DNA of 64,000 nt from the NCBI RefSeq assembly GCF_012272835.1, contig NZ_JAAWWK010000002.1:773451-837450 (forward strand). The letters are read 5' to 3'. The notes under the pieces were generated by a model. The model did no database searches. It was not told the DNA's origin and worked only from the letters and a program-made list of their open reading frames with translations. The translations under genes and the position numbers were made by a program. Source of the DNA: Spongiibacter thalassae (GTDB lineage Bacteria; Pseudomonadota; Gammaproteobacteria; Pseudomonadales; Spongiibacteraceae). Every line of letters begins with the position of its first letter. The stretch's first letter is position 1. This document shows positions 1 to 64,000 of this stretch, piece by piece.

Positions 1-1746
1 CGGTTCGGGGGCGGGCTCTTCCCCTTTAAAGAAGGCTGCCAGCCCTTTGCCGAGTTTGCTGAAAAAGCCGGGCTGCTGCGGGGTTTCTGTCGCGGCAACA
101 GGTGCCTCCGGGGCGCTTGCGGCGGGTGTGGGGGCAGGAGCCTTGGGTGCGAGTGTTCTCACTACTGCGGCTGGGGCAGCGGGTGCTGCGCCGAGTTCAT
201 TGGCGTGGACTTCTTCTGCTGTTTCCGCTTCGGGAGCCATTTTGTAGCTGACTTCGCTCTCGCCTTCGATATCGTTCTCGCGCAGGCGCATCACTTCAAA
301 ATGGGGAGTATCCAGGTGCGGCGCGGGGATTACGACGACGCGAACATTGGAGCGCTGTTCAACGGCGTAGATAGCGGTGCGTTTCTCATTAAGCAGATAG
401 GACGCCACGTTAACCGGGACAACCGCGCGTATTTCTGCGCTTTTTTCCTTGTTGGCTTCTTCTTCAACCAGGCGGAGAATAGAAAGTGCAAGGGATTTGG
501 TGTCGCGAATTGTGCCTTGACCGCTGCAGCGAGGGCAGACTTTGGCACTGGTTTCACCCAGAGAGGGGCGCAACCGCTGACGTGACATTTCCAGCAGGCC
601 GAAGCGTGAAATGCGCCCGATCTGGATACGTGCGCGGTCGGCTTCCATGGCATCGCGAATGCGGTTTTCCACTTCGCGCTGATTTTTTGCCGCCATCATG
701 TCGATGAAATCGACGACGATCAGGCCGCCTATGTCCCGCAATCGCAACTGTCGGGCGATTTCGTCCGCGGCTTCGAGATTGGTCTGCAGGGCGGTTTCTT
801 CGATATCGCCACCCTTGGTTGCGCGGGCGGAGTTGATGTCGATCGATACCAGAGCTTCAGTGGGGTCGATAACGATAGAGCCGCCGCTGGGCAGGGAAAC
901 TTCGCGCTGGAAGGCCGACTCGATCTGCGATTCGATCTGGTAGCGATTGAACAGGGGGACCGCGTCCTGATAGCGCCGTACTTTGTTCTTGAAGTGTGGC
1001 ATGACCTGTTCGACGAAGTGCATGGCTTCGTCGTAGGATTCGTCGGAATCAATCAGTACCTGGTCGATATCGTCGCGTAAATAGTCGCGAATGGCGCGGA
1101 TAATGACGTTGCTTTCCTGCAGGATCAGCACCGGTGCCTTGCGGTCTTCGCCGGCTTGCTTGATGGCTGACCAGAGGTGAAGGAGGTAATCCAGGTCCCA
1201 TTGCAGCTCCTCGGAGCTGCGACCGATACCCGCGGTGCGCACGATAACGCCCATGCTTTCCGGGATATTAATGCTGTTGAGTGCGTCGCGCAGGGAGGCG
1301 CGTTCTTCGCCCTCAATGCGACGTGAGATGCCGCCCGCGCGGGGGTTATTGGGCATCAGCACCATATAGCGGCCGGCAAGACTGATAAACGTGGTCAGTG
1401 CAGCGCCTTTGTTACCGCGCTCTTCTTTTTCGACCTGAACAATAACCTCAGTGCCTTCCTTGACCAGATCCTTGATTTTGGCGCGGCCATTAACGTCGGA
1501 GGGGGCGCGGTAAAAGTATTCGCGGGAAATTTCTTTGAGGGGGAGGAAACCGTGACGCTCGGCGCCAAAATCAACAAAGGCGGCTTCAAGGCTGGGTTCT
1601 ACGCGGGTGATCTTGCCTTTATAGACGTTGGCCTTTTTTTGTACGCGGGTGCGGTTTTCTATATCCAGATCGTAAAGACGCTGCCCGTCAACGAGGGCAA
1701 CACGCAACTCTTCTGGTTGAGTCGCGTTGATTAACATTCTTTTCAT
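1..1746 (-). CDS. rne: Ribonuclease E, N-terminal 582 residues (3' end outside window)
   Basis: Essential endoribonuclease that processes rRNA and tRNA, initiates mRNA decay and scaffolds the RNA degradosome at the inner membrane. The start [10 protein letters not shown] is typical of RNase E. Reading the complement, the two catalytic aspartates fall at residues 303 (VSIDINS) and 346 (VVDFIDM), and the zinc-link cysteines at 404 and 407 (CPRCSG), the same numbering as E. coli. Residues 560-575 ([16 protein letters not shown]) form an amphipathic segment where E. coli has its membrane-targeting helix. The rest of the disordered C-terminal half runs off the window at base 1. A hairpin lies directly upstream of the start codon. 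Confidence 0.97.
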
Positions 1747-1751
1747 GAGCT

Positions 1752-1775
1752 AAAAAATCCCAAAAGCCGGGATTT
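1752..1775 (-). promoter_or_regulatory. Terminator-like hairpin in the rne leader, 5 nt before the start codon
   Basis: On the minus strand AAATCCC and GGGATTT form a perfect 7-bp stem around a GGCTTTT loop, followed by further T residues, then AGCTC and the rne ATG at 1746. The only purine-rich Shine-Dalgarno candidate (GGGA) is in the 3' arm, so folding would hide it. The layout suggests attenuation or translational control of rne. Confidence 0.55.
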
Positions 1776-2046
1776 AACAGGCCGCTCATGTGATTGAGCA
1801 TCTATAAGCGTTGCAATGAGTTGCGCGCGCCTTTTGGGCGGCTGGCCAATGTTGGCAGTGTTCTCATTGGTTTGCGGCGTTCTTTTGCCGCTCTTACTCG
1901 GCGCGACTTCGCGCTGATCGTCGTTCGTCTAATACAGTAGGCACCAGGGTATACGCGCCAAATATCGGTAACGTCTTATGTACGTCGCTTTAACAGAGTT
2001 CTATCACATCTGCGGTGCTGGCAAATCGCGGCAGCACATTGTTTAT

Positions 2047-2085
2047 GTACCGGCACTGCGCTAAAAGCTAGAATGCCGCCGGTAC
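2047..2085. repeat. Inverted repeat, 8-bp perfect arms
   Basis: GTACCGGC at 2047-2054 is matched by GCCGGTAC at 2078-2085 across a 23-nt centre. It lies midway between rne and rluC, with no T tract on either strand. It could be an operator or part of a structured leader; its role is unknown. Confidence 0.45.
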
Positions 2086-2266
2086 ACTGCTTGTTCAAAA
2101 ATTTTGAGGCCCTGCCATAATCCCGGCATAGTGGCCTTCTGGGGTAGGCGGTCGGCGGTTTTCCCTTGCAACACAGCCCTGCTGTGGCGGGAACCGGACC
2201 CAACGGCTACCGTCGCGAATATAGCAGTTATGCATTGTTATCTCAATGATTTATAGAGGATTTTAA

Positions 2267-3220
2267 GTGGACTCTGACGTAGCCGGAAACCCGGCTGTAC
2301 GATTCGTGACAATTTCTGCAGATTTTGCCGGGCAGCGCCTGGATAATTTCTTAATGCGAGAATTAAAAGGCGTTCCCAAGTCTCGGATTTATAACATTTT
2401 GCGCCGTGGCGAGGTGCGAGTAAACAAGGCGCGGGCCAAGCCGCCCTACAAGCTGTTGGCGGGGGATGTTGTGCGTATTCCTCCGGTTCGGGTGGCCGAA
2501 AGAGAGGTGGCGGCGGTGCCGGTGTCGCTGGCCGAGGATATTCGCAGCCGTATTTTGTACGAAGATGAGGGCTTGATGGTGATCGACAAGCCCTCGGGGC
2601 TGGCAGTTCACGGTGGTAGCGGGATATCGCTGGGGCTGATTGAGTCGCTGCGCCAGGTTTTTCCCGACGAGCGTCAACTGGAGTTGGTTCACCGATTGGA
2701 TCGCGATACCTCCGGGTGTGTGATGGTGGCAAAGAAAAGGAAGCATCTCAAAGAGTTACATGAGCTTCTGAAGGCAAAATATTCGGTTGATAAGCGCTAT
2801 CTTGCCTTGGTAGCGGGTAGTTGGCCGGTGCGTAAGGAGCAGGTGAAGGTGCGCTTGCAGAAAAACGTGTTGCAGTCCGGTGAGCGCATGGTCAGGGCGG
2901 GGCTTGAGGGTAAATATTCCCTGACCGAATACCGGGTGCGGGCCAGAATAGAGGGGGCCAGTCTCGTGGAGGCCCGACCGATCACCGGTCGAACCCATCA
3001 GATTCGGGTGCATTGCCAGTATGCTGGGTATCCCATTCTCGGTGACGATAAATATGGCGACGATCAGCAAAACCTGTTGTTTCGTGAGCGGGGTCTGCGG
3101 CGTTTGTTTCTACATGCACATGCTCTGTCCTTTGAATTGTTTGGCAAGAAAATTGCCGTTACCGCGCCACTGCCTGCGGAGCTGAGAGGGATTCTGGGTG
3201 ATGTCGGAGAGGAGTTCTGA
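2267..3220 (+). CDS. rluC: 23S rRNA pseudouridine synthase RluC
   Basis: RluA-family synthase that isomerises uridines of 23S rRNA (955, 2504 and 2580 in E. coli). The protein has 317 residues. An S4 RNA-binding domain lies at about residues 23-75 (QRLDNFLMRELKG onward) and the catalytic domain follows, with HRLDRDTSG containing the catalytic aspartate at about 145 and the RPITGRTHQIRVH motif near 240. The start is GTG at 2267, chosen because AGAGGA lies 6 nt upstream. The stop overlaps the start of the next gene (TGATG), so the two are probably translationally coupled. Position beside divergent rne supports RluC. Confidence 0.94.
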   Translation: MDSDVAGNPAVRFVTISADFAGQRLDNFLMRELKGVPKSRIYNILRRGEVRVNKARAKPPYKLLAGDVVRIPPVRVAEREVAAVPVSLAEDIRSRILYEDEGLMVIDKPSGLAVHGGSGISLGLIESLRQVFPDERQLELVHRLDRDTSGCVMVAKKRKHLKELHELLKAKYSVDKRYLALVAGSWPVRKEQVKVRLQKNVLQSGERMVRAGLEGKYSLTEYRVRARIEGASLVEARPITGRTHQIRVHCQYAGYPILGDDKYGDDQQNLLFRERGLRRLFLHAHALSFELFGKKIAVTAPLPAELRGILGDVGEEF

Positions 3221-3864
3221 TGCTGCTGATTTTTGACTGGGACGGCACGCTGATGGATTCCGAGCAGAAGATTCTTGCCAGTATGCGTGATGCGGCGCTG
3301 TCCTGTTCGCTTGAGCCGCCCGCCGATGCGGCGGTGCGCAATATTATCGGCCTGGAGTTGAGCCTGGCGATTCAGCAACTTTTCCCTGGTGAGTCGGCGG
3401 AGGGGGTGGCGGCGATTCGCGCTGGCTATGTGGACAGCTTTGTGGCGGCGGACCAGCAGCCCTGCTCGCTGTTTCCCAAAGTGGCAGAAACCCTTGCGGA
3501 GTTGGCAGGGCGTGGCCATCAGTTGTGTGTGGCGACGGGAAAAAGCCGCAAGGGCTTGAATCGAGTGTTTTCCCATCTTCCCCAGGCAGCGCTGTTTTCA
3601 GCGAGTCGCTGCGCTGATGAGACGGCGTCGAAGCCAGATCCGCTGATGCTTCAAGAGCTGTGCGATGAGTTCTCTGTGGCCCCGGAGGCAGCTTTGATGG
3701 TGGGTGACACCGAGTACGACCTGGAAATGGCAGCCCGCATAGGGATGCCCTCTGTGGGTGTTGCCTATGGCGCCCATGAGCCAGAACGGCTGCGGCGCTG
3801 GAATCCACTCGGAGTGGTGGATCAATTCGATGGCTTGCTTGCCTATGTTGATCGCGGCCGCTGA
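3220..3864 (+). CDS. HAD-family hydrolase, phosphoglycolate phosphatase-like
   Basis: A 214-residue HAD-superfamily phosphatase. Motif I is FDWDGTLMDS (nucleophile and acid/base aspartates at about 6 and 8), motif II is in CVATGKSRKG, and motif III/IV in KPDPLMLQEL and MVGDTEYDLEMA. A small alpha-helical cap is inserted after motif I, as in Gph-like enzymes. The substrate cannot be told from sequence; phosphoglycolate or a nucleotide by-product are possibilities. The start codon overlaps the rluC stop, and this rluC-HAD pairing is also found in pseudomonads. Confidence 0.85.
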   Translation: MLLIFDWDGTLMDSEQKILASMRDAALSCSLEPPADAAVRNIIGLELSLAIQQLFPGESAEGVAAIRAGYVDSFVAADQQPCSLFPKVAETLAELAGRGHQLCVATGKSRKGLNRVFSHLPQAALFSASRCADETASKPDPLMLQELCDEFSVAPEAALMVGDTEYDLEMAARIGMPSVGVAYGAHEPERLRRWNPLGVVDQFDGLLAYVDRGR

Positions 3865-3890
3865 ATTGCTCGACGGCCTGTTGGCAAGGG

Positions 3891-4484
3891 CTAGGGAAGG
3901 GCAACGCCTTCATTGGCGAGAAATTCCACCAATCGGATGATGGGCAGGCCGATAAGGGTGTTGGGGTCTGTCCCCTCGATGCGGTGAAACAGGGTGATGC
4001 CGAGCCCCTCGGCCTTGAAGCTGCCTGCACAGTCGAGTGCGGGTTCCGCGGCAACGTAGCGCTTGATCTGTTCGCTGCTCAGGGTGCGAAAGTGTACGGC
4101 GACCTGTTCGCAACTCTGCTGAATTCGCCCGGTTTGCGCGTTTATGACACATAATCCCGTGTGGAATATAACCGTTTGTCCAGAGCAGCTGTGCAGTTGC
4201 TCTATCGCATTGGCAGCGGTGCCCGGCTTGCCCAGCGGGCTGCCGTTCAAGTCCGCTACCTGGTCGCTGCCGATGATCAGGCCTGCGGGCCGGGACTGGG
4301 CGACGTGGGCCGCTTTTTCCCGAGCCAGGCGTAGTGCAAGTGTGGCGGGAGGTTCGTTCGCTGCCGGAGTTTCGTCAATGTTCGCAGGCTGTATTTCCGG
4401 CGCAAGGCCTATTTTTTCCAGCAGGGCGCGGCGATAGCTCGAGCCAGAGGCCAGAATAATAGAGGGAGTGGGTGTTTGCGTCAT
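3891..4484 (-). CDS. Maf-family nucleotide pyrophosphatase, YceF type
   Basis: A 197-residue Maf protein. These enzymes hydrolyse non-canonical or modified nucleoside triphosphates; the YceF subgroup prefers 7-methyl-GTP. The N-terminal IILASGSSYRRALLEKIGL is the Maf signature, with IDE, IGSDQ and KPG motifs following. The ATG at 4484 was chosen because it puts the Maf motif near the N-terminus; upstream in-frame sequence is not conserved-looking. Its location opposite yceD-rpmF matches E. coli yceF, which favours the YceF rather than the YhdE (dTTP/UTP) subgroup, though that is inferred from context. Confidence 0.92.
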   Translation of the reverse strand: MTQTPTPSIILASGSSYRRALLEKIGLAPEIQPANIDETPAANEPPATLALRLAREKAAHVAQSRPAGLIIGSDQVADLNGSPLGKPGTAANAIEQLHSCSGQTVIFHTGLCVINAQTGRIQQSCEQVAVHFRTLSSEQIKRYVAAEPALDCAGSFKAEGLGITLFHRIEGTDPNTLIGLPIIRLVEFLANEGVALP

Positions 4485-4631
4485 TGTTATGGCGTCGTTT
4501 TGGTTGGTGTCGGGATCGTGATTTGAAAGGCGATTGTGGCGCGTATTGCTGTAGTGGCGCCAGCTTTTTGACAATTGACCGCTGATCGCGCGAAATGCGC
4601 CGCTAAGCACCTAAAAACACGGCATTTTGTT

Positions 4632-4660
4632 TTGACAACTCTGGGGTGAATCCCTATGAT
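4632..4660 (+). promoter_or_regulatory. Consensus sigma-70 promoter of the yceD-rpmF-plsX operon
   Basis: A perfect -35 box TTGACA (4632-4637) is separated by exactly 17 bp from TATGAT (4655-4660), one mismatch from the ideal -10. Transcription should begin at about 4666-4669, only a few bases before the yceD ATG at 4670, so the transcript would have little or no leader. Confidence 0.85.
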
Positions 4661-4669
4661 TGCGCGCTT

Positions 4670-5197
4670 ATGCAAAGACAGCCTCTGCCAAAGCAGGTTG
4701 ATGCCCGCAAACTGTGTATCACAAATGCGGAAATTAACGCGACTGCAACCGTTCAGCAACTTGGCCGTTTTGCCGAGGGCCTCGCTTCTTCTGAAGGTGA
4801 GGTACTCGCAGAACTCAAGTTGTTCCGGGGGGAGCAGGGGTTTTACCGGATCGATGGACACGCGCTGGCAAAGGTTGAAGTTACCTGTGAACGCTGCCTT
4901 ACAGCGATGCCCATTGAGGTTGTGTCGGAATTTGCATTGGCAATAGTGTGGACCGAAGAGCAGGCAAAGGCTCTGCCCAAATATCTGGATGCAGTTATTT
5001 TGGGAGAGGAGTTGCTGGATCTTGAGGAGTTGCTGCAGGACGAGCTGATTATCAGCACGCCCTTTGTCAACTATCACGATATCGCTGATTGCAAAGCCAC
5101 AGGGCCAACAGAATACCCCGCGCCGGAAGGCGCCGGAAGTGAAGAAAAAAGCGAATCGCCTTTTTCTGTGCTGGGGTCCATTAAACCCCGAGATTAG
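4670..5197 (+). CDS. yceD: YceD/DUF177 family protein, linked to 23S rRNA accumulation
   Basis: A 175-residue DUF177 protein. Family members are encoded next to rpmF and are reported to be needed for normal 23S rRNA levels. A zinc-ribbon-like pair CERC sits mid-protein, a second cysteine appears in YHDIADC, and the C-terminus ends in SPFSVLGSIKPRD, typical of the family (NPFAVLASLK in E. coli). The start ATG at 4670 aligns with the E. coli N-terminus; an in-frame ATG at 4646 lies upstream of the promoter -10 box and cannot be used from it. The near-leaderless start is unusual. Confidence 0.9.
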   Translation: MQRQPLPKQVDARKLCITNAEINATATVQQLGRFAEGLASSEGEVLAELKLFRGEQGFYRIDGHALAKVEVTCERCLTAMPIEVVSEFALAIVWTEEQAKALPKYLDAVILGEELLDLEELLQDELIISTPFVNYHDIADCKATGPTEYPAPEGAGSEEKSESPFSVLGSIKPRD

Positions 5198-5218
5198 TTA
5201 ACGAGGAATTGTTAGACC

Positions 5219-5398
5219 ATGGCTGTTCAGAAAAGTAAAAAGACCCGTTCTCGTCGCGGTATGCGTCGTTCACATGACGCACTGACCAGCGCAGCACTGT
5301 CGGTCGATCAGACCAGCGGTGAGAAGCACTTGCGTCACAATGTTACTGCGGACGGTTTTTTCCGCGGCCGCAAAGTAGTCGCTGGCAAAGACGACTAA
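5219..5398 (+). CDS. rpmF: 50S ribosomal protein L32
   Basis: A 59-residue ribosomal protein of the large subunit. It starts [20 protein letters not shown], the characteristic basic L32 N-terminus, and ends in a basic stretch ([13 protein letters not shown]). There is a good ribosome-binding site (CGAGGAA) about 9 nt before the ATG. It lies 21 nt after yceD and 7 nt before plsX, the classic arrangement coupling ribosome and membrane-lipid synthesis. Confidence 0.97.
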
Positions 5399-5405
5399 TA
5401 TTTGC

Positions 5406-6434
5406 GTGGCATCACTGCGCCTAGCTGTTGATGCAATGGGCGGAGACTTCGGTCTCCGTTCTACGGTTCCCGCCTCCGTTCTTGCGCTGAACGAGAATTC
5501 AGACCTTCATATCACCCTTGTCGGTGATCGCACAGCAATTGCTGAAGCCCTGCGCTCGCAGAGCTACGATTCCTCTCGTCTCGATATCCTCCACGCCAAA
5601 GATTCCGTTGCCATGGACGAAAAGCCCGCGGTGGCTCTGCGTCAAAAGCGTGAGTCCTCTATGGCGATTGCGCTGGGTCTGCTCCGCGACGGCGATGTCT
5701 CGGCGGTGGTGAGCGCCGGTAATACCGGAGCGCTGGTGGCCATGGGCTGCATTATTGTGGAGCGCATGAACAATGTGCGCCGACCGGCGATGTGCGCGCC
5801 GATTCCCTCTGATAACGGCCATACCTATATGCTGGATCTTGGCGCCAATACCGAGTGTGTTGCGCGGGATCTGGCCCAGTTTGCGGTAATGGGGTCGGCG
5901 TTGGCGAGGGTGATCGACGGCCGGGCCGCCCCCCGCGTTGGTGTGCTGAATATTGGCGCCGAATTAATAAAAGGTACCCCGGTGGTTCGTGAGGCGGGTG
6001 ATTTGATCGCGGCGAACCCCCACCTGAACTATATCGGCTTTGTGGAAGGGGGGGATATCTTTGGCGATGGTGTCGATGTGGTGGTCTGCGACGGCTTTGT
6101 GGGAAACGTGGCGCTGAAGGTCAGTGAAGGGGTTGCCTCATTTATTCGCAGGCGCTTGCAGGCGCAATTGTCAGCGAGTGTCATGGGTGCGGTGCTCGGT
6201 ATGTTGTTAAAGCCGGTGCTGAGGCGTATGCAGCGGGCCAACGATCCCCGGCGTTATAATGGCGCGGTGTTGCTGGGCTTGAAGGGGCTGGTGGTTAAGG
6301 GGCACGGTGGCTCCGATGTCCAGAGCTTTTTGACCACCCTGCGCCAGGCTGCTCGTGCAGTCAGTGTCGATCTTTCCCGACAGATCGCGGCGGAGTTGGC
6401 TGAGGAAAATCCGCCAACGCCCGTCGCGCAATAG
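5406..6434 (+). CDS. plsX: Phosphate acyltransferase PlsX
   Basis: A 342-residue peripheral membrane enzyme that converts acyl-ACP and phosphate into acyl-phosphate, the acyl donor for PlsY in phospholipid synthesis. The N-terminus RLAVDAMGGDFG and the internal SAGNTGALVA motif are diagnostic. The start is GTG at 5406, only 7 nt after rpmF, with a weak ribosome-binding site, so coupling to rpmF translation is likely. In E. coli fabH follows; here the next gene is fabD. Confidence 0.96.
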   Translation: MASLRLAVDAMGGDFGLRSTVPASVLALNENSDLHITLVGDRTAIAEALRSQSYDSSRLDILHAKDSVAMDEKPAVALRQKRESSMAIALGLLRDGDVSAVVSAGNTGALVAMGCIIVERMNNVRRPAMCAPIPSDNGHTYMLDLGANTECVARDLAQFAVMGSALARVIDGRAAPRVGVLNIGAELIKGTPVVREAGDLIAANPHLNYIGFVEGGDIFGDGVDVVVCDGFVGNVALKVSEGVASFIRRRLQAQLSASVMGAVLGMLLKPVLRRMQRANDPRRYNGAVLLGLKGLVVKGHGGSDVQSFLTTLRQAARAVSVDLSRQIAAELAEENPPTPVAQ

Positions 6435-6511
6435 TGTGTATACAGAAACTATGGCGCACTGCCGTAGATAAGTAATGATAAATCTCAGCGATAAACAAAA
6501 AGGATGCTGTT

Positions 6512-7450
6512 ATGGATAAGCAATCTCTTGCTTTTGTATTTCCTGGCCAAGGGTCGCAGAAGGTGGGTATGCTCGCCGACCTCGCTGCGGCCTACCCGAG
6601 TGTCAAGCACACCTTCGATGAAGCCTCGGAAGCCCTGTCCTACGATATGTGGGATCTTGTGCAAAACGGGCAACAGGAGCAACTGAATCTGACCGAAACG
6701 ACCCAGCCTGTGCTGTTGACCGCCAGTGTGGCGGTATGGCGTCTGTGGGGCGAGCAGGGCGGTATGTCTCCGGCAGTGATGGCTGGACATAGCCTGGGTG
6801 AGTTCTCGGCGCTGGTGTGTGCCGGTGTCATCAATTTTGCCGATGCAGTGCGTCTGGTGCGTGCTCGTGGGCAGTTTATGCAGACCGCCGTGCCGGTTGG
6901 CGAGGGAGCTATGGCCGCTGTATTGGGCTTGAGCGACAGCGACATTGAGCGAATCTGCGCAGAAACCAGCGGTGTTGTCGAGGCGGTGAATTACAACTCT
7001 CCCGGCCAGGTTGTTATCGCTGGTCATGTGGCGGCGGTTGAGGCCGCCACCGCTGCCCTCAAAGAAGCGGGCGCCAAGCGCGCAATGTTGCTTCCCGTCA
7101 GCGCGCCTTTCCATACCTCTCTGATGCGTCCGGCAGGCGAAAAGCTTGAGCAGGCACTGGAAAATATCAGCTTTGCTGCGCCGCAAATTCCGGTTGTGCA
7201 CAATGTTCACGCGCAAACCGAGAGCGATCCCGCAAAGATCAAGCAGCTGCTGGTTGAGCAGATTTACAGCCCGGTCAAGTGGGTGTCCTGCGTTGAAGCG
7301 ATGACCGCCAGCGGCGTGACCACGACAGTGGAAAGTGGTCCGGGTAAGGTGCTCAGCGGCTTGAATAAGCGCGTACAAAAATCACTGACCTGTTTGAATA
7401 TTGAATGTCCGGCATCGCTCGAAACGACGCTGGCCGCTATAAACGCTTGA
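6512..7450 (+). CDS. fabD: Malonyl-CoA:ACP transacylase FabD
   Basis: A 312-residue transferase that loads malonyl groups from CoA onto AcpP for fatty-acid elongation. The oxyanion-hole FPGQGSQ is at residues 10-16, the nucleophile serine at 94 in GHSLGE, and the catalytic histidine at 201 in SAPFHTSLM, matching E. coli FabD S92/H201. The ATG at 6512 has AAAAAGGA upstream. fabG begins 14 nt after its stop. Confidence 0.97.
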   Translation: MDKQSLAFVFPGQGSQKVGMLADLAAAYPSVKHTFDEASEALSYDMWDLVQNGQQEQLNLTETTQPVLLTASVAVWRLWGEQGGMSPAVMAGHSLGEFSALVCAGVINFADAVRLVRARGQFMQTAVPVGEGAMAAVLGLSDSDIERICAETSGVVEAVNYNSPGQVVIAGHVAAVEAATAALKEAGAKRAMLLPVSAPFHTSLMRPAGEKLEQALENISFAAPQIPVVHNVHAQTESDPAKIKQLLVEQIYSPVKWVSCVEAMTASGVTTTVESGPGKVLSGLNKRVQKSLTCLNIECPASLETTLAAINA

Positions 7451-7464
7451 ACAAGGAATTTCTC

Positions 7465-8202
7465 ATGACAGATAAAGTAGCACTGGTCACTGGCGCAAGT
7501 CGTGGCATTGGTAAGGCCATCGCTCTGGCGCTGGGTAATGCCGGGGTTACGGTTGTTGGTACTGCGACCTCAGAAGCGGGTGCTCAGGCCATCAGCGAAA
7601 CCTTCGCCGGCGCGTCGATCAAGGGTCGTGGCATGATGCTTAACGTAGCGTCTGCAGAGTCGGTAGACGAAGTGTTTAAAGCGATTTCTGCGGAATTTGG
7701 TGCGCCAACCATTCTGGTGAACAATGCCGGAATCACCAAAGACAATATTATGCTGCGGATGAAAGAGGACGAGTGGTTCGATGTGATCGACACCAACCTG
7801 AACTCGCTGTATCGCGTAGTCAAGGCGAGCCTGCGCGGTATGACCAAGGCGCGCTGGGGCCGTATTGTAAATATCAGCTCTGTGGTGGGCGCGATGGGTA
7901 ACGCCGGGCAGTCCAACTACGCTGCGGCAAAAGCCGGGATGGACGGGTTTACCCGCGCACTGGCGCGGGAAATCGGTTCACGGGGCATCACTGTAAATGG
8001 TATTGCCCCGGGCTTTATTGATACCGATATGACCAAAAAATTGGGCGATGACCAGCGCGATGCGCTCAAGGGTCAGATTCCCCTGCAGCGCCTGGGTGAG
8101 CCAGAGGAAATTGCCGGTGTTGTTGCCTTTTTGGTGAGCGATGCGGCGGCCTACATAACCGGCGAAACCATTCATGTAAACGGCGGCATGTATATGGCGT
8201 AA
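7465..8202 (+). CDS. fabG: 3-oxoacyl-ACP reductase FabG
   Basis: A 245-residue NADPH-dependent short-chain dehydrogenase that reduces beta-ketoacyl-ACP. It shows the TGASRGIG cofactor loop (residues 9-16), NNAG, the catalytic serine at 139, and the YAAAK pair (Tyr152, Lys156). The ATG at 7465 was chosen because it gives the standard N-terminus and has AAGGAA upstream; an in-frame ATG at 7405 would overlap fabD by 46 nt. A leader and separate promoter for acpP follow. Confidence 0.97.
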   Translation: MTDKVALVTGASRGIGKAIALALGNAGVTVVGTATSEAGAQAISETFAGASIKGRGMMLNVASAESVDEVFKAISAEFGAPTILVNNAGITKDNIMLRMKEDEWFDVIDTNLNSLYRVVKASLRGMTKARWGRIVNISSVVGAMGNAGQSNYAAAKAGMDGFTRALAREIGSRGITVNGIAPGFIDTDMTKKLGDDQRDALKGQIPLQRLGEPEEIAGVVAFLVSDAAAYITGETIHVNGGMYMA

Positions 8203-8257
8203 ACTTCTGTTAATTAAGCATTTATTTGTCAAAATGTGAAATTTTCAGAATTTGCTA

Positions 8258-8286
8258 TGCACAAGCATGGGTAGTCGAGGTAGAAT
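8258..8286 (+). promoter_or_regulatory. Possible acpP promoter
   Basis: In the 208-nt fabG-acpP gap TGCACA (8258-8263) lies 17 bp before TAGAAT (8281-8286), giving 4/6 and 5/6 matches to sigma-70 boxes. acpP usually has its own strong promoter. The resulting leader would be about 115-120 nt. Confidence 0.4.
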
Positions 8287-8410
8287 TAGCGCCCAAGTGC
8301 TGAGCTTAGGCATCACGATTTCGGTGAGTGCCCCGGTTGACCTGACCGCTATGCGGGGCGGCAAATGGGGCACTACAAACTTTAAAATTAATTAGGAGTC
8401 ATTTACGACC

Positions 8411-8647
8411 ATGAGTAGCATTGAAGAGCGCGTCAAGAAAATCGTTGCAGAGCAACTCGGTGTTAAGGAAGACGACGTACAAGAGTCTGCCTCTTTCGTT
8501 GAAGACCTGGGCGCGGATTCTCTGGATACCGTTGAGCTGGTAATGGCACTTGAAGAGGAATTCGAAACTGAGATTCCTGATGAAGAAGCCGAGAAAATCA
8601 CAACTGTGAAGCTCGCTATCGATTACATCAAAGAAAATCTGCAGTAA
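8411..8647 (+). CDS. acpP: Acyl carrier protein
   Basis: A 78-residue acidic carrier protein that holds growing acyl chains on a 4'-phosphopantetheine arm. The attachment serine is Ser37 in [10 protein letters not shown]. Helix II that follows ([10 protein letters not shown]) is the usual recognition helix for fatty-acid enzymes. TAGGAG lies about 13 nt upstream of the ATG. An intrinsic terminator follows at 8678, so much acpP mRNA is probably monocistronic. Confidence 0.98.
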
Positions 8648-8677
8648 TACGCAATCTCTGACGGCGTTGCCGTTTGT

Positions 8678-8713
8678 AAAAGCCGTTGCTATGAAGATAG
8701 GGCGGCTTTTTTT
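8678..8713 (+). terminator. Intrinsic terminator after acpP
   Basis: AAAAGCCG (8678-8685) pairs with CGGCTTTT (8703-8710) around a 17-nt loop and runs into a T tract. It separates acpP from fabF and probably gives excess acpP transcript with partial read-through. Confidence 0.7.
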
Positions 8714-8823
8714 ATGCCTGCGATTGACGCAATAAATCAGCCTTGAGAGCTGATTGCGAATCGCAAGGGCAAGTTTTTATCGTATTGGGCATGAATAATT
8801 TTGTACATGATTAGGGGGCGTGC

Positions 8824-10065
8824 ATGTCAAAGCGTAGAGTAGTGGTAACTGGCCTTGGGATGGTGAGTCCTCTGGGAAATACAGTCGCAGAAACGTGGAA
8901 AAACATACTTGATGGGCGCAGCGGTGTTGGGGCGATTACCGGTTTCGATGTATCCCAGTTCTCGACCAGGATCGGTGCGTCGATCAAAAATTTTTCCGTT
9001 GCTGACTACATGGCAGCCAAGGAAGCCAAGCGCTTTGACCCCTTTATTCACTATGGCGTGGCAGCGGCTGAACAGGCCCTCGCCGATGCCAAGCTCGATA
9101 TTACAGATGAGAGTGCTCCGCGCATTGGTACAGCCATTGGCTCGGGTATTGGCGGAATCGGATTGATTGAACAGAGCCGCATGACCATTGAGGGCAGCGG
9201 CCCGCGCAAGCTGTCGCCATTTACGGTGCCCGGAGCCATCATCAATATGATTGCCGGGGTATTGGCCATTCGCCATAACCTGCAAGGGCCCAGTATTGCA
9301 ATTACCACTGCGTGCACCACCGGTACCCACAATATTGGCATGGCGGCGCGAATGATAGCTTATGGCGACGCCGATGCCATGTTGGTAGGCGGGGCTGAAA
9401 TGGCGACCACCCCTGTGGGCTTGGGGGGCTTCTGTGCCGCGCGGGCGATGTCTACCCGCAACGACGACCCGGAGGCGGCCAGTCGCCCCTGGGATCGGGG
9501 GCGCGATGGTTTTGTGCTGGGTGATGGCGCGGGAATGATGGTGCTGGAGGAAATGGAAAGCGCCAAGGCTCGCGGCGCCAATATTTACGCCGAGCTTTGT
9601 GGGTTCGGTATGAGCTGCGACGCGTTTCATATGACCTCACCGCCGGAGGACGGGCGTGGCGCCCGCGCGGCGATGCAAGCAGCGTTGAGCGATGCCGCGG
9701 TCAATGCCGAGGCGCTGGATTACATCAATGCCCACGGTACATCGACGGTTGCAGGCGATGTCGCTGAGAGCCGCGCTATCAGCGAGTTGATGGGTACAGC
9801 GGCGGCAAAGGTTGCGGTGAGTTCGACCAAATCGATGATTGGCCACCTGCTGGGTGCGGCGGGCGCTGTTGAAGCGATTTTTTCGGTGTTGTCAATTCGG
9901 GATCAGGTCGCTCCCCCGACAATTAATCTGGACGATCCCGACGATGGCTGCAATTTAAATTATGTGCCCCACCAGGCCCAGGCGCGTAAGATCGTCTATG
10001 CGATGTCGAATTCCTTCGGCTTTGGCGGTACCAACGGCAGCCTGCTGTTTGGGCGACTGAGCTGA
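8824..10065 (+). CDS. fabF: 3-oxoacyl-ACP synthase II FabF
   Basis: A 413-residue condensing enzyme that extends acyl-ACP with malonyl-ACP, including the palmitoleate to vaccenate step. The catalytic triad is visible: Cys164 in TTACTTG, His305 in NAHGTST and His342 in MIGHLLGA, matching E. coli numbering within two residues. The C-terminal [10 protein letters not shown] loop is also conserved. The ATG at 8824 follows a TTAGGGGG stretch. pabC begins 26 nt downstream. Confidence 0.97.
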
Positions 10066-10091
10066 TGTTGACCCTCGGGCGGCGTTAGCCG

Positions 10092-10910
10092 ATGACGGTT
10101 CAGTACTGTTTGCACAATGGTCTAGCGGCGGCGCCGGAACTGGCGGAAAACCGTGGGCTGGCCTATGGCGACGGCGTGTTTGAAACACTGCTGGTGATCG
10201 ACGGCAAACCCCTGTGGTCCACTGAGCACCTGCGCCGCATGGCGCAGGCAGCGGCCAAACTGGGCCTGCATTGCGACGAGCAGTTAATTGGCGCAGAGGT
10301 CGAAGCCGTCAGTCGCCGCAGTCAGGGACGCGGTGTGCTCAAAATTCAACTGTTTCGCGCCGCTGGAGGCCGTGGATACCACGGTGCAAGTGGAGCGAGC
10401 GAGCGTCTGTTGAGCCTGTGGCCGGCCCCGGTGTCTGCGGTGTGGCGTAATGGGGCGAAGGTCATTCTTTGCACCACCCGTCTGTCGGAAAACTATCAAC
10501 TCGCCGGCATCAAACACCTCAATCGCCTCGAGCAGGTGCTGGCGGCCAGGGAAATTCAGCGCGCCGGGGCCGACGAGGGGTTAATGCTCGATACCAGCGG
10601 CGCCTTGATTGAGGGCGGGCGCAGCAATCTGTTTGCCGTGCGTGACGGTATTCTGCTGACCCCCTCACTGCTCAAAAGTGGCGTCCGCGGTATTATGCGC
10701 GAGAAAATCATCGCGGCTGCGGCGGATTTGTCGCAGCCTGTTAAGGTGTGTACGCTCTTTCCGTCCCATATTGTCAGTGCGGATGAATTGTTTCTATGTA
10801 ACAGTGTGTTCGGAATTTGGCCAGTCACATCCGTTGGCTGCGTACATAAGGAAATCGGCCCTGTGAGCCGCCAACTGCAAGCCAGCTTTGAATCCAGTTT
10901 TCATGTTTAA
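10092..10910 (+). CDS. pabC: Aminodeoxychorismate lyase PabC
   Basis: A 272-residue class IV PLP enzyme that releases pyruvate from 4-amino-4-deoxychorismate to give p-aminobenzoate for folate synthesis. The N-terminal GLAYGDGVFETLL is typical, and Lys141 in GIKHLNRLEQV is the expected PLP lysine. Its location between fabF and mltG matches E. coli. The stop overlaps the mltG start by 8 nt, suggesting coupled translation. Confidence 0.93.
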   Translation: MTVQYCLHNGLAAAPELAENRGLAYGDGVFETLLVIDGKPLWSTEHLRRMAQAAAKLGLHCDEQLIGAEVEAVSRRSQGRGVLKIQLFRAAGGRGYHGASGASERLLSLWPAPVSAVWRNGAKVILCTTRLSENYQLAGIKHLNRLEQVLAAREIQRAGADEGLMLDTSGALIEGGRSNLFAVRDGILLTPSLLKSGVRGIMREKIIAAAADLSQPVKVCTLFPSHIVSADELFLCNSVFGIWPVTSVGCVHKEIGPVSRQLQASFESSFHV

Positions 10911-11970
10911 ATTTATTCGTCTTTTTGGCGCGCTATTATTTCCGGCGATTTTTGCCGTGCTGTATGCCGCTTACTACGTGGATGCCTACTTTGACCGCGA
11001 ATTGACGATATCGGGGGACCAGGAAACCTTTATTCTGGAACCCGGTACCGGCTTTTCGGCGACGATGAACGAAGCGGCCCGGCGCGGCTGGCTGCAACAG
11101 GAAGGCGTGCTGAAAATCTATGGTCGTCTGTTCCCGGAGCAAACCGGAATTCGCGCCGGGGAATACCGGATCAGCAGCGGCACCACCGTGCGCCAGTGGC
11201 TGGATATGATGCGCGATGGCGATGTCGTGCGTCATCAGCTGACGCTGGTAGAGGGGTGGAATCTGCAGCAGGTATTGAGCTATTTGTCGGCACAGGAACT
11301 GTTGGCCGAGGAGTCGCTAGCGCCGGGCGAGGGCTTTTGGGCCCAGCTGGGTATTGACGACCCCTTGGCAGAACACCCGGAAGGCCTGTTTTTCCCGGAT
11401 ACTTATGATTATCGGCGGGGCGATAGCCCCAGTCTGATTTTACGTCGTGCCTACCGCCGTTTGGTTGCGGTACTGGAGGAAGAGTGGCAGGCGCGCAGTC
11501 CCGACTTGCCCTATGCAAACCCTTATGAGGCGTTGATTATGGCTTCGATCGTGGAGAAAGAGACCGGGGTGGCCGCTGAGCGCGCGGAGATAGCGGGGGT
11601 GTTTGTTCGCCGTCTGAATCTGGGTATGCGCCTGCAAACCGACCCAACCGTTATCTACGGCATGGGTGATCGCTATCAAGGGAACCTGCGCAGTCGCGAC
11701 TTAAAAGACGGCAGCAATGAGTACAATACTTACCGCATCGACGCCTTGCCGCCCAGCCCGATTGCGTTGGCCGGCAGAGAGGCTATTCACGCCGCACTGC
11801 ACCCGGCCGATGGCGAAACACTGTTCTTCGTTGCCCGTGGTGATGGTAGTCATCAATTTTCCCGAACGCTGGCAGAGCACGAAGCTGCGGTAGATCGCTA
11901 CCAAAAGCGGGGGCGTCGTCGGGATTACCGTTCGAGTCCGCCGCCGGTCAGTGAGGATGGGAAAGAATGA
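10903..11970 (+). CDS. mltG: Endolytic murein transglycosylase MltG
   Basis: A 355-residue inner-membrane lytic transglycosylase that cuts nascent glycan strands and acts as a terminase of peptidoglycan synthesis. A single N-terminal membrane helix (about residues 6-24) is followed by a LysM-like region and the YceG domain. The catalytic glutamate is Glu218 in ASIVEKETG, the same number as in E. coli. ATG at 10903 overlaps pabC by 8 nt; a TTG 15 nt upstream is a poorer choice. The stop overlaps tmk. Confidence 0.95.
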   Translation: MFKFIRLFGALLFPAIFAVLYAAYYVDAYFDRELTISGDQETFILEPGTGFSATMNEAARRGWLQQEGVLKIYGRLFPEQTGIRAGEYRISSGTTVRQWLDMMRDGDVVRHQLTLVEGWNLQQVLSYLSAQELLAEESLAPGEGFWAQLGIDDPLAEHPEGLFFPDTYDYRRGDSPSLILRRAYRRLVAVLEEEWQARSPDLPYANPYEALIMASIVEKETGVAAERAEIAGVFVRRLNLGMRLQTDPTVIYGMGDRYQGNLRSRDLKDGSNEYNTYRIDALPPSPIALAGREAIHAALHPADGETLFFVARGDGSHQFSRTLAEHEAAVDRYQKRGRRRDYRSSPPPVSEDGKE

Positions 11971-12617
11971 TGGGGGAACTGCGCGGACGTTTTATCAGCC
12001 TTGAAGGCGGCGAGGGGGTCGGTAAGTCCAGCAATATTGCCTTTATTGTTGACTGGTTAACCGATGCCGGTATTCCCTTTATCCAGACCCGTGAGCCCGG
12101 CGGGACCCCCCTCGCGGAGGAGGTTCGCGAGTTATTACTGCGGCCTCGGGACGAGGGGATGACAGAGTTGAGTGAATTGTTGCTGGTCTTCGCCGCCCGG
12201 GCGCAGCATCTGCACACCAAAATTGAGCCCGCTCTGGCGGCCGGTACCTGGGTGCTCTGCGACCGCTTTACCGATGCCACCTTTGCTTACCAGGGCTATG
12301 GCCGAGGACTTTCCCGGGACACTATTGAGCAGCTGCAGCAGATGGTTCAGGGCGCGCGGCGCCCGGATCTGACCCTGCTGCTGGACGCACCCGTGGAGGT
12401 GGGAATGGCCCGCGCCGGAGAGCGGGGAGAGCTCGACCGTTTCGAGCAGGAACAGCACAGTTTTTTTGAGCGGGTGCGGGCCGGGTATTTGGCCCTGGCC
12501 GAGGCCGACCCCCAACGCTTTAGCATTATCGATGCCAGTCAGCCGCTGGCCGATGTGCAACGAGACATTGGCCAGGTATTGCAGCGCTTTGTCGACGGAT
12601 CGGGAGCGTCTGCATGA
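11967..12617 (+). CDS. tmk: Thymidylate kinase
   Basis: A 216-residue kinase that phosphorylates dTMP to dTDP. The P-loop EGGEGVGKSS is at residues 14-23, the DR(F/Y) motif appears as CDRFTDATFAYQG, and a lid region follows RPDLTLLLDAP. Two adjacent ATG codons (11967, 11970) are possible; 11967 overlaps the mltG stop as ATGA. The stop overlaps holB in the same way, so mltG-tmk-holB appear translationally chained. Confidence 0.96.
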   Translation: MMGELRGRFISLEGGEGVGKSSNIAFIVDWLTDAGIPFIQTREPGGTPLAEEVRELLLRPRDEGMTELSELLLVFAARAQHLHTKIEPALAAGTWVLCDRFTDATFAYQGYGRGLSRDTIEQLQQMVQGARRPDLTLLLDAPVEVGMARAGERGELDRFEQEQHSFFERVRAGYLALAEADPQRFSIIDASQPLADVQRDIGQVLQRFVDGSGASA

Positions 12618-13585
12618 GCGACGCGGTAATGGCCTATCCCTGGCAAATGCCCCAGTGGCAGCAGGTCTGCCAGTTGCTGGAGGAACAGCGCCTGCCCCAT
12701 GCGCTGCTGTTTTCCGGGCCGGCGGATACCGGCAAAAAACGTTTTGCCGATGCGATGCTGGCGGGCTTGTTGTGTGAACAGCCCCGTCAGCATTTGTGCT
12801 GCGGAGAGTGCAAAAGCTGTAATTTGCGCAGCCAGGGCAGCCACCCCGACCTGAAGGTCATCTGCCCCCACGAGGGCAAACGGCAGATAGGTGTTGATCA
12901 GGTTCGTGTGCTGCAGCAGTTTACCGGTCAGAGCGCCTTTCGCGAGGGCGGAAAAAAGCTCGTACTGGTATACCCGGCCGAAGCGATGAACGCCTTTACC
13001 GCAAACGCCCTGTTGAAGACCCTGGAGGAACCCGCAGGCGACACCGTAATTGTGCTGCTAAGCCACGCCCCCAGCCAGTTATTGCCGACGATCCGCTCCC
13101 GCTGCCTGCAAATGAACTTTGGTATTCCTCCTGAAGCGGCGGCGCTGAGTTGGTTAAAGAACTACGTGGGTGACGACGCTCAGGCCAGGGTCGTGCTTGC
13201 CGAGGCCGGAGGGCGGCCGCTGGCGGCCCGGGCGATGTTCGAAAATGACAGCTTGAACGAAAGCCTTCAGTTCGACCAGGGGCTGTCTGCAGTTGCGGCA
13301 GGGAGCAAGTCGGTGCTGCAATTGGCTGAGGAGTGGCAGGGAGGCGAACCCCTGACACTGTTGGAATGGTGGTTGCGGCGCCTGGTTGCGCTGATTCGTC
13401 ACCACAATACCGGCGAGCCGGTTGCAGAGGGCTGGCAGGCGTTTCTCGGTATTCCGCCGGTGGCGGTATTTGAGCACTACGATGAGGCCCTGCAGCTTCG
13501 GGCAAAAATTCAACGGGGTGCAAACCTGAACAAGCGGCTGATGGTAGAAAAGCTGCTACTGGAGTGGTTTGCCCTGCGGCGCTAG
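12614..13585 (+). CDS. holB: DNA polymerase III subunit delta'
   Basis: A 323-residue clamp-loader stator subunit. The degenerate P-loop SGPADTGKKR is followed by a zinc module with cysteines in LCCGECKSCN, and the SRC motif appears as IRSRCLQMNF. It forms the delta'-gamma/tau-delta complex that loads the beta clamp. It overlaps tmk by 4 nt. pilZ follows after 52 nt, as in Pseudomonas. Confidence 0.94.
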   Translation: MSDAVMAYPWQMPQWQQVCQLLEEQRLPHALLFSGPADTGKKRFADAMLAGLLCEQPRQHLCCGECKSCNLRSQGSHPDLKVICPHEGKRQIGVDQVRVLQQFTGQSAFREGGKKLVLVYPAEAMNAFTANALLKTLEEPAGDTVIVLLSHAPSQLLPTIRSRCLQMNFGIPPEAAALSWLKNYVGDDAQARVVLAEAGGRPLAARAMFENDSLNESLQFDQGLSAVAAGSKSVLQLAEEWQGGEPLTLLEWWLRRLVALIRHHNTGEPVAEGWQAFLGIPPVAVFEHYDEALQLRAKIQRGANLNKRLMVEKLLLEWFALRR

Positions 13586-13637
13586 GTGTCGCGGGGTATG
13601 CTAGAATGGCGAGTGAAGACGGCAAAGGGGTAGTGTA

Positions 13638-13988
13638 ATGAGTGGACCACAGGGCGCTCGCAACGGCATATTATCGCTGACGATTCGTGATAAAGCAGTG
13701 CTCTATGCGGCGTACATGCCATTTATTCGCGATGGTGGGCTGTTTGTGCCCACGACCAAGCCCTATCGGGTTGGCGACGAGGTGTTTATGTTGCTGACCT
13801 TGATGGACGAGGGTGAGAAAATCCCGGTGGCAGGCAAGGTGGTCTGGGTGACCCCTCGCGGTGCGCAAAGTAATCGGGCGGCGGGCATCGGCGTACAATT
13901 TATCGGCGATGAATTGCAGGCCAACAAGAAAATCGAATCCTATCTCGCCGGTATCATCGAGTCGGAAAAACCGACTCACACCATGTAA
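13638..13988 (+). CDS. pilZ: Type IV pilus assembly protein PilZ
   Basis: A 116-residue PilZ-domain protein. The sequence RNGILSLTIRDK and MPFIRDGGLFVPT closely resemble P. aeruginosa PilZ, the founder of the family, which is needed for pilus assembly but does not bind cyclic di-GMP. The RxxxR ligand motif is absent at the N-terminus and the D/NxSxxG box is not intact here either, consistent with a non-binding role. Genomic position after holB and before tatD is the same as in pseudomonads. It implies that this organism has type IV pili. Confidence 0.9.
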   Translation: MSGPQGARNGILSLTIRDKAVLYAAYMPFIRDGGLFVPTTKPYRVGDEVFMLLTLMDEGEKIPVAGKVVWVTPRGAQSNRAAGIGVQFIGDELQANKKIESYLAGIIESEKPTHTM

Positions 13989-14021
13989 CTCCTATAAATT
14001 TCATTACTTGTCAGGTTTTCT

Positions 14022-14792
14022 ATGCTGGTAGACAGTCACTGTCATCTGGATCGTATCGATCTATCTCCCTATAACGGCGATTTGGGCGCCGCCATTGCGG
14101 CGGCGGAAGAGCGCGGTGTTTCGCGCATGCTGTGTATCGGTATTGACCTGAACAATGCCGGTCGCGTGGTGGAAATTGCCCAGCAGTTCGACAATATCTA
14201 TGCTTCTGTCGGTATTCATCCGCTGGATATCAGTGATGAGGTCTGTGGGGTGTCGACCCTGCTGGAGCTCGCCGCGCAGAACAAGGTCGTGGCGATCGGT
14301 GAAACCGGGCTGGATTACTATTACAGCAGCGACAATAAGTCCGCCCAGCAAGAGAGCTTTGCCCACCACTTACAGGCTTCAGCGCAGTGTGGCAAACCTG
14401 TCATCGTGCATACCCGTGAGGCGCGGGAAGATACGTTGGCGCTGATTCGCGAGCACGGCGACCCGGCCACCGCAGGGGTATTGCACTGTTTTACCGAGTC
14501 CTGGGAAATGGCCAGTGCGGCCATGGAAATGGGTTATTACGTGTCTTTTTCCGGCATCATCACCTTTAAAAATGCCCAGGAACTGCGCGATGTGGTAAAA
14601 AAAATGCCGATGGATCGGCTGCTTGTCGAGACCGATTCTCCCTATCTCGCGCCGGTGCCCTTTCGCGGTAAAAAGAACGAACCAAAGTATGTCTGTGAGG
14701 TCGCAGCCTGTGTCGCCGAGATAAAAGGGCTGACCCTGGAAGAAGTTGCCGAGCGCACGACAGCCAATTTCAATCAGCTGTTTGCCCTTTAA
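14022..14792 (+). CDS. TatD-family metal-dependent deoxyribonuclease
   Basis: A 256-residue TatD/YcfH protein of the amidohydrolase superfamily. The metal-binding HxH is in DSHCHLD near residue 5, followed by GETGLDYYY, VHTREA and a final ETDSPYLAPVP motif. Family members are 3'-5' exonucleases or D-aminoacyl hydrolases linked to DNA repair. It follows holB-pilZ in a continuous block; in E. coli ycfH also follows holB, which favours the YcfH branch. Confidence 0.9.
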   Translation: MLVDSHCHLDRIDLSPYNGDLGAAIAAAEERGVSRMLCIGIDLNNAGRVVEIAQQFDNIYASVGIHPLDISDEVCGVSTLLELAAQNKVVAIGETGLDYYYSSDNKSAQQESFAHHLQASAQCGKPVIVHTREAREDTLALIREHGDPATAGVLHCFTESWEMASAAMEMGYYVSFSGIITFKNAQELRDVVKKMPMDRLLVETDSPYLAPVPFRGKKNEPKYVCEVAACVAEIKGLTLEEVAERTTANFNQLFAL

Positions 14793-14828
14793 ACTAATCA
14801 TTTGCCACCCCTGGCTGGAGATTTACCC

Positions 14829-15953
14829 TTGACTGATACCGCCCTGAAAGCCACTGCGCTCAACGCCTTGCACCGCGAACTGGGTGCCCGGATGGTGCCC
14901 TTTGCCGGCTACGACATGCCGGTGCAGTATCCCTTGGGCGTCAAAAAAGAGCATCTGCATACTCGGGCTGAGGCTGGGCTGTTTGACGTGTCGCATATGG
15001 GGCAGATCAGATTGACGGGGCAGGGGATCGCCGAGGCACTTGAGGCCATACTTCCTCAGGATGTGATTGGCCTGCCGGTTGGTCGGCAACGCTATGGCTT
15101 GCTACTGAATGAACAGGGCGGCATTCGCGATGACCTGATGATCGCCAATCGGGGCGACGATTACCTGCTGGTGGTGAACGCTGCCTGTAAGGAAGACGAT
15201 GCACAGTGGCTGCGCCAGTATCTGCCGGCCAATATCGAATTGGAGTTGTTAAGTGGGCAGTCGTTGATCGCCCTGCAGGGGCCTAAGGCACGAGAGGCGT
15301 TGACGCGGCTGCTGCCCGGCGTGGCGAACATGACCTTTATGGATACCGCTTTCATGGAGTGGCAGGGCCTGCCGCTATGGCTGAGTTGCTCGGGTTATAC
15401 CGGGGAAGATGGATTTGAAATATCCCTTGCCGATGCCCATGTGGAAGGATTCGCCCGCCGTCTTCTCGAGGAGCCCGAGGTGGAAGCGATAGGTCTCGGT
15501 GCGCGGGACTCTCTGCGTTTGGAGGCGGGGCTGTGCCTGTATGGTCACGATATGGATCAATCGATTACACCGGTTGAAGCGGGCTTGCTGTGGTCGATAC
15601 AAAAAATTCGCCGACCCGGTGGTGAGCGGGCCGGGGGCTATATCGGCGATCAGCCTGTTGAAGCACAATTGCTGCATGACGATAAAATCAAGCAACAACG
15701 GGTGCTGCTGGATATTGAAGGGCGGGCGCCGGTACGTGAAGACAGCGACATCATTGACGAAGGCGGTCAAAAGGTGGGGCGGGTGTGCAGCGGAGGCTTC
15801 GGTCCAAGCGTCGGTGGACCAATTGCCATGGCCTACATCAGCACCGAGGCGCTGAACGCCGGAGTGTCGGTCTTTGCCAGCGTGCGCGGCAAGGCCATTC
15901 CCGTCAGTGTACGCAAGGCTGCATTTTTTGCCTCTCGCTATTTCCGGGGGTGA
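14829..15953 (+). CDS. gcvT: Aminomethyltransferase (glycine cleavage T protein)
   Basis: A 374-residue tetrahydrofolate-dependent enzyme that releases ammonia and methylene-THF from the aminomethyl-lipoyl H protein. Signature stretches are [31 protein letters not shown] (with the folate-binding aspartate) and [20 protein letters not shown]. The start is TTG at 14829, supported by GGAG 8 nt upstream; no ATG fits. gcvH and gcvP are not adjacent. A GH84 gene starts 3 nt after its stop, so the two are probably co-translated. Confidence 0.92.
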
Positions 15954-15956
15954 ACA

Positions 15957-17015
15957 GTGAGCTTTCACTTGGGGGTCATAGAAGGATTCTACGGCCGTCA
16001 ATGGAGCTGGGCGCAGCGCTTGTCGTTGCCGCCGTTGCTGAAATCCTGGGGCTATCGCAGCTATCTCTATGCGCCCAAGGGCGACACCAGTTTGCGCAGT
16101 CAGTGGCGCACTCCCTTTACCCCGGTCCAGCGAGAAAATCTCGCCGCCCTGGCTAAGGCATGCTGCGAAACTGGCATTGAATGGGGTTTGGGCTTGTCTC
16201 CGGTTGGCCTTCAGGCGGACTATCGGGAGGGTGACCGCGATGCCTTGCGGCAAAAACTGGATGAAATTCAGGTGTTGTCGCCAAACCGCCTGTGGATTTT
16301 GTTTGATGATCTGCCGGCGGGGAATCCCCATCTTGCCACCAATCAATTGGCCGTGGTTGATACAGTGCGCCATCACTGTCCTGAGTTGCAGCTCGCCGTG
16401 TGCCCCAGTTACTACAGCGACGATCCGATACTTGAAGAATTGTTCGGTGCCTGCCCGCAGGGGTATTTTGCCGACTTATCTGACGGCCTTAGCGCCGATA
16501 TTGACCTGTTGTGGACTGGCTCCAGGGTTATCAGCGAGGCCTACAGTGAGCAGGATATGCGCGCTGCCGCCGATAAACTCGGCCGGCTGCCACTGCTGTG
16601 GGATAACTATCCGGTGAATGACGGTCGGCGCAGCAGCCGTTTTTTGAATATCTCTCCTTTTCAGGGGCGCCCGGCGGCCCTGTCCCGGTTGTGCAGTGGC
16701 CACTACGTCAACCCAATGAATCAGTTCCATTTATCCCTTCCGGTCTTGCAGGATCTGCCAAAGGTCTATACTGCACAGGCGGAGTCCTTTGACGAGCGCC
16801 TGGCCAGCGCGTTGGCATCACTTCCCGGCGCACTGGCGGACTTGTTACAGCGACACTGGCAGGATTTTCAGCGACGTGGCCTGGATGGGATGAGCGGCGC
16901 CGAAAAGCAAGTGCTAGCGGCCCGGTGTGATGAGATAGCCCATCCCGCTGCGGTGGAGCTGGCCACTTGGCTGCGTGAGGGCTACCGCTTCGATCCTGAG
17001 TGCTTGACTGAATAG
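15957..17015 (+). CDS. GH84 family protein, O-GlcNAcase/beta-N-acetylglucosaminidase-like, cytoplasmic
   Basis: A 352-residue protein whose first 260 residues match the GH84 catalytic barrel of O-GlcNAcases (NAGidase domain). Visible motifs: GVIEGFYGRQW (6-16), YLYAPKGD with Lys41, the catalytic Asp117-Asp118 pair in LFDDLP, CPSYY (149-153), LWTG (185-188) and WDNYPVND (215-222). Each has a counterpart in the human enzyme active site. The last 90 residues are predicted helical and unfamiliar. There is no signal peptide or membrane segment, so it should act in the cytosol. GTG at 15957 follows CGGGGGTG. The substrate is unknown: glycosylated protein or a GlcNAc metabolite are possible. Confidence 0.85.
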   Translation: MSFHLGVIEGFYGRQWSWAQRLSLPPLLKSWGYRSYLYAPKGDTSLRSQWRTPFTPVQRENLAALAKACCETGIEWGLGLSPVGLQADYREGDRDALRQKLDEIQVLSPNRLWILFDDLPAGNPHLATNQLAVVDTVRHHCPELQLAVCPSYYSDDPILEELFGACPQGYFADLSDGLSADIDLLWTGSRVISEAYSEQDMRAAADKLGRLPLLWDNYPVNDGRRSSRFLNISPFQGRPAALSRLCSGHYVNPMNQFHLSLPVLQDLPKVYTAQAESFDERLASALASLPGALADLLQRHWQDFQRRGLDGMSGAEKQVLAARCDEIAHPAAVELATWLREGYRFDPECLTE

Positions 17016-17083
17016 CTAATTGACACGGCCTTTGCCCGTTGCGCTTGCCATGAAACGCAGATTCCGGTAGCTTTAGCTCCCGA

Positions 17084-17102
17084 ATGTTTACATGGTAAAC
17101 AT
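17084..17102. promoter_or_regulatory. Perfect 19-bp operator-like palindrome upstream of fadBA
   Basis: ATGTTTAC-ATG-GTAAACAT: two 8-bp perfect arms separated by 3 bp, 50 nt before the fadB ATG. The size and symmetry suit a TetR- or GntR-type dimer, such as a fatty-acid-responsive repressor. It does not match the E. coli FadR consensus, and the half-site orientation differs from the usual PsrA site. A similar shorter dyad occurs at 53388-53400. Confidence 0.6.
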
Positions 17103-17151
17103 GTTGCTTCAGGCAAATGCCGCCGCCCACTACTCGAACAGAGGGAAAACA

Positions 17152-19299
17152 ATGATTTATCAAGGCAAGGCGTTAAGCGCAAGCTTTCTGGAAGACGGTA
17201 TCGCGGAGCTCTGCTTCGATCTTCAAGGCGACTCTGTCAACAAATTTAACCGCGTAACCCTGCAGGAACTCGGCGAGGCGACCAGTGCCTTGGCAGCAGC
17301 TCCCGGGCTCAAGGGCGTGGTGGTTACCAGCGGTAAGGATGTCTTTATCGTCGGGGCCGACATCACCGAATTTACCGAACTGTTTCAACTGCCAGACGAA
17401 GAACTGCGCGAATGGGCCAGCAAGGCCAATGATGTTTTCAATGCCTTTGAAGACCTGCCGGTGCCCACTGTAGTTGCAATTAACGGCGTTGCTCTGGGTG
17501 GCGGCTATGAAATGTGTCTGGCCTGCGACTTCCGGGTGATGTCGTCCTCTGCCATTGTTGGTCTGCCGGAAGTTAAATTGGGCATCAACCCCGGTTTTGG
17601 CGGCACCGTGCGTCTGCCACGCCTGATCGGCTGCGATAACGCGACAATGTGGGTGGCAACCGGTAATCAGCAAAAACCCGATGCGGCGCTGAAAGACGGC
17701 GGTGTGGATGCGGTTGTTGCGCCGGAACTGCTCAAGGACGCGTCGATTGACCTGTTGAAAAAGGTCATCGCCGGAGACTTTGACTACCAGGCTCGCCGCG
17801 TAGAGAAAACCACGCCGGTGAAACTGAACGACATCGAGCGCATGATGGCGTTTACCACTGGTAAGGCACTGGTGGCCCAGCAAGCGGGTAAAAACATGCC
17901 TGCGCCTCTCACTGCGGTGAAATCCATGGAGCGCAACTGTGGCTTGAATCGCGCAGAGGCCATTGAGGTCGAGATCGAGCACTTCATCAAGCTGGTTCGC
18001 ACGCCCCAGTCCAACGCATTGATCGGTCTGTTCCTGAATGAGCAGGGCGTAAGCAAGTACGCCAAAACCGTGGCCAAGCAGGGCGGCGACGTCAAGCAGG
18101 CGGCGGTATTGGGCGCCGGTATTATGGGTGGTGGTATCGCCTACCAGTCAGCTTATAAAGGCACGCCAATTCTGATGAAGGACATCGCCGAATCCGGCCT
18201 TGCTTTGGGTATGAAGGAGGCTGGCAAGCTGCTGTCCAAGCGTGTTTCCCGAGGCCGCATGACCCCGGATAAAATGGCGTCTGTGTTGAGCAGTATTCGT
18301 CCGATGCTCACCTACGACGGCTTTGATAGCGTCGATGTTGTTGTCGAGGCTGTCGTTGAGAATGCGAAGGTCAAGCACGCCGTTCTGGCTGAGACCGAAA
18401 AGCATATTCGCAAAGACGCTGTATTGGCGTCGAACACTTCTACTATATCCATTAGTTATCTTGCAGAAGCACTTGAAAGACCTGAGAACTTCTGTGGAAT
18501 GCACTTCTTTAATCCAGTGCACGCCATGCCTCTTGTTGAGGTCATTCGCGGCGAAAAAACCAGCGACGAGACGGTGGCGCGTACAGTGAAGTACGCCCTG
18601 CAAATGGGCAAGACTCCCATTGTGGTGAATGACTGCCCGGGCTTCTTCGTCAACCGTGTGTTGTTCCCTTATTTTGCAGGCTTCGACATGCTGGTGCGCG
18701 ACGGTGCTGACTTCCGCCATGTTGATAAAGTGATGGAGCGTTACGGCATGCCCATGGGGCCGGCCTACTTGATGGATGTTGTCGGTATCGATACCGGCTT
18801 CCACGCTGCCGAAGTGATGGCAGAAGGTTTCCCCGATCGCATGCGTCATCCCTTCAAGGGCATTTCCCAGATGATGTTCGAGGCCAACCGTTTTGGCCAG
18901 AAAAACGGCATCGGCTTCTACAAATACGAAGAAGACAAGCGTGGCAAGCCCAGGAAAACTGAGGACGACACCGCGCTGGCGATGGCGGCAGAGGCTAAGC
19001 AGCAGACAGTTGAGGTTTCCGACGACGACATTCTGGCCCGCATGCTGATTCCAATGTGCATTGAAACGGTACGCTGCCTCGATGAAAACATCGTGCGCAA
19101 CCCGGCTGATGCCGATATGGGCTTGATTATGGGAATAGGTTTCCCGGTTTTCCGTGGCGGCGCGCTGCGCTACATAGACCAGATGGGGGTGAAGGCCTTT
19201 GTCGAGATGGCCGATCGCTATGCCGACCTCGGTCCCTTGTACCAGGTGACAGACAGCCTGCGTGCGATGGCGGCTAACGGCGAATCTTTCTTTAAATAA
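17152..19299 (+). CDS. fadB: Fatty-acid oxidation complex alpha subunit FadB
   Basis: A 715-residue bifunctional enoyl-CoA hydratase and 3-hydroxyacyl-CoA dehydrogenase. The N-terminal crotonase domain has the oxyanion motif [13 protein letters not shown] and [15 protein letters not shown] with the catalytic glutamates. The dehydrogenase domain starts at [10 protein letters not shown] and carries the catalytic histidine in [16 protein letters not shown]. With FadA it forms the alpha2beta2 complex. ATG at 17152 is chosen for its GAGGGA site and alignment with E. coli (729 residues); an ATG at 17092 lies inside the palindrome. fadA follows after 18 nt. Confidence 0.96.
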
Positions 19300-20493
<1,194 letters not shown>

Positions 20494-20651
20494 GCGCTCG
20501 ACTCACCTTTCCGGCCTTTCTTGGCCGGAGTTACAGGGCTACGCTTGATCGCGGGCTGGCCCTGTGGCACAATTTGCGACCTTATTCAGCCGTGGTTGGA
20601 TAATTCACGCTTAAACCGTGTTAATTCAAATACTTAGACGGTTTGTGGTGT

Positions 20652-20736
20652 GCGGATGTGGTGAAATTGGTATACACGCCAGATTTAGGTTCTGGTGCCG
20701 CGAGGCGTGAGAGTTCGAGTCTCTCCATCCGCACCA
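20652..20736 (+). tRNA. tRNA-Leu (UAG anticodon)
   Basis: The acceptor stem GCGGATG pairs with CATCCGC, followed by A and an encoded CCA. The anticodon arm CCAGA-TTTAGGT-TCTGG gives anticodon TAG, reading CUA and CUG codons. A long variable arm (GCCGCGAGGCGT region) and GTTCGAGTC T-loop are typical of a class II leucine tRNA. Total 85 nt with CCA. It lies 78 nt before tig. Confidence 0.95.
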
Positions 20737-20814
20737 TTTCAAAGAATTCTTATTGATAACGGGCAGCCTCTCTATATCACTGCCTGTATGTTAGATCGCT
20801 TTTGAGGAACTTCC

Positions 20815-22143
20815 ATGCAAGTCTCAGTTGAAACGACCTCTGGTCTCGAGCGTCGCTTAATCGTCGGTGTCCCGTCATCCCGTGTTGATAGTGCAGTGGA
20901 CAGCCGCCTGCAAGAAGCCGCCAAAACCGTCAAACTGAACGGTTTCCGTCCAGGCAAAGTTCCCATGAAAGTGGTGCGTCAGCGTTTCGGTCAGTCCGTT
21001 CGCATGGAAGTGCTGGGCCAGGTTATGAATGACTCTTTCTATGAGGCGATTCGCGAGCAGGGCCTGAAGCCCGCTGGCCGCCCCGAGATCGAGCCGAAGA
21101 GCATGGAAGAAGGCAAGGACATCGAGTTCGTTGCGACTTTTGAAGTGTTTCCTGAGATCGAGCTGAAAGACTACAGCAGTATTGAAGTGAAAAAGCCGGT
21201 AGCTGAAATCACCGCCGCTGACCTGGATAAAATGATCGACAACCTTCGTCAGCAGCGCGCCACTTGGCAGGCTGTTGAGCGCGCCGCAGTGGAAGGCGAT
21301 CAGGTTAATATCGACTTCCTTGGTACCAAAGATGGCGAAGCCTTTGACGGCGGCGCGGGCGAGGGCACTGATCTGGAACTGGGTTCCGGGCGTATGATTC
21401 CTGGCTTTGAAGACGGTATTGTCGGTATGTCTGCCGGTGAAGAGAAAGTGTTGGCACTGACTTTTCCCGAGGACTACCACAGCGAAGAGCTGAAAGGCGC
21501 TGCGGTTGAGTTCAAAATTACTGTGAACTCGGTCAATGAACGTATCAAGCCCGAGCTGAACGATGAGTTCTTCAAAATGTTCGGTGTTGAAGAGGGTGGC
21601 GAAGAGGCCTTCCGCGCTGAAGTTGAAAAGAACATGGCGCGCGAACTGAAAAACGCCGTGAAAATGCGTATTAAAAACCAGGTGATGGATGGAGTGCTTG
21701 AAGTGCATTCTGACCTGCAGGTGCCCAAGGCGCTGGTTTCTCAGGAAATCGACGCACTGCGCAACCAGCAAATGCAGCAATTCGGTGCCCTGGCAGAAAA
21801 GATCAACCCCAAGGACATTCTGCCGGATGAGCTGTTCAGTGAAAATGCCGAGCGCCGCGTCAAGCTGGGTTTGGTGCTGAATGAGCTGATTACCTCGGAA
21901 AAAATCACCGCCGACAGCGACAAAGTGCGCGCGGCCCTTGAAGAAATGGCGTCGAGCTATGAGGACAAGGAAGAGGTGATCAACTGGTATATGAGCCAGC
22001 CCGAGCAGCTACAGCAGATCGAAGGCATGGTCATCGAAGAAGAAGTAGTTGAAAAACTACTTGAAAAATCGAAGGTTAGCGAAGAAACTTTGAGTTACGA
22101 AGAAGTTATGTCGCCACCAGCGAAGGAAGATGAAGAAGACTAA
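20815..22143 (+). CDS. tig: Trigger factor
   Basis: A 442-residue ribosome-bound chaperone and peptidyl-prolyl isomerase. The N-terminal ribosome-binding signature is GFRPGKVPMKVV (residues about 43-54), the FKBP-like domain starts at about 150 (VEGDQVNIDFLGTKDGEAF), and the C-terminal chaperone arms are helical and highly charged, ending in an acidic tail (AKEDEED). AGGAAC sits before the ATG. An intrinsic terminator follows. Confidence 0.96.
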   Translation: MQVSVETTSGLERRLIVGVPSSRVDSAVDSRLQEAAKTVKLNGFRPGKVPMKVVRQRFGQSVRMEVLGQVMNDSFYEAIREQGLKPAGRPEIEPKSMEEGKDIEFVATFEVFPEIELKDYSSIEVKKPVAEITAADLDKMIDNLRQQRATWQAVERAAVEGDQVNIDFLGTKDGEAFDGGAGEGTDLELGSGRMIPGFEDGIVGMSAGEEKVLALTFPEDYHSEELKGAAVEFKITVNSVNERIKPELNDEFFKMFGVEEGGEEAFRAEVEKNMARELKNAVKMRIKNQVMDGVLEVHSDLQVPKALVSQEIDALRNQQMQQFGALAEKINPKDILPDELFSENAERRVKLGLVLNELITSEKITADSDKVRAALEEMASSYEDKEEVINWYMSQPEQLQQIEGMVIEEEVVEKLLEKSKVSEETLSYEEVMSPPAKEDEED

Positions 22144-22168
22144 ACTCACCTGTTTGGTGGTCTTCGTT

Positions 22169-22205
22169 AAGCGACTGGGCTCCGGCTCCGTCGCTTGATT
22201 TTTTT
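22169..22205 (+). terminator. Intrinsic terminator after tig
   Basis: AAGCGAC (22169-22175) pairs with GTCGCTT (22190-22196) around a 14-nt loop, followed by GA and seven T residues. It separates tig from clpP. Confidence 0.75.
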
Positions 22206-22257
22206 CTGGGATGCCATAACTTAACAGTCAGTTCACGCCACGAAGAGAATTGAGTAT

Positions 22258-22887
22258 ATGTCCCGCAACTCCATTGACGGAAGCAGCAACAGCACTATCA
22301 CCAGCCTGGGTCTTATCCCAATGGTCGTCGAGCAAACCGCTCGCGGCGAACGCTCCTACGACATTTATTCCCGTCTGCTCAAGGAGCGGGTAATTTTTAT
22401 GGTGGGCCCGGTTGAAGATCACATGGCCAACCTGATTGTGGCGCAGATGCTCTTCCTCGAGTCAGAAAACCCCGACAAGGATATCCATCTGTACATCAAT
22501 TCGCCGGGTGGCTCGGTCACTGCGGGGCTGTCAATTTATGACACCATGCGTTTTATCAAGCCTGACGTGAGCACCATGTGTATTGGTCAGGCGGCCAGCA
22601 TGGGCGCGTTTTTGCTGAGTGGTGGGGCCAAGGGCAAGCGTTTTATTCTGCCCAATGCGCGCACCATGATTCACCAGCCTAGCGGCGGTGCCCAAGGGCA
22701 AGCCACAGATATCGATATTCAAGCCCGCGAAATTCTGATTATCCGCGAGCGCCTCAACCGCCTGATGGCGGAGCACACCGGTCAAGACTACGAAACCATT
22801 GCCCGGGACACTGAGCGCGACAACTTTATGAACGCTCAGCAGTCCTGTGACTACGGCCTGGTTGACGAGGTATTAACCTCGCGTTAA
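22258..22887 (+). CDS. clpP: ATP-dependent Clp protease proteolytic subunit
   Basis: A 209-residue serine peptidase that forms the double-heptamer chamber of ClpXP. The active serine is Ser114 in [11 protein letters not shown], the histidine is His139 in MIHQPSGG, and the acid lies near the C-terminus (TERDNFM region). A short N-terminal propeptide is likely. AGAGAA precedes the ATG. clpX follows after 109 nt. Confidence 0.97.
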
Positions 22888-22893
22888 TGCCCA

Positions 22894-22913
22894 GGGCGCA
22901 GTACGCTGCGCCC
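22894..22913 (+). promoter_or_regulatory. Stem-loop between clpP and clpX
   Basis: GGGCGCAG and CTGCGCCC form a perfect 8-bp stem with a TACG loop 7 nt after the clpP stop. No T tract follows, so it is more likely an mRNA stability or processing element than a full terminator. Confidence 0.5.
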
Positions 22914-22919
22914 GCTAAA

Positions 22920-22955
22920 CTTGCAAATCAGGGCAAAAGGGGTCATCTTTATAAT
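22920..22955 (+). promoter_or_regulatory. Possible clpX promoter region
   Basis: A perfect TATAAT -10 (22950-22955) precedes clpX by 41 nt but has no good -35 at 17 bp. An alternative weak heat-shock match is CTTGCA (22920) with GGTCAT (22941), 15 bp apart. Either could give clpX its own transcript besides read-through from clpP. Confidence 0.35.
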
Positions 22956-22996
22956 CAGGTGGAAATTCGCCCTAAAAGTCGACAAGGTGGAAATTA

Positions 22997-24271
22997 ATGA
23001 GTAGTAAAGACGGCGCAGACGACAACGGCAAGTTGCTGTATTGCTCTTTCTGCGGCAAAAGTCAGCACGAAGTACGCAAATTGATTGCTGGCCCTTCCGT
23101 GTTTATCTGTGATGAATGCGTAGATCTGTGTAACGATATTATCCGCGAGGAAGTGCAGGAATCCACCGGCGAAACCAGCCGTGAGAAGCTGCCGTCCCCG
23201 AAGGAAATCAACAGCACCCTCGATCAATATGTCATTGGCCAATCCCGCGCGAAAAAGGTGCTGGCTGTAGCGGTGTACAACCACTACAAGCGCCTGCGCC
23301 ACGGCGGTAACGGCAAGGATGACGTAGAGCTGGGTAAGAGTAATATTCTTCTGGTGGGACCGACAGGGAGTGGTAAAACACTGCTGGCGGAAACCCTCGC
23401 CAGACTGCTTGATGTTCCCTTCACTATCGCCGATGCGACAACCTTGACCGAAGCGGGCTATGTTGGTGAAGATGTTGAGAATATCATTCAAAAGCTGCTG
23501 CAAAAGTGCGATTACGACGTAGAAAAAGCCCAGATGGGCATCGTGTATATCGATGAAATCGACAAGATTTCACGGAAATCCGATAACCCGTCGATCACTC
23601 GGGATGTGTCCGGAGAAGGGGTTCAGCAGGCGCTGCTGAAACTTATCGAGGGAACGGTGGCCTCGGTGCCTCCCCAGGGTGGGCGCAAGCATCCGCAGCA
23701 GGAGTTTTTGCAGGTGGATACCTCGAACATTCTGTTTATCTGCGGCGGCGCCTTTGCCGGCCTGGACCGGGTAATTCGCGACCGCTCAGAAAAAGGCGGT
23801 ATCGGTTTCAGTGCAGAAGTCAAAAGCAAGAACGAAAAGCGCAACGTTGGCGAAGTACTGGCCGAGGTTGAGCCGGAAGATCTGGTGCGCTACGGTCTGA
23901 TTCCCGAATTTGTAGGCCGCTTGCCGGTTATTGCAACCCTGGAAGAGCTGGATATCGACGCGCTGGTGAGTATTCTCACCGAGCCGCGCAACGCCCTGAC
24001 CAAGCAGTACGCGAAGCTGTTTGACATGGAAGGGGTCGAAGTCGATTTCCGCGACGATGGTTTGCGTGCAGTTGCCGAAAAGGCAATGACTCGAAAAACC
24101 GGTGCTCGGGGTCTGCGGTCGATTCTGGAGTCGGTACTGCTGGATACCATGTACGACTTGCCGTCGAGTGACAATGTCAGCAAGGTGGTTATCGACAGTT
24201 CGGTTATTCAGGGAGATTCAGCGCCGATATTGGTGTACAGCGATCAGCGCAAGGTTGCCCCTGAAGAGTGA
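22997..24271 (+). CDS. clpX: ATP-dependent Clp protease ATPase subunit ClpX
   Basis: A 424-residue AAA+ unfoldase that recognises tagged or specific proteins and feeds them into ClpP. The N-terminal zinc-binding domain has four cysteines (YCSFCGKS and CDECVDLC). Walker A is GPTGSGKT, Walker B is IVYIDEID, and the IGF-type loop region (GIGFSAEV) contacts ClpP. Length matches the E. coli protein. A strong terminator follows. Confidence 0.98.
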
Positions 24272-24293
24272 TGGGGATTTGACCAGTTCTACC

Positions 24294-24319
24294 AAAGCCG
24301 CCTTAAGGGCGGCTTTTTT
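24294..24319 (+). terminator. Intrinsic terminator after clpX
   Basis: AAAGCCGCC (24294-24302) pairs with GGCGGCTTT (24308-24316) around a 5-nt loop and runs directly into six T residues. It isolates lon from clpPX. Confidence 0.9.
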
Positions 24320-24342
24320 GTCAGTTTCTTTACAAGTCAAGT

Positions 24343-24369
24343 CTTGTATTTGTCTAGCCAAATCCCCAT
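24343..24369 (+). promoter_or_regulatory. Heat-shock (sigma-32) promoter of lon
   Basis: CTTGTA (24343-24348) lies 15 bp before CCCCAT (24364-24369), a near-perfect match to the sigma-32 pattern CTTGAA-N13-16-CCCCAT. lon is heat-shock controlled in E. coli. The leader to the ATG at 24447 would be about 70 nt. Confidence 0.75.
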
Positions 24370-24446
24370 CTTAGAACCATAGCGCCGCCAATAAACGTAA
24401 CATCAGTGGCTTTGGTGGTATTGCATTTCGGACACGAGGCGAACTA

Positions 24447-26873
24447 ATGGCTGAAAAGCGCGAAAATCTGGAGTTTCCATTGCTGCCCCTGCGGGACGTA
24501 GTGGTGTACCCCCACATGGTAATTCCCCTGTTTGTTGGTCGCGATAAGTCTATTCGTGCCCTGGAGCTGGCAATGGCCAGCGACAAAGCAATTGTTCTTG
24601 CCGCCCAGAAAAATCCCGATGTTGACGAGCCTGGCACCGAAGATCTCTACGATATCGGCACCGTCGCCAATATTCTGCAATTGCTTAAACTCCCTGACGG
24701 CACTGTGAAGGTGCTGGTGGAGGGGAGCTATCGCGCGCAAATTAACGTGATCGCGGCGGAGGAGGAATACTTCCGCGCGGAAATCGTCCCGCTGGACGAG
24801 CAGAAAATTGCCGAGGAAGAGGCTGAAGTGATGCTGCGTTCCGCAGTGTCTCAGTTTGAAAAATATATCAACCTCAGCAAGAAAATCCCGGCTGAAGTGC
24901 TGACCTCACTGTCGGGTATCGACGAGCCAGGGCGTTTGGCAGACACCGTGGCCGCCCATATGAGTATGGCGCTGGAGCAGAAGCAGGCCGTGCTGGAAAT
25001 GAGCGACGAGCGCGAGCGTCTGGAGCATTTGATGGCCATGATGGAGTCCGAGATCGACCTGTTCCAGGTTGAAAAGCGGATTCGCGGGCGCGTTAAAAAA
25101 CAGATGGAAAAGAGCCAGCGCGAGTACTACCTGAATGAGCAAATGAAGGCCATTCAGCGTGAACTGGGTGATTCCGAAGACGGTGTTAACGAGCTGGAAG
25201 AGCTGGAAAAACGCGTTGCCGACGCGGGAATGACCAAAGAAGCGTTGGAGAAAGCCAAGGCGGAATTGTCCAAGCTGAAGATGATGTCGCCAATGTCAGC
25301 CGAAGCGTCGGTGGTGCGAGGCTATATCGATTGGTTGGTCAATATTCCCTGGCAGAAGCGCTCGCGGGTCAAGCATGACCTCAAGCGTGCCGAGGAAATA
25401 CTCAATTCCGACCACTACGGCCTGGAAGAGGTCAAAGACCGAATTCTGGAATATCTGGCGGTGCAGAAGCGGGTCAAAAAAGTTAAAGGTCCGGTGCTCT
25501 GCCTTGTGGGGCCTCCGGGCGTGGGCAAGACCTCATTGGGTGAATCAATCGCCCGTTCGACCAATCGCAAATTTGTGCGCATGGCGTTGGGTGGTGTTCG
25601 CGACGAGGCTGAAATACGTGGCCACCGTCGCACCTACATCGGTTCAATGCCGGGTAAGGTCGTGCAGAAAATGTCCAAGACCGGCGTGCGCAATCCGCTG
25701 TTTCTGCTCGATGAAATCGACAAAATGGGCATGGATCATCGAGGTGATCCGGCGTCTGCGCTGTTGGAGGTGCTCGACCCTGAGCAGAACCACGCCTTTA
25801 ACGATCACTACCTGGAGGTGGATTACGACCTGTCAGATGTGATGTTTATCTGCACCTCCAACTCGCTGAATATTCCGCCGGCGCTGCTGGATCGTATGGA
25901 AGTGATCCGCATACCTGGCTACACCGAAGACGAAAAGATCAATATCGCGCGGCGCTATCTTATTCCCAAGCAGCTCAAAAACAACGGGCTGAAGGCGAAG
26001 GAAGCCAGTATCGGCGACGATGCGGTGCAGGACATCGTGCGCTACTACACCCGCGAAGCGGGCGTGCGGGGGCTGGAGCGGGAGATCGCCAAGGTCTGTC
26101 GCAAAATCGTTAAAAACGTGGCCTTGAACGATGACAGCTCGGCCATTGAGGTCAGTTCCGCTAATCTCGAGGACTACCTGGGTGTGCATCGCTTCACCTT
26201 CGGTAAGGCTGAGGAAGAGAACAAGATTGGCCAGGTGACCGGCTTGGCCTGGACTCAGGTGGGTGGCGAACTGCTGACCATTGAGGCGGTGTCTGTCGTT
26301 GGTAAGGGTCGGCATGTACAGACCGGTTCCCTCGGCGATGTGATGCAGGAGTCGATTCAGGCGGCGATGACAGTGGTGCGTAGTCGCTCCAAGCGACTGG
26401 GTATTCCCGCGATCTACCACGACCGCCACGATATTCACATTCATATGCCTGAAGGCGCGACGCCCAAGGACGGTCCCTCAGCGGGAATTGGAATGTGCAC
26501 CGCGCTGGTGTCAGTGATTACCGGTATACCGGTGCGCAGCGATGTCGCCATGACGGGTGAGATCACCCTTCGTGGGCAGGTGTTGGCCATTGGCGGCTTG
26601 AAGGAAAAGCTGTTGGCGGCCCATCGGGGCGGTATTCGCACGGTATTGATTCCTGCGGAAAACGAACGGGATTTGAAGGAAATTCCGGAAAACATAAAAG
26701 CGGATCTCGACATCAAGCCGGTAAAATGGATAGACGAGGTGCTGACACTGGCGCTGGAATCCATTCCCCAGGAAATCTCCGAGGAGGAGTATCTGGCGGG
26801 TCTGGATGAGGCGAGAAAAAGCATTGAAGCAAAAAAAGACGAATCTAACGACACTCGACCGAGTGCGCATTAA
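24447..26873 (+). CDS. lon: ATP-dependent protease La (Lon)
   Basis: An 808-residue homo-hexameric cytoplasmic protease that degrades misfolded and regulatory proteins. The N-terminal LON substrate domain starts [21 protein letters not shown]. The AAA+ module has Walker [10 protein letters not shown]. The Ser-Lys dyad of the protease domain is Ser678 in GPSAG and Lys721 in GGLKEK, within one residue of E. coli. The C-terminal tail is charged. It has its own heat-shock promoter and is followed by a stem-loop and hupB. Confidence 0.97.
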
Positions 26874-26898
26874 TTTGCAAAGTTAGCGGTGGTCACTT

Positions 26899-26929
26899 TA
26901 CATGCCGGCCAAACTATGGTCGGCCTGTA
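26899..26929 (+). promoter_or_regulatory. Bulged stem-loop after lon
   Basis: TACA-T-GCCGGCC pairs with GGTCGGC-C-TGTA around AAACTAT, giving about 11 pairs with one mismatch and one G-T pair, 25 nt after the lon stop. There is no T tract; it may limit read-through or stabilise the lon mRNA 3' end. Confidence 0.4.
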
Positions 26930-26991
26930 TGCCGCATAGGGCTTGGTTTTGCGTGGTTTTAGAATTATCTACCTAGTCATGTAGAGATTCC

Positions 26992-27020
26992 TTGACCACC
27001 CATAACGCACTTGGTATAAA
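26992..27020 (+). promoter_or_regulatory. Sigma-70 promoter of hupB
   Basis: TTGACC (26992-26997) and TATAAA (27015-27020) are separated by exactly 17 bp, each 5/6 to consensus. Transcription would begin near 27027, giving a leader of about 100 nt before hupB, a gene that is highly expressed. Confidence 0.8.
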
Positions 27021-27127
27021 TCCCAATCTCTGAAACGGTGAGCTATGCAGTGTATGTCTATCGTGCAGCCGCCGCCCTCAGCGTTGTCATAGAGTTTCTA
27101 AAAAACAAATTTGAAGGGGAAGGTTAA

Positions 27128-27400
27128 GTGAATAAATCTGAGCTAATCGACGCGATCGCCGAGTCTGCTGATCTGTCAAAAGCATCGGCTGGTCGTGCAC
27201 TGGATGCTACTGTTGCTGCTATCACCGAAGCGCTGAAAGCAGACGACGCAGTATCGCTGGTCGGTTTCGGAACCTTCAGTGTCAAAGAGCGTGCAGCCCG
27301 TACTGGCCGCAACCCTCAGACTGGAGCTCCAATCGAAATCGCCGCTGCGAAAATTCCAAGTTTTAAAGCGGGTAAAGCACTGAAAGACGCGTGCAACTAA
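27128..27400 (+). CDS. hupB: DNA-binding protein HU-beta
   Basis: A 90-residue nucleoid protein that bends DNA as a dimer. It has the HU fold: [19 protein letters not shown], then the GFGTF turn, and the DNA-binding arm with GRNPQTG and the intercalating proline. The start is GTG at 27128 with a strong GGGGAAGG site 5-12 nt upstream. The position between lon and ppiD is conserved in gammaproteobacteria. Confidence 0.97.
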
Positions 27401-27461
27401 GTTTGCGTCTGAGAGGATGCTAGGCAAGGACGTCATTTAGAGGTCAAACCTCGCATGAAAG

Positions 27462-27486
27462 GCGCATCGCGAGATGCGCTTTTTTT
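27462..27486 (+). terminator. Intrinsic terminator after hupB
   Basis: GCGCATC (27462-27468), loop GCGA, GATGCGC (27473-27479), then seven T residues. It lies between hupB and the ppiD start at 27510. Confidence 0.9.
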
Positions 27487-27509
27487 ATATTTATTCAGGT
27501 CACAGGTTA

Positions 27510-29390
27510 ATGCTGCAAAATATCCGCAATAATATTCAGGGCACCGCCGCAAAGGTTGTTATCGCCATCATCGTGGTTCCCTTTGCTCTATTTGGTATCG
27601 ACAGTCTGTTCAGTGGCAGTGCTCAGCCGCCGGCGGCGATCATCAACGGTGAAGACGTTTCGGAAGCAGAGTTGCAGCAAGCCATCACTATGCAAAAACG
27701 CCGATTGATCGGCATGATGGGCGACCAGGTCGATCCGGCAATGCTGGACGACGCCGTGCTGCGCAAACCCGCCCTCGACTCGCTTATCAAGCAGCAACTG
27801 TTGCTGCAGGCCGCTGCTGATGCCGGCATCGAAGTTTCAAACCAGCAGCTGAATTCGGTCATCGCCGGAATGCCCCAATTCCATGAGGACGGTCGCTTCT
27901 CGCAAGAACGCTATCAGCAGGTGCTGCGTTTGCAGGGCTATAGCAGTGCGCTGTTCAAGCAACTACTGCGCTCCGATCTCATTATTCAACAACTGTCGGC
28001 GTCGATGGCCTCGTCTGCCTTTATCACCGCCGACGAAGTGGACAAGGCTATTGGCTTTGTTCATGAAACTCGCGATTTTCATGTTATCGAGCTGCCACTG
28101 TCCGGATTCCTCGACAGCGTCACCGTCAGTGACGACGAGATGAAGGCGTATTACGACGCCAATCCCCAGCAGTTCCAGAGCGAGCCGAAAGTGAAGCTCT
28201 CCTATATTGAAATCAAGGAAGAGCAGTTCTACGAGCCAGTGTCAGAAAAGCAGGTGCAGGCGGAATATCAACGTTACATCGCCAGCCTGGATAGCTCTGC
28301 CGAGCGCGAGGCGGCACATATACTGCTCGAGGTGAACGACGAGCGCGATCGCAAGGCAGCCATCGCGGAGCTGACGGCGTTGAAGGCCCGGATTGAAGCC
28401 GGTGACAGCTTTGCTGATGTTGCCAAGGCTGAATCAGAAGATGTTGGCTCTTCCAGCGATGGCGGCTACCTGGGTTTCACGGCGGGTGATAGTTTTCCCC
28501 CGGAATTTGAAGACGCCTTGGCGGCCCTTGAGGTTGGCGAAATCTCCCAGCCGGTTGAAACCGAGGCAGGTGTGCATCTGATTAAACTGGTCAGCGTTAA
28601 AGAGGGTGAGGTACCCAGCTTGGACGAGTCCCGCCTTGAAATTACCGAGCGTCTGCGTCGGCAAAAAGCCCAGCCAGTGATGGTGTCCACGGTGGAATCC
28701 CTGCGCGACCTGGTCTTCAATGCGGAAAACCTGCGGATGCCCGCGGAGGAACTCGGCGTCAAAGTGCAGCAGTCGGAGTGGTTGTCTCAATCCTCCAATG
28801 ATTCAATATTTGCCCACGAGCAAGTTCGTCGGGCGGCCTTCAGTGCTGAATTGCGGGAGCAGGGGCTGAACAGTGAAGTGATTGAGTTGTCGCCGGAGCA
28901 TTATATTGTCGTGCATGTCGATGACTATCAGGCGCCCGCTACACTGGCTTATGACGATGTTCGCGAGAATATCAAGGTGACCCTGCGGCGTAAAAAAGCC
29001 GAGGCCATCGCCAGTGAGACGGCAACGGAACTGCGGGAAAAAATTGCAAAAGGCGAATCGGCCGAGGCACTGGCAAAGGCCAGATCGTACACCTTCAGCA
29101 CCAATAGCGATATCAAGCGCAGTGATATCAGTGTAGACGGCGAACTGCGCCAGCGGGTGTTCAGTCTCGCCGCGCCAACGGCGTCTCAACCGTCGCTGGG
29201 CCTGTTCAAGCGTCAGAATGGTGACTACATCGTGTTGCAGCTGCTGGCGGTTGAGCAGGGTTCACGGGCGCAGCTGACGCCGAAGGCGATTGCTGATGTC
29301 GAGCGCAGTGTGATGCGCAGTGCGTCGTCGCAGGCGTTCTCGGCCTATTTCAATACGCTGTGGACGGAGGCAGAGGTTAAGATCAACTGA
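27510..29390 (+). CDS. ppiD: Peptidyl-prolyl isomerase / periplasmic chaperone PpiD
   Basis: A 626-residue inner-membrane-anchored chaperone that helps proteins leaving the Sec translocon. One membrane helix lies at about residues 13-33 (VVIAIIVVPFALFGIDSLF). A SurA_N-like chaperone domain follows, then a parvulin domain (about 265-370, EAAHILLEV through GVHLIKLV), and a C-terminal SurA-like region. ATG at 27510 is chosen because it places the membrane segment normally; the upstream in-frame ATG at 27474 lies inside the hupB terminator. Confidence 0.93.
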   Translation: MLQNIRNNIQGTAAKVVIAIIVVPFALFGIDSLFSGSAQPPAAIINGEDVSEAELQQAITMQKRRLIGMMGDQVDPAMLDDAVLRKPALDSLIKQQLLLQAAADAGIEVSNQQLNSVIAGMPQFHEDGRFSQERYQQVLRLQGYSSALFKQLLRSDLIIQQLSASMASSAFITADEVDKAIGFVHETRDFHVIELPLSGFLDSVTVSDDEMKAYYDANPQQFQSEPKVKLSYIEIKEEQFYEPVSEKQVQAEYQRYIASLDSSAEREAAHILLEVNDERDRKAAIAELTALKARIEAGDSFADVAKAESEDVGSSSDGGYLGFTAGDSFPPEFEDALAALEVGEISQPVETEAGVHLIKLVSVKEGEVPSLDESRLEITERLRRQKAQPVMVSTVESLRDLVFNAENLRMPAEELGVKVQQSEWLSQSSNDSIFAHEQVRRAAFSAELREQGLNSEVIELSPEHYIVVHVDDYQAPATLAYDDVRENIKVTLRRKKAEAIASETATELREKIAKGESAEALAKARSYTFSTNSDIKRSDISVDGELRQRVFSLAAPTASQPSLGLFKRQNGDYIVLQLLAVEQGSRAQLTPKAIADVERSVMRSASSQAFSAYFNTLWTEAEVKIN

Positions 29391-29430
29391 TAGCCGCTGT
29401 GCTGTTAATCAGAATAATTACAAGTAGTCT

Positions 29431-29460
29431 CTGCCCGGACCCGTTGTGTCGTCCGGGCAG
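29431..29460 (+). promoter_or_regulatory. Perfect 10-bp stem-loop before the phosphopantetheinyl transferase gene
   Basis: CTGCCCGGAC and GTCCGGGCAG flank a 10-nt loop. It ends immediately before the AAGGA ribosome-binding site of the gene at 29474 and has no T tract. It may be a ppiD mRNA end, an attenuator without U-tract, or a translation-modulating hairpin. Confidence 0.55.
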
Positions 29461-29473
29461 CAAGGAATAAATA

Positions 29474-30241
29474 ATGAACAGGACGAGTACTATTCGTCGC
29501 CTCGAGCCAGGACAAGTCGATGTCTGGTGTTGTGCTACCGACGAGCCGCGTTTGCTGAACCAGTATGAACGCTACGAAGCCATACTTTCTGATGAGGAAA
29601 AAGAAGAGTACCGCCAGCGCCAGTTCTCCACCCAGGCCGGTGCCTATCTGGTCAGCCGAGCACTATTGCGTACTGTATTGTCAGAATATTGCGACCTCGC
29701 TCCCGAAGCATTGAGCTTTGGTACCAATGAATTCGGCAAGCCCGAATTACTCGGAGAGGCGACACGCCATATCTGTTTTAACGCCGCCCACACCCACGGT
29801 TTAACCCTTTGCGCGGTAAGTGGTGGTCAAGCTGTGGGTATCGATGTTGAGTTTCAGACCGACAGTGCGGGAATGCTCGATGCCGCCGACGATTATCTTT
29901 CAGCCGACGAGGCGACCGCATTGCGTTCGGTTGCTGAAGAGCAGAAATTGTCGGCGTTTTTCCGTTATTGGACGCTGAAAGAAGCCTACCTCAAGGCTAG
30001 GGGGCAGGGCTTGTCCATTGCACTTCACGAATTTTCCTTTCTGCTCGATGGCATGAACGTGACTCAGTTCATCGGCCCTGATGCGGCGCGCTGGGACTTT
30101 CGGTTGTTGGCCCAGGACAATGACTTTACTGCGGCTGTCGCGGTGGACGGAAAAATCAGTCAGTTGAACGCCTTTCATTCTATGCCACTGATCTCGTCGC
30201 GGGAATTGGCATCACTTCAGGATATTCTGCCTGCCAACTGA
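29474..30241 (+). CDS. Sfp-type 4'-phosphopantetheinyl transferase
   Basis: A 255-residue enzyme that transfers the phosphopantetheine arm from CoA to carrier-protein serines. The two ACPS motifs are VGIDVE (magnesium-binding, about residue 120) and WTLKEAYLKARGQGLS (about 165-180). The Sfp/AcpT class normally serves polyketide, peptide or special lipid carrier proteins, whereas AcpS serves AcpP; whether it also activates AcpP here is unknown. No carrier-protein megasynthase is in the window. AAGGA precedes the ATG. A perfect hairpin lies just upstream. Confidence 0.9.
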   Translation: MNRTSTIRRLEPGQVDVWCCATDEPRLLNQYERYEAILSDEEKEEYRQRQFSTQAGAYLVSRALLRTVLSEYCDLAPEALSFGTNEFGKPELLGEATRHICFNAAHTHGLTLCAVSGGQAVGIDVEFQTDSAGMLDAADDYLSADEATALRSVAEEQKLSAFFRYWTLKEAYLKARGQGLSIALHEFSFLLDGMNVTQFIGPDAARWDFRLLAQDNDFTAAVAVDGKISQLNAFHSMPLISSRELASLQDILPAN

Positions 30242-30287
30242 AGGCCGCAGAGTATTTCCGTAGCAACGGTTTTTTAGGAGCCTAAAC

Positions 30288-31457
30288 GTGTTCAAAATTC
30301 TTACCCTGAACCAGATTTCGATAAAAGGTCTGGAGCGGTTGCCCCGGAACCAATACGAAATTGCCAGTGAATTTACCGCCCCGGATGCCATCCTGCTGCG
30401 TAGTCATAAGCTGGCGCCAGCAGATATCGCGCCGTCAGTGAAGGCCATTGCTCGGGCCGGAGCCGGCACCAATAATGTGCCCGTAGCCGACTGCACCGCC
30501 CGCGGTATTCCGGTGTTTAACAGCCCCGGCGCAAATGCAAATGCGGTCAAGGAGTTGGTGATTTCCGGTTTGACACTGGGCTCACGGGGAATTCTGCAGG
30601 GTATTGCCTATGTCAACACCCTCGGCGATATGAAAGACGGCGCAGAGCTGGCCAAGCTGCTCGAGAAAGAGAAAAAGCGATTCAAAGGCAACGAGTTGGC
30701 GGGCCGTACACTCGGTATCGTTGGGTTGGGTGCCATTGGCTCGCTGATCGCCCATGCGGCCCTCGACCTTGGAATGAATGTGGTGGGTTATGATCCCGCG
30801 CTGTCGGTAGACGCCGCATGGCGCTTGCCGAGTGCAGTAAAACGCATGGAAAACCTGGGTAGCCTGTTTAGCCGCGCCGATTACATTACCCTTCACCTTC
30901 CTGTATTGGACGCGACGCGGGGCCTGGTCAATGCGGAATTGTTGTCGAACTGTAAGCCCGGGTGTTGCTTGCTGAACTTTGCCCGGGAAGAAATCGTTAA
31001 CGTCGACAGCGTGATAGAGGCTCTGGAAGCAGGCAAGCTCCGCCAGTTTATTACTGACTTCCCGACGCCGGAGCTGATCGGACGTGACGATGTGATACTG
31101 ATGCCGCATATTGGCGCCAGCACTGACGAGGCGGAAGATAACTGCGCGATTATGGCGGCTAATCAACTGGACGATTTTCTCTGTAACGGCAATATCACTA
31201 ACTCGGTGAACTTTCCGTCTCTGCAACTGGAACGGAGCGGCAAGGCCCGGCTGGCGGTGGTGAACCGCAATGTGCCCAAAATTCTGGGGAGCATTCTGTC
31301 TATCCTGGCCGATGCCGATATTAATATCGTCGACATGTTGAACAAAAGCCGCGATGAAATTGCCTATAATCTTATCGATGTCGGCAGTGAAGTCAGCGAC
31401 GCGCTGCTGGCAGACATAGAAGCGCTGGACGGCGTGATCAAGGTTCGGCATATCTGA
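30288..31457 (+). CDS. serA: D-3-phosphoglycerate dehydrogenase
   Basis: A 389-residue NAD-dependent enzyme committing 3-phosphoglycerate to serine synthesis. The Rossmann motif is GIVGLGAIGS; the catalytic Arg is in NFAREEIV, the Glu in FPTPEL and the His in MPHIGAST. A C-terminal ACT domain (from about 318, LAVVNRNVPKILGSIL) suggests serine feedback. GTG at 30288 has TAGGAG upstream. It is shorter than E. coli SerA (410) and belongs to the NAFAREE-type branch. Confidence 0.93.
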   Translation: MFKILTLNQISIKGLERLPRNQYEIASEFTAPDAILLRSHKLAPADIAPSVKAIARAGAGTNNVPVADCTARGIPVFNSPGANANAVKELVISGLTLGSRGILQGIAYVNTLGDMKDGAELAKLLEKEKKRFKGNELAGRTLGIVGLGAIGSLIAHAALDLGMNVVGYDPALSVDAAWRLPSAVKRMENLGSLFSRADYITLHLPVLDATRGLVNAELLSNCKPGCCLLNFAREEIVNVDSVIEALEAGKLRQFITDFPTPELIGRDDVILMPHIGASTDEAEDNCAIMAANQLDDFLCNGNITNSVNFPSLQLERSGKARLAVVNRNVPKILGSILSILADADINIVDMLNKSRDEIAYNLIDVGSEVSDALLADIEALDGVIKVRHI

Positions 31458-31481
31458 GTGGACCAGCGGCAGGGGCGGCGG

Positions 31482-32030
31482 ATGAGCAATCTCGAGCAAC
31501 TCGAAAAGCTATTGAAAGATCAGCGCGGTCAGCCACCAATTGAAAAATGGCAGCCGGAATTGAGTGGTGATATCGATATTCGTCTGTGCGCCGATGGTCG
31601 TTGGATTCACGAAGGCGGTGAAATAAAACGCCACGAACTGGTGAAACTTTTTGCCTCCATACTGCGTCGGGAAGAAGATGGCGAGTATTACCTGGTAACG
31701 CCCGTTGAAAAATGGCGGGTTCAAGTCGAAGACCTTCCCCTGCTCGTAGTGGACTTCGAAGTTGCTGAGGCCGACCAGAGCGGCGCCCAGCGCATTGTGG
31801 TTAAGACTAATGTCGATAGTTGGTTCGAGCTGGGTGAAAATCACCCCCTCAAGGTCGAAGCAGATAAAAACACTGACGAGCCGCGCCCCGCGGTGTTGAC
31901 CCGCCACGGGCTGTGGGCGCGGATCAATCGCGCCAGTTTCTACCGCTTGGTTGAGCTCGCCGAGCAGGACGGCGAGGAGTTGGTGTTGCGCACTAGCGGT
32001 GGTGTGTTCTCCCTGGGTCGTCTTTCCTGA
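31482..32030 (+). CDS. DUF1285 family protein
   Basis: A 182-residue cytoplasmic protein of unknown function matching the DUF1285 family of proteobacteria. Visible stretches are GDIDIRLCADGRWIHEGGEI near residue 30, a central acidic beta-rich region and a C-terminal ARINRASFYRLVELAE. No catalytic motif is recognised. ATG at 31482 is preferred over GTG 31458 because an AGGGGCGG site precedes it. It follows serA closely and is probably co-transcribed. Confidence 0.8.
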   Translation: MSNLEQLEKLLKDQRGQPPIEKWQPELSGDIDIRLCADGRWIHEGGEIKRHELVKLFASILRREEDGEYYLVTPVEKWRVQVEDLPLLVVDFEVAEADQSGAQRIVVKTNVDSWFELGENHPLKVEADKNTDEPRPAVLTRHGLWARINRASFYRLVELAEQDGEELVLRTSGGVFSLGRLS

Positions 32031-32096
32031 TTAAACCCACTTTCAGCGGTGCACAAGCTGTGCCGTCCTGGTTGTTGTTTAATTTCATTAAGCCAT

Positions 32097-32124
32097 AAAA
32101 AAGCCCTTAATAAATTAAGGGCTT
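32097..32124 (-). terminator. Intrinsic terminator of the ETF-QO gene
   Basis: AAGCCCTTAA and TTAAGGGCTT form a perfect 10-bp stem with a 4-nt loop. The A run at 32097-32102 gives the U tract on the minus strand, so it terminates the gene ending at 32152. On the plus strand it lacks a T tract but may still slow transcription from the serA side. Confidence 0.85.
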
Positions 32125-32151
32125 AGCGTGTGCTCTTCGAGTTTTTTCTGT

Positions 32152-33807
32152 CTACATATTCGGGTAATTCGGGCCGCCGAGACCTTCAGGGGTTACCCAG
32201 ACAATGTTCTGCGCTGGATCTTTGATGTCGCAGGTCTTGCAGTGAACACAGTTCTGTCCATTAATCTGGAAGCGCGGTTCACCGGCGTCGTCTTCAACCA
32301 CTTCGTATACCCCGGCCGGGCAGTAGCGCTGGGCAGGCTCAGCGTACTTGGGCAGGTTTTCACGAATCGGCAGCTCGGGGTCCTTCAGCGTTAGGTGACA
32401 GGGCTGATCTTCCTCGTGGTTGGTATTGGACAGGAATACCGAGGTCAGGCGATCGAAGCTGATCTTGTTATCCGGCTTGGGATATTCAATTTTCTTGCAA
32501 TCGCTGGCCAGCTTCATCTGTGCGTGATCGGCGTGGTCGTCGCGCATGGTCCACGGCAGTTTCCCGCCGAAGATGTTGATGTCGATAAAGGCGTAGGCGG
32601 AACCGACCAGGTTGCCATACTTGTGCTGAGCAGGGCCAAAGTTGCGTTGTTCGTGCAGTTCCTTATACAGCCAGGAACTTTCAAAGGCGGCGGTGTATTC
32701 AGTTAGCTCAACGCCGGACTTTTCTTCCTCGGTGATTGCCTTGTGCACCACTTCGGCGGCGATCATGCCGGACTTCATTGCGGTGTGGCTGCCCTTGATC
32801 TTGGCAAAGTTCAGGGTGCCGGCGTCACAGCCGATCAGCAGACCACCGGGGAAGGTCATCTTCGGCAGGGATTGCAGGCCGCCCTTGGCGATCGCCCGAG
32901 CGCCGTAGGAAATACGCTCGCCGCCGTCGAGGTACTGCTTGACCACGGGGTGTTGCTTGAAGCGTTGGAATTCTTCAAAGGGTGACAGCCAGGGGTTGTC
33001 GTAGCAGAGGTCGGTAATCAGACCAATCGATACCTGGTTGTCTTCAATGTGATACAGGAAGCTGCCGCCAAAGGCGCCATTTTCAGCCAGAGGCCAGCCG
33101 GTGGCATGCTGAACCAGGCCTTCCTTGTGTTTTTCGGGATTGATCTTCCACAATTCCTTGATACCGATACCGTAGTGCTGGGGGTCACGGCCTTCGTTCA
33201 GGTTGAATTTTTCCATCAGGCGCTTGCCGAGGTGTCCGCGGCAGCCTTCAGCAAACAGGGTGTACTTGGCGTGCAGTTCCATGCCGGGCATGTAGCTGTC
33301 TTTCTGACTACCATCTTCAGCGATACCCATATCACCGGTGATGATGCCTTTTACGCTGCCATCTTCGTGGTACAGCACGTCGGAGGCGGCGAAACCGGGA
33401 TAGATTTCCGCGCCCATGCCTTCGGCCTGCTCGGCCAACCAGCGGCACAGATTACCCAGGCTGATAATGTAGTTGCCTTCGTTGTGCATGGTTTTGGGGA
33501 CGGCAAAGCCGGGGACCTTGATCGCCTTTTCGGCGCTGGTCATGTAGTAGATATCGTCGCCGGTTACCGGTGTGTTCAGCGGAGCGCCTTTTTCTTTCCA
33601 GTCCGGGAACAGCTCATTCAGCGCACTGGGCTCAAATACCGCACCTGACAGGATATGGGCGCCGACTTCGGAGCCTTTTTCAACGACGCAGACGCTGATG
33701 TCTTTGCCGGTGCTCTCGCTCAACTGGCGTATTCTACAAGCTGCCGCCAGACCGGCGGGGCCCGCACCGACGATCAGGACGTCAAATTCCATTGATTCGC
33801 GTTCCAC
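32152..33807 (-). CDS. Electron transfer flavoprotein-ubiquinone oxidoreductase
   Basis: A 551-residue membrane-associated FAD and 4Fe-4S enzyme passing electrons from reduced ETF to ubiquinone. The FAD motif is VGAGPAGLAAA near residue 15. The C-terminal cluster cysteines are in RYCPAGVYE and NCVHCKTCDIKDP. GTG at 33807 (giving MERESMEFDV) is preferred over ATG 33792 since an AGAGGAGAG site precedes it at proper distance. It is divergent from etfBA, and together they link FadB-type beta-oxidation to respiration. Confidence 0.95.
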   Translation of the reverse strand: MERESMEFDVLIVGAGPAGLAAACRIRQLSESTGKDISVCVVEKGSEVGAHILSGAVFEPSALNELFPDWKEKGAPLNTPVTGDDIYYMTSAEKAIKVPGFAVPKTMHNEGNYIISLGNLCRWLAEQAEGMGAEIYPGFAASDVLYHEDGSVKGIITGDMGIAEDGSQKDSYMPGMELHAKYTLFAEGCRGHLGKRLMEKFNLNEGRDPQHYGIGIKELWKINPEKHKEGLVQHATGWPLAENGAFGGSFLYHIEDNQVSIGLITDLCYDNPWLSPFEEFQRFKQHPVVKQYLDGGERISYGARAIAKGGLQSLPKMTFPGGLLIGCDAGTLNFAKIKGSHTAMKSGMIAAEVVHKAITEEEKSGVELTEYTAAFESSWLYKELHEQRNFGPAQHKYGNLVGSAYAFIDINIFGGKLPWTMRDDHADHAQMKLASDCKKIEYPKPDNKISFDRLTSVFLSNTNHEEDQPCHLTLKDPELPIRENLPKYAEPAQRYCPAGVYEVVEDDAGEPRFQINGQNCVHCKTCDIKDPAQNIVWVTPEGLGGPNYPNM

Positions 33808-34179
33808 AGACTCTCTCCTCTGTAACTCGGGGTGGCGGAGCCCTTATAGGTTGAGCCCTTGTCGCCGTTAAAGGGCGGAATTATAGGTGCCTGCGGTGGA
33901 AAAGGCCACTAGCGCACCGGGCTAAGCTGCTGATTTAGCCCCCTATAATCGATTATACGCTTTATAAATATCAGTTATGGTGAATATCGCCCTTTATCGG
34001 GTAAATCCAGTGGCTTAGCCCATGGATTCTGACGCCCATTGGTTGACCTCGCAGGCCATAAGCGTCAATATAACGGCGCTTTTCAAAAGGGGCTCCGTCT
34101 GGTCGAAGGTTGGTTACACACTTCGCGGCGTAAGGACGGTCAGCCATTTCAATTCATTTACGCGTTTACTGGGGAATCC
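33808..34179. promoter_or_regulatory. Divergent etfQO / etfBA control region (372 bp)
   Basis: No gene is seen here. It contains an inverted repeat GGGCTAA (33918-33924) / TTAGCCC (33934-33940), the palindrome TATAATCGATTATA (33943-33956), and a TTAGCCC copy at 34015-34021. TTGACC at 34043 may be the -35 of an etfB promoter, but TATAAC follows at 20 bp, longer than ideal. Confidence 0.6.
33943..33956. promoter_or_regulatory. 14-bp palindrome with a TATAAT -10 box on each strand
   Basis: TATAATCGATTATA is perfectly symmetric, so a consensus -10 hexamer reads outwards on both strands between two divergent genes. No good -35 was found 16-18 bp away on either side. It may be a shared bidirectional promoter core or an operator. 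Confidence 0.5.
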
Positions 34180-34929
34180 ATGAAGGTTCTTGTTGCTGTC
34201 AAACGAGTCGTTGACTACAACGTCAAAGTACGTCCCAAGTCGGACGGTACTGGCGTTGATCTGAATAATGTCAAAATGGCGATCAATCCATTCTGTGAAA
34301 TCGCTGTTGAAGAAGCGGTACGTCTTAAAGAAAAAGGCATCGCCACTGAAATCGTAGCCGTATCTGTCGGCCCCAAAGTTGCTCAGGAGCAGATTCGTAC
34401 TGCGCTGGCACTGGGTGTAGACCGCGGTATCCTGGTAGAAACCGACGAAGAAGTGCAGCCGCTTGGCATTGCCAAGGTTTTGAAAGCGATCGTAGACAAA
34501 GAGCAGCCTCAGCTGGTTATCCTCGGTAAGCAGGCCATCGATGGCGACAACAACCAGACTGGCCAAATGCTGGCGGCACTGTCTGGAATGGCTCAGGGTA
34601 CTTTCGCCTCTGAAGTTGCTGTTGACGGTGACAGCGTTGAAGTCACTCGCGAAATCGACGGCGGTCTGCAGACTGTTAAGCTGTCTCTGCCCGCGGTTGT
34701 GACTACAGACCTGCGTCTGAATGAGCCGCGCTATGCGTCTCTGCCCAACATCATGAAGGCCAAGAAAAAGCCTCTGGATGTCACTACACCCGCCGATCTG
34801 GGTGTGGAAGTCGCTCCCCGTGTAAAAACCTTGAAAGTCGAGCCACCTGCAGAGCGTCAAGCGGGTATCAAGGTCGCAGACGTTGCCGAGCTGGTTGATA
34901 AACTGAAAAACGAGGCGAAGGTAATCTAA
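34180..34929 (+). CDS. etfB: Electron transfer flavoprotein beta subunit
   Basis: A 249-residue subunit that binds AMP and structures the ETF heterodimer which collects electrons from acyl-CoA dehydrogenases. The N-terminus [18 protein letters not shown] is diagnostic, and the ETF beta signature [20 protein letters not shown] lies near residue 190. ATG at 34180 with GGGGAA upstream is chosen; an in-frame ATG at 34039 would add 47 unrelated residues. The stop overlaps the etfA start by one base. Confidence 0.96.
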
Positions 34930-35858
34930 TGAGCATTCTAGTCATTGCAGAACACGACAACGCCTCCATCAACGGGGCAACCCTGAACACAGTTACCGCC
35001 GCGAAAGCGATCGGTGGCGATATCACTGTGCTGGTCGCTGGCGAAGGCTGTGCCGCTGCCGGTGAAGCCGCAGCGAAAATCGACGGTGTCAGCAAGGTTT
35101 TGGTTGCCGACAACGCGGCCTACGGCCACCAGCTGGCGGAAAACGTCAGCTTGCTGGTTGCTGAGCTGGGTAAAGACTACGGTTACATTCTGGCTCCCGC
35201 GACCACCAACGGCAAAAACACCTTGCCTCGTGCTGCGGCCCTGCTGGATGTTGCCCAGATTTCAGAAATTATTTCTGTTGAAAGTGGCGATACCTTCAAG
35301 CGTCCGATCTACGCAGGTAACGTTATTGCGACGGTCCAGTCTTCTGACCCGATCAAGGTTATCACTGTGCGTGCAACAGCCTTTGATGCCGCTGCTGCTG
35401 AAGGCGGCTCTGCGGCAGTTGAAGCAGTGGGCAGCGCCCACGATGCTGGTAACTCGAGCTATGTGAAAGAAGAGCTGGCCAAGAGCGATCGTCCAGACCT
35501 GACTGCTGCGGATATCGTAGTATCCGGTGGTCGTGGTATGCAGAATGGCGACAACTTCAGCATGTTGTACTCTCTGGCTGACAAGCTTGGTGCTGCGGTT
35601 GGTGCATCACGTGCAGCGGTCGACGCGGGCTTCGTTCCCAACGACATGCAGGTGGGTCAGACTGGTAAGATTGTTGCTCCGGGGCTGTACATCGCTGTGG
35701 GCATTTCCGGTGCGATCCAGCATCTGGCCGGTATGAAGGACTCTAAAGTCATTGTTGCCATCAACAAAGACGAAGACGCTCCGATCTTCCAGGTTGCAGA
35801 CTACGGTCTGGTTGCTGACCTGTTCGACGCACTGCCAGAGCTGGAAAGCTCAATCTGA
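34929..35858 (+). CDS. etfA: Electron transfer flavoprotein alpha subunit
   Basis: A 309-residue FAD-binding subunit of ETF. The C-terminal FAD domain has VSGGRGM (about residue 198), the [10 protein letters not shown] motif, [20 protein letters not shown] and a terminal [15 protein letters not shown], all standard. It is translated from an ATG overlapping the etfB stop. A strong terminator follows. Confidence 0.97.
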
Positions 35859-35877
35859 TTGGCAGTCAGTTGATAGC

Positions 35878-35908
35878 AAAGCCCGGTGTTCTCGCCGGGC
35901 TTTTTTTT
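35878..35908 (+). terminator. Intrinsic terminator after etfA
   Basis: AAAGCCCGG (35878-35886) and CCGGGCTTT (35895-35903) around an 8-nt loop, ending in a run of eight T residues. Confidence 0.92.
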
Positions 35909-36007
35909 GTCTGCTGTTTGGTGCTTCTCGGCTGAGCGGCATGTTATATGCTAGCCTGACGGCGTAGTAACCCTTTTTGCCATGTTGTGAAAATCAGGAG
36001 AGTAACA

Positions 36008-36577
36008 GTGAAAAATCTGACGATAGGTGTATTGATGACGCTGGCTGCAAGCCATTTGCAGGCGCTGTCTTTAGACAAGGATAATTCGACCCTGCACTTT
36101 GTCAGTGTAAAAAACAACCGTGTTGCCGAGTCAATGAGTTTTGAAAACCTGACGGGCACTATCGACGATGCATCGGGTAAATTTGCGGTAAAAATTGGGC
36201 TGGCCAGCGTCGCCAGCGGTATCCCGATTCGCAATGAGCGGATGCGTAAATTCCTGTTTGAAATCGACCGCTTTCCACAGGCGAGCTTTAGCGGCACTTT
36301 GCCGATAGAGCAATTACAGGAGCTGTCAGTGGGTCAGCAACAGCAGCTGGATATCGCCGGGGAGCTCTCGCTACACGGCGAATCCCAAAGCACAAGCCTG
36401 TCTGTTATCGTGACAAAGCGTGCCGACGGCGCATTCAGTGCGGTCACAACGAAGCCGGTATTCGTCGATGCGACAGCCTTTGGCATGGGGGCGGGGGTAG
36501 AAAAGCTGCGTGAACTGGCAGGCTTGCAGGCGATCAACGCAACTATCCCGGTGATGTTTGACGTGGTGTTCCGCTAG
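36008..36577 (+). CDS. YceI-like periplasmic lipid-binding protein
   Basis: A 189-residue exported protein of the YceI family, a lipocalin-like barrel thought to bind isoprenoids or other amphiphiles. A signal peptide (about residues 1-20, ending SHLQA) precedes the mature LSLDKDNSTLHFV. Family-type stretches include GTIDDASGKF, RNERMRKFLFE and PQASFSG. GTG at 36008 is chosen because AGGAG is 7 nt upstream. The ligand is unknown. The gene converges with the antiporter gene that follows. Confidence 0.83.
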   Translation: MKNLTIGVLMTLAASHLQALSLDKDNSTLHFVSVKNNRVAESMSFENLTGTIDDASGKFAVKIGLASVASGIPIRNERMRKFLFEIDRFPQASFSGTLPIEQLQELSVGQQQQLDIAGELSLHGESQSTSLSVIVTKRADGAFSAVTTKPVFVDATAFGMGAGVEKLRELAGLQAINATIPVMFDVVFR

Positions 36578-36589
36578 GGCTGGTTAATA

Positions 36590-37756
36590 CTAATCCCGGC
36601 GCAGGCTGTCTTTGATGGCGATGGGCGTCGGGTAATTCATCACTACGATATACGATGACACAATAAAGCTGATGATCGCCGTGGCCTGAATAAGATGGGA
36701 GGCCGCGCTGCCAATGAGTTGAGTCTCCACCGCCAGGTAGGCAATCAGCAGCGAGAACTCGCTGATCTGGCCCAGACGAAAGCCCAGGTCCCAGGCCAGT
36801 TTCCGCGAGTGCAGTGCGCCGCGGAGCAGGTAGCGAAAACTGATGGGTTTAACGCTGAGAATCAGCGCCGCCAATACGGCGGAGGGAATGATGATCTCGC
36901 CGAGCAAGCCCAGGTTGAAGCGGGCGCCCAGAGAAAAGAAAAACAGAATTAAAAAGAAATCCCGCAGTGGCTTGAGGCTAATCGCAATATATTGGGAAAT
37001 CGGGCTGGTCGCCAGGCTGATACCCGCCAGAAATGCCCCCATTTCCGCCGACAAGCCCACCGCATGGGCGGCTTCCGCTAAGCCCAGACACCAGCCGATG
37101 GCGACAAGAAAAATATACTCGTGGAAGCGGTCAAAGCGTTGCAGCAGTGGGAGTAGCACATAGCGTACTGTGGTGACGGCAAAGGCGATGAGCAGCGGCA
37201 CGGCGAGCAGGGTTTTGCCCAGCTGTGTGGCAGAAAACTCCCCCAGCCCCATGCTGATAAGCAGCAGCAGTACCAGAATAGCGATCATGTCCTGTAGTAG
37301 CAGTATGCCGACCATCAGCTCACCGTTAAGGCGGTGGTGCAGGGCGGTGGTCGGTAGCAGCTTGATACCGATAATGGTGCTGGAGAACATCATCGCTGCG
37401 CCGACAATCAGTGCTTCGCGCTGGCTGAAGCCAAAGGCCCAGCTGACGCCATAGCCAATGAGTAAAAAGCACAGGGAGCTTAACAGGGCAATATTGAGGG
37501 TTTTACGCAGGCTGTGGAGCAACGCCTGGGGCTGCATGTCGAGGCCCAGTAAAAACAACAGAAAGATGATGCCGAACTCGGCGATTTCCGCCAGTAACTC
37601 CAGATCGGTCACCCAGCCTGCGCCATAGGGGCCTATCAGCGCGCCCAGGGCGATATAGGCGATGAGCAATGGCTGGCGGGTGAACAGGGCCACAGAGGCC
37701 AGCAACGCCGCGCCACTGAAAATCAAAAAAAACGAAAAAGTAAGACTGGCCTCCAC
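36590..37756 (-). CDS. CPA2-family cation/proton antiporter, membrane domain only
   Basis: A 388-residue integral membrane protein with about 11-12 hydrophobic segments, matching the Na+/H+ exchanger domain of KefB/KefC-type antiporters. The LGALIGPYGAG, LFLLGLDMQP and FLAGISLA stretches are typical. It ends shortly after the last helix, without the cytoplasmic TrkA-N regulatory domain that gates KefB/C, so it is a short form. Ion selectivity cannot be told. It converges with the YceI gene, leaving only 12 nt. Confidence 0.88.
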   Translation of the reverse strand: MEASLTFSFFLIFSGAALLASVALFTRQPLLIAYIALGALIGPYGAGWVTDLELLAEIAEFGIIFLLFLLGLDMQPQALLHSLRKTLNIALLSSLCFLLIGYGVSWAFGFSQREALIVGAAMMFSSTIIGIKLLPTTALHHRLNGELMVGILLLQDMIAILVLLLLISMGLGEFSATQLGKTLLAVPLLIAFAVTTVRYVLLPLLQRFDRFHEYIFLVAIGWCLGLAEAAHAVGLSAEMGAFLAGISLATSPISQYIAISLKPLRDFFLILFFFSLGARFNLGLLGEIIIPSAVLAALILSVKPISFRYLLRGALHSRKLAWDLGFRLGQISEFSLLIAYLAVETQLIGSAASHLIQATAIISFIVSSYIVVMNYPTPIAIKDSLRRD

Positions 37757-37850
37757 TCGACTGGTCGCCTTATAGCTGGGGAATAAACCACATTGTGGTA
37801 TCAGTGTAGCTGTCAGGGCAGTATTTTTCGATAAGAAGTGTTTGGCGGGG

Positions 37851-37877
37851 AGGCGGCCAGCCGAGTGCCGGCCGCCT
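37851..37877 (-). promoter_or_regulatory. GC-rich stem-loop after the DUF934 gene
   Basis: AGGCGGCC and GGCCGCCT form a perfect 8-bp stem with an 11-nt loop just beyond the DUF934 stop (minus strand). It has no U tract, so it probably protects or defines the mRNA 3' end. Confidence 0.5.
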
Positions 37878-37882
37878 GGTGT

Positions 37883-38371
37883 TCAGGCTGAGCGGCGGCG
37901 GAACAGGGGCAGCGACTGCCGAGTGTCCGGCTGATAGACTTCGCTGAAATCGTTCAGGCTGGCGAGGGCTTCCTCCAGTTCGTCACCGGGCAGAGCAAAG
38001 CTGCTGAAGCCACAGCGGCTCATAAAAAACAGTTGGTCGCGAATGATGTCGCCAACTGCGCGGATTTCACCCTGATAGCTGTGTTGCTCGCGGAGCTCGC
38101 GGGCGTAGCTGAAGCCGCGGCCGTCGGCGAACTTGGGAAAGTCGATCGCGATCACCGGCAGCGACGCCAGTGTATCGGCTGGCAGTGCTTTGGGTGACTC
38201 GTCGCTGGCCAGCATCACGCCGACCTCGCCAAGCTTTGCCAGTGCTTCGCGGTGGGCGAGATACAGGTTCAGGGGCACGATAACCGGCGCGCTATCGGGA
38301 AGTGTTTCGCTGTCGCGCCACAACACCCAGTTATCGTCCTGTACCTGTGCGTCTTTGATGATCTTAGGCAT
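37883..38371 (-). CDS. DUF934 family protein, sulfite reductase partner
   Basis: A 162-residue cytoplasmic protein of the DUF934 family. It begins MPKIIKDAQVQDDNW and contains IDFPKFADGRGFSYARELRE, the most conserved part. Its function is not established, but it is regularly encoded right after ferredoxin-type sulfite reductase genes, which suggests a role in sulfite reduction or siroheme handling. ATG at 38371 overlaps the preceding stop by 8 nt, so translation is coupled. Confidence 0.88.
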   Translation of the reverse strand: MPKIIKDAQVQDDNWVLWRDSETLPDSAPVIVPLNLYLAHREALAKLGEVGVMLASDESPKALPADTLASLPVIAIDFPKFADGRGFSYARELREQHSYQGEIRAVGDIIRDQLFFMSRCGFSSFALPGDELEEALASLNDFSEVYQPDTRQSLPLFRRRSA

Positions 38372-40007
38372 ATGCGCGCTCCTTAAAGGGGTCAAGACCG
38401 ACTCGGTTGTAGGTGTCGAGGAAGCGTTCGCCTTCCTGACGGAGGTCAACGTAGGTGTTGAGAACCTTCTCAATCACGTCGGGAATGTCGTCCTGGGCAA
38501 AGGACGGGCCAAGAATTTTACCCAGCGACGCGTTAAGCCCCTGACTGCCGCCCAGTGACACCTGATAAAACTCCTGGCCCTTTTTATCGACACCGAGAAT
38601 GCCAATGTGACCGATGTGGTGGTGGCCACAGGCATTCATGCAGCCGGAAATGTTCAGCTCAATTTCGCCGAGGTCGTACAGGTAGTCGAGGTCGTCAAAG
38701 CGGCGCTGGATGGCTTCCGCAATGGGGATTGACTTGGCATTGGCCAGCGAGCAGAAGTCGCCGCCGGGACAGCAAATAATGTCGTTCAGGGTGCCAACGG
38801 TCGGTGACGCCAGCTCCAGCTCGACCAGCTTTTGCCACAGTGCGAACAACTGGTGCTGGGGGACGTCGGGAAGCACCAGATTTTGCTGATGAGTACTGCG
38901 AATCTCGCCAAACCCGAACTCTTCGCCCAGAGCAGCTACGGCTTCGAGCTGTTCCGCAGTGATGTCGCCGGGGGCGACCCCGGTGGTTTTCAGTGACAGG
39001 GTGGCAATCGCGTAGCCGGTCTGCTTGTGGGGATGAACATTGTGGTTCAGCCAGCGAGCAAAGTCGGCACTTTCCAGCGCCAGCGCCTGCATGTCTTGCG
39101 CCGGTAAGTCGCGGTATTCCGGTGCGGTGAAGAAAGACTTGGCCCGGGCGATTTCCTCATCGCTGAGTTCCAGCGCGCTGTCTTTAATGTGCGCCCATTC
39201 TTCTTCCACCTTGGCCTTGAAGGCTTCGGCACCCATCGCGCGTACCAGAATCTTGATGCGGGCCTTGAACTTGTTGTCGCGGCGGCCGAGCTGGTTGTAG
39301 ACCCGCAGAATAGCTTCCAGGTAGGTGAGCAAATGACGCGGGGGTAATTGTTCGTGAATTACACTGCCAATGACCGGGGTGCGGCCAAGGCCGCCCCCAA
39401 CCAGTACGCGAAACGCCGTGTCGCCGTTGTCGTCTTTGACAATTTGTAGGCCGATGTCGTGCACCATTACCGCGGCGCGGTCGGTTTCCGAGCCGCAGAC
39501 GGCGATCTTGAACTTCCTTGGCAGAAACGCGAATTCGGGGTGGAAGGTGGACCACTGGCGAATAATTTCACACCAGGGGCGGGCGTCTTCGACTTCGTCA
39601 GCAGCGACTCCGGAGAACTGGTCGGCGGTGACATTGCGAATGCAGTTGCCGCTGGTTTGCACCGCGTGCATTTGCACTTTGGCCAGTTCCGCGAGGATGT
39701 CGGGGACCTCTTCCAGTTTGGGCCAGTTAAGTTGTACATTCTGCCGAGTACTGATGTGGGCGTAGCCCTTGTCGTAGTGACGGCTGATTTCCGCCAGCTT
39801 GCGCAGCTGGGTGCTGTTCAGGGTGCCGTAGGGCACGGCGATGCGCAGCATGGGCGCGAGACGCTGTACATACAGGCCATTTTGCAGACGCAGCGGCAGG
39901 AACTGTTCGTCGGTGATTTTTCCTGCAAGATAACGTTTGGTCTGGTCGCGATATTGCGCGACGCGCTGATCGATAATCTGCTGGTCGTACTCGTCGTATA
40001 CGTACAT
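38364..40007 (-). CDS. cysI: Sulfite reductase hemoprotein, siroheme/4Fe-4S
   Basis: A 547-residue nitrite/sulfite reductase family protein reducing sulfite to sulfide for cysteine synthesis. Two ferredoxin-like half domains are visible, with RQNVQLNW near residue 90 and STHQQNLVL in the second repeat. The cluster/siroheme cysteines are in CCPGGDFCSLAN and SGCMNACGHH. No CysJ flavoprotein gene is adjacent, so a ferredoxin is the likelier donor. Nitrite reductase is a less likely alternative; the DUF934 partner favours sulfite. Confidence 0.9.
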   Translation of the reverse strand: MYVYDEYDQQIIDQRVAQYRDQTKRYLAGKITDEQFLPLRLQNGLYVQRLAPMLRIAVPYGTLNSTQLRKLAEISRHYDKGYAHISTRQNVQLNWPKLEEVPDILAELAKVQMHAVQTSGNCIRNVTADQFSGVAADEVEDARPWCEIIRQWSTFHPEFAFLPRKFKIAVCGSETDRAAVMVHDIGLQIVKDDNGDTAFRVLVGGGLGRTPVIGSVIHEQLPPRHLLTYLEAILRVYNQLGRRDNKFKARIKILVRAMGAEAFKAKVEEEWAHIKDSALELSDEEIARAKSFFTAPEYRDLPAQDMQALALESADFARWLNHNVHPHKQTGYAIATLSLKTTGVAPGDITAEQLEAVAALGEEFGFGEIRSTHQQNLVLPDVPQHQLFALWQKLVELELASPTVGTLNDIICCPGGDFCSLANAKSIPIAEAIQRRFDDLDYLYDLGEIELNISGCMNACGHHHIGHIGILGVDKKGQEFYQVSLGGSQGLNASLGKILGPSFAQDDIPDVIEKVLNTYVDLRQEGERFLDTYNRVGLDPFKERAYA

Positions 40008-40185
40008 AGCTACCTTTGAAACTTCAGTACTGTGAGTTGATATGCTGTGATCCGAGCTGCCGAGGGCTGGACGGGAGGGCAGGGCGCAGTGATGTGGCCA
40101 CTCTGCGCGGACTGCACCCGGTTGTCCAAAAAGGGAAACGGAGCTTCTTACCGCAAACGTGCGCGCAATTTTAAAGATTTATCGG

Positions 40186-40214
40186 CATATCCGCTAACGC
40201 TTTTTACGGATATG
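40186..40214. repeat. Inverted repeat upstream of cysI, possible operator
   Basis: CATATCCG (40186-40193) and CGGATATG (40207-40214) are perfect 8-bp arms with a 13-nt centre. It lies 180 nt upstream of the cysI start and 150 nt upstream of the small gene. The spacing could suit a LysR-type regulator, but this is a guess. Confidence 0.45.
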
Positions 40215-40292
40215 ACTTATGTGGAGCACCGATTAGTGGTGAGAATGCCCAATATGGAGATTGGATAGCTCGGTATTTTGCCAAAACCCCGT

Positions 40293-40298
40293 TATAAT
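40293..40298 (+). promoter_or_regulatory. Consensus -10 box before the small membrane protein gene
   Basis: A perfect TATAAT at 40293-40298 lies about 65 nt before the ATG at 40365. The hexamer 17 bp upstream (TCGGTA) is a weak -35. Confidence 0.45.
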
Positions 40299-40364
40299 AT
40301 CGTTTTTGCCATTCCGGCCGACTGTCCAGTCGCCGGAGAAACGCCCTACATTTACGAGGTTGTC

Positions 40365-40484
40365 ATGTCAGAGTTGAATCAAGAAGAACGCGAAGATAGT
40401 TTTGCCGATGCCTGCGCTGCAATTGCTATCCTGACGATTGTGGTTTCCACTGTGGTGTATTGGTTGGCAGGCATGCCCAGCTAA
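40365..40484 (+). CDS. Small single-pass membrane protein, 39 residues
   Basis: An acidic N-terminus (SELNQEEREDSFADA) is followed by one hydrophobic helix (AAIAILTIVVSTVVYWLAG) and a very short tail. GAGG lies about 7 nt before the ATG at 40365, a TATAAT box is upstream and an intrinsic terminator starts 16 nt after the stop, so a real gene is likely. I do not recognise a characterised family. The charge pattern suggests the N-terminus faces the cytoplasm or binds a partner. Confidence 0.7.
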   Translation: MSELNQEEREDSFADACAAIAILTIVVSTVVYWLAGMPS

Positions 40485-40500
40485 ACTGGCCCACATTTGA

Positions 40501-40526
40501 AAAAGCCGCTATATGCGGCTTTTTTT
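40501..40526. terminator. Bidirectional intrinsic terminator
   Basis: AAAAGCCGC (40501-40509) and GCGGCTTTT (40515-40523) form a 9-bp stem with a TATAT loop. T residues follow on the plus strand and an A run precedes it, so it serves both the small membrane protein gene and the convergent DUF2970 gene. Confidence 0.88.
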
Positions 40527-40553
40527 ACGGCTGGATAATTCCTTTTCCCCTTG

Positions 40554-40772
40554 CTAGTGGCTGTTCAGTACCACCTGCACCACGGTGTACACCGTACCGA
40601 TAAACACCAACACGAAACCAATTGCCGCGATCACATAGTTGCGAAAGCGACCGTGGTTAAAGTCCCTTTCGCGATTCTGGCTGCTCTGCACACCAAAGGC
40701 AGCGGAAATGACACTGCCTATCACCTGGAGTGGCCCCGGCTTTTGCTTGTTGTCGTCAATGGCTCGATTCAT
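40554..40772 (-). CDS. DUF2970 family small membrane protein
   Basis: A 72-residue protein with the DUF2970 pattern: PLQVIGSVISAAFGVQSS, then NRERDFNHG and one C-terminal membrane helix (NYVIAAIGFVLVFIGTVYTVV). The family is widespread in gammaproteobacteria but has no established function. It ends at the shared terminator. It lies downstream of metH on the same strand, but a 15-bp stem-loop stands between them. Confidence 0.8.
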   Translation of the reverse strand: MNRAIDDNKQKPGPLQVIGSVISAAFGVQSSQNRERDFNHGRFRNYVIAAIGFVLVFIGTVYTVVQVVLNSH

Positions 40773-40823
40773 GGCAAATAATGTCTCCGGTTTCTGATAC
40801 CCGTAATGGTAGGCCGTAAGCGG

Positions 40824-40860
40824 CGAATTAGCTAAGCGGATTTTTCGCTTAGCTAATTCG
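40824..40860. repeat. Perfect 15-bp stem-loop between metH and the DUF2970 gene
   Basis: CGAATTAGCTAAGCG (40824-40838) and CGCTTAGCTAATTCG (40846-40860) surround a 7-nt loop. It begins 17 nt beyond the metH stop on the minus strand. No clear U tract follows, so it differs from the ordinary terminators in this window. It may cap the metH mRNA or be a mobile or operator-like repeat. Confidence 0.75.
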
Positions 40861-40876
40861 AGCGAAGCGCACAGAC

Positions 40877-43800
40877 TCAGGGATCATAGTCCAGAATCGG
40901 TGACAGCCAGCGCTCCATCGTTGCCATTTCCATGCCCTTGCGTCGGGCAATATCGGCGACCTGATCCTTGCCGACCCTGCCTACGGCAAAATAGCGGGAA
41001 TCGGGGTGGGAGTAATAAAAGCCGCTGACTGCCGCTGCCGGGTACATGGCCAGATGTTCGGTCAGGCTGATGCCGGTCTGCTCTGTCGCTTGCAACAGCT
41101 TGAACAGGGTTGTTTTTTCGGTGTGGTCCGGGCACGCGGGATAGCCCGGGGCCGGACGAATACCGCGATAGGCTTCCTTGATAAGCTCCTCGTTGCTGAG
41201 TGACTCGTCGCTGGCATAGGCCCAGAATTCCTTGCGCACCCGCAGGTGCAAGTGCTCGGCGAAAGATTCGGCAAGGCGGTCGGCCAGTGCCTTGACCATA
41301 ATTGCGCTGTAGTCGTCGTTGGCCTGCTCGTATTCCGCGGCGAGTTCATCGGCACCAAGGCCTGTGGTCACCGCGAAGCCGCCCACATAATCCTGCACAC
41401 CACTGTCGGCGGGGGCGATGTAGTCGGCGAGGCTCAGCTGCGGTTTGTCGTCGGGCTTTTGCGCCTGCTGACGCAGGTGGTGTAGCAGGGCAATTTGCTC
41501 GCCCTGGTCGTCCAGTACTGCAATGTCGTCGCTGCCGTGTCGCTGTGCCGGCCAAAAGCCGATGACGCCGTTGGCGCGCAGGCGCTTGTCGGCGATCAGT
41601 TTGTCGAGCATGACCTGGGCATCGTTAAACAGGTTGGTGGCGGCTTCGCCGACCTTTTCATCGCTGAGAATGCGCGGGTATTTTCCTGCCAGTCCCCATG
41701 AAATAAAGAACGGTGTCCAGTCGATGGTTTCCCGTAGCAGGTCCAGTGAGTAATCATTGAATACCCGAGTGCCCAGAAAGCTGGGTACGGGGGGCTGATA
41801 ATTAGCCCAATCAAACTGCAGGCCACGCTCACGGGCCTGCTCATAGGATAGCAAGCGCTTTTTCTTGCCACTGTTGTCGCGGCGGGCTCTTACGCGCTCG
41901 TATTCGTCGCGGCGTTCAGCGACAAATTTTTCCTTCATGTCCTCGCTGATCAGCTGGGTGGCGACCGCGACACTGCGCGACGCATCGGGCACATACACGG
42001 TGACGTCGTTCTGGTATTTGGGTTCGATTTTTACCGCGGTGTGGGCCTTGGAGGTGGTGGCTCCACCGATCATCAGCGGTACACTGAAACCCTGTCGCTG
42101 CATCTCCGAGGCGACGTGGACCATTTCGTCCAGAGAGGGGGTAATCAGGCCGCTCAGACCGATAATATCGACGTTTTCCGCCTTGGCGGTTTCCAGGATT
42201 TTGTCGCAGGACACCATCACCCCAAGGTCGATGACCTCAAAGTTGTTGCACTGCAGGACAACGCCGACAATATTCTTGCCGATGTCGTGGACATCGCCTT
42301 TTACCGTCGCCATCAGTACCTTGCCGTTGGCCTTGGCGCCGACTTCTTTCAGGGCTTCGATATAGGGGTTGAGATAGGCCACTGCCTGTTTCATGACCCG
42401 GGCGGATTTCACCACCTGGGGCAGGAACATTTTGCCGTCGCCAAACAGGTCGCCGACAACGTTCATGCCGTCCATCAGCGGGCCTTCAATAACGTCGATG
42501 GGTTTGGCGGCCTCCAATCGGGCGGCTTCGGCGTCCTCTTCGATATAGGTGGCGATGCCTTTTACCAGCGAGTGCTCTATACGCTTGGCCACAGGCCACT
42601 CGCGCCAGCTGAGATCTTCCTTCTGCTCTATACCCTTGCCATCGCCGCGGTATTTCTCGGCGATATCCAGCAGGCGCTCGGTGGCGTCGTCGCGCCGGTT
42701 GAGAATCACATCCTCTACGCGCTCACGCAGTTCCTCGGGCAGGTCGTCGTAAATCGCCAACTGGCCGGCGTTGACGATCCCCATATCCAGGCCGGCTTTG
42801 ATGGCATGGTAGAGGAACACCGAGTGGATGGCCTCACGCACCGGGTTGTTGCCGCGGAAGGAGAACGACACATTGGACACCCCTCCGGATACCATCGCGT
42901 GGGGCAGCTCTTTTTTGATGTAGGCGGTGGCCTCAATAAAATCCACCGCGTAGTTGTTGTGTTCGTCGATACCGGTGGCAACGGCGAAAATGTTCGGGTC
43001 GAAAATAATGTCCTGGGGCGGAAAGCCAATTTCCTCCACCAGAATATCGTAGGAGCGTTTGCAAATTTCCGCTTTGCGGGCAAAGGTGTCGGCCTGGCCG
43101 TCTTCGTCGAAGGCCATCACCACCACGGCGGCGCCGTATTTCATACATTGGCGAGCGCGCTGGCGAAACTCATCCTCGCCTTCCTTCAAGGAGATGGAGT
43201 TGACGATGGGCTTGCCCTGAATGCACTTCAGCCCCGCCTCAATGACCTCCCATTTGGAGGAATCCACCATGATCGGTACGCGGGAAATATCCGGCTCCGA
43301 GGCAATAAGGTTGAGGAAGGTGACGATGGCCTTTTCGGCGTCGAGCATCCCCTCATCCATATTAATATCGATCACCTGGGCGCCGTTTTCTACTTGCTGG
43401 CGAGCCACCGACAGGGCCTCGTCGTAGTTGCCTTCCAGGATCAGACGCTTGAAGACCGCAGAGCCGGTAACGTTGCAGCGCTCACCGACATTGACAAACA
43501 GGCTGTTACTGTCAATGTGGAAGGGCTCCAGCCCGGCCAGTCGGCAGGCGGTTGGGCGGGGCTTGACCTCGCGGGGGGCGACGCCTTCAACGGCCTTGGC
43601 AATCGCTTCGATATGGGCCGGGGTGGTGCCACAACAGCCGCCGACGAGGTTGAGAAAACCGCGCTGGGCAAACTCATGCAGCTCCAGCTGCATATCGGTG
43701 GGGGTTTCGTCATATTCGCCGAATTCATTGGGCAGGCCCGCGTTGAAGTGGCCGCTGAAATAACACTCAGAGGCTTCCGCCAGCTCCTCGACAAAGGGGC

Positions 43801-44572
43801 GTATCTCGCTGAAACGCCTGCCGCAGTTGGTGCCGACAATCAGCGGTTTGGCATGGGCGATACTGTTCCAGAATGCGGTTGGGGTCTGCCCCGACAGGGT
43901 CCTGCCACTGGTGTCGGGGAAGGTCACCGATATCATGATTGGCAGTTCGACCTGATGGTCTTCGAAATACTGCAGCACAGCGAAAACCGCCGCTTTGGCG
44001 TTCAGGCTGTCAAAAATGGTTTCGATCAGCAGCAGGTCGGCACCGCCGGTAATCAGGCCGCGGGTAGCGGCATAGTAATCTGCCACCAGCTTGTCAAAAT
44101 TAATATTGCGCGCACCGGGATCATTGACGTCCGGCGAAATCGACGCCGTGCGCGGTGTCGGCCCGAGCACACCGGCAACAAAGCGCGGTTTATCGGGGTT
44201 TTTCGCGGTCTCGGCGTCGGCGACCTCGCGGGCGAGGCGGGCACCGGCGACGTTCAACTCTTCGGCGATCTCGCCAAGTTCGTAGTCGTCCTGGGCAACG
44301 GCGGTGGAGTTGAAGGTGTTGGTTTCAATAATATCGGCGCCAACATCAAGAAAATCCTGGTGTATTTGCCGAATCAACTCTGGTTGTGTCAATGTCAGCA
44401 GGTCGTTATTGCCACGCAGATCCTTGTGGTAGTCGGCAAAACGCTCGCCCCGGTAGGCCGCTTCTTCTAGCTTGTGGGTCTGAATCATGCTTCCCATAGC
44501 ACCATCAATCACCAGAATGCGGTTTTTGAGGGATGATTTCAGTAATTCGGTGCGTGGTGTTGTCTGATTCAT
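40877..44572 (-). CDS. metH: Cobalamin-dependent methionine synthase
   Basis: A 1231-residue four-module enzyme that moves a methyl group from methyl-THF through cobalamin to homocysteine. Homocysteine domain: zinc cysteines in GTNCGRR and [10 protein letters not shown]. Folate domain: [13 protein letters not shown]. Cobalamin domain: [10 protein letters not shown] with the lower-ligand histidine at residue 762 (759 in E. coli). Reactivation domain: [12 protein letters not shown]. The ATG at 44572 has AGGA 7 nt upstream; open sequence extends to 44692 but is not MetH-like. No cobalamin riboswitch was seen upstream. Confidence 0.97.
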
Positions 44573-44752
44573 GTACATCCTGATGATTAGGCTATGGGCG
44601 ATATCGATGCGATTGCGGCGGCCTATTGAGGCTGGGGCCGGATTGCGCTTCGTGGTAAACTTGCGAATTCTAACAGATACTCCGCCGAGCATATAACTTT
44701 GAGTTACAGCTCGTTAGCATCGACGCTCGTCCGGAGCATACAAGAGGTGAAC

Positions 44753-45355
44753 ATGAGTACAGAGCAAAGCAAGGTCAATATCACTATCACCGAGTCCGCC
44801 CAGGGCTATCTGGCCGAGTTGCTTTCCAAACAAGAAGACGTGATGGGCATTCGAGTGTTTATCACTCAGCCGGGCACGCCAAAGGCCGAGACCTGTATCG
44901 CCTATGCCCGCGAGGGTGATTTGAAAGACGCCGACGAGGTGGTGGATTACCCCCAGTTCAAGGCCTACTTCGAGGGGCGCAGCGTGCCGTTTCTCGACGA
45001 AGCATTTATCGACTACGCCAAGGATCGTATGGGAGGCCAATTGACCATCAAGGCGCCCAATGCCCGCTTGCCCAAAATCAGCGCCGACAGTCCGCTGGAA
45101 GACCAGGTGAACTACGTGCTGTACAACGAAGTGAACCCGTCCCTGGCGGCCCACGGCGGTGAAGTTTCCCTGCAGGAGCTGACTGAGGACAACTACGCGA
45201 TTTTGAAATTCGGTGGTGGCTGTCAGGGTTGCGGCATGGTCGATGTCACCCTCAAGGAAGGGGTGGAGAAAACATTGATCGAGAAAGTGCCGGGCCTCGC
45301 AGGGGTTAAGGACGTGACTGATCACAGCAACACCGAGAACGCCTACATTAAATAG
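44753..45355 (+). CDS. nfuA: Fe/S biogenesis protein NfuA
   Basis: A 200-residue iron-sulfur carrier. The N-terminal half is a degenerate A-type domain ([17 protein letters not shown]) and the C-terminal Nfu domain holds the cluster-binding CxxC at Cys157 and Cys160 ([10 protein letters not shown]), similar to E. coli C149/C152. It delivers 4Fe-4S clusters to targets such as lipoyl synthase. ATG at 44753 has AGAGGTG upstream. A GC-rich hairpin follows the stop. It is divergent from metH. Confidence 0.95.
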
Positions 45356-45370
45356 TCCAGCCCGATGTTC

Positions 45371-45387
45371 GCCCCGCGCGTCGGGGC
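45371..45387 (+). promoter_or_regulatory. GC-rich hairpin after nfuA
   Basis: GCCCCG and CGGGGC with a 5-nt loop, 16 nt after the nfuA stop. The lack of a T tract makes it a weak terminator at best. Confidence 0.4.
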
Positions 45388-45421
45388 GTCGCTTTATCTC
45401 TCCCGCTCACAGGACATCGTT

Positions 45422-45841
45422 GTGATTCTTTTGCCCTATACATGCACCCTTATGCAGGTGCGTTTTTCAGATCTCGATATGATCGGACATGTGTCCAACA
45501 GCAACTATGCCTCCTATTTCGATATGGGCCGCATCGACTTTTTCAAAGAAGTTGAAAAAATGTCCACCGTTAAGCGCCCCCACCATGTGGTGGCCAGCGT
45601 CAAAATGGATATGCTGCGGGAAATTCGGTTCGATCATAAGGTGGAAATCGCGACCTGGTGTTCGCGGGTGGGAACAAAAAGCATGACCATAGAGCACCTG
45701 ATCTTTGCCGATGGTGAAATTGCCACCACGTCGCAATCGGTACTGGTCGGCTTCGACCTCAAAACCCGTCGTTCCACCCCTTTCCCGACAGATTGGGCGC
45801 CCACCGATCCCGCGTTGATTCCGGTTGTGCCAGGGCGGTGA
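45422..45841 (+). CDS. Acyl-CoA thioesterase, 4HBT hotdog family
   Basis: A 139-residue hotdog-fold protein similar to YbgC/4-hydroxybenzoyl-CoA thioesterases. The motif RFSDLDMIGHVSNSNYASYFD carries the usual catalytic aspartate position. The GTG at 45422 is chosen because AGGA lies 7 nt before it, giving MILLPYTCTLMQVRF; starting at ATG 45452 is possible. Substrate chain length is unknown. Its stop overlaps the following ATG (TGATG), so the pair is coupled. Confidence 0.83.
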   Translation: MILLPYTCTLMQVRFSDLDMIGHVSNSNYASYFDMGRIDFFKEVEKMSTVKRPHHVVASVKMDMLREIRFDHKVEIATWCSRVGTKSMTIEHLIFADGEIATTSQSVLVGFDLKTRRSTPFPTDWAPTDPALIPVVPGR

Positions 45842-46302
45842 TGCCGGGTTTGTGCCCCTGTGGCAGCGGTGCTGACTACTCCACCTGCTGTGGTCGCTTC
45901 CACAAGGGTGAATGGGCGCCATGCCCGGAACAACTTATGCGCTCCCGTTACAGCGCCTATGTGGTTGGCGATGCGGATTATCTGTACCACACCTGGCATC
46001 CCTCAGCCCGGGGAGAAGAAACCCTGGACCAGTTTCGGCGTTCTCTCGGCAAGAATAATTGGCTAGGGCTGCGAATTCTTCGCGCGGAACAGGTCAAAGG
46101 CCGAGACCTTGTCGAATTTGCCGCCTTTTATCGCGACGACAGAGGAAAGCTCGCTCAACTCCATGAAGAGTCGGTATTTGTGGAAGAGGGTGGCCAGTGG
46201 TACTACCTTGAAGGTCGGTTTCTGCCCGACCTCAAGCTGGGGCGAAATGACGCGTGCTACTGCGGCAGCGGTCAGAAACGGAAGAAATGCCACCCGGATT
46301 AA
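45841..46302 (+). CDS. YchJ family SEC-C motif protein
   Basis: A 153-residue protein matching UPF0225/YchJ. It has two metal-binding SEC-C motifs: CPCGSGADYSTCC at the N-terminus and CYCGSGQKRKKCH at the C-terminus, with an NTF2-like fold between (MRSRYSAYVVGDADYLYHTWHP). The function of YchJ is not established; SEC-C motifs often contact SecB or other proteins. The start overlaps the thioesterase stop. Confidence 0.88.
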   Translation: MPGLCPCGSGADYSTCCGRFHKGEWAPCPEQLMRSRYSAYVVGDADYLYHTWHPSARGEETLDQFRRSLGKNNWLGLRILRAEQVKGRDLVEFAAFYRDDRGKLAQLHEESVFVEEGGQWYYLEGRFLPDLKLGRNDACYCGSGQKRKKCHPD

Positions 46303-46308
46303 GTCGCT

Positions 46309-47052
46309 ATGAAAAACAGCCTGCGAATTTTGTCGTACAACGTGCACAAGGGGTTTAACGTCGGCAACCGTCGTTACCTGCTGGACGATATTCGCGAGAG
46401 CATCCGCGAGGTCAATGCTGACGTGGTGTTTCTGCAGGAGATCGTTGGCGAAAACCGCCGACATGCCCGGCGGCTGGATAACTGGGTTGATGCCTCCCAG
46501 TTTGAATATCTCGCCGACAGTGTTTGGCCCCACTTTGCCTATGGCCGCAATGCGGTGTACGAGCACGGTCACCATGGCAACGCCATTCTCAGCAAGTATC
46601 CAATTATTCACAGCGACAATATCAATGTTTCGGTATCGCGCAATTCTCATCGCGGCTTGCTGATGGCGATGGTAGCACCGGATATCTACTTAATCTGTGT
46701 GCATATGGGATTGATGGGGTGGGAGCGTCAGCGCCAGTTTCAACTGCTGAGTAAGGCTGTTCATCAGCGGGTGCCCGCCACCGCCCGATTGATCGTTGCC
46801 GGGGACTTCAATGACTGGCGGTTGCGTTTGCATCGGCCCATGTGTGCCAACCTTGGTCTGCGCGAAGCGCTGACCGAAATCCAGGGGCGACCAGCGCAAA
46901 CTTTTCCCGCCAAGCGGCCACTGCTGCCGGTGGATCGTATTTATTTTCGCGGCTTTGATGTGAGCGCCGCCGAGGTGTTGCGTGGGGAGCCCTGGCGCTC
47001 GCTGTCTGACCATTGCGCGCTGTATACCGAGCTGAGTTATTCGACGAGGTAA
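46309..47052 (+). CDS. Endonuclease/exonuclease/phosphatase family hydrolase
   Basis: A 247-residue EEP-fold protein resembling E. coli YbhP. Conserved motifs are LSYNVHKG, VFLQEIVG (metal-binding glutamate), GHHGNAILSK, AGDFNDWR and the final LSDHCALY. No signal peptide or membrane segment is present, so it should act in the cytosol. The substrate could be a nucleic acid or a phosphoester. It starts 6 nt after the YchJ gene; ribosome binding looks weak, pointing to coupled translation. Confidence 0.85.
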   Translation: MKNSLRILSYNVHKGFNVGNRRYLLDDIRESIREVNADVVFLQEIVGENRRHARRLDNWVDASQFEYLADSVWPHFAYGRNAVYEHGHHGNAILSKYPIIHSDNINVSVSRNSHRGLLMAMVAPDIYLICVHMGLMGWERQRQFQLLSKAVHQRVPATARLIVAGDFNDWRLRLHRPMCANLGLREALTEIQGRPAQTFPAKRPLLPVDRIYFRGFDVSAAEVLRGEPWRSLSDHCALYTELSYSTR

Positions 47053-47132
47053 GTAAGCCGATAAAGCACTGCAGTTGTTATCAAGCCCCGGGGCGAATCG
47101 TCTACTGGGCGGTTGGCAATAAGCCCGGCGGG

Positions 47133-47161
47133 AAAATAAAAAAGCCCCGGAGAACCGGGGC
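47133..47161 (-). terminator. Second minus-strand terminator downstream of aroF
   Basis: GCCCCGG and CCGGGGC form a 7-bp stem with an AGAA loop; the preceding A-rich run gives a U tract on the minus strand. It lies about 100 nt beyond the first aroF terminator. Confidence 0.75.
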
Positions 47162-47262
47162 AAGGCCATAGATGGTATAGAAGCACCTAATTCTTTACGC
47201 GAAAGACTCGCTGCTGGATTGAAATATGTCACATTCCAGTGCAAGCGAGTTATTGAGGGTGT

Positions 47263-47287
47263 AAAAAAAGGCGCCGTGGGCGCCTTT
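47263..47287 (-). terminator. Intrinsic terminator of aroF
   Basis: AAAGGCGCC (47267-47275) and GGCGCCTTT (47279-47287) with a 3-nt loop; seven A residues upstream give the U tract for the minus strand. It starts 26 nt after the aroF stop. Confidence 0.85.
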
Positions 47288-47312
47288 GACATTACGTGGT
47301 ATTCGCGAAAAC

Positions 47313-48392
47313 TCAGACCAACCGCTTGCGCTTGGGCAGAACATCCCGCAGCTTGTCGCGCATATCCCGCAGCGCGGCTTCAGTATCTTCCCAGCCGATA
47401 CAGCCGTCGGTGACCGACACACCATATTCCAGAGTGGATAGATCCGCTGGAATTTTCTGGTTACCGGGATTGATATTGCTTTCGATCATCAGTCCGACGA
47501 TGGAGGTGTTGCCTTCCAGAATCTGGTTGGTCACATCTTCCATCACCAAGGGCTGCAGTTCCGGCTTCTTGTCGGAGTTGGCGTGGCTGCAGTCGACCAT
47601 GATGTTTTTCGGGTAGTTGGCCTTTTCCAGTGCACGCTCGCAGAGTTTGATATGCACCGAATCGTAGTTGGGCCCAGCACTGCCGCCGCGCAGCACGACA
47701 TGGGCGTAGCGGTTGCCGCGGGTGTGGATAACTGACACCTGGCCCTCGTTGTTAATACCGAGGAAACGGTGGGGCTTCACCGCCGAGCCGATGGCGTTCA
47801 TGGCAACATCAAGGCCGCCATCGGTGCCATTCTTGAAGCCAACCGCCGAAGACAGGCCGCTGGCCATTTCCCGGTGGGTCTGGGACTCAGTGGTGCGGGC
47901 ACCTATCGCCGACCAGGAAATGCAGTCCTGCAAGTACTGGGGAGAAATCGGGTCCAGTGCCTCGGTAGAGGTGGGCAGGCCCATTTCGCTGATGTCCAGC
48001 AGCAGCTTGCGACCAATGTGCAGGCCTTCCTCAATTTTAAAGGTATCGTTCAGATAGGGGTCGTTAATCAGACCTTTCCAGCCCACTGTGGTGCGGGGCT
48101 TTTCAAAATACACCCGCATGATAATCACCAGGGTGTCGCTGAGTTCGTCGGCGAGCTTTTTCAGGCGGCCGGCATAATCCTTGGCCAGCTCGACGTCGTG
48201 GATAGAGCAGGGGCCTACCACAATAAACATACGGTGATCTTTGCCGTCCAGGATATCACGCACGGTGTCGCGTCCCGCCGCAACAACTGCTTTGGCAGTG
48301 TCACTCAAAGGCAGGGCAGCCTTGAGTTTGGCAGGGGTGATAAGAACTTCCTGGGCTTCGACGTTCAGGTTTTCAATAACTGTTTCAGACAT
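47313..48392 (-). CDS. aroF: 3-deoxy-7-phosphoheptulonate synthase, AroF type
   Basis: A 359-residue type I DAHP synthase catalysing the first step of the shikimate pathway from PEP and erythrose-4-phosphate. The metal-site cysteine is in VGPCSIHD, and RVYFEKPRTTVGWKGLINDP and ESQTHREMASGL are family signatures. The N-terminus (VLITPAKLKAALPLS) and TEALDPISPQYL resemble E. coli AroF more than AroG or AroH, which suggests tyrosine sensitivity; that is inferred. Two tandem terminators follow. Confidence 0.92.
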   Translation of the reverse strand: MSETVIENLNVEAQEVLITPAKLKAALPLSDTAKAVVAAGRDTVRDILDGKDHRMFIVVGPCSIHDVELAKDYAGRLKKLADELSDTLVIIMRVYFEKPRTTVGWKGLINDPYLNDTFKIEEGLHIGRKLLLDISEMGLPTSTEALDPISPQYLQDCISWSAIGARTTESQTHREMASGLSSAVGFKNGTDGGLDVAMNAIGSAVKPHRFLGINNEGQVSVIHTRGNRYAHVVLRGGSAGPNYDSVHIKLCERALEKANYPKNIMVDCSHANSDKKPELQPLVMEDVTNQILEGNTSIVGLMIESNINPGNQKIPADLSTLEYGVSVTDGCIGWEDTEAALRDMRDKLRDVLPKRKRLV

Positions 48393-48521
48393 AGGGTTTC
48401 CGGATTCTGATCCTGGCTACAATCGCAGTAAAGCCTGACATTCTAACTGAAATGGCGGGCATTAAAATATCAACCGGGGGGAAACAAGGCTAAAATACGG
48501 GATTTCGCGGGTGATTTTGAA

Positions 48522-48782
48522 ATGATGATGAGGACATTAGTCCTTTTGTTAGCGATGGCGAGTGGCAATGTCGCGGCAGATGACGAGGCAGGTGATGCGC
48601 TGCCGGTGGTGAAGCTGGGCCCCCAGCTGCGTATTGTCGATGCGGATTACTCCGCGGTGCCCTGTGAGCAGTTGCACCTGATACAGCCGCAATCCCCCGG
48701 TGAAAAGGCCCGGCTTGCCCAGCGCAAGCAGCAGTGTGTCGAGCGTTATCGGCAGTTTATTCCTGAAAAAGGGCTGCGCTAA
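48522..48782 (+). CDS. Small secreted protein of unknown function
   Basis: An 86-residue protein with a signal peptide (MMMRTLVLLLAMASGNVAA) and a mature part of about 67 residues. It has a CEQLHLIQPQSPGEKARL stretch and a second cysteine (QQCVERY), so one disulfide is possible in the periplasm. I recognise no family. Three ATG codons in a row mark the start. Its stop overlaps the rlmD start (TAATG), which supports a real, co-translated gene. Confidence 0.65.
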   Translation: MMMRTLVLLLAMASGNVAADDEAGDALPVVKLGPQLRIVDADYSAVPCEQLHLIQPQSPGEKARLAQRKQQCVERYRQFIPEKGLR

Positions 48783-50167
48783 TGGCACGGATTTTCAAAC
48801 CATCCAAGGGTAAGTCATCATCGAAAAAACCGCGCAATCATCGCGCCGGCGCTACGAGTCAACGAGACTTCGAGGTCCTGCGCTACGCCGATGATGGTCG
48901 CGGCATCGCCATCGACAACGGCAAGGTGGTCTTTATTGACGGTGCACTGCCGGGGGAGAAGGTTCACGCGGAGTTGATAAAAACCGGCAAACGCTTCGAT
49001 GAAGCCCGGTGTCTTTCCGTACACAGCCCCTCGCCGCTGCGGGTTGAACCAACCTGCGGGGTATACCAGCATTGCGGGGGATGCCAGCTACAGCACCTGA
49101 ATTACCGGGGGCAGCTTGAATATAAGCAACAGCGTCTGAAAAAAATCATTGCCGGGATCGCTGACGATGTGGCAGTTGGTGCAATGCCTTCTACGGCTTT
49201 CGGTTACCGTCATCGCGCACGTCTCAGCTATCGCCTTGGGCATCTGGGGTTTCGTCGCCGGGCCAGCCACGAGGTGGAAAATTTTGTTCAATGCCCGGTG
49301 TTGATGCCCGAACTGGAAGGGGCAATTGATGCGGTTCGCGGGCCATTGCTGGCGGCGTTGAAACCGAGCAAAAGTGCCGAACTGCATTTTGCTCTGGGCA
49401 CTACCGCGACGGGGGAGGTGGCGGTTGGCTTGAGCCTGGAAGATCAGGCGGCGCGGACATCGACATGGTGCATGGCGCTGGCGAAAGCGCTGGCGCCGGC
49501 AGTGATGCTACAGCGGGTCAGCAGCGTCGGTGGTGAATGGTGCCACCCTGAAGCAATGCCGCTGAACTATGATTTTTCTTTTCGCCACGCCGACACCGAC
49601 GAAGCCGATTCCAGCCAGGGTCGCGGCGAGTTTTTTGCCGGCGATTTTACCCAGGTCAATCCGGCGATTAATCAGCGGGTAGTAGAGCAGTGCCTCAGCT
49701 GGCTCAAGCCCCAGGCGGGGGACCTTATCGCCGATTTTTTCTGCGGTCTGGGTAACTTCTCCTTTCCTCTGGCCCAGTGCGGTGCGCGGGTGGTGGCAAT
49801 GGATGCCGGTGCGGCAATGATCGAGCGCGCGCGACAGGTGTCAGCGCGGTACCCTGGCGAGCCTGCCATTAACTTTCACCTTGCTGACCTGTTTGATGAG
49901 GGGCAGATTGCCTTGCCAAAAGGGATAAACAAGGCGGTTCTCGATCCTCCCCGCGCCGGTGCCAAGGCCCTGTGTCAACGGCTGGCGGGGCACAAAACAC
50001 TGCTTGAAATCGTGTATATCTCCTGCGACCCCGCGACTCTTGCCCGTGACCTGGTAACATTGACCGAGGGCGGTTGGCGGGTTCAGGGCGCTATCAGTGT
50101 GGATATGTTCCCCCAGACCCACCACCTGGAAAGCATGGTGTATTTGACCCGCAGCGGCTTGAAATAA
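48782..50167 (+). CDS. rlmD: 23S rRNA (uracil-1939-C5) methyltransferase RlmD
   Basis: A 461-residue SAM-dependent RNA methyltransferase. A basic N-terminal tail precedes a TRAM domain (about 28-80). The iron-sulfur cysteines are in CGVYQHCGGCQLQHL and FVQCPVL. The SAM site is DFFCGLGNFSFPLA, and the nucleophile is Cys415 in YISCDPATLARD. The extended basic tail is longer than in E. coli RumA but typical of the RlmD branch. It overlaps the upstream small gene by one base and converges with rlmG. Confidence 0.93.
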   Translation: MARIFKPSKGKSSSKKPRNHRAGATSQRDFEVLRYADDGRGIAIDNGKVVFIDGALPGEKVHAELIKTGKRFDEARCLSVHSPSPLRVEPTCGVYQHCGGCQLQHLNYRGQLEYKQQRLKKIIAGIADDVAVGAMPSTAFGYRHRARLSYRLGHLGFRRRASHEVENFVQCPVLMPELEGAIDAVRGPLLAALKPSKSAELHFALGTTATGEVAVGLSLEDQAARTSTWCMALAKALAPAVMLQRVSSVGGEWCHPEAMPLNYDFSFRHADTDEADSSQGRGEFFAGDFTQVNPAINQRVVEQCLSWLKPQAGDLIADFFCGLGNFSFPLAQCGARVVAMDAGAAMIERARQVSARYPGEPAINFHLADLFDEGQIALPKGINKAVLDPPRAGAKALCQRLAGHKTLLEIVYISCDPATLARDLVTLTEGGWRVQGAISVDMFPQTHHLESMVYLTRSGLK

Positions 50168-50181
50168 ACCGCGTTAGTGCA

Positions 50182-51324
50182 TTATTTGGTCGCCAGCAAT
50201 ACCACGAACTTGGCGTCGGAGTGGAGGGTGGTGCACTGGGTAAAACGTTTGGCCAGTGTGGTGTGGTAGCCAAGGTGTCGGTTGCCGACAACACACAGGT
50301 ACCCGCCGGGTCGGAGGAACCGCAAGCTGTGCTCAAACATTTGCTGGGCGATATGGTCGCCGATCTGTTGCTCCTGATGAAACGGCGGGTTGCATAACAC
50401 CAGGTCGAAAGGTGGTCCGCTGTAGCCGGACATACAATCATCCCGATGAAAGCCACATCGGCTGCCATCTTCCAGGTTGCCCAGCACGTTGCGCCGGGCG
50501 CTGCTCACCGCGAGGTGAGATTCATCGAAAAATTCAACCCGGGCGTTCCGCCAGTGGCGGGCAGCCACAACACCGAGCAGGCCATTACCGCAGCCAAGGT
50601 CGGCGATGTGGGCGGAAGCGTCGCGGTCCAAGGGGAGTTTGGGCAGGGCGTCGAGCAACACTCGACTGCCACGGTCGAATTTACCTCGGGAAAAGACATT
50701 GGCGTGATTGCCAAGAATCACTCCCAGGCCGTCGTCGCGGGTGACTTCCCAGTCGTCGCTGTACCCTTCATGGTCGCTGCAAAGGCTATTCACGGCTACC
50801 AGCCTGGCCTTCTTCCAGGCCAGACTGGCCTGGGCCTCACCCAGGCTCTCGCCGATAAGCGCCAGCGTCGAAGCATTGAGATACTTGGCCATGGTGGCGC
50901 CAACAAAGTGTTCCGGGGCGCGTAGCAGGGGGCGCAGGCGCTCCAGCTGATAGCGCATCAGCGAATGGCTGCGGGGAAGTCGATAAATAATCCGGTCGAA
51001 GTGACCTTCGGGCAGGTCGGTACTGGCGATAAACTCCGGTTCCCGGCATGTATTGATATGGGCGTTTTCACAACAGGCGAGCTGGGCGCTCACCGAGTCA
51101 GACCAATGGCTGCAGTCGAACTTTGCCAGCGCGCAGGACAGGGCGCCGAAGCTGTCGTTAACAATGAGTATACGGCTTTGTGGAGGCAGGTTTTGCTCGG
51201 CCAACTGGTTCAACAGATAGCTGTCGGCAGCGTCCCAGGCCTGGAGCACTTCATTGCGCCGGCGGGGGCGGCGCAGGAGCTGAAACGAGCCAAAGGGAGT
51301 GTCCAATAACTTGGTGTCGGTCAT
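50182..51324 (-). CDS. rlmG: 23S rRNA (guanine-1835-N2) methyltransferase RlmG
   Basis: A 380-residue protein with two tandem methyltransferase-like domains. The N-terminal TPFGSFQLLRRPRRRNEVLQAWDAADSYLL is shared by RlmG; the C-terminal catalytic half has IADLGCGNGLLGVVA and the NPPFHQ motif for exocyclic amine methylation. RsmC is a relative but has a different N-terminus. It lies 6 nt downstream of the phosphatase gene's stop on the other side and 14 nt from convergent rlmD. Confidence 0.9.
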   Translation of the reverse strand: MTDTKLLDTPFGSFQLLRRPRRRNEVLQAWDAADSYLLNQLAEQNLPPQSRILIVNDSFGALSCALAKFDCSHWSDSVSAQLACCENAHINTCREPEFIASTDLPEGHFDRIIYRLPRSHSLMRYQLERLRPLLRAPEHFVGATMAKYLNASTLALIGESLGEAQASLAWKKARLVAVNSLCSDHEGYSDDWEVTRDDGLGVILGNHANVFSRGKFDRGSRVLLDALPKLPLDRDASAHIADLGCGNGLLGVVAARHWRNARVEFFDESHLAVSSARRNVLGNLEDGSRCGFHRDDCMSGYSGPPFDLVLCNPPFHQEQQIGDHIAQQMFEHSLRFLRPGGYLCVVGNRHLGYHTTLAKRFTQCTTLHSDAKFVVLLATK

Positions 51325-51330
51325 TGGCGA

Positions 51331-52221
51331 CTATTCAGCCTCAAGCAGCAAGTCGGCCAGTCGCTGGCGGTGGTCGTCGCCAAATTCCAGGCCCTGGCGC
51401 AAATAATTGTCGACGTTGCCGTAGTGCTCGTCGATCAGCTCAAAAGCGGCGTTGAGAAACTGTGGCTGTACCTGGAACAGTACGCGTAAGGTTTCCGGGC
51501 TGACCGCCCAATTCTTGCGCTCGAAAATACCCTTGAGCAGGCTGTCGATACGCTCGGCGGTGTAGGTATTGGTCGCCAGGTAGTCGTTCATAATCACGTC
51601 TCTGTGTACCCCCAGAGCCATTAACACTACGGCGGCGGCAAGCCCGGTGCGATCCTTGCCCGCGGTGCAATGGAATACCTGCGGGTAGCTGGAGGCGTCG
51701 AGCAGGGAGTGCAGCCATTCGCGGTATACCGGGGTGAAGTTGGCGACAAATTCGCGGTTGGCATCGACCAGGTACTGTTCCATATCAGCGGGGGTTACGT
51801 CGTCCTGCATCAATCGCACGGTTACCCTGTCCACCTGTGCGGCCTCAACGGTAATCGGCATGGGGTCGATGCGCACCTCATGCTCTTTAAGCAGGCGGTG
51901 GGGAGCATTGGTGCGCTCGTCGTCGGAGCGGAAATCGACAATGCGCTTGACCTCGAGCCGGGCGAGGTATTTCTGGTCTTCTTCGCTCAGGGCAGACAGT
52001 TTGTCAGAACGGTATAGCTTGCCCCAGCGGAGCCGGCGGCCGTCTTCGGTCAAATAGCCACCCAGATCGCGAAAATTGTGCACGTGGTCAAAGGGCAGCT
52101 TGCGCAGGGCCTCCCGATGCTCGGGGTCAAGCAATTGGGGCAAAGGCCGGTTTTCAGCGATATCCTGCTGGGTCATTAACTCATCACTGTGCATGGCATT
52201 GATAATTTCTGAGCGCTTCAT
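51331..52221 (-). CDS. Tyrosine-protein phosphatase family protein (Y_phosphatase3)
   Basis: A 296-residue cytoplasmic phosphatase with the P-loop HCTAGKDRTG and an upstream NFRDLGGY motif typical of bacterial lipid or tyrosine phosphatases of the MptpB/LipA type. The general acid is probably in the central variable part. Substrates may be phosphoproteins or phosphoinositides. ATG at 52221 is used because it overlaps the AraC stop (ATGA) and has an AAGGAAG site. It is probably co-transcribed with the regulator. Confidence 0.87.
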   Translation of the reverse strand: MKRSEIINAMHSDELMTQQDIAENRPLPQLLDPEHREALRKLPFDHVHNFRDLGGYLTEDGRRLRWGKLYRSDKLSALSEEDQKYLARLEVKRIVDFRSDDERTNAPHRLLKEHEVRIDPMPITVEAAQVDRVTVRLMQDDVTPADMEQYLVDANREFVANFTPVYREWLHSLLDASSYPQVFHCTAGKDRTGLAAAVVLMALGVHRDVIMNDYLATNTYTAERIDSLLKGIFERKNWAVSPETLRVLFQVQPQFLNAAFELIDEHYGNVDNYLRQGLEFGDDHRQRLADLLLEAE

Positions 52222-53333
52222 GGGGCTTCCTTGGATTGGTGCTGATCGGCGTAGGCGGCGGGCTGACGGCTGGCGCGATATTCGCCGGGGGTCATACCCG
52301 TCCACTTTTTAAATGAGCGGTGGAAGGCGCTGGGTTCGTCGAAGCCCAGCAACGCGGAAACTGCGTTGATCTTCAGCTCGGGCTGGTTCAGCCAGCGCAT
52401 TGCGTGTTCCTTGCGTAACTCGTCCTTGAATTGTTGGTAGGTGGTGCCAAAATCCTTCAGTCGTCGGCGCAGGGTGCGCACCGACATATTAAGGTGGGCC
52501 GACATGGCCACGACGCTGGGGAATTCGTGGCTCAAATCATTACCGACAATCCGTTTCATTTGTGACAGCAGAGAGCTGTCGTCGTCTTCCTGGGACACCA
52601 GTAGATGGTAGGGAGCGTCGCGCAAAAATTTGCGCAGGGATTCCTCGGTGTGTACCAGCGGACAATCCAGACAATACTCCGCCAGAAGAAAGGCATTGTG
52701 GTCGCAGCCATAGACTATTTCGCAGCCAAATAGCTGCTCGAAATAGCGAGTGTTGTCGGGCTTGCTGGACTGGAGGTGAACGGCGATCAGCTCCAGCGGT
52801 TTGCCGATCAGCCATTGGCAGAAACGACGCCAGATCGCCATGGTGTAGGCGATGGTGTGGCGCTGTTCGTCGGTATCGTCGCTTTCAGCCAGTTCGGTAT
52901 CGCTGGGAAAACGGTAAAAAGCGGTACCATTGCCGAGCCGCTCTACGGGTTTGTGGGCGGCGCTGGGTACGTCGCTGAGGGTGCGGCAAAAAATAATAAA
53001 CTCAGAGGCACGGCGCAGGGCTTGTTCCAGGGTTTCGCAATGAATGATAAACAGGGTGAGCATGCGAAAACTGCCCGCCGGGGTGCGCTGGCGCAGCCCC
53101 AGGCCGAAGGATTCATCCTGTAACAGCCACATCACCCGACGGTAGATCAGAGAATAGTAATGGGCATCAATGGGCGCATCGAGATCTGCGTTCTCGGCCA
53201 TGGGGTTAATGGGCAGTTGCAGTGAGCGCAGCAGTTCGGCGCTGTCGTAGCCCTGGGCTTCAGCCACCTGCAACATGCTGCGGGCGTACTTGAGGGGCAC
53301 TGGATCTTTGTGGGCGTTGGTATAAGGGGGCAC
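52218..53333 (-). CDS. AraC-family transcriptional regulator with AraC_N ligand domain
   Basis: A 371-residue regulator. The N-terminal 200 residues (VPLKYARSMLQVAEAQGYD onward) match the arabinose-binding-like AraC_N domain of OruR/ArgR-type regulators. Two helix-turn-helix motifs lie at the C-terminus, ending FDEPSAFHRSFKKWTGMTPGEYR. The start is GTG at 53333. An extended -10 and a GTTTACGGTAAAC dyad lie just upstream. Its stop overlaps the phosphatase start, so the phosphatase is likely expressed with it. The inducer is unknown. Confidence 0.87.
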   Translation of the reverse strand: MPPYTNAHKDPVPLKYARSMLQVAEAQGYDSAELLRSLQLPINPMAENADLDAPIDAHYYSLIYRRVMWLLQDESFGLGLRQRTPAGSFRMLTLFIIHCETLEQALRRASEFIIFCRTLSDVPSAAHKPVERLGNGTAFYRFPSDTELAESDDTDEQRHTIAYTMAIWRRFCQWLIGKPLELIAVHLQSSKPDNTRYFEQLFGCEIVYGCDHNAFLLAEYCLDCPLVHTEESLRKFLRDAPYHLLVSQEDDDSSLLSQMKRIVGNDLSHEFPSVVAMSAHLNMSVRTLRRRLKDFGTTYQQFKDELRKEHAMRWLNQPELKINAVSALLGFDEPSAFHRSFKKWTGMTPGEYRASRQPAAYADQHQSKEAP

Positions 53334-53351
53334 AGGGTTTACCAGATTGTT

Positions 53352-53360
53352 TTTATAGCA
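53352..53360 (-). promoter_or_regulatory. Extended -10 promoter of the AraC gene
   Basis: On the minus strand TGCTATAAA is an extended -10 box (TGn plus TATAAA); no good -35 is seen. Transcription would start near 53345, leaving only about a dozen bases before the GTG at 53333. Confidence 0.5.
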
Positions 53361-53387
53361 ATAGAGCGCATGTCTCGGCTTTTGCTA

Positions 53388-53400
53388 GTTTACGGTAAAC
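53388..53400. promoter_or_regulatory. 13-bp perfect palindrome upstream of the AraC gene
   Basis: GTTTAC-G-GTAAAC, about 30 bp upstream of the extended -10 box, with a further GTTTAC at 53337-53342 beside the start codon. It repeats the half-sites of the dyad before fadB (17084-17102) with different spacing. Confidence 0.5.
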
Positions 53401-53423
53401 CATCATTGATTTCTCCCTTGTGC

Positions 53424-54419
53424 TCACACGGCGCTGGCTGTGGTGGCAATGATTTCCCGCCAGTGGTGGCAGGCTGTTTGGTGGGCGGTGTTCGGGTCGG
53501 CAATCAGCGCCGGTTCCTCCCGGGTACAAAGCTCGGTCCTGTGGGGGCAGCGGGCGGCGAAGCGGCAGCCAGTGGGAATTGCCATGGGGGAGGGCAAGTC
53601 ACCGCTCAGTGGTGCTCGCTCCACGGGGCTGCTGCCGATTTTCGGCACTGAGTCCATCAATGCGCGGGTGTAGGGGTGGCGGGGCTTGCCGGTAACGCTG
53701 GAGGCTCCGGCGACCTCCAGCAGGCGGCCCAGGTACATGACCGCAATGCGGTCACTCATATGCTGTACCACCGAAATATCGTGGGAGATGAACAGCATGC
53801 TCAGCGACAGTTCCTGTTGAATATCCAGCAACAGATTGAGAATTTGTGCCTGTACCGATACATCGAGGGCGGACACCGCCTCGTCACACACCAGCAACTC
53901 GGGCTTCAAGGCAATCGCCCGGGCGATACCGATGCGCTGGCGCTGGCCACCGCTGAATTCGTGGGGGTATTTGTCGGCGGCGCTGGCGGGCAGGCCGACC
54001 ATATCCAGCAGCTCGTTCACTCGTGCCTGACGGGAGCGATGATCGCCCAGACGATGAATAATCAACGGTTCCTCGATAATGGTACCCACCGTATGGCGGC
54101 TGTTCAGGGATTCCGAGGGGTCCTGAAAGATTATTTGCATCTTGCGGCGTAGGGGGCGCTTCTCGCGATCGCTCAACCCGGCAATGTTCTCGCCACGAAA
54201 CAGCACTCGTCCTGAGGTGGGCCGGTGCAAATTGAGCAGGGCCTTGCCCAGGCTGCTTTTGCCGCAGCCTGACTCGCCGACCAGCCCCAGTGTCTCTCCT
54301 GGCTGGATACTGAAACTGACCCCGTCAACCGCCCGCAGCAGGCGTTTTGGCTGTAAAAACCCCTGGCTCTGGGGAAAGTGCAAGGTAAGGTCTTCAACCT
54401 TGAGCAAGGGGTTAATCAT
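53424..54419 (-). CDS. Peptide ABC transporter ATP-binding protein, OppF/DppF type
   Basis: A 331-residue ABC ATPase. Walker A is GESGCGKSS, the signature is FSGGQRQRIGIARA, and Walker B is LLVCDEAVSALD. The C-terminal oligopeptide-transporter extension with cysteines (GCRFAARCP) is typical of OppD/F. ATG at 54419 overlaps the upstream gene by 8 nt. It is the last gene of the five-gene importer operon. Confidence 0.93.
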   Translation of the reverse strand: MINPLLKVEDLTLHFPQSQGFLQPKRLLRAVDGVSFSIQPGETLGLVGESGCGKSSLGKALLNLHRPTSGRVLFRGENIAGLSDREKRPLRRKMQIIFQDPSESLNSRHTVGTIIEEPLIIHRLGDHRSRQARVNELLDMVGLPASAADKYPHEFSGGQRQRIGIARAIALKPELLVCDEAVSALDVSVQAQILNLLLDIQQELSLSMLFISHDISVVQHMSDRIAVMYLGRLLEVAGASSVTGKPRHPYTRALMDSVPKIGSSPVERAPLSGDLPSPMAIPTGCRFAARCPHRTELCTREEPALIADPNTAHQTACHHWREIIATTASAV

Positions 54420-55407
54420 TGAGCTTCTTCCAGTGGTGGCAGGCCACCGCGGCGCCGTCGGTGAACGACTCAAGGGCCGGGTCGGTGTTCAGGCAAAGAT
54501 CATCTGCGTGGGGGCAGCGGTTGGCAAAGCGGCAGCCGGTGGGCATCTGATCGATACCGGGAACCTGGCCGGTCATCGCCGCCAAGCGGGTTTTTGGCTG
54601 TTCCGCGGCGGCGGGCAGCGCCGCGAGCAGGCCCTTGGTGTAGGGGTGTCGGGGCGAGGCAAACAGTTGCTCTGCGGGTTGCTGTTCGACAATTTTACCC
54701 GCATACATTACTGCAATACGGTCGGCCAACTGGGCGACCAGGGCAAGGTCGTGGGTGATAAACAGCATCCCCATGCCACGCTGTTGCTGAAGGGAAATCA
54801 GCAGACTGATAATTTGCGCCTGAATTGTCACATCCAGTGCGGTAGTCGGTTCGTCGGCAATCAGCAATTTGGGCTCACCGGCCAGGGCAATGGCGATCAT
54901 CACCCGCTGGCGCATTCCCCCCGACAGCTGGTGGGGGTAGGCGTTGACTCGCTCTGCTGCTGCGGGAATGCCGACATCCTCCAGCAGTGTCAGTACCCGC
55001 TGCCGACGGTCACCGGCCTTGAGGCCGGGAAAGTGCAGGCGCAGTACTTCCTCGACCTGCCGTCCTATGGTGTGCACCGGGTTCAGCGCGGTCATGGGAT
55101 CCTGAAATATCACCGCGATCTCGGCGCTGCGCAGCGTGCGCAGTCGCTGCCGGGAAGCGCCGGCAAGGTCTTCGCCCCGGTAGCGTACCTGGCCGCCACT
55201 GATACCCGCCTGAGGGCGGGGCAGCAGCCCGAGAATCGACATTGCGGTCAGGCTTTTGCCGCAGCCGGATTCGCCCACCAGGCCAAGGGTTTCTCCTGCG
55301 GCAACGGTAAAACTGACGCCGCTGACCATATCCCGGGAGATACCGTGATCGTTGCGGATGGCAACATGAAGCTGCTCAACCGACAGCAGGGGAGAGGAAT
55401 CAGTCAT
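54412..55407 (-). CDS. Peptide ABC transporter ATP-binding protein, OppD/DppD type
   Basis: A 331-residue ABC ATPase partner of the next gene. Walker [10 protein letters not shown], signature [14 protein letters not shown], Walker [13 protein letters not shown] and a C-terminal GCRFANRCP extension. In E. coli YejF the two ATPase halves are one fused protein; here they are separate genes. The start overlaps the binding-protein stop (ATGA). Confidence 0.93.
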
Positions 55408-57278
55408 GGAGCCTCCGGCCAGCGCTTGTCGAGAATCATCAGTGGCTCCAGGGGCTTGCCGTCGGCTTTCAGGGTTTCGATGCGCTGCTTCTCCTCGTCG
55501 TCGATCCAGAACAGGCCGCCACTGCCCCCCAGCGGGTCGAACAAGCGGTCGCTGGTACGGGTGCCGTAGTGTTCGGGAAGTTTCAGCCAGCGCCAGAAGG
55601 CCTCGCGGGTGTAGGGCACCATAAAGGTGGGAATAAACGAGCCCTGGTCGTGCACCAACTGCTCCAGTTCGTGGGCCAGACGCACCCGTTCTTCTTTCGC
55701 GGTGGCCTTGCGGTAGGCGTCGATTTTGGCGTCGATTACCGGATTATCGGTATTGGTTACATTGTTGGTTTGCGGCTTGTGGGCGTTGTCGGAGTGATAG
55801 AACTGCCAGTATCTCGGGGACAGACCCCCACCGGACCAGCCCATCCACGCCGCCTGGTGATTGTTCTCAAGAATTTGCTTAAAGGCCGCCGAAGGGTCGA
55901 GCAGGCGCAGTTGCAGGTCGATACCCGCTTTGCGTGCCTCCTGAGCCAGCACCACCAGTCGGTCGTTATGGCCACTGTTGTAATAGGTGACCCGGATTTC
56001 CAGGCGGCGATTATTCTTGCGGCGAATGCCGTCGCTGCCGAATTCCGTCCAGCCGGATGCCTCAAGCAATTGGCTGGCTTTGGCAATGTCGAAACGGCGT
56101 GCCCGAATCGTTGGATTGGTGTAGTCACCGTAACCAACATGGGCGGTTTCAAGCCGCTCGTAATCCCCCCGTAATACGGTGTTGATGACCTTGTCGATAT
56201 TCAGTGCGTGGGCGAGGGCGTGGCGCACATTGATGTCGTCGAGGGGCGGCGCATCCTCATTTAAAAACAGGCCGGATATGGGTTGCGGCACATCATTATA
56301 GAACTTGATTTTGCCGACATAGCCCTTGTCGTAGATGTCACCCTGGGCCTTTTTATGCCACAGGCGCGGCATGATCAACGGGAAGCTGTCCAGCTCGCCC
56401 TTGCGAAAATACTGGTAGGCGATATTGATGTCGCGAATCAATTTGACGCGAATAAAATCCGGGTTGTAGCGATGCTTGAAGAATCGCTTGTCGTTGGCCC
56501 ACCAGTCGGCCTTGCGGCGAAACTCGATGTACTTGCCCTTGCGAATACTGTCGATGATATAGGGCCCGGTATTGGGCTCAATGGCCCAGTTGTAGTCTCT
56601 GACCCAGTTTTCATCGAGCTTGTGGAACTGCCGGGGCACCGGCGACAGGCTGTATTCGAACAGCATTTCGTCCCGGGGTTTGGCCACCGCACCCAGTACC
56701 CCCAGAGTGTGGTCGTCGTATTTGACCACCTCACGTATCACCTCGGTGAAGTAGTTGTTATACCAGGGAGCCAGAATATGGGGCGAGCGCATAAACTCCA
56801 GCGCGAACACAAAGTCGTCGGCGGTGACCGGCGTGCCGTCAGACCAGCGCGCGTCGGGGTCAAGGCGGAAAAAAATGCTGTGGCCATCGTCGCCAAAGGC
56901 CCAGTGGGTGGCGAGCTCGGGAATCGGGTTGAGTGTGTTGGGGTGAATGCCCACCAGACTCAGATTGTTGGCGCGCATATAGTTGGCAAAGCTGCCATTG
57001 GAGTCGGGGCCAACCAGACGCAGGGTCAACGGAAAGGTCGTAATAAAATCACGAAAGCGCCCGCCGCGTTTTGCCTGAGGGCTGGCAAAGGGAGCGTCGC
57101 TGGTATTGGTTTCCCAGGTCAGCCCGGGGGGCAGGGTGGCGGGTAAATGCAGGGTGTCGTCGGCCGCGCGGTTTTCGCCTTGTTCGGCCAAGGCAAAGGG
57201 CGTGGCGAACAGGCTGCACAGCAGCGCGAGACTGAGGATACCCAGCATTGACGAAAAATGACGACAGTAGTTACTCAT
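55404..57278 (-). CDS. Periplasmic solute-binding protein, family 5 (YejA/OppA-like)
   Basis: A 624-residue exported peptide-binding protein. A signal peptide covers about residues 1-31 (hydrophobic core MLGILSLALLCSLFATPFA, then LAEQ). Family 5 motifs include LATHWAFGDDGHSIFFRL and WSDGTPVTADDFVFALE. It lacks a lipobox. The ligand may be an oligopeptide or a microcin-like compound as for YejA, but this cannot be read from sequence. ATG at 57278 overlaps the YejE-like stop by 8 nt. It is placed third in the operon rather than first. Confidence 0.9.
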   Translation of the reverse strand: MSNYCRHFSSMLGILSLALLCSLFATPFALAEQGENRAADDTLHLPATLPPGLTWETNTSDAPFASPQAKRGGRFRDFITTFPLTLRLVGPDSNGSFANYMRANNLSLVGIHPNTLNPIPELATHWAFGDDGHSIFFRLDPDARWSDGTPVTADDFVFALEFMRSPHILAPWYNNYFTEVIREVVKYDDHTLGVLGAVAKPRDEMLFEYSLSPVPRQFHKLDENWVRDYNWAIEPNTGPYIIDSIRKGKYIEFRRKADWWANDKRFFKHRYNPDFIRVKLIRDINIAYQYFRKGELDSFPLIMPRLWHKKAQGDIYDKGYVGKIKFYNDVPQPISGLFLNEDAPPLDDINVRHALAHALNIDKVINTVLRGDYERLETAHVGYGDYTNPTIRARRFDIAKASQLLEASGWTEFGSDGIRRKNNRRLEIRVTYYNSGHNDRLVVLAQEARKAGIDLQLRLLDPSAAFKQILENNHQAAWMGWSGGGLSPRYWQFYHSDNAHKPQTNNVTNTDNPVIDAKIDAYRKATAKEERVRLAHELEQLVHDQGSFIPTFMVPYTREAFWRWLKLPEHYGTRTSDRLFDPLGGSGGLFWIDDEEKQRIETLKADGKPLEPLMILDKRWPEAP

Positions 57279-58332
57279 AAAAGCTGAATTTTCTCGGGTC
57301 GTAGGCATCGCGAATGGCTTCGCCAACGTAGGCGACCAGCATCAGTATCAGGGTCATCGCTGTGACCACAGAGCCCACCAGCCACAGTGACTCCAGGTTC
57401 TCGGTGCCCTGTTTTAGCAGCTCTCCCCAGCTGGGGGTCGGTGGTGGCAAGCCAAAGCCCAGATAGTCCAGAGCGGTGAGGGAGGTGATGCCGCCGGCAA
57501 CGGAAAAGGGCACAAAGGTAATCAATGTGGAAACGCTATTGGGCAGAATGTGGCGAAACACAATCCGGCTGCCCGAGGCGCCCAGCGCCCGCGCAGCCAT
57601 AACGTAGTCTCGGGCCATTTCCTTATAGGTGGCGGTGCGCATATACCAGGTCATGCTGGTCCAGCCAAAAAAGGCCATTATCAGCAAAAGGGTCCAGAAT
57701 CCCGGAGTAATGACCGAGGCGACGATCATAATCACGTAAAGGAAGGGGATATTGGACCAGATCTCGATAATCCGCTGGAAGAACAGGTCGAATTTTCCAC
57801 CCCAATAGCCCATCAAACAGCCGATGGCGACGCCGACCAGATAGGTAAAACCCAGCAGCAGCAGCGAAAACACCATGGCGGTGCGAAACCCGTAGATCAA
57901 CCGGGCAAAGACATCGCGGCCACTGGTATCGGTGCCCAGCAGGTGACCACTGGTCAGGGAGGGGGCATGGGGGGGGAAATCCCCGGCGATAAGGTCTGTC
58001 TCCAACGGGCCGAAGGGCACCGGCGGCATCAATACCCAGTTGCCTTCGTCGGCGTTGGCAAATTGAGACTTGAGTTCCCGGTAGTTGACCTCGTAGGCGT
58101 AGTCCAGACCGAAATCCCGCCCGCTATGGGTGGCACCGTAGGTAGGGAAATACAGCTCCCCCTGGTAGTACACCACCAGCGCCCGATGGCTGGCGAGCAT
58201 TTCGGCGGCAAAACTGAGGCCGGTGAGCAGGATCAACAGACAGGCAGAGATGTATCCGCGCCGGGACTGCTTGAAGCGCTGCCAGCGCTTTCTAGCGACG
58301 GGGTTGCGCAGCAAACGTGATACCAGAGCCAT
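57271..58332 (-). CDS. ABC transporter permease, YejE-like
   Basis: A 353-residue inner-membrane permease with an N-terminal helix near residue 30 and a large periplasmic loop (YYQGELYFPTYG, a YejE hallmark), followed by the BPD_transp_1 domain and the EAA loop around ARALGASGSRIVFRHILPN. It pairs with the YejB-like permease. ATG at 58332 overlaps the upstream stop by one base. Confidence 0.92.
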   Translation of the reverse strand: MALVSRLLRNPVARKRWQRFKQSRRGYISACLLILLTGLSFAAEMLASHRALVVYYQGELYFPTYGATHSGRDFGLDYAYEVNYRELKSQFANADEGNWVLMPPVPFGPLETDLIAGDFPPHAPSLTSGHLLGTDTSGRDVFARLIYGFRTAMVFSLLLLGFTYLVGVAIGCLMGYWGGKFDLFFQRIIEIWSNIPFLYVIMIVASVITPGFWTLLLIMAFFGWTSMTWYMRTATYKEMARDYVMAARALGASGSRIVFRHILPNSVSTLITFVPFSVAGGITSLTALDYLGFGLPPPTPSWGELLKQGTENLESLWLVGSVVTAMTLILMLVAYVGEAIRDAYDPRKFSFYE

Positions 58333-59360
58333 CAGTGAACGCCTCCGCCGAAGCGAATTCGGGGGTCGACCAGAGCGACGCAAATATCGGAAAGAATATT
58401 GCCGATTAGATAAAGCAGGGAGGAGATCACCAGAATCCCCATCACGATCGGGTAGTCCCGCTCAATAATAGCTTCGTAGCCCAACAGACCAATGCCGTCG
58501 ATATTGAAAATGGTCTCGATCAGAAACGAGCCGCTGATCAGCAGGGAGATATTGCTGCCAAAGGAGGTGGCCACCGGAATCAGACTGTTGCGCAGGGCGT
58601 GGCGGCGCACACTCTGGCCCAGGCCAAGCCCCTTGGCGGCAGCGGTGCGCATATAGTCGGTGGACAGATTATCCATCAGGGCGTTTTTCATCATCAGTGT
58701 GGTGACCGCAAAACTGCCAGCCAGGTAGGCAATCAGCGGCAGCGCCGCGTGATGGAAGATATCTTTGGTCTTTTGCCAGGGGCTAAGTTCACTGAAATCG
58801 TCGGACACAAAGCCCCCCAGCGGGAACCAGTCGTAGTAGCCGGCAAAGAGAGAGATCAGCGCAATACCGATAACGTAGCTGGGCAGGGCGTAGCCCAGAA
58901 ATACCACCGCAGACGATGCGCCGTCGAAGCGCCCGCCGTGATACATGCCCTTGAGCAAGCCGAGGGGAATACACACCAGATAGGTCAGAATCAGGGTGGT
59001 GACCCCGTAGAAAATCGATACCGGAAAGCGCTCGCGAATAATCTGCCACACCGGATCCTGATAGCGGGTAGACAGACCGAGGTCCAGTTGCAGCACTTTT
59101 TTGAGCCACAGGGCGTAGCCGGTGAGAATCGGCTTGTCGAAGCCGTAATATTTCTCCAACTCGGCCATCTGCTCTTCCGACAGGGTACCGCCGCCCTGAC
59201 TGCGCTGTAGGCCGCCGGTTTCGCCGCCCAGCTGTGCCTGGGTCATCATGCGTTCAATGGGCCCACCCGGTACCACTCGGGTAATGGCGAAAACGAGCAG
59301 CGTAATGCCGATAAATGTGGGAATAATCAGGAGAAAACGGCGTAAAAAATAACCTGCCAT
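58332..59360 (-). CDS. ABC transporter permease, YejB-like
   Basis: A 342-residue permease beginning MAGYFLRRFLLIIPTFIGIT, with the VPGGPIERM loop typical of YejB and the EAA motif AAAKGLGLGQSVRRHALRN. It is the first gene of the importer operon, with 58 nt between it and the mltD stop. No promoter is evident in that gap, so read-through from mltD is possible. Confidence 0.92.
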   Translation of the reverse strand: MAGYFLRRFLLIIPTFIGITLLVFAITRVVPGGPIERMMTQAQLGGETGGLQRSQGGGTLSEEQMAELEKYYGFDKPILTGYALWLKKVLQLDLGLSTRYQDPVWQIIRERFPVSIFYGVTTLILTYLVCIPLGLLKGMYHGGRFDGASSAVVFLGYALPSYVIGIALISLFAGYYDWFPLGGFVSDDFSELSPWQKTKDIFHHAALPLIAYLAGSFAVTTLMMKNALMDNLSTDYMRTAAAKGLGLGQSVRRHALRNSLIPVATSFGSNISLLISGSFLIETIFNIDGIGLLGYEAIIERDYPIVMGILVISSLLYLIGNILSDICVALVDPRIRFGGGVH

Positions 59361-59418
59361 ATATGTCTGTAGCCCTCGGGGAGGGCAACACCTTCCGCAA
59401 AATTTTCCCTAGTCTACC

Positions 59419-61041
59419 TCAAAGATCGGCTGTGGTGATGTCCACATACAGAGTTAGTGCCTGGCCGGGTTGCAAATAGCGACCGGGACGCAGTGAATTC
59501 CATTTGACGATATCATTCACACTCAAATTAAACCGGCTGGCGATACGCGAGAGATTGTCGCCATTGCGCACTCGATAGCCGACCTTCTTGAGATGGCCGT
59601 CGGGGTTGTGGCCGCTTTTGGTGTAGATCGCCAGCGTCTGGCCCGGCTTGATCAAAGCCCCTTTGTCCAGGCGATTCCAGCGAATGAGGTCGCGAGTGGA
59701 TACCTTGTGGGCGCTGGCGATCTCGCTCAGGGTGTCGCCGGATTTTACCCGGTATTCCCGCTTTTTAGTGCTCGCGGTGCCGCGGTTGAGCGACTGCAAG
59801 GGCGTGTTTTTCGACCCGCCGGGAATCAACAACAGCTGGCCGGCTTTCAGTAAATCCGAGTCGAGATTATTGCTGGTGCGCAAACTGGCAACATCGACGT
59901 GGAATTTGCGGGCGATGGTAATCAGATTGTCGCCGCTTTCAACCTTGTAGCGGGTCCAGCGTACCCGGTCTTCCGGGGCGAGGTCGGCGATGTTCTGGCT
60001 GAACAGGTCGGCCTTGGCTTCGGGAATCAGCAGGTAGTGCGGTCCCTCCGGTGCGGTGACCCAGCGGTTGAATCCGGGGTTCAGGCGGTACAGCTCGTCG
60101 AGGGTGACATCGGCGAGGGAGGCGGCCTTGGCCAGGTCGATCTGGCTGCCGACATCGACTTTAACAAAGTGCTGGGTGTCCGGCACTTCCGGCAGTGTCA
60201 GGTTGTAGCTGGACGGCGCGCCAAATATTTTTACCAGTGCCAACAGCTTGGGCACGTAGCGCTCGGTCTCCTTGGGTAAATCGAGGGACCAGAAATCGGT
60301 CGGCTTACCCGCTTTGCGATTACGTCGTATGGCGCGGTTAACTGTGCCTGCGCCGGCGTTGTATGCGGCGAGGGTGAGCATCCAGTCGCCGTCAAAGCGC
60401 CGGTTCAGGTCGCTGAGATAATTCAGCGCGGCGTCGGTGGCCACCAGTACGTCGCGGCGACCGTCATACCACCAGTTCTGTTCAATACCCACGTACTTGG
60501 CTGTGCTGGGGATAAACTGCCACAGTCCTGCGGCGCGGCCGTGGGAGTAGGCAAAGGGGTCGTAGGCGCTTTCTACGAAGGGCAGGAGTGCCAGGTCAAC
60601 CGGCATATCCCGGGCTTCCAGCTCCTCGACGATATGGTGAATATAGCGGCCAGCGCGTTTGCTGACATTGCCCAGGTAGTAGCTGTGCTCGGCGTACCAG
60701 GCCTCCAGTGCGTCGACCTCGCTGCGGCTGACGTGCTCGGCAAATGTCAGCTTGTCGCTGATGCGATCCCACACATTGGCGTAGCTGGCCAGGGCTTCGC
60801 TTTCGCCAATGTCCTCGGGCTCGACAAATTCTGTGTTGTCGATTTTTTTCTTTTTAATGGCCTTTTTCATATAGGCCTGACACTGAATCAGCGCGGCGTT
60901 TTCCGGCTTGCTGCAGCGTCCCTGTTTATTGTAGGTGCTGTACTGTCGCGGTGCGTTGCTGGCGCAGGCACTGAGCAATGCGGCGCTAATCAAGGTCACA
61001 GTAAAGGGCCGAATCAGGCCGGATAAGGTCAGGTTTGTCAT
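59419..61041 (-). CDS. mltD: Membrane-bound lytic murein transglycosylase D
   Basis: A 540-residue lipoprotein that cleaves peptidoglycan glycan strands to anhydro-muropeptides. The lipobox LLSAC places the lipidated Cys at 26. The SLT domain has the catalytic Glu157 in LLPFVESAYDP and WQFIPSTAKYVGI. Three LysM peptidoglycan-binding repeats lie at about 365-410, 430-475 and 490-535. E. coli MltD is 452 residues with two LysM domains, so this is longer. gloB is just upstream. Confidence 0.95.
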   Translation of the reverse strand: MTNLTLSGLIRPFTVTLISAALLSACASNAPRQYSTYNKQGRCSKPENAALIQCQAYMKKAIKKKKIDNTEFVEPEDIGESEALASYANVWDRISDKLTFAEHVSRSEVDALEAWYAEHSYYLGNVSKRAGRYIHHIVEELEARDMPVDLALLPFVESAYDPFAYSHGRAAGLWQFIPSTAKYVGIEQNWWYDGRRDVLVATDAALNYLSDLNRRFDGDWMLTLAAYNAGAGTVNRAIRRNRKAGKPTDFWSLDLPKETERYVPKLLALVKIFGAPSSYNLTLPEVPDTQHFVKVDVGSQIDLAKAASLADVTLDELYRLNPGFNRWVTAPEGPHYLLIPEAKADLFSQNIADLAPEDRVRWTRYKVESGDNLITIARKFHVDVASLRTSNNLDSDLLKAGQLLLIPGGSKNTPLQSLNRGTASTKKREYRVKSGDTLSEIASAHKVSTRDLIRWNRLDKGALIKPGQTLAIYTKSGHNPDGHLKKVGYRVRNGDNLSRIASRFNLSVNDIVKWNSLRPGRYLQPGQALTLYVDITTADL

Positions 61042-61048
61042 GATGGCT

Positions 61049-61819
61049 TCAACTATTATCTTTCCACGTTCTCAGGGCGGCAAAAATCTCGACCTGCGTG
61101 TAGTTATCCAGATCGTGCTCGCGGGCAATATTGCGCTGCAGGCTCGGTATGGCACTACGAAGAAACGGGTTGGTTTTTTGTTCGACGGCGATGGTCGAGG
61201 GAAGGGTGATTCGATTGGCCGCGCGCAGGGCTTCGGTTTCCCGATAGCGCTGTTGCAAATCGGCGTTTTCCGGTTCCGCTTTCAGGGCGAAACGAAGGTT
61301 GTTAAGGGTGTACTCATGGGCGCAGTACACTCGGGTGTCCGCGGGTAGGGACTGGAGCCGACCTAGCGATTCGAGCATCTGTTCCGGGGTTCCTTCAAAC
61401 AGCCGACCGCAACCGCCGGCAAACAAGGTATCCCCACAGAATAGCAGCTTATTTTCTGCGCAAAAGTAGGCAACATGGTCAAGTGTGTGACCGGGTACGC
61501 CAATCGTTGTGAATTCGACGCCGTGTACGGCGACAGTGTCGCCGTCAGCAACGACGCAGTTTAATGCAGATGTCGATGATTTCGGCCCAATTGCCGGTAC
61601 ATCGCCGCATTTTTCGATAATTTCGCCAATTCCACCGACATGGTCTGGGTGGTGATGCGTCACCAGAATTGCGGTAAGCTGCAAATGGTGCTCGCGCAAA
61701 TAGGCGAGGGCTGGAGCCGCCTCGCCGGGATCAACCAGCACAGCGTCGGCGCCGGATGTGATACACCAGATGTAGTTATCGCTGAACGCCGGTATAGGCG
61801 ATATTGACAGTTGGGTCAT
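61049..61819 (-). CDS. gloB: Hydroxyacylglutathione hydrolase (glyoxalase II)
   Basis: A 256-residue metallo-beta-lactamase-fold hydrolase completing methylglyoxal detoxification by releasing lactate and glutathione from S-lactoylglutathione. The metal motif THHHPDH is at residues 54-60, with GHTLDHV, FCGDTLFAGGCGR and CAHEYTLNN following. It is divergent from the yafS-like gene as in E. coli and ends 7 nt before mltD. Confidence 0.95.
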   Translation of the reverse strand: MTQLSISPIPAFSDNYIWCITSGADAVLVDPGEAAPALAYLREHHLQLTAILVTHHHPDHVGGIGEIIEKCGDVPAIGPKSSTSALNCVVADGDTVAVHGVEFTTIGVPGHTLDHVAYFCAENKLLFCGDTLFAGGCGRLFEGTPEQMLESLGRLQSLPADTRVYCAHEYTLNNLRFALKAEPENADLQQRYRETEALRAANRITLPSTIAVEQKTNPFLRSAIPSLQRNIAREHDLDNYTQVEIFAALRTWKDNS

Positions 61820-61910
61820 TATTTTTACCTCGTGGTGCTCAGGGTAAACATATCTTGTTAGTTAGACAAGTCGCGCGCTGGTCCAGCGCCTTGGCAAGGG
61901 AGGTTCAGCA

Positions 61911-62672
61911 ATGTCACGTTGGCGAACACAGCACTCACCCGATATTCTGCACCCCGCGCTGCGGGAGTGGTTTCGCACTCCGGTGGGGCAAACGGTGTTG
62001 CAGGAAGAGCAGGCGCTGATTGTCGATGCGCTGAGTGATCGCAGCACCGCCGGGCGCTGCCTGCTTAAACTAAGCGCGATTCCCGAGCGCTGCAATCTGG
62101 AGGCTGCCTTTAATCAGCGGCAGTTCAACCTCGGCAATATCGCCCAGTACGGCTTCAGCCAGGTGCTGGACGCGGTTTGCGACTTTCACCAGCTACCGAT
62201 TGCCAACGAGTCACAGGACATCGTTGTGCTTCACCACCTCCTTGAATTCGTTGAGAATCCTCACAAAGTGTTGAGAGAGGTTGAGCGGGTATTGGTTCCC
62301 CACGGCAAGGTGGTGGTGTGCGGTATTAATCCCTGGTCCTTGCTCGGTCTGCGCGGCCGTTTGGGGCGTCTCAAGCGCAGTGCCATGTGGCAAAACCACA
62401 GTCTGAGCATCAACCGCATCAACGACTGGCTGTCTTTGCTTGGGTTTGAATCCTATAATGCGCGCTACGCTTTTCATCGTTTGCCGATCAACCGACCGGC
62501 TTATTTCATGAATCATGCCAGTTTATCCAGCCAAGTGCCCCTGGGCGGTGTATTTGTGCTGGCCGCGACGAAATACCGGGCGCCACTGACACCGGCGGCA
62601 GACTTTAAAAAGCGGGGCCAAATTCTGCGCCACCCGAGCCTGGCGGGCGCGACACGCAATGTGCGGGATTAA
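61911..62672 (+). CDS. YafS-like SAM-dependent methyltransferase family protein
   Basis: A 253-residue protein matching the YafS family by sequence and location (between gloB and rnhA). The class I methyltransferase core is recognisable from about residue 85: QLPIANESQDIVVLHHLLEF and LREVERVLVPHGKVVVCGIN. The first SAM-binding glycine motif is degenerate, the corresponding part reading CLLKLSAIPERCNLE, so activity or cofactor use is uncertain. GGGAGG precedes the ATG. Confidence 0.82.
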   Translation: MSRWRTQHSPDILHPALREWFRTPVGQTVLQEEQALIVDALSDRSTAGRCLLKLSAIPERCNLEAAFNQRQFNLGNIAQYGFSQVLDAVCDFHQLPIANESQDIVVLHHLLEFVENPHKVLREVERVLVPHGKVVVCGINPWSLLGLRGRLGRLKRSAMWQNHSLSINRINDWLSLLGFESYNARYAFHRLPINRPAYFMNHASLSSQVPLGGVFVLAATKYRAPLTPAADFKKRGQILRHPSLAGATRNVRD

Positions 62673-62694
62673 CCCGTTCTGTATAAGGTACTGA

Positions 62695-63135
62695 ATGACA
62701 GATTTGAATGTAGTGGAAATTTTTACTGACGGAGCCTGCAAGGGAAATCCAGGTCCCGGCGGTTGGGGAGTGCTGCTGCGCAGCAAGGGGCAGGAGAAAA
62801 CCCTGCACGGCGGCGAGCGCGCCACCACCAATAACAGAATGGAATTAACCGCTGCCATCGAGGGCTTGAAGGCGTTAAAGAAGCCCTGTGAGGTGGTGTT
62901 AACCACCGACTCGCAATACGTGCGCAAGGGCATTACCGAGTGGATGCCCAATTGGAAAAAGCGTAACTGGCGTACCGCTTCCAAGGCACCGGTGAAAAAT
63001 GCCGACCTCTGGCAGCTGCTCGACGAATTGAACAGTCGCCATCGCATTGATTGGCGTTGGGTCAAGGGGCACAGCGGGCACCGCGAAAACGAAATTGCCG
63101 ACCAGCTTGCCAATCGCGGTATAGAAGAACTCTGA
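62695..63135 (+). CDS. rnhA: Ribonuclease HI
   Basis: A 146-residue RNase H that degrades RNA in RNA-DNA hybrids. The catalytic acids are in [12 protein letters not shown] (Asp12), [16 protein letters not shown], and the late [11 protein letters not shown]. Length and the basic-protrusion region ([11 protein letters not shown]) match E. coli RNase HI. It lies 22 nt after the methyltransferase gene and 51 nt before dnaQ. In E. coli rnhA is divergent from dnaQ; here both read the same way. Confidence 0.97.
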
Positions 63136-63186
63136 TCCCTTCATCTTGCCGCCAAGTCGCGGCAAACATACAGCTCCGGGAAAACT

Positions 63187-63906
63187 ATGCGCCAGATTGT
63201 ATTGGATACCGAAACCACCGGTATCGACCTGAATGACGGGCACCGCATCATAGAGATCGGTTGCGTTGAGCTTATCGACCGCAAACTGACCGGTCGGCAT
63301 TTTCATCAGTACCTCAATCCCGAGCGGGAGGTCGAGGCGGGGGCCATCGAGGTTCACGGGATTACCAATGAAATGCTTCGCGACAAGCCGCTGTTTGCCG
63401 CCGTTGCCGACGAGTTTTTTGAGTTTGTTCAGGGCGCGGAGCTGGTGATTCACAACGCCCCCTTTGACGTCGGCTTTCTCGATATGGAATTGGCCAGACT
63501 GAATCGCGGCTTTCCCAAATTGGCACAGGTGTGTTCGATCGTCGATACCCTGGTAATGGCGCGCAAAAAGCACCCGGGGCAGCGCAATACCCTGGACGCA
63601 CTGTGCGGGCGCTACTACGTTGATAACTCCCAGCGGGACCTTCACGGGGCACTGCTGGATGCCGAGATTCTGGCAGACGTCTACCTGCTGATGACCGGCG
63701 GGCAAACGGATTTGGCGCTGGCCGCCGAAAGCGGCGACAGCAAAAATGCCGACGGCAGCAGCACCCTGCGCAGAGTCAGTGCTGACCGTCCCCCCCTCAA
63801 GGTCATTCGCGCCTCGGCAGAGGAGCTGGCGGCCCACCAGGAGCAGTTGGACATCATCGACAAAAGCAGCGGCGGCAACTGTTTATGGCGATCCGGCGAT
63901 TCCTGA
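63187..63906 (+). CDS. dnaQ: DNA polymerase III epsilon subunit
   Basis: A 239-residue 3'-5' proofreading exonuclease. ExoI motif DTETTGID (Asp7, Glu9), ExoII region IHNAPFDVGFLD and ExoIII HGALLDAEILADVYL are intact. The C-terminal segment that binds the alpha subunit ends EQLDIIDKSSGGNCLW. It forms the Pol III core with DnaE and HolE. The start ATG at 63187 lies 51 nt after rnhA. Confidence 0.96.
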   Translation: MRQIVLDTETTGIDLNDGHRIIEIGCVELIDRKLTGRHFHQYLNPEREVEAGAIEVHGITNEMLRDKPLFAAVADEFFEFVQGAELVIHNAPFDVGFLDMELARLNRGFPKLAQVCSIVDTLVMARKKHPGQRNTLDALCGRYYVDNSQRDLHGALLDAEILADVYLLMTGGQTDLALAAESGDSKNADGSSTLRRVSADRPPLKVIRASAEELAAHQEQLDIIDKSSGGNCLWRSGDS

Positions 63907-64000
63907 ACGGCGTTCTGAGTACTGGTAGGTATTTCCGCGGTTTCCCCCTGTGCTCGCGCTCCATTAGCTGCTAAAAAGCGGTGTAAGGCGGTAACTGATG
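63907..64000. other. Window end, no feature seen
   Basis: The last 94 bases after dnaQ hold no recognisable gene, tRNA or terminator. In some relatives a tRNA follows dnaQ, but none is visible before the window ends. Confidence 0.5.

Follow-up and report, generated by a model that had tools for sequence, protein, structure and literature searches.

The product of the short GH84 gene of Spongiibacter thalassae described here is most probably a cytosolic exo-beta-N-acetylglucosaminidase that acts in peptidoglycan recycling as a functional equivalent of NagZ without being homologous to it. The gene lies in a window of 64,000 nt (the whole stretch of DNA analysed, from contig NZ_JAAWWK010000002.1). 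In the proposed pathway, lytic transglycosylases would release GlcNAc-1,6-anhydroMurNAc(-peptides), AmpG would import them, and the GH84 enzyme would cleave off the non-reducing GlcNAc by substrate-assisted catalysis through an oxazoline-type intermediate, with Asp117 orienting the 2-acetamido group and Asp118 acting as acid/base; AnmK would then phosphorylate the anhydroMurNAc. The oxazoline-type intermediate and these roles of the first and second Asp are those of GH84 enzymology in general. For the S. thalassae enzyme we infer substrate, activity and mechanism, and likewise the displacement of NagZ by GH84. What would be new is a functional variant within GH84, which works like NagZ but is not a member of the NagZ family. 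No report of GH84 as a peptidoglycan-recycling enzyme was found in the open-access literature searched; subscription papers were mostly outside this search, and earlier print is possible.

Features of the locus are collected in Table 1. A run of five G is located just upstream of the GTG start. The sole Pfam family found in the protein was PF07555 (NAGidase; residues 6-269, E 7.9e-49), and the HMM check suggested in the preliminary description gave 167 bits against a cut-off of 25. Only NF041654 (86 bits) was matched in the NCBIfam scan of the protein, with no match to NF003740 (NagZ, GH3). The motifs EGFYG, YAPKGD, LFDD (Asp117/Asp118), CPSYY, LWTG, WDNYPVND and NPMN follow one another in the order first described, and the active site is apparently intact, as had been claimed: E9, K41, D117, D118, C149, Y153, W186-G188, W215-N217, N221, D222 and N252 do not vary among 52 aligned sequences. 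The motif spacing had also been taken to be that of animal O-GlcNAcases, which did not hold. Relative to Trichoplax OGA and OgOGA, about 8 residues are missing from the loop that follows the Asp pair, and the stretch after CPSYY differs too.

Asp117 and Asp118 correspond to D174/D175 of human OGA and D119/D120 of TtOGA in the numbering given in an excerpt of PMC4683255. The predicted model has an OGA-type barrel fold with the active-site residues intact and aligns with OgOGA only to OgOGA residue 389. The C-terminal stalk is reduced in this predicted monomer, and a short helical region remains (DSSP helices 257-270, 278-286, 291-307, 314-325 and 330-339). The FDPxCLT(D/E) tail is conserved in many, not all, of the aligned relatives. 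The stalk of human OGA and the sister subunit form a peptide cleft, according to a passage of PMC5610315; a reduced stalk would fit a small soluble substrate.

Table 1. Features of the S. thalassae locus and positions of the protein of about 430 aa found near GH84 in other loci
Feature	Position	Strand	Basis or remarks
gcvT aminomethyltransferase	14802..15953	+	NF010093, 507 bits (cut-off 459); ends 3 nt upstream of GH84
MltG/YceG-type endolytic transglycosylase, same core stretch	10888..11970	+	PF02618, 263 bits
Short GH84 beta-N-acetylglucosaminidase, predicted	15957..17015	+	352 aa, GTG start
Catalytic Asp117-Asp118 pair, predicted	16305..16310	+	Alignment; invariant in 52 sequences
WDNYPVND sugar-pocket motif, residues 215-222	16599..16622	+	Alignment
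C-terminal region, residues 257-352: barrel end and rudimentary helical stalk, then FDPxCLT(D/E) tail	16725..17012	+	DSSP of model, alignment
Protein of about 430 aa adjoining GH84	L027; L031:7091-8476; L047:6645-7949; L077:7042-8337; L084:6996-8348; L112:6311-7603
Protein of about 430 aa farther from GH84	L026:10755-12071

The enzyme is apparently cytoplasmic, as judged from its sequence. A signal peptide was judged by a simple hydropathy rule (an 11-residue stretch with a mean of 2.0), and by this rule none was seen in the S. thalassae protein or in the relatives examined, in agreement with the preliminary description. No such stretch was found in the first 40 residues of 52 aligned rows, 35 of which begin at the matched region. 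When the longest possible ORF was taken for each of the best 80 of at least 591 named loci, 20 residues or fewer preceded the EGFYG-type motif in 60, and no hydropathy stretch above 1.72 preceded it in the remaining 20.

The S. thalassae genome (estimated to be 100% complete) had no NF003740 match at E ≤ 1e-3 and no GH20 match at E ≤ 1e-10; with these two families searched, the GlcNAc-anhydroMurNAc hydrolase step is otherwise vacant. AnmK (512 bits) and AmpG (502 bits) were both found, and AmpG is present in all 21 genomes of the family to which S. thalassae belongs. MltG/YceG-type transglycosylases, one of which is encoded in the same core stretch as GH84, make 1,6-anhydroMurNAc ends. No MurNAc gene was found near the S. 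thalassae GH84 as far as the neighbourhood was scanned.

We searched 195 genomes of the order (Pseudomonadales) for GH84, NagZ (NF003740), AnmK, GT41 and GH20. NagZ was counted at E ≤ 1e-30 (the curated cut-off is 207 bits), and 30 further genomes with only weak GH3 matches were not counted. GH84 was found in 54 genomes and NagZ in 110, or 102 over the curated cut-off. The two occurred together in one genome of the 195 (Fisher p 4.7e-24, a test that treats the 195 as separate, while by kinship they are not independent). In this sole double carrier (G108) NagZ scores 425 bits, and the GH84 match is confined to a fragment of 59 codons at 45 bits. Four families contain both genomes with GH84 only and genomes with NagZ only, at 2 and 5 (f7), 1 and 3 (f8), 2 and 6 (f14) and 4 and 3 (f37), with zero double carriers. 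NagZ is full-strength in f7 and f14 and divergent in f8 and f37 (186-213 bits, four of six under the cut-off of 207). Within genus g61, GH84 is carried by G140 and NagZ by G093; within g9, GH84 is found in one genome (G066), a divergent NagZ below the cut-off in three others and neither enzyme in one. A tree built from the AnmK sequences of 80 of the 195 genomes was poorly resolved and needed 17 changes of GH84. Only four contrasts fell on its well-supported branches, where NagZ changed in the same way in 0, in the opposite way in a mean of 2.7 and showed no difference in 1.3 (sign test p 0.25, underpowered).

Replacement of nagZ by GH84 in place was rejected, as it was not seen in the loci compared on the GH84 side (L106, L108, L110 and L112) or on the NagZ side (L107, L109, L111, L113 and L114); genes were named by eye, and the gene calls for L108 did not include GH84. 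In L107, L111 and L114, the surroundings of nagZ include what by eye look like lexA, topA and a TetR regulator gene; GH84 is located elsewhere. A protein of 160-174 aa is encoded directly beside nagZ in two of these (L107:8934-9416 and L114:9648-10172) and by eye resembles a YkuD-type L,D-transpeptidase/carboxypeptidase. At G107:C2:398658-399626 a NagZ match (445 bits) is interrupted by six stop codons, and AnmK is still present in that genome.

AnmK was found in 174 of the 195 genomes and in 53 of the 54 with GH84, the exception being G095. Among the 85 genomes lacking NagZ, it was present in 52 of 53 with GH84 versus 15 of 32 without (p 2.5e-8). The latter 15 genomes, seven of them in family f36, have AnmK and neither of the two enzymes, so the absence of NagZ is not always accompanied by GH84. 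All seven f36 genomes (G055, G085, G111, G134, G155, G174 and G193) carry AnmK without GH84 or NagZ (E ≤ 1e-30), and six have GH20; these genomes may use yet another glucosaminidase.

The strongest gene context of GH84 was found on plasmid pABRDHK22 of Novosphingobium sp. EMRT-2 (L197). One strand carries genes for GntR, MurQ, a sodium:solute symporter, a TonB receptor, AnmK and PP2C, and the other for a SIS/NagB-II-like protein, NagA, GH84, D-lactate dehydrogenase (Dld) and a BadF-type NagK-like kinase. The GH84 gene (354 aa, 37.7% identity to the S. thalassae protein) overlaps nagA by 4 nt and lies 17 nt before dld. Scores over the cut-off were obtained for AnmK (449 against 352), NagA (267 against 226) and Dld (855 against 391), and scores under it for NagB-II (302 against 430) and NagK (238 against 370); MurQ reached 327 bits over a subfamily cut-off of 168 and 252 under the equivalog cut-off of 302. 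A second plasmid (L198) has counterparts of all 11 genes, in unchanged order, at 67-90% identity. MurQ (329 bits), a symporter and a PBP4B-like protein (PF00144) occur together with GH84, a NagK-like kinase and PBP4 in the Sphingomonas locus L089; a further locus (L085) combines AnmK, Dld, a PBP4B-like protein, GH84, a NagK-like kinase and PBP4. In Erythrobacter (L046) a related symporter and a PP2C-like gene are beside GH84, with no MurNAc gene within the stretch examined. The murQ-murR-murP-amiE-nagZ-namZ operon of Bacillus is a MurNAc catabolic cluster. Like it, the Sphingomonas locus L089 groups MurNAc catabolism with genes for a beta-lactamase-fold protein and for an N-acetylglucosaminidase, the GlcNAc-releasing glycosidase being GH3 NagZ in Bacillus and, putatively, GH84 in Sphingomonas.

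MurQ releases D-lactic acid (an excerpt of PMC5371407), which would explain the presence of dld, and the clusters thus appear to serve a MurNAc-bearing substrate. GH84 is the sole annotated glycosidase in the Novosphingobium cluster, which makes it the likeliest candidate there for the step freeing GlcNAc from (anhydro)MurNAc. The MurNAc clusters with GH84 are all in Alphaproteobacteria, their GH84 proteins are 36-41% identical to that of S. thalassae, and the two Sphingomonas genomes also have a NagZ-like GH3 (213 and 224 bits). Weaker hints are a dapE gene that follows GH84 directly in L106, and dapE with a VanY-domain peptidase gene near GH84 in Aeromonas (L054). A zinc-type recycling L,D-carboxypeptidase, LdcV, is known in A. 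hydrophila (a passage of PMC8649774). The preliminary description had raised the possibility of an unrecognised GlcNAc-recycling step, and the GH84/NagZ exclusion, the presence of AnmK and AmpG and the MurNAc clusters argue for it.

The exclusion was also followed outside the order. NagZ was searched in 50 named GH84 carriers from the best 80 of at least 591 loci (completeness of the genomes unstated), comprising 25 Gammaproteobacteria by record title, several of them MAGs, and 25 others. It was found over the cut-off in 14 of the 50 and at E ≤ 1e-15 in 23, all of which were also below 1e-30. None of the gammaproteobacterial carriers had NagZ over the cut-off and one had it at E ≤ 1e-30 (A. 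sobria, 192 bits); the corresponding counts for the others were 14 and 22 of 25. The 14 were Alphaproteobacteria, unclassified Pseudomonadota, one Bdellovibrionales and one Burkholderiaceae. In a sample of 299 genomes of the phylum, NagZ was found in 253 over the cut-off (280 at E ≤ 1e-30) and GH84 in 10. NagZ is also present in five of these 10, including all four outside the order (G382, G388, G400 and G433). The five without NagZ all belong to the same order as S. thalassae, and for this reason the p of 1.2e-4 for the phylum is not independent evidence. That the sampled GH84 genomes of the phylum outside the order all keep NagZ counts somewhat against repeated displacement. On balance we lean towards the view that muropeptide N-acetylglucosaminidases include a second, OGA-type class, which took the place of GH3 NagZ more than once in Pseudomonadales and probably also did so in Aeromonas and other Gammaproteobacteria.

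It could be argued that GH84 acts mainly on environmental, non-anhydro fragments (GlcNAc-MurNAc) or on some other cytosolic GlcNAc conjugate, and that the exclusion of NagZ reflects lineage history. The clusters with a TonB receptor and a symporter do have the look of scavenging, the AnmK tree is poorly resolved, and GH84 and NagZ co-occur outside Gammaproteobacteria. However, the kinase present in the clusters is AnmK, whose distribution in the order follows that of GH84; AmpG is encoded in the S. thalassae genome, and the exclusion recurs within families f7 and f14. We consider this explanation improbable.

We think it similarly doubtful, to the point of being improbable, that the protein is a cytosolic chitobiase or general GlcNAc-oligosaccharide hydrolase for chitin catabolism. 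The NagA, NagB-II-like and NagK-like genes of the Novosphingobium cluster would serve chitin too, but the MurQ, AnmK and D-lactate dehydrogenase genes in the same cluster point to (anhydro)MurNAc. GH20, absent from S. thalassae, is not associated with GH84 in the order (13 of 54 genomes with GH84, 28 of 141 without; p 0.56), and a role in chitin catabolism leaves the GH84/NagZ exclusion unexplained. A chitin link was rejected on GH20, GH18 chitinases being outside the search.

Protein O-GlcNAc turnover, also raised in the preliminary description, was not borne out: a role as an intracellular O-GlcNAcase that strips bacterial proteins of O-GlcNAc, like that suggested in Thermobaculum terrenum, would agree with the OGA family and predicted OGA fold of the enzyme, with the intracellular TtOGA/TtOGT pair (an excerpt of PMC4683255) and with the name 'protein O-GlcNAcase' in the source records of two relatives (P0025 and P0037, among the best 120 of at least 1898), but is very unlikely, as no PF13844 (GT41/OGT) match at E ≤ 0.01 was found in the S. 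thalassae genome, GT41 is unassociated with GH84 in the order (5 of 54 GH84 genomes, 22 of 141 others; p 0.35), the stalk that builds the peptide cleft in the human enzyme (PMC5610315, in the passage cited above) is reduced, and both the NagZ exclusion and the MurQ/AnmK clusters are left unexplained.

NagZ (GH3, NF003740) resembles the S. thalassae GH84 in predicted compartment, place in the pathway (after AmpG and before AnmK), reaction and size (about 350 aa), but it belongs to an unrelated family with a different chemistry. NagZ works through a covalent glycosyl-enzyme (an excerpt of PMC3920638), and human OGA uses the acetamido group of the substrate as nucleophile (an excerpt of PMC10636738). 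By homology the S. thalassae enzyme should do likewise. Among cytosolic GH84 enzymes of bacteria, TtOGA is the closest precedent; in an excerpt of PMC4683255 its authors name T. terrenum as the only CAZy organism in which GT41 and GH84 are both present without signal peptides. TtOGA and OgOGA are about 95-120 residues longer than the S. thalassae protein, have a fuller stalk and share 27% identity with it in the structural alignment, and TtOGA was proposed to act on O-GlcNAc proteins with a GT41 partner, for which S. thalassae has no match. Human OGA has a full dimer stalk and a pseudo-HAT domain, whereas the S. thalassae protein has a short helical stalk region in the predicted monomer and no pseudo-HAT domain, and its genome has no OGT match. 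BtGH84 and NagJ/CpOGA share the GH84 catalytic domain but are longer, multi-domain proteins. NagJ is a secreted pathogenicity factor (an excerpt of PMC4683255), whereas the S. thalassae enzyme is short and apparently cytosolic.

The start of GH84 3 nt after gcvT was confirmed, and the core-gene context claimed with it reads as an inherited position. The adjacency is real: all 21 genomes of the family carry exactly one PF07555 match, each directly preceded by gcvT on the same strand, and the neighbour is also conserved at L022-L027, not in other lineages. Among the best 80 of at least 591 loci, GH84 is near a PilZ gene and holB in 19, of which 18 are also near tig, and gcvT is absent beside GH84 in 14 of the 19. 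GH84 thus keeps this position even where gcvT is missing; the position looks inherited, and the gcvT neighbour probably carries no functional information. A functional link between gcvT and GH84 was rejected as positional on the basis of these loci. Neighbour scans revealed no common partner of GH84 in other lineages, where the neighbours differ. Several Pseudomonadales encode a protein of about 430 aa (KPWGxEIWYTG ... LQHGVRTIEFQTPVYER) immediately after GH84. To the eye this protein resembles type I phosphomannose isomerase, and it contained no Pfam family at E ≤ 0.05 in L112, L047 and L077 or at 1e-3 in L031.

Relatives of the S. thalassae protein numbered at least 591 in named genomes, and the best 80 were analysed as named loci. 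These 80 match across roughly all 350 residues, and Spongiibacteraceae, Halioglobus, Haliea, Marinobacter, Aeromonas, Parvibaculum, Sphingomonas, Elusimicrobia and cyanobacteria are among them. In the protein database, at least 1898 relatives were found at E ≤ 1e-3 among 8000 candidates scored; the two named 'protein O-GlcNAcase' are mentioned above. A phage origin was rejected, as no match was found in 50,697 phage records. In the plasmid collection 87 records matched, 67 of them from Enterococcus and all below 60% identity; query coverage reached 80% in only 3 of the 87, and the matches are probably longer GH84 enzymes. On a plasmid of Deinococcus psychrotolerans (L200), a GH84 gene (415 aa) has an oligopeptide ABC transporter, a MurR/RpiR regulator and a GH3 gene as neighbours.

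NagZ is conserved in peptidoglycan recycling within Gram-negative bacteria (an excerpt of PMC5371407) and has been pursued as an inhibitor target (an excerpt of PMC3920638). If the proposed function is correct, a large part of Pseudomonadales would use an unrelated enzyme with a different chemistry for this step, and NagZ-based models and inhibitors would not apply there. Cell-wall recycling in these bacteria would instead be blocked by inhibitors of human OGA and not by selective NagZ inhibitors. Thiamet-G is such a human-OGA inhibitor and is expected to block GH84, which selective NagZ inhibitors are not. The labels 'protein O-GlcNAcase' or 'hyaluronoglucosaminidase' on these GH84 records would be misnomers, and the presence of GH84 alone would be poor ground for inferring bacterial O-GlcNAc signalling. 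A cytosolic role would then fall to a broad group of GH84 proteins whose present name comes from a protein-modification enzyme of eukaryotes.
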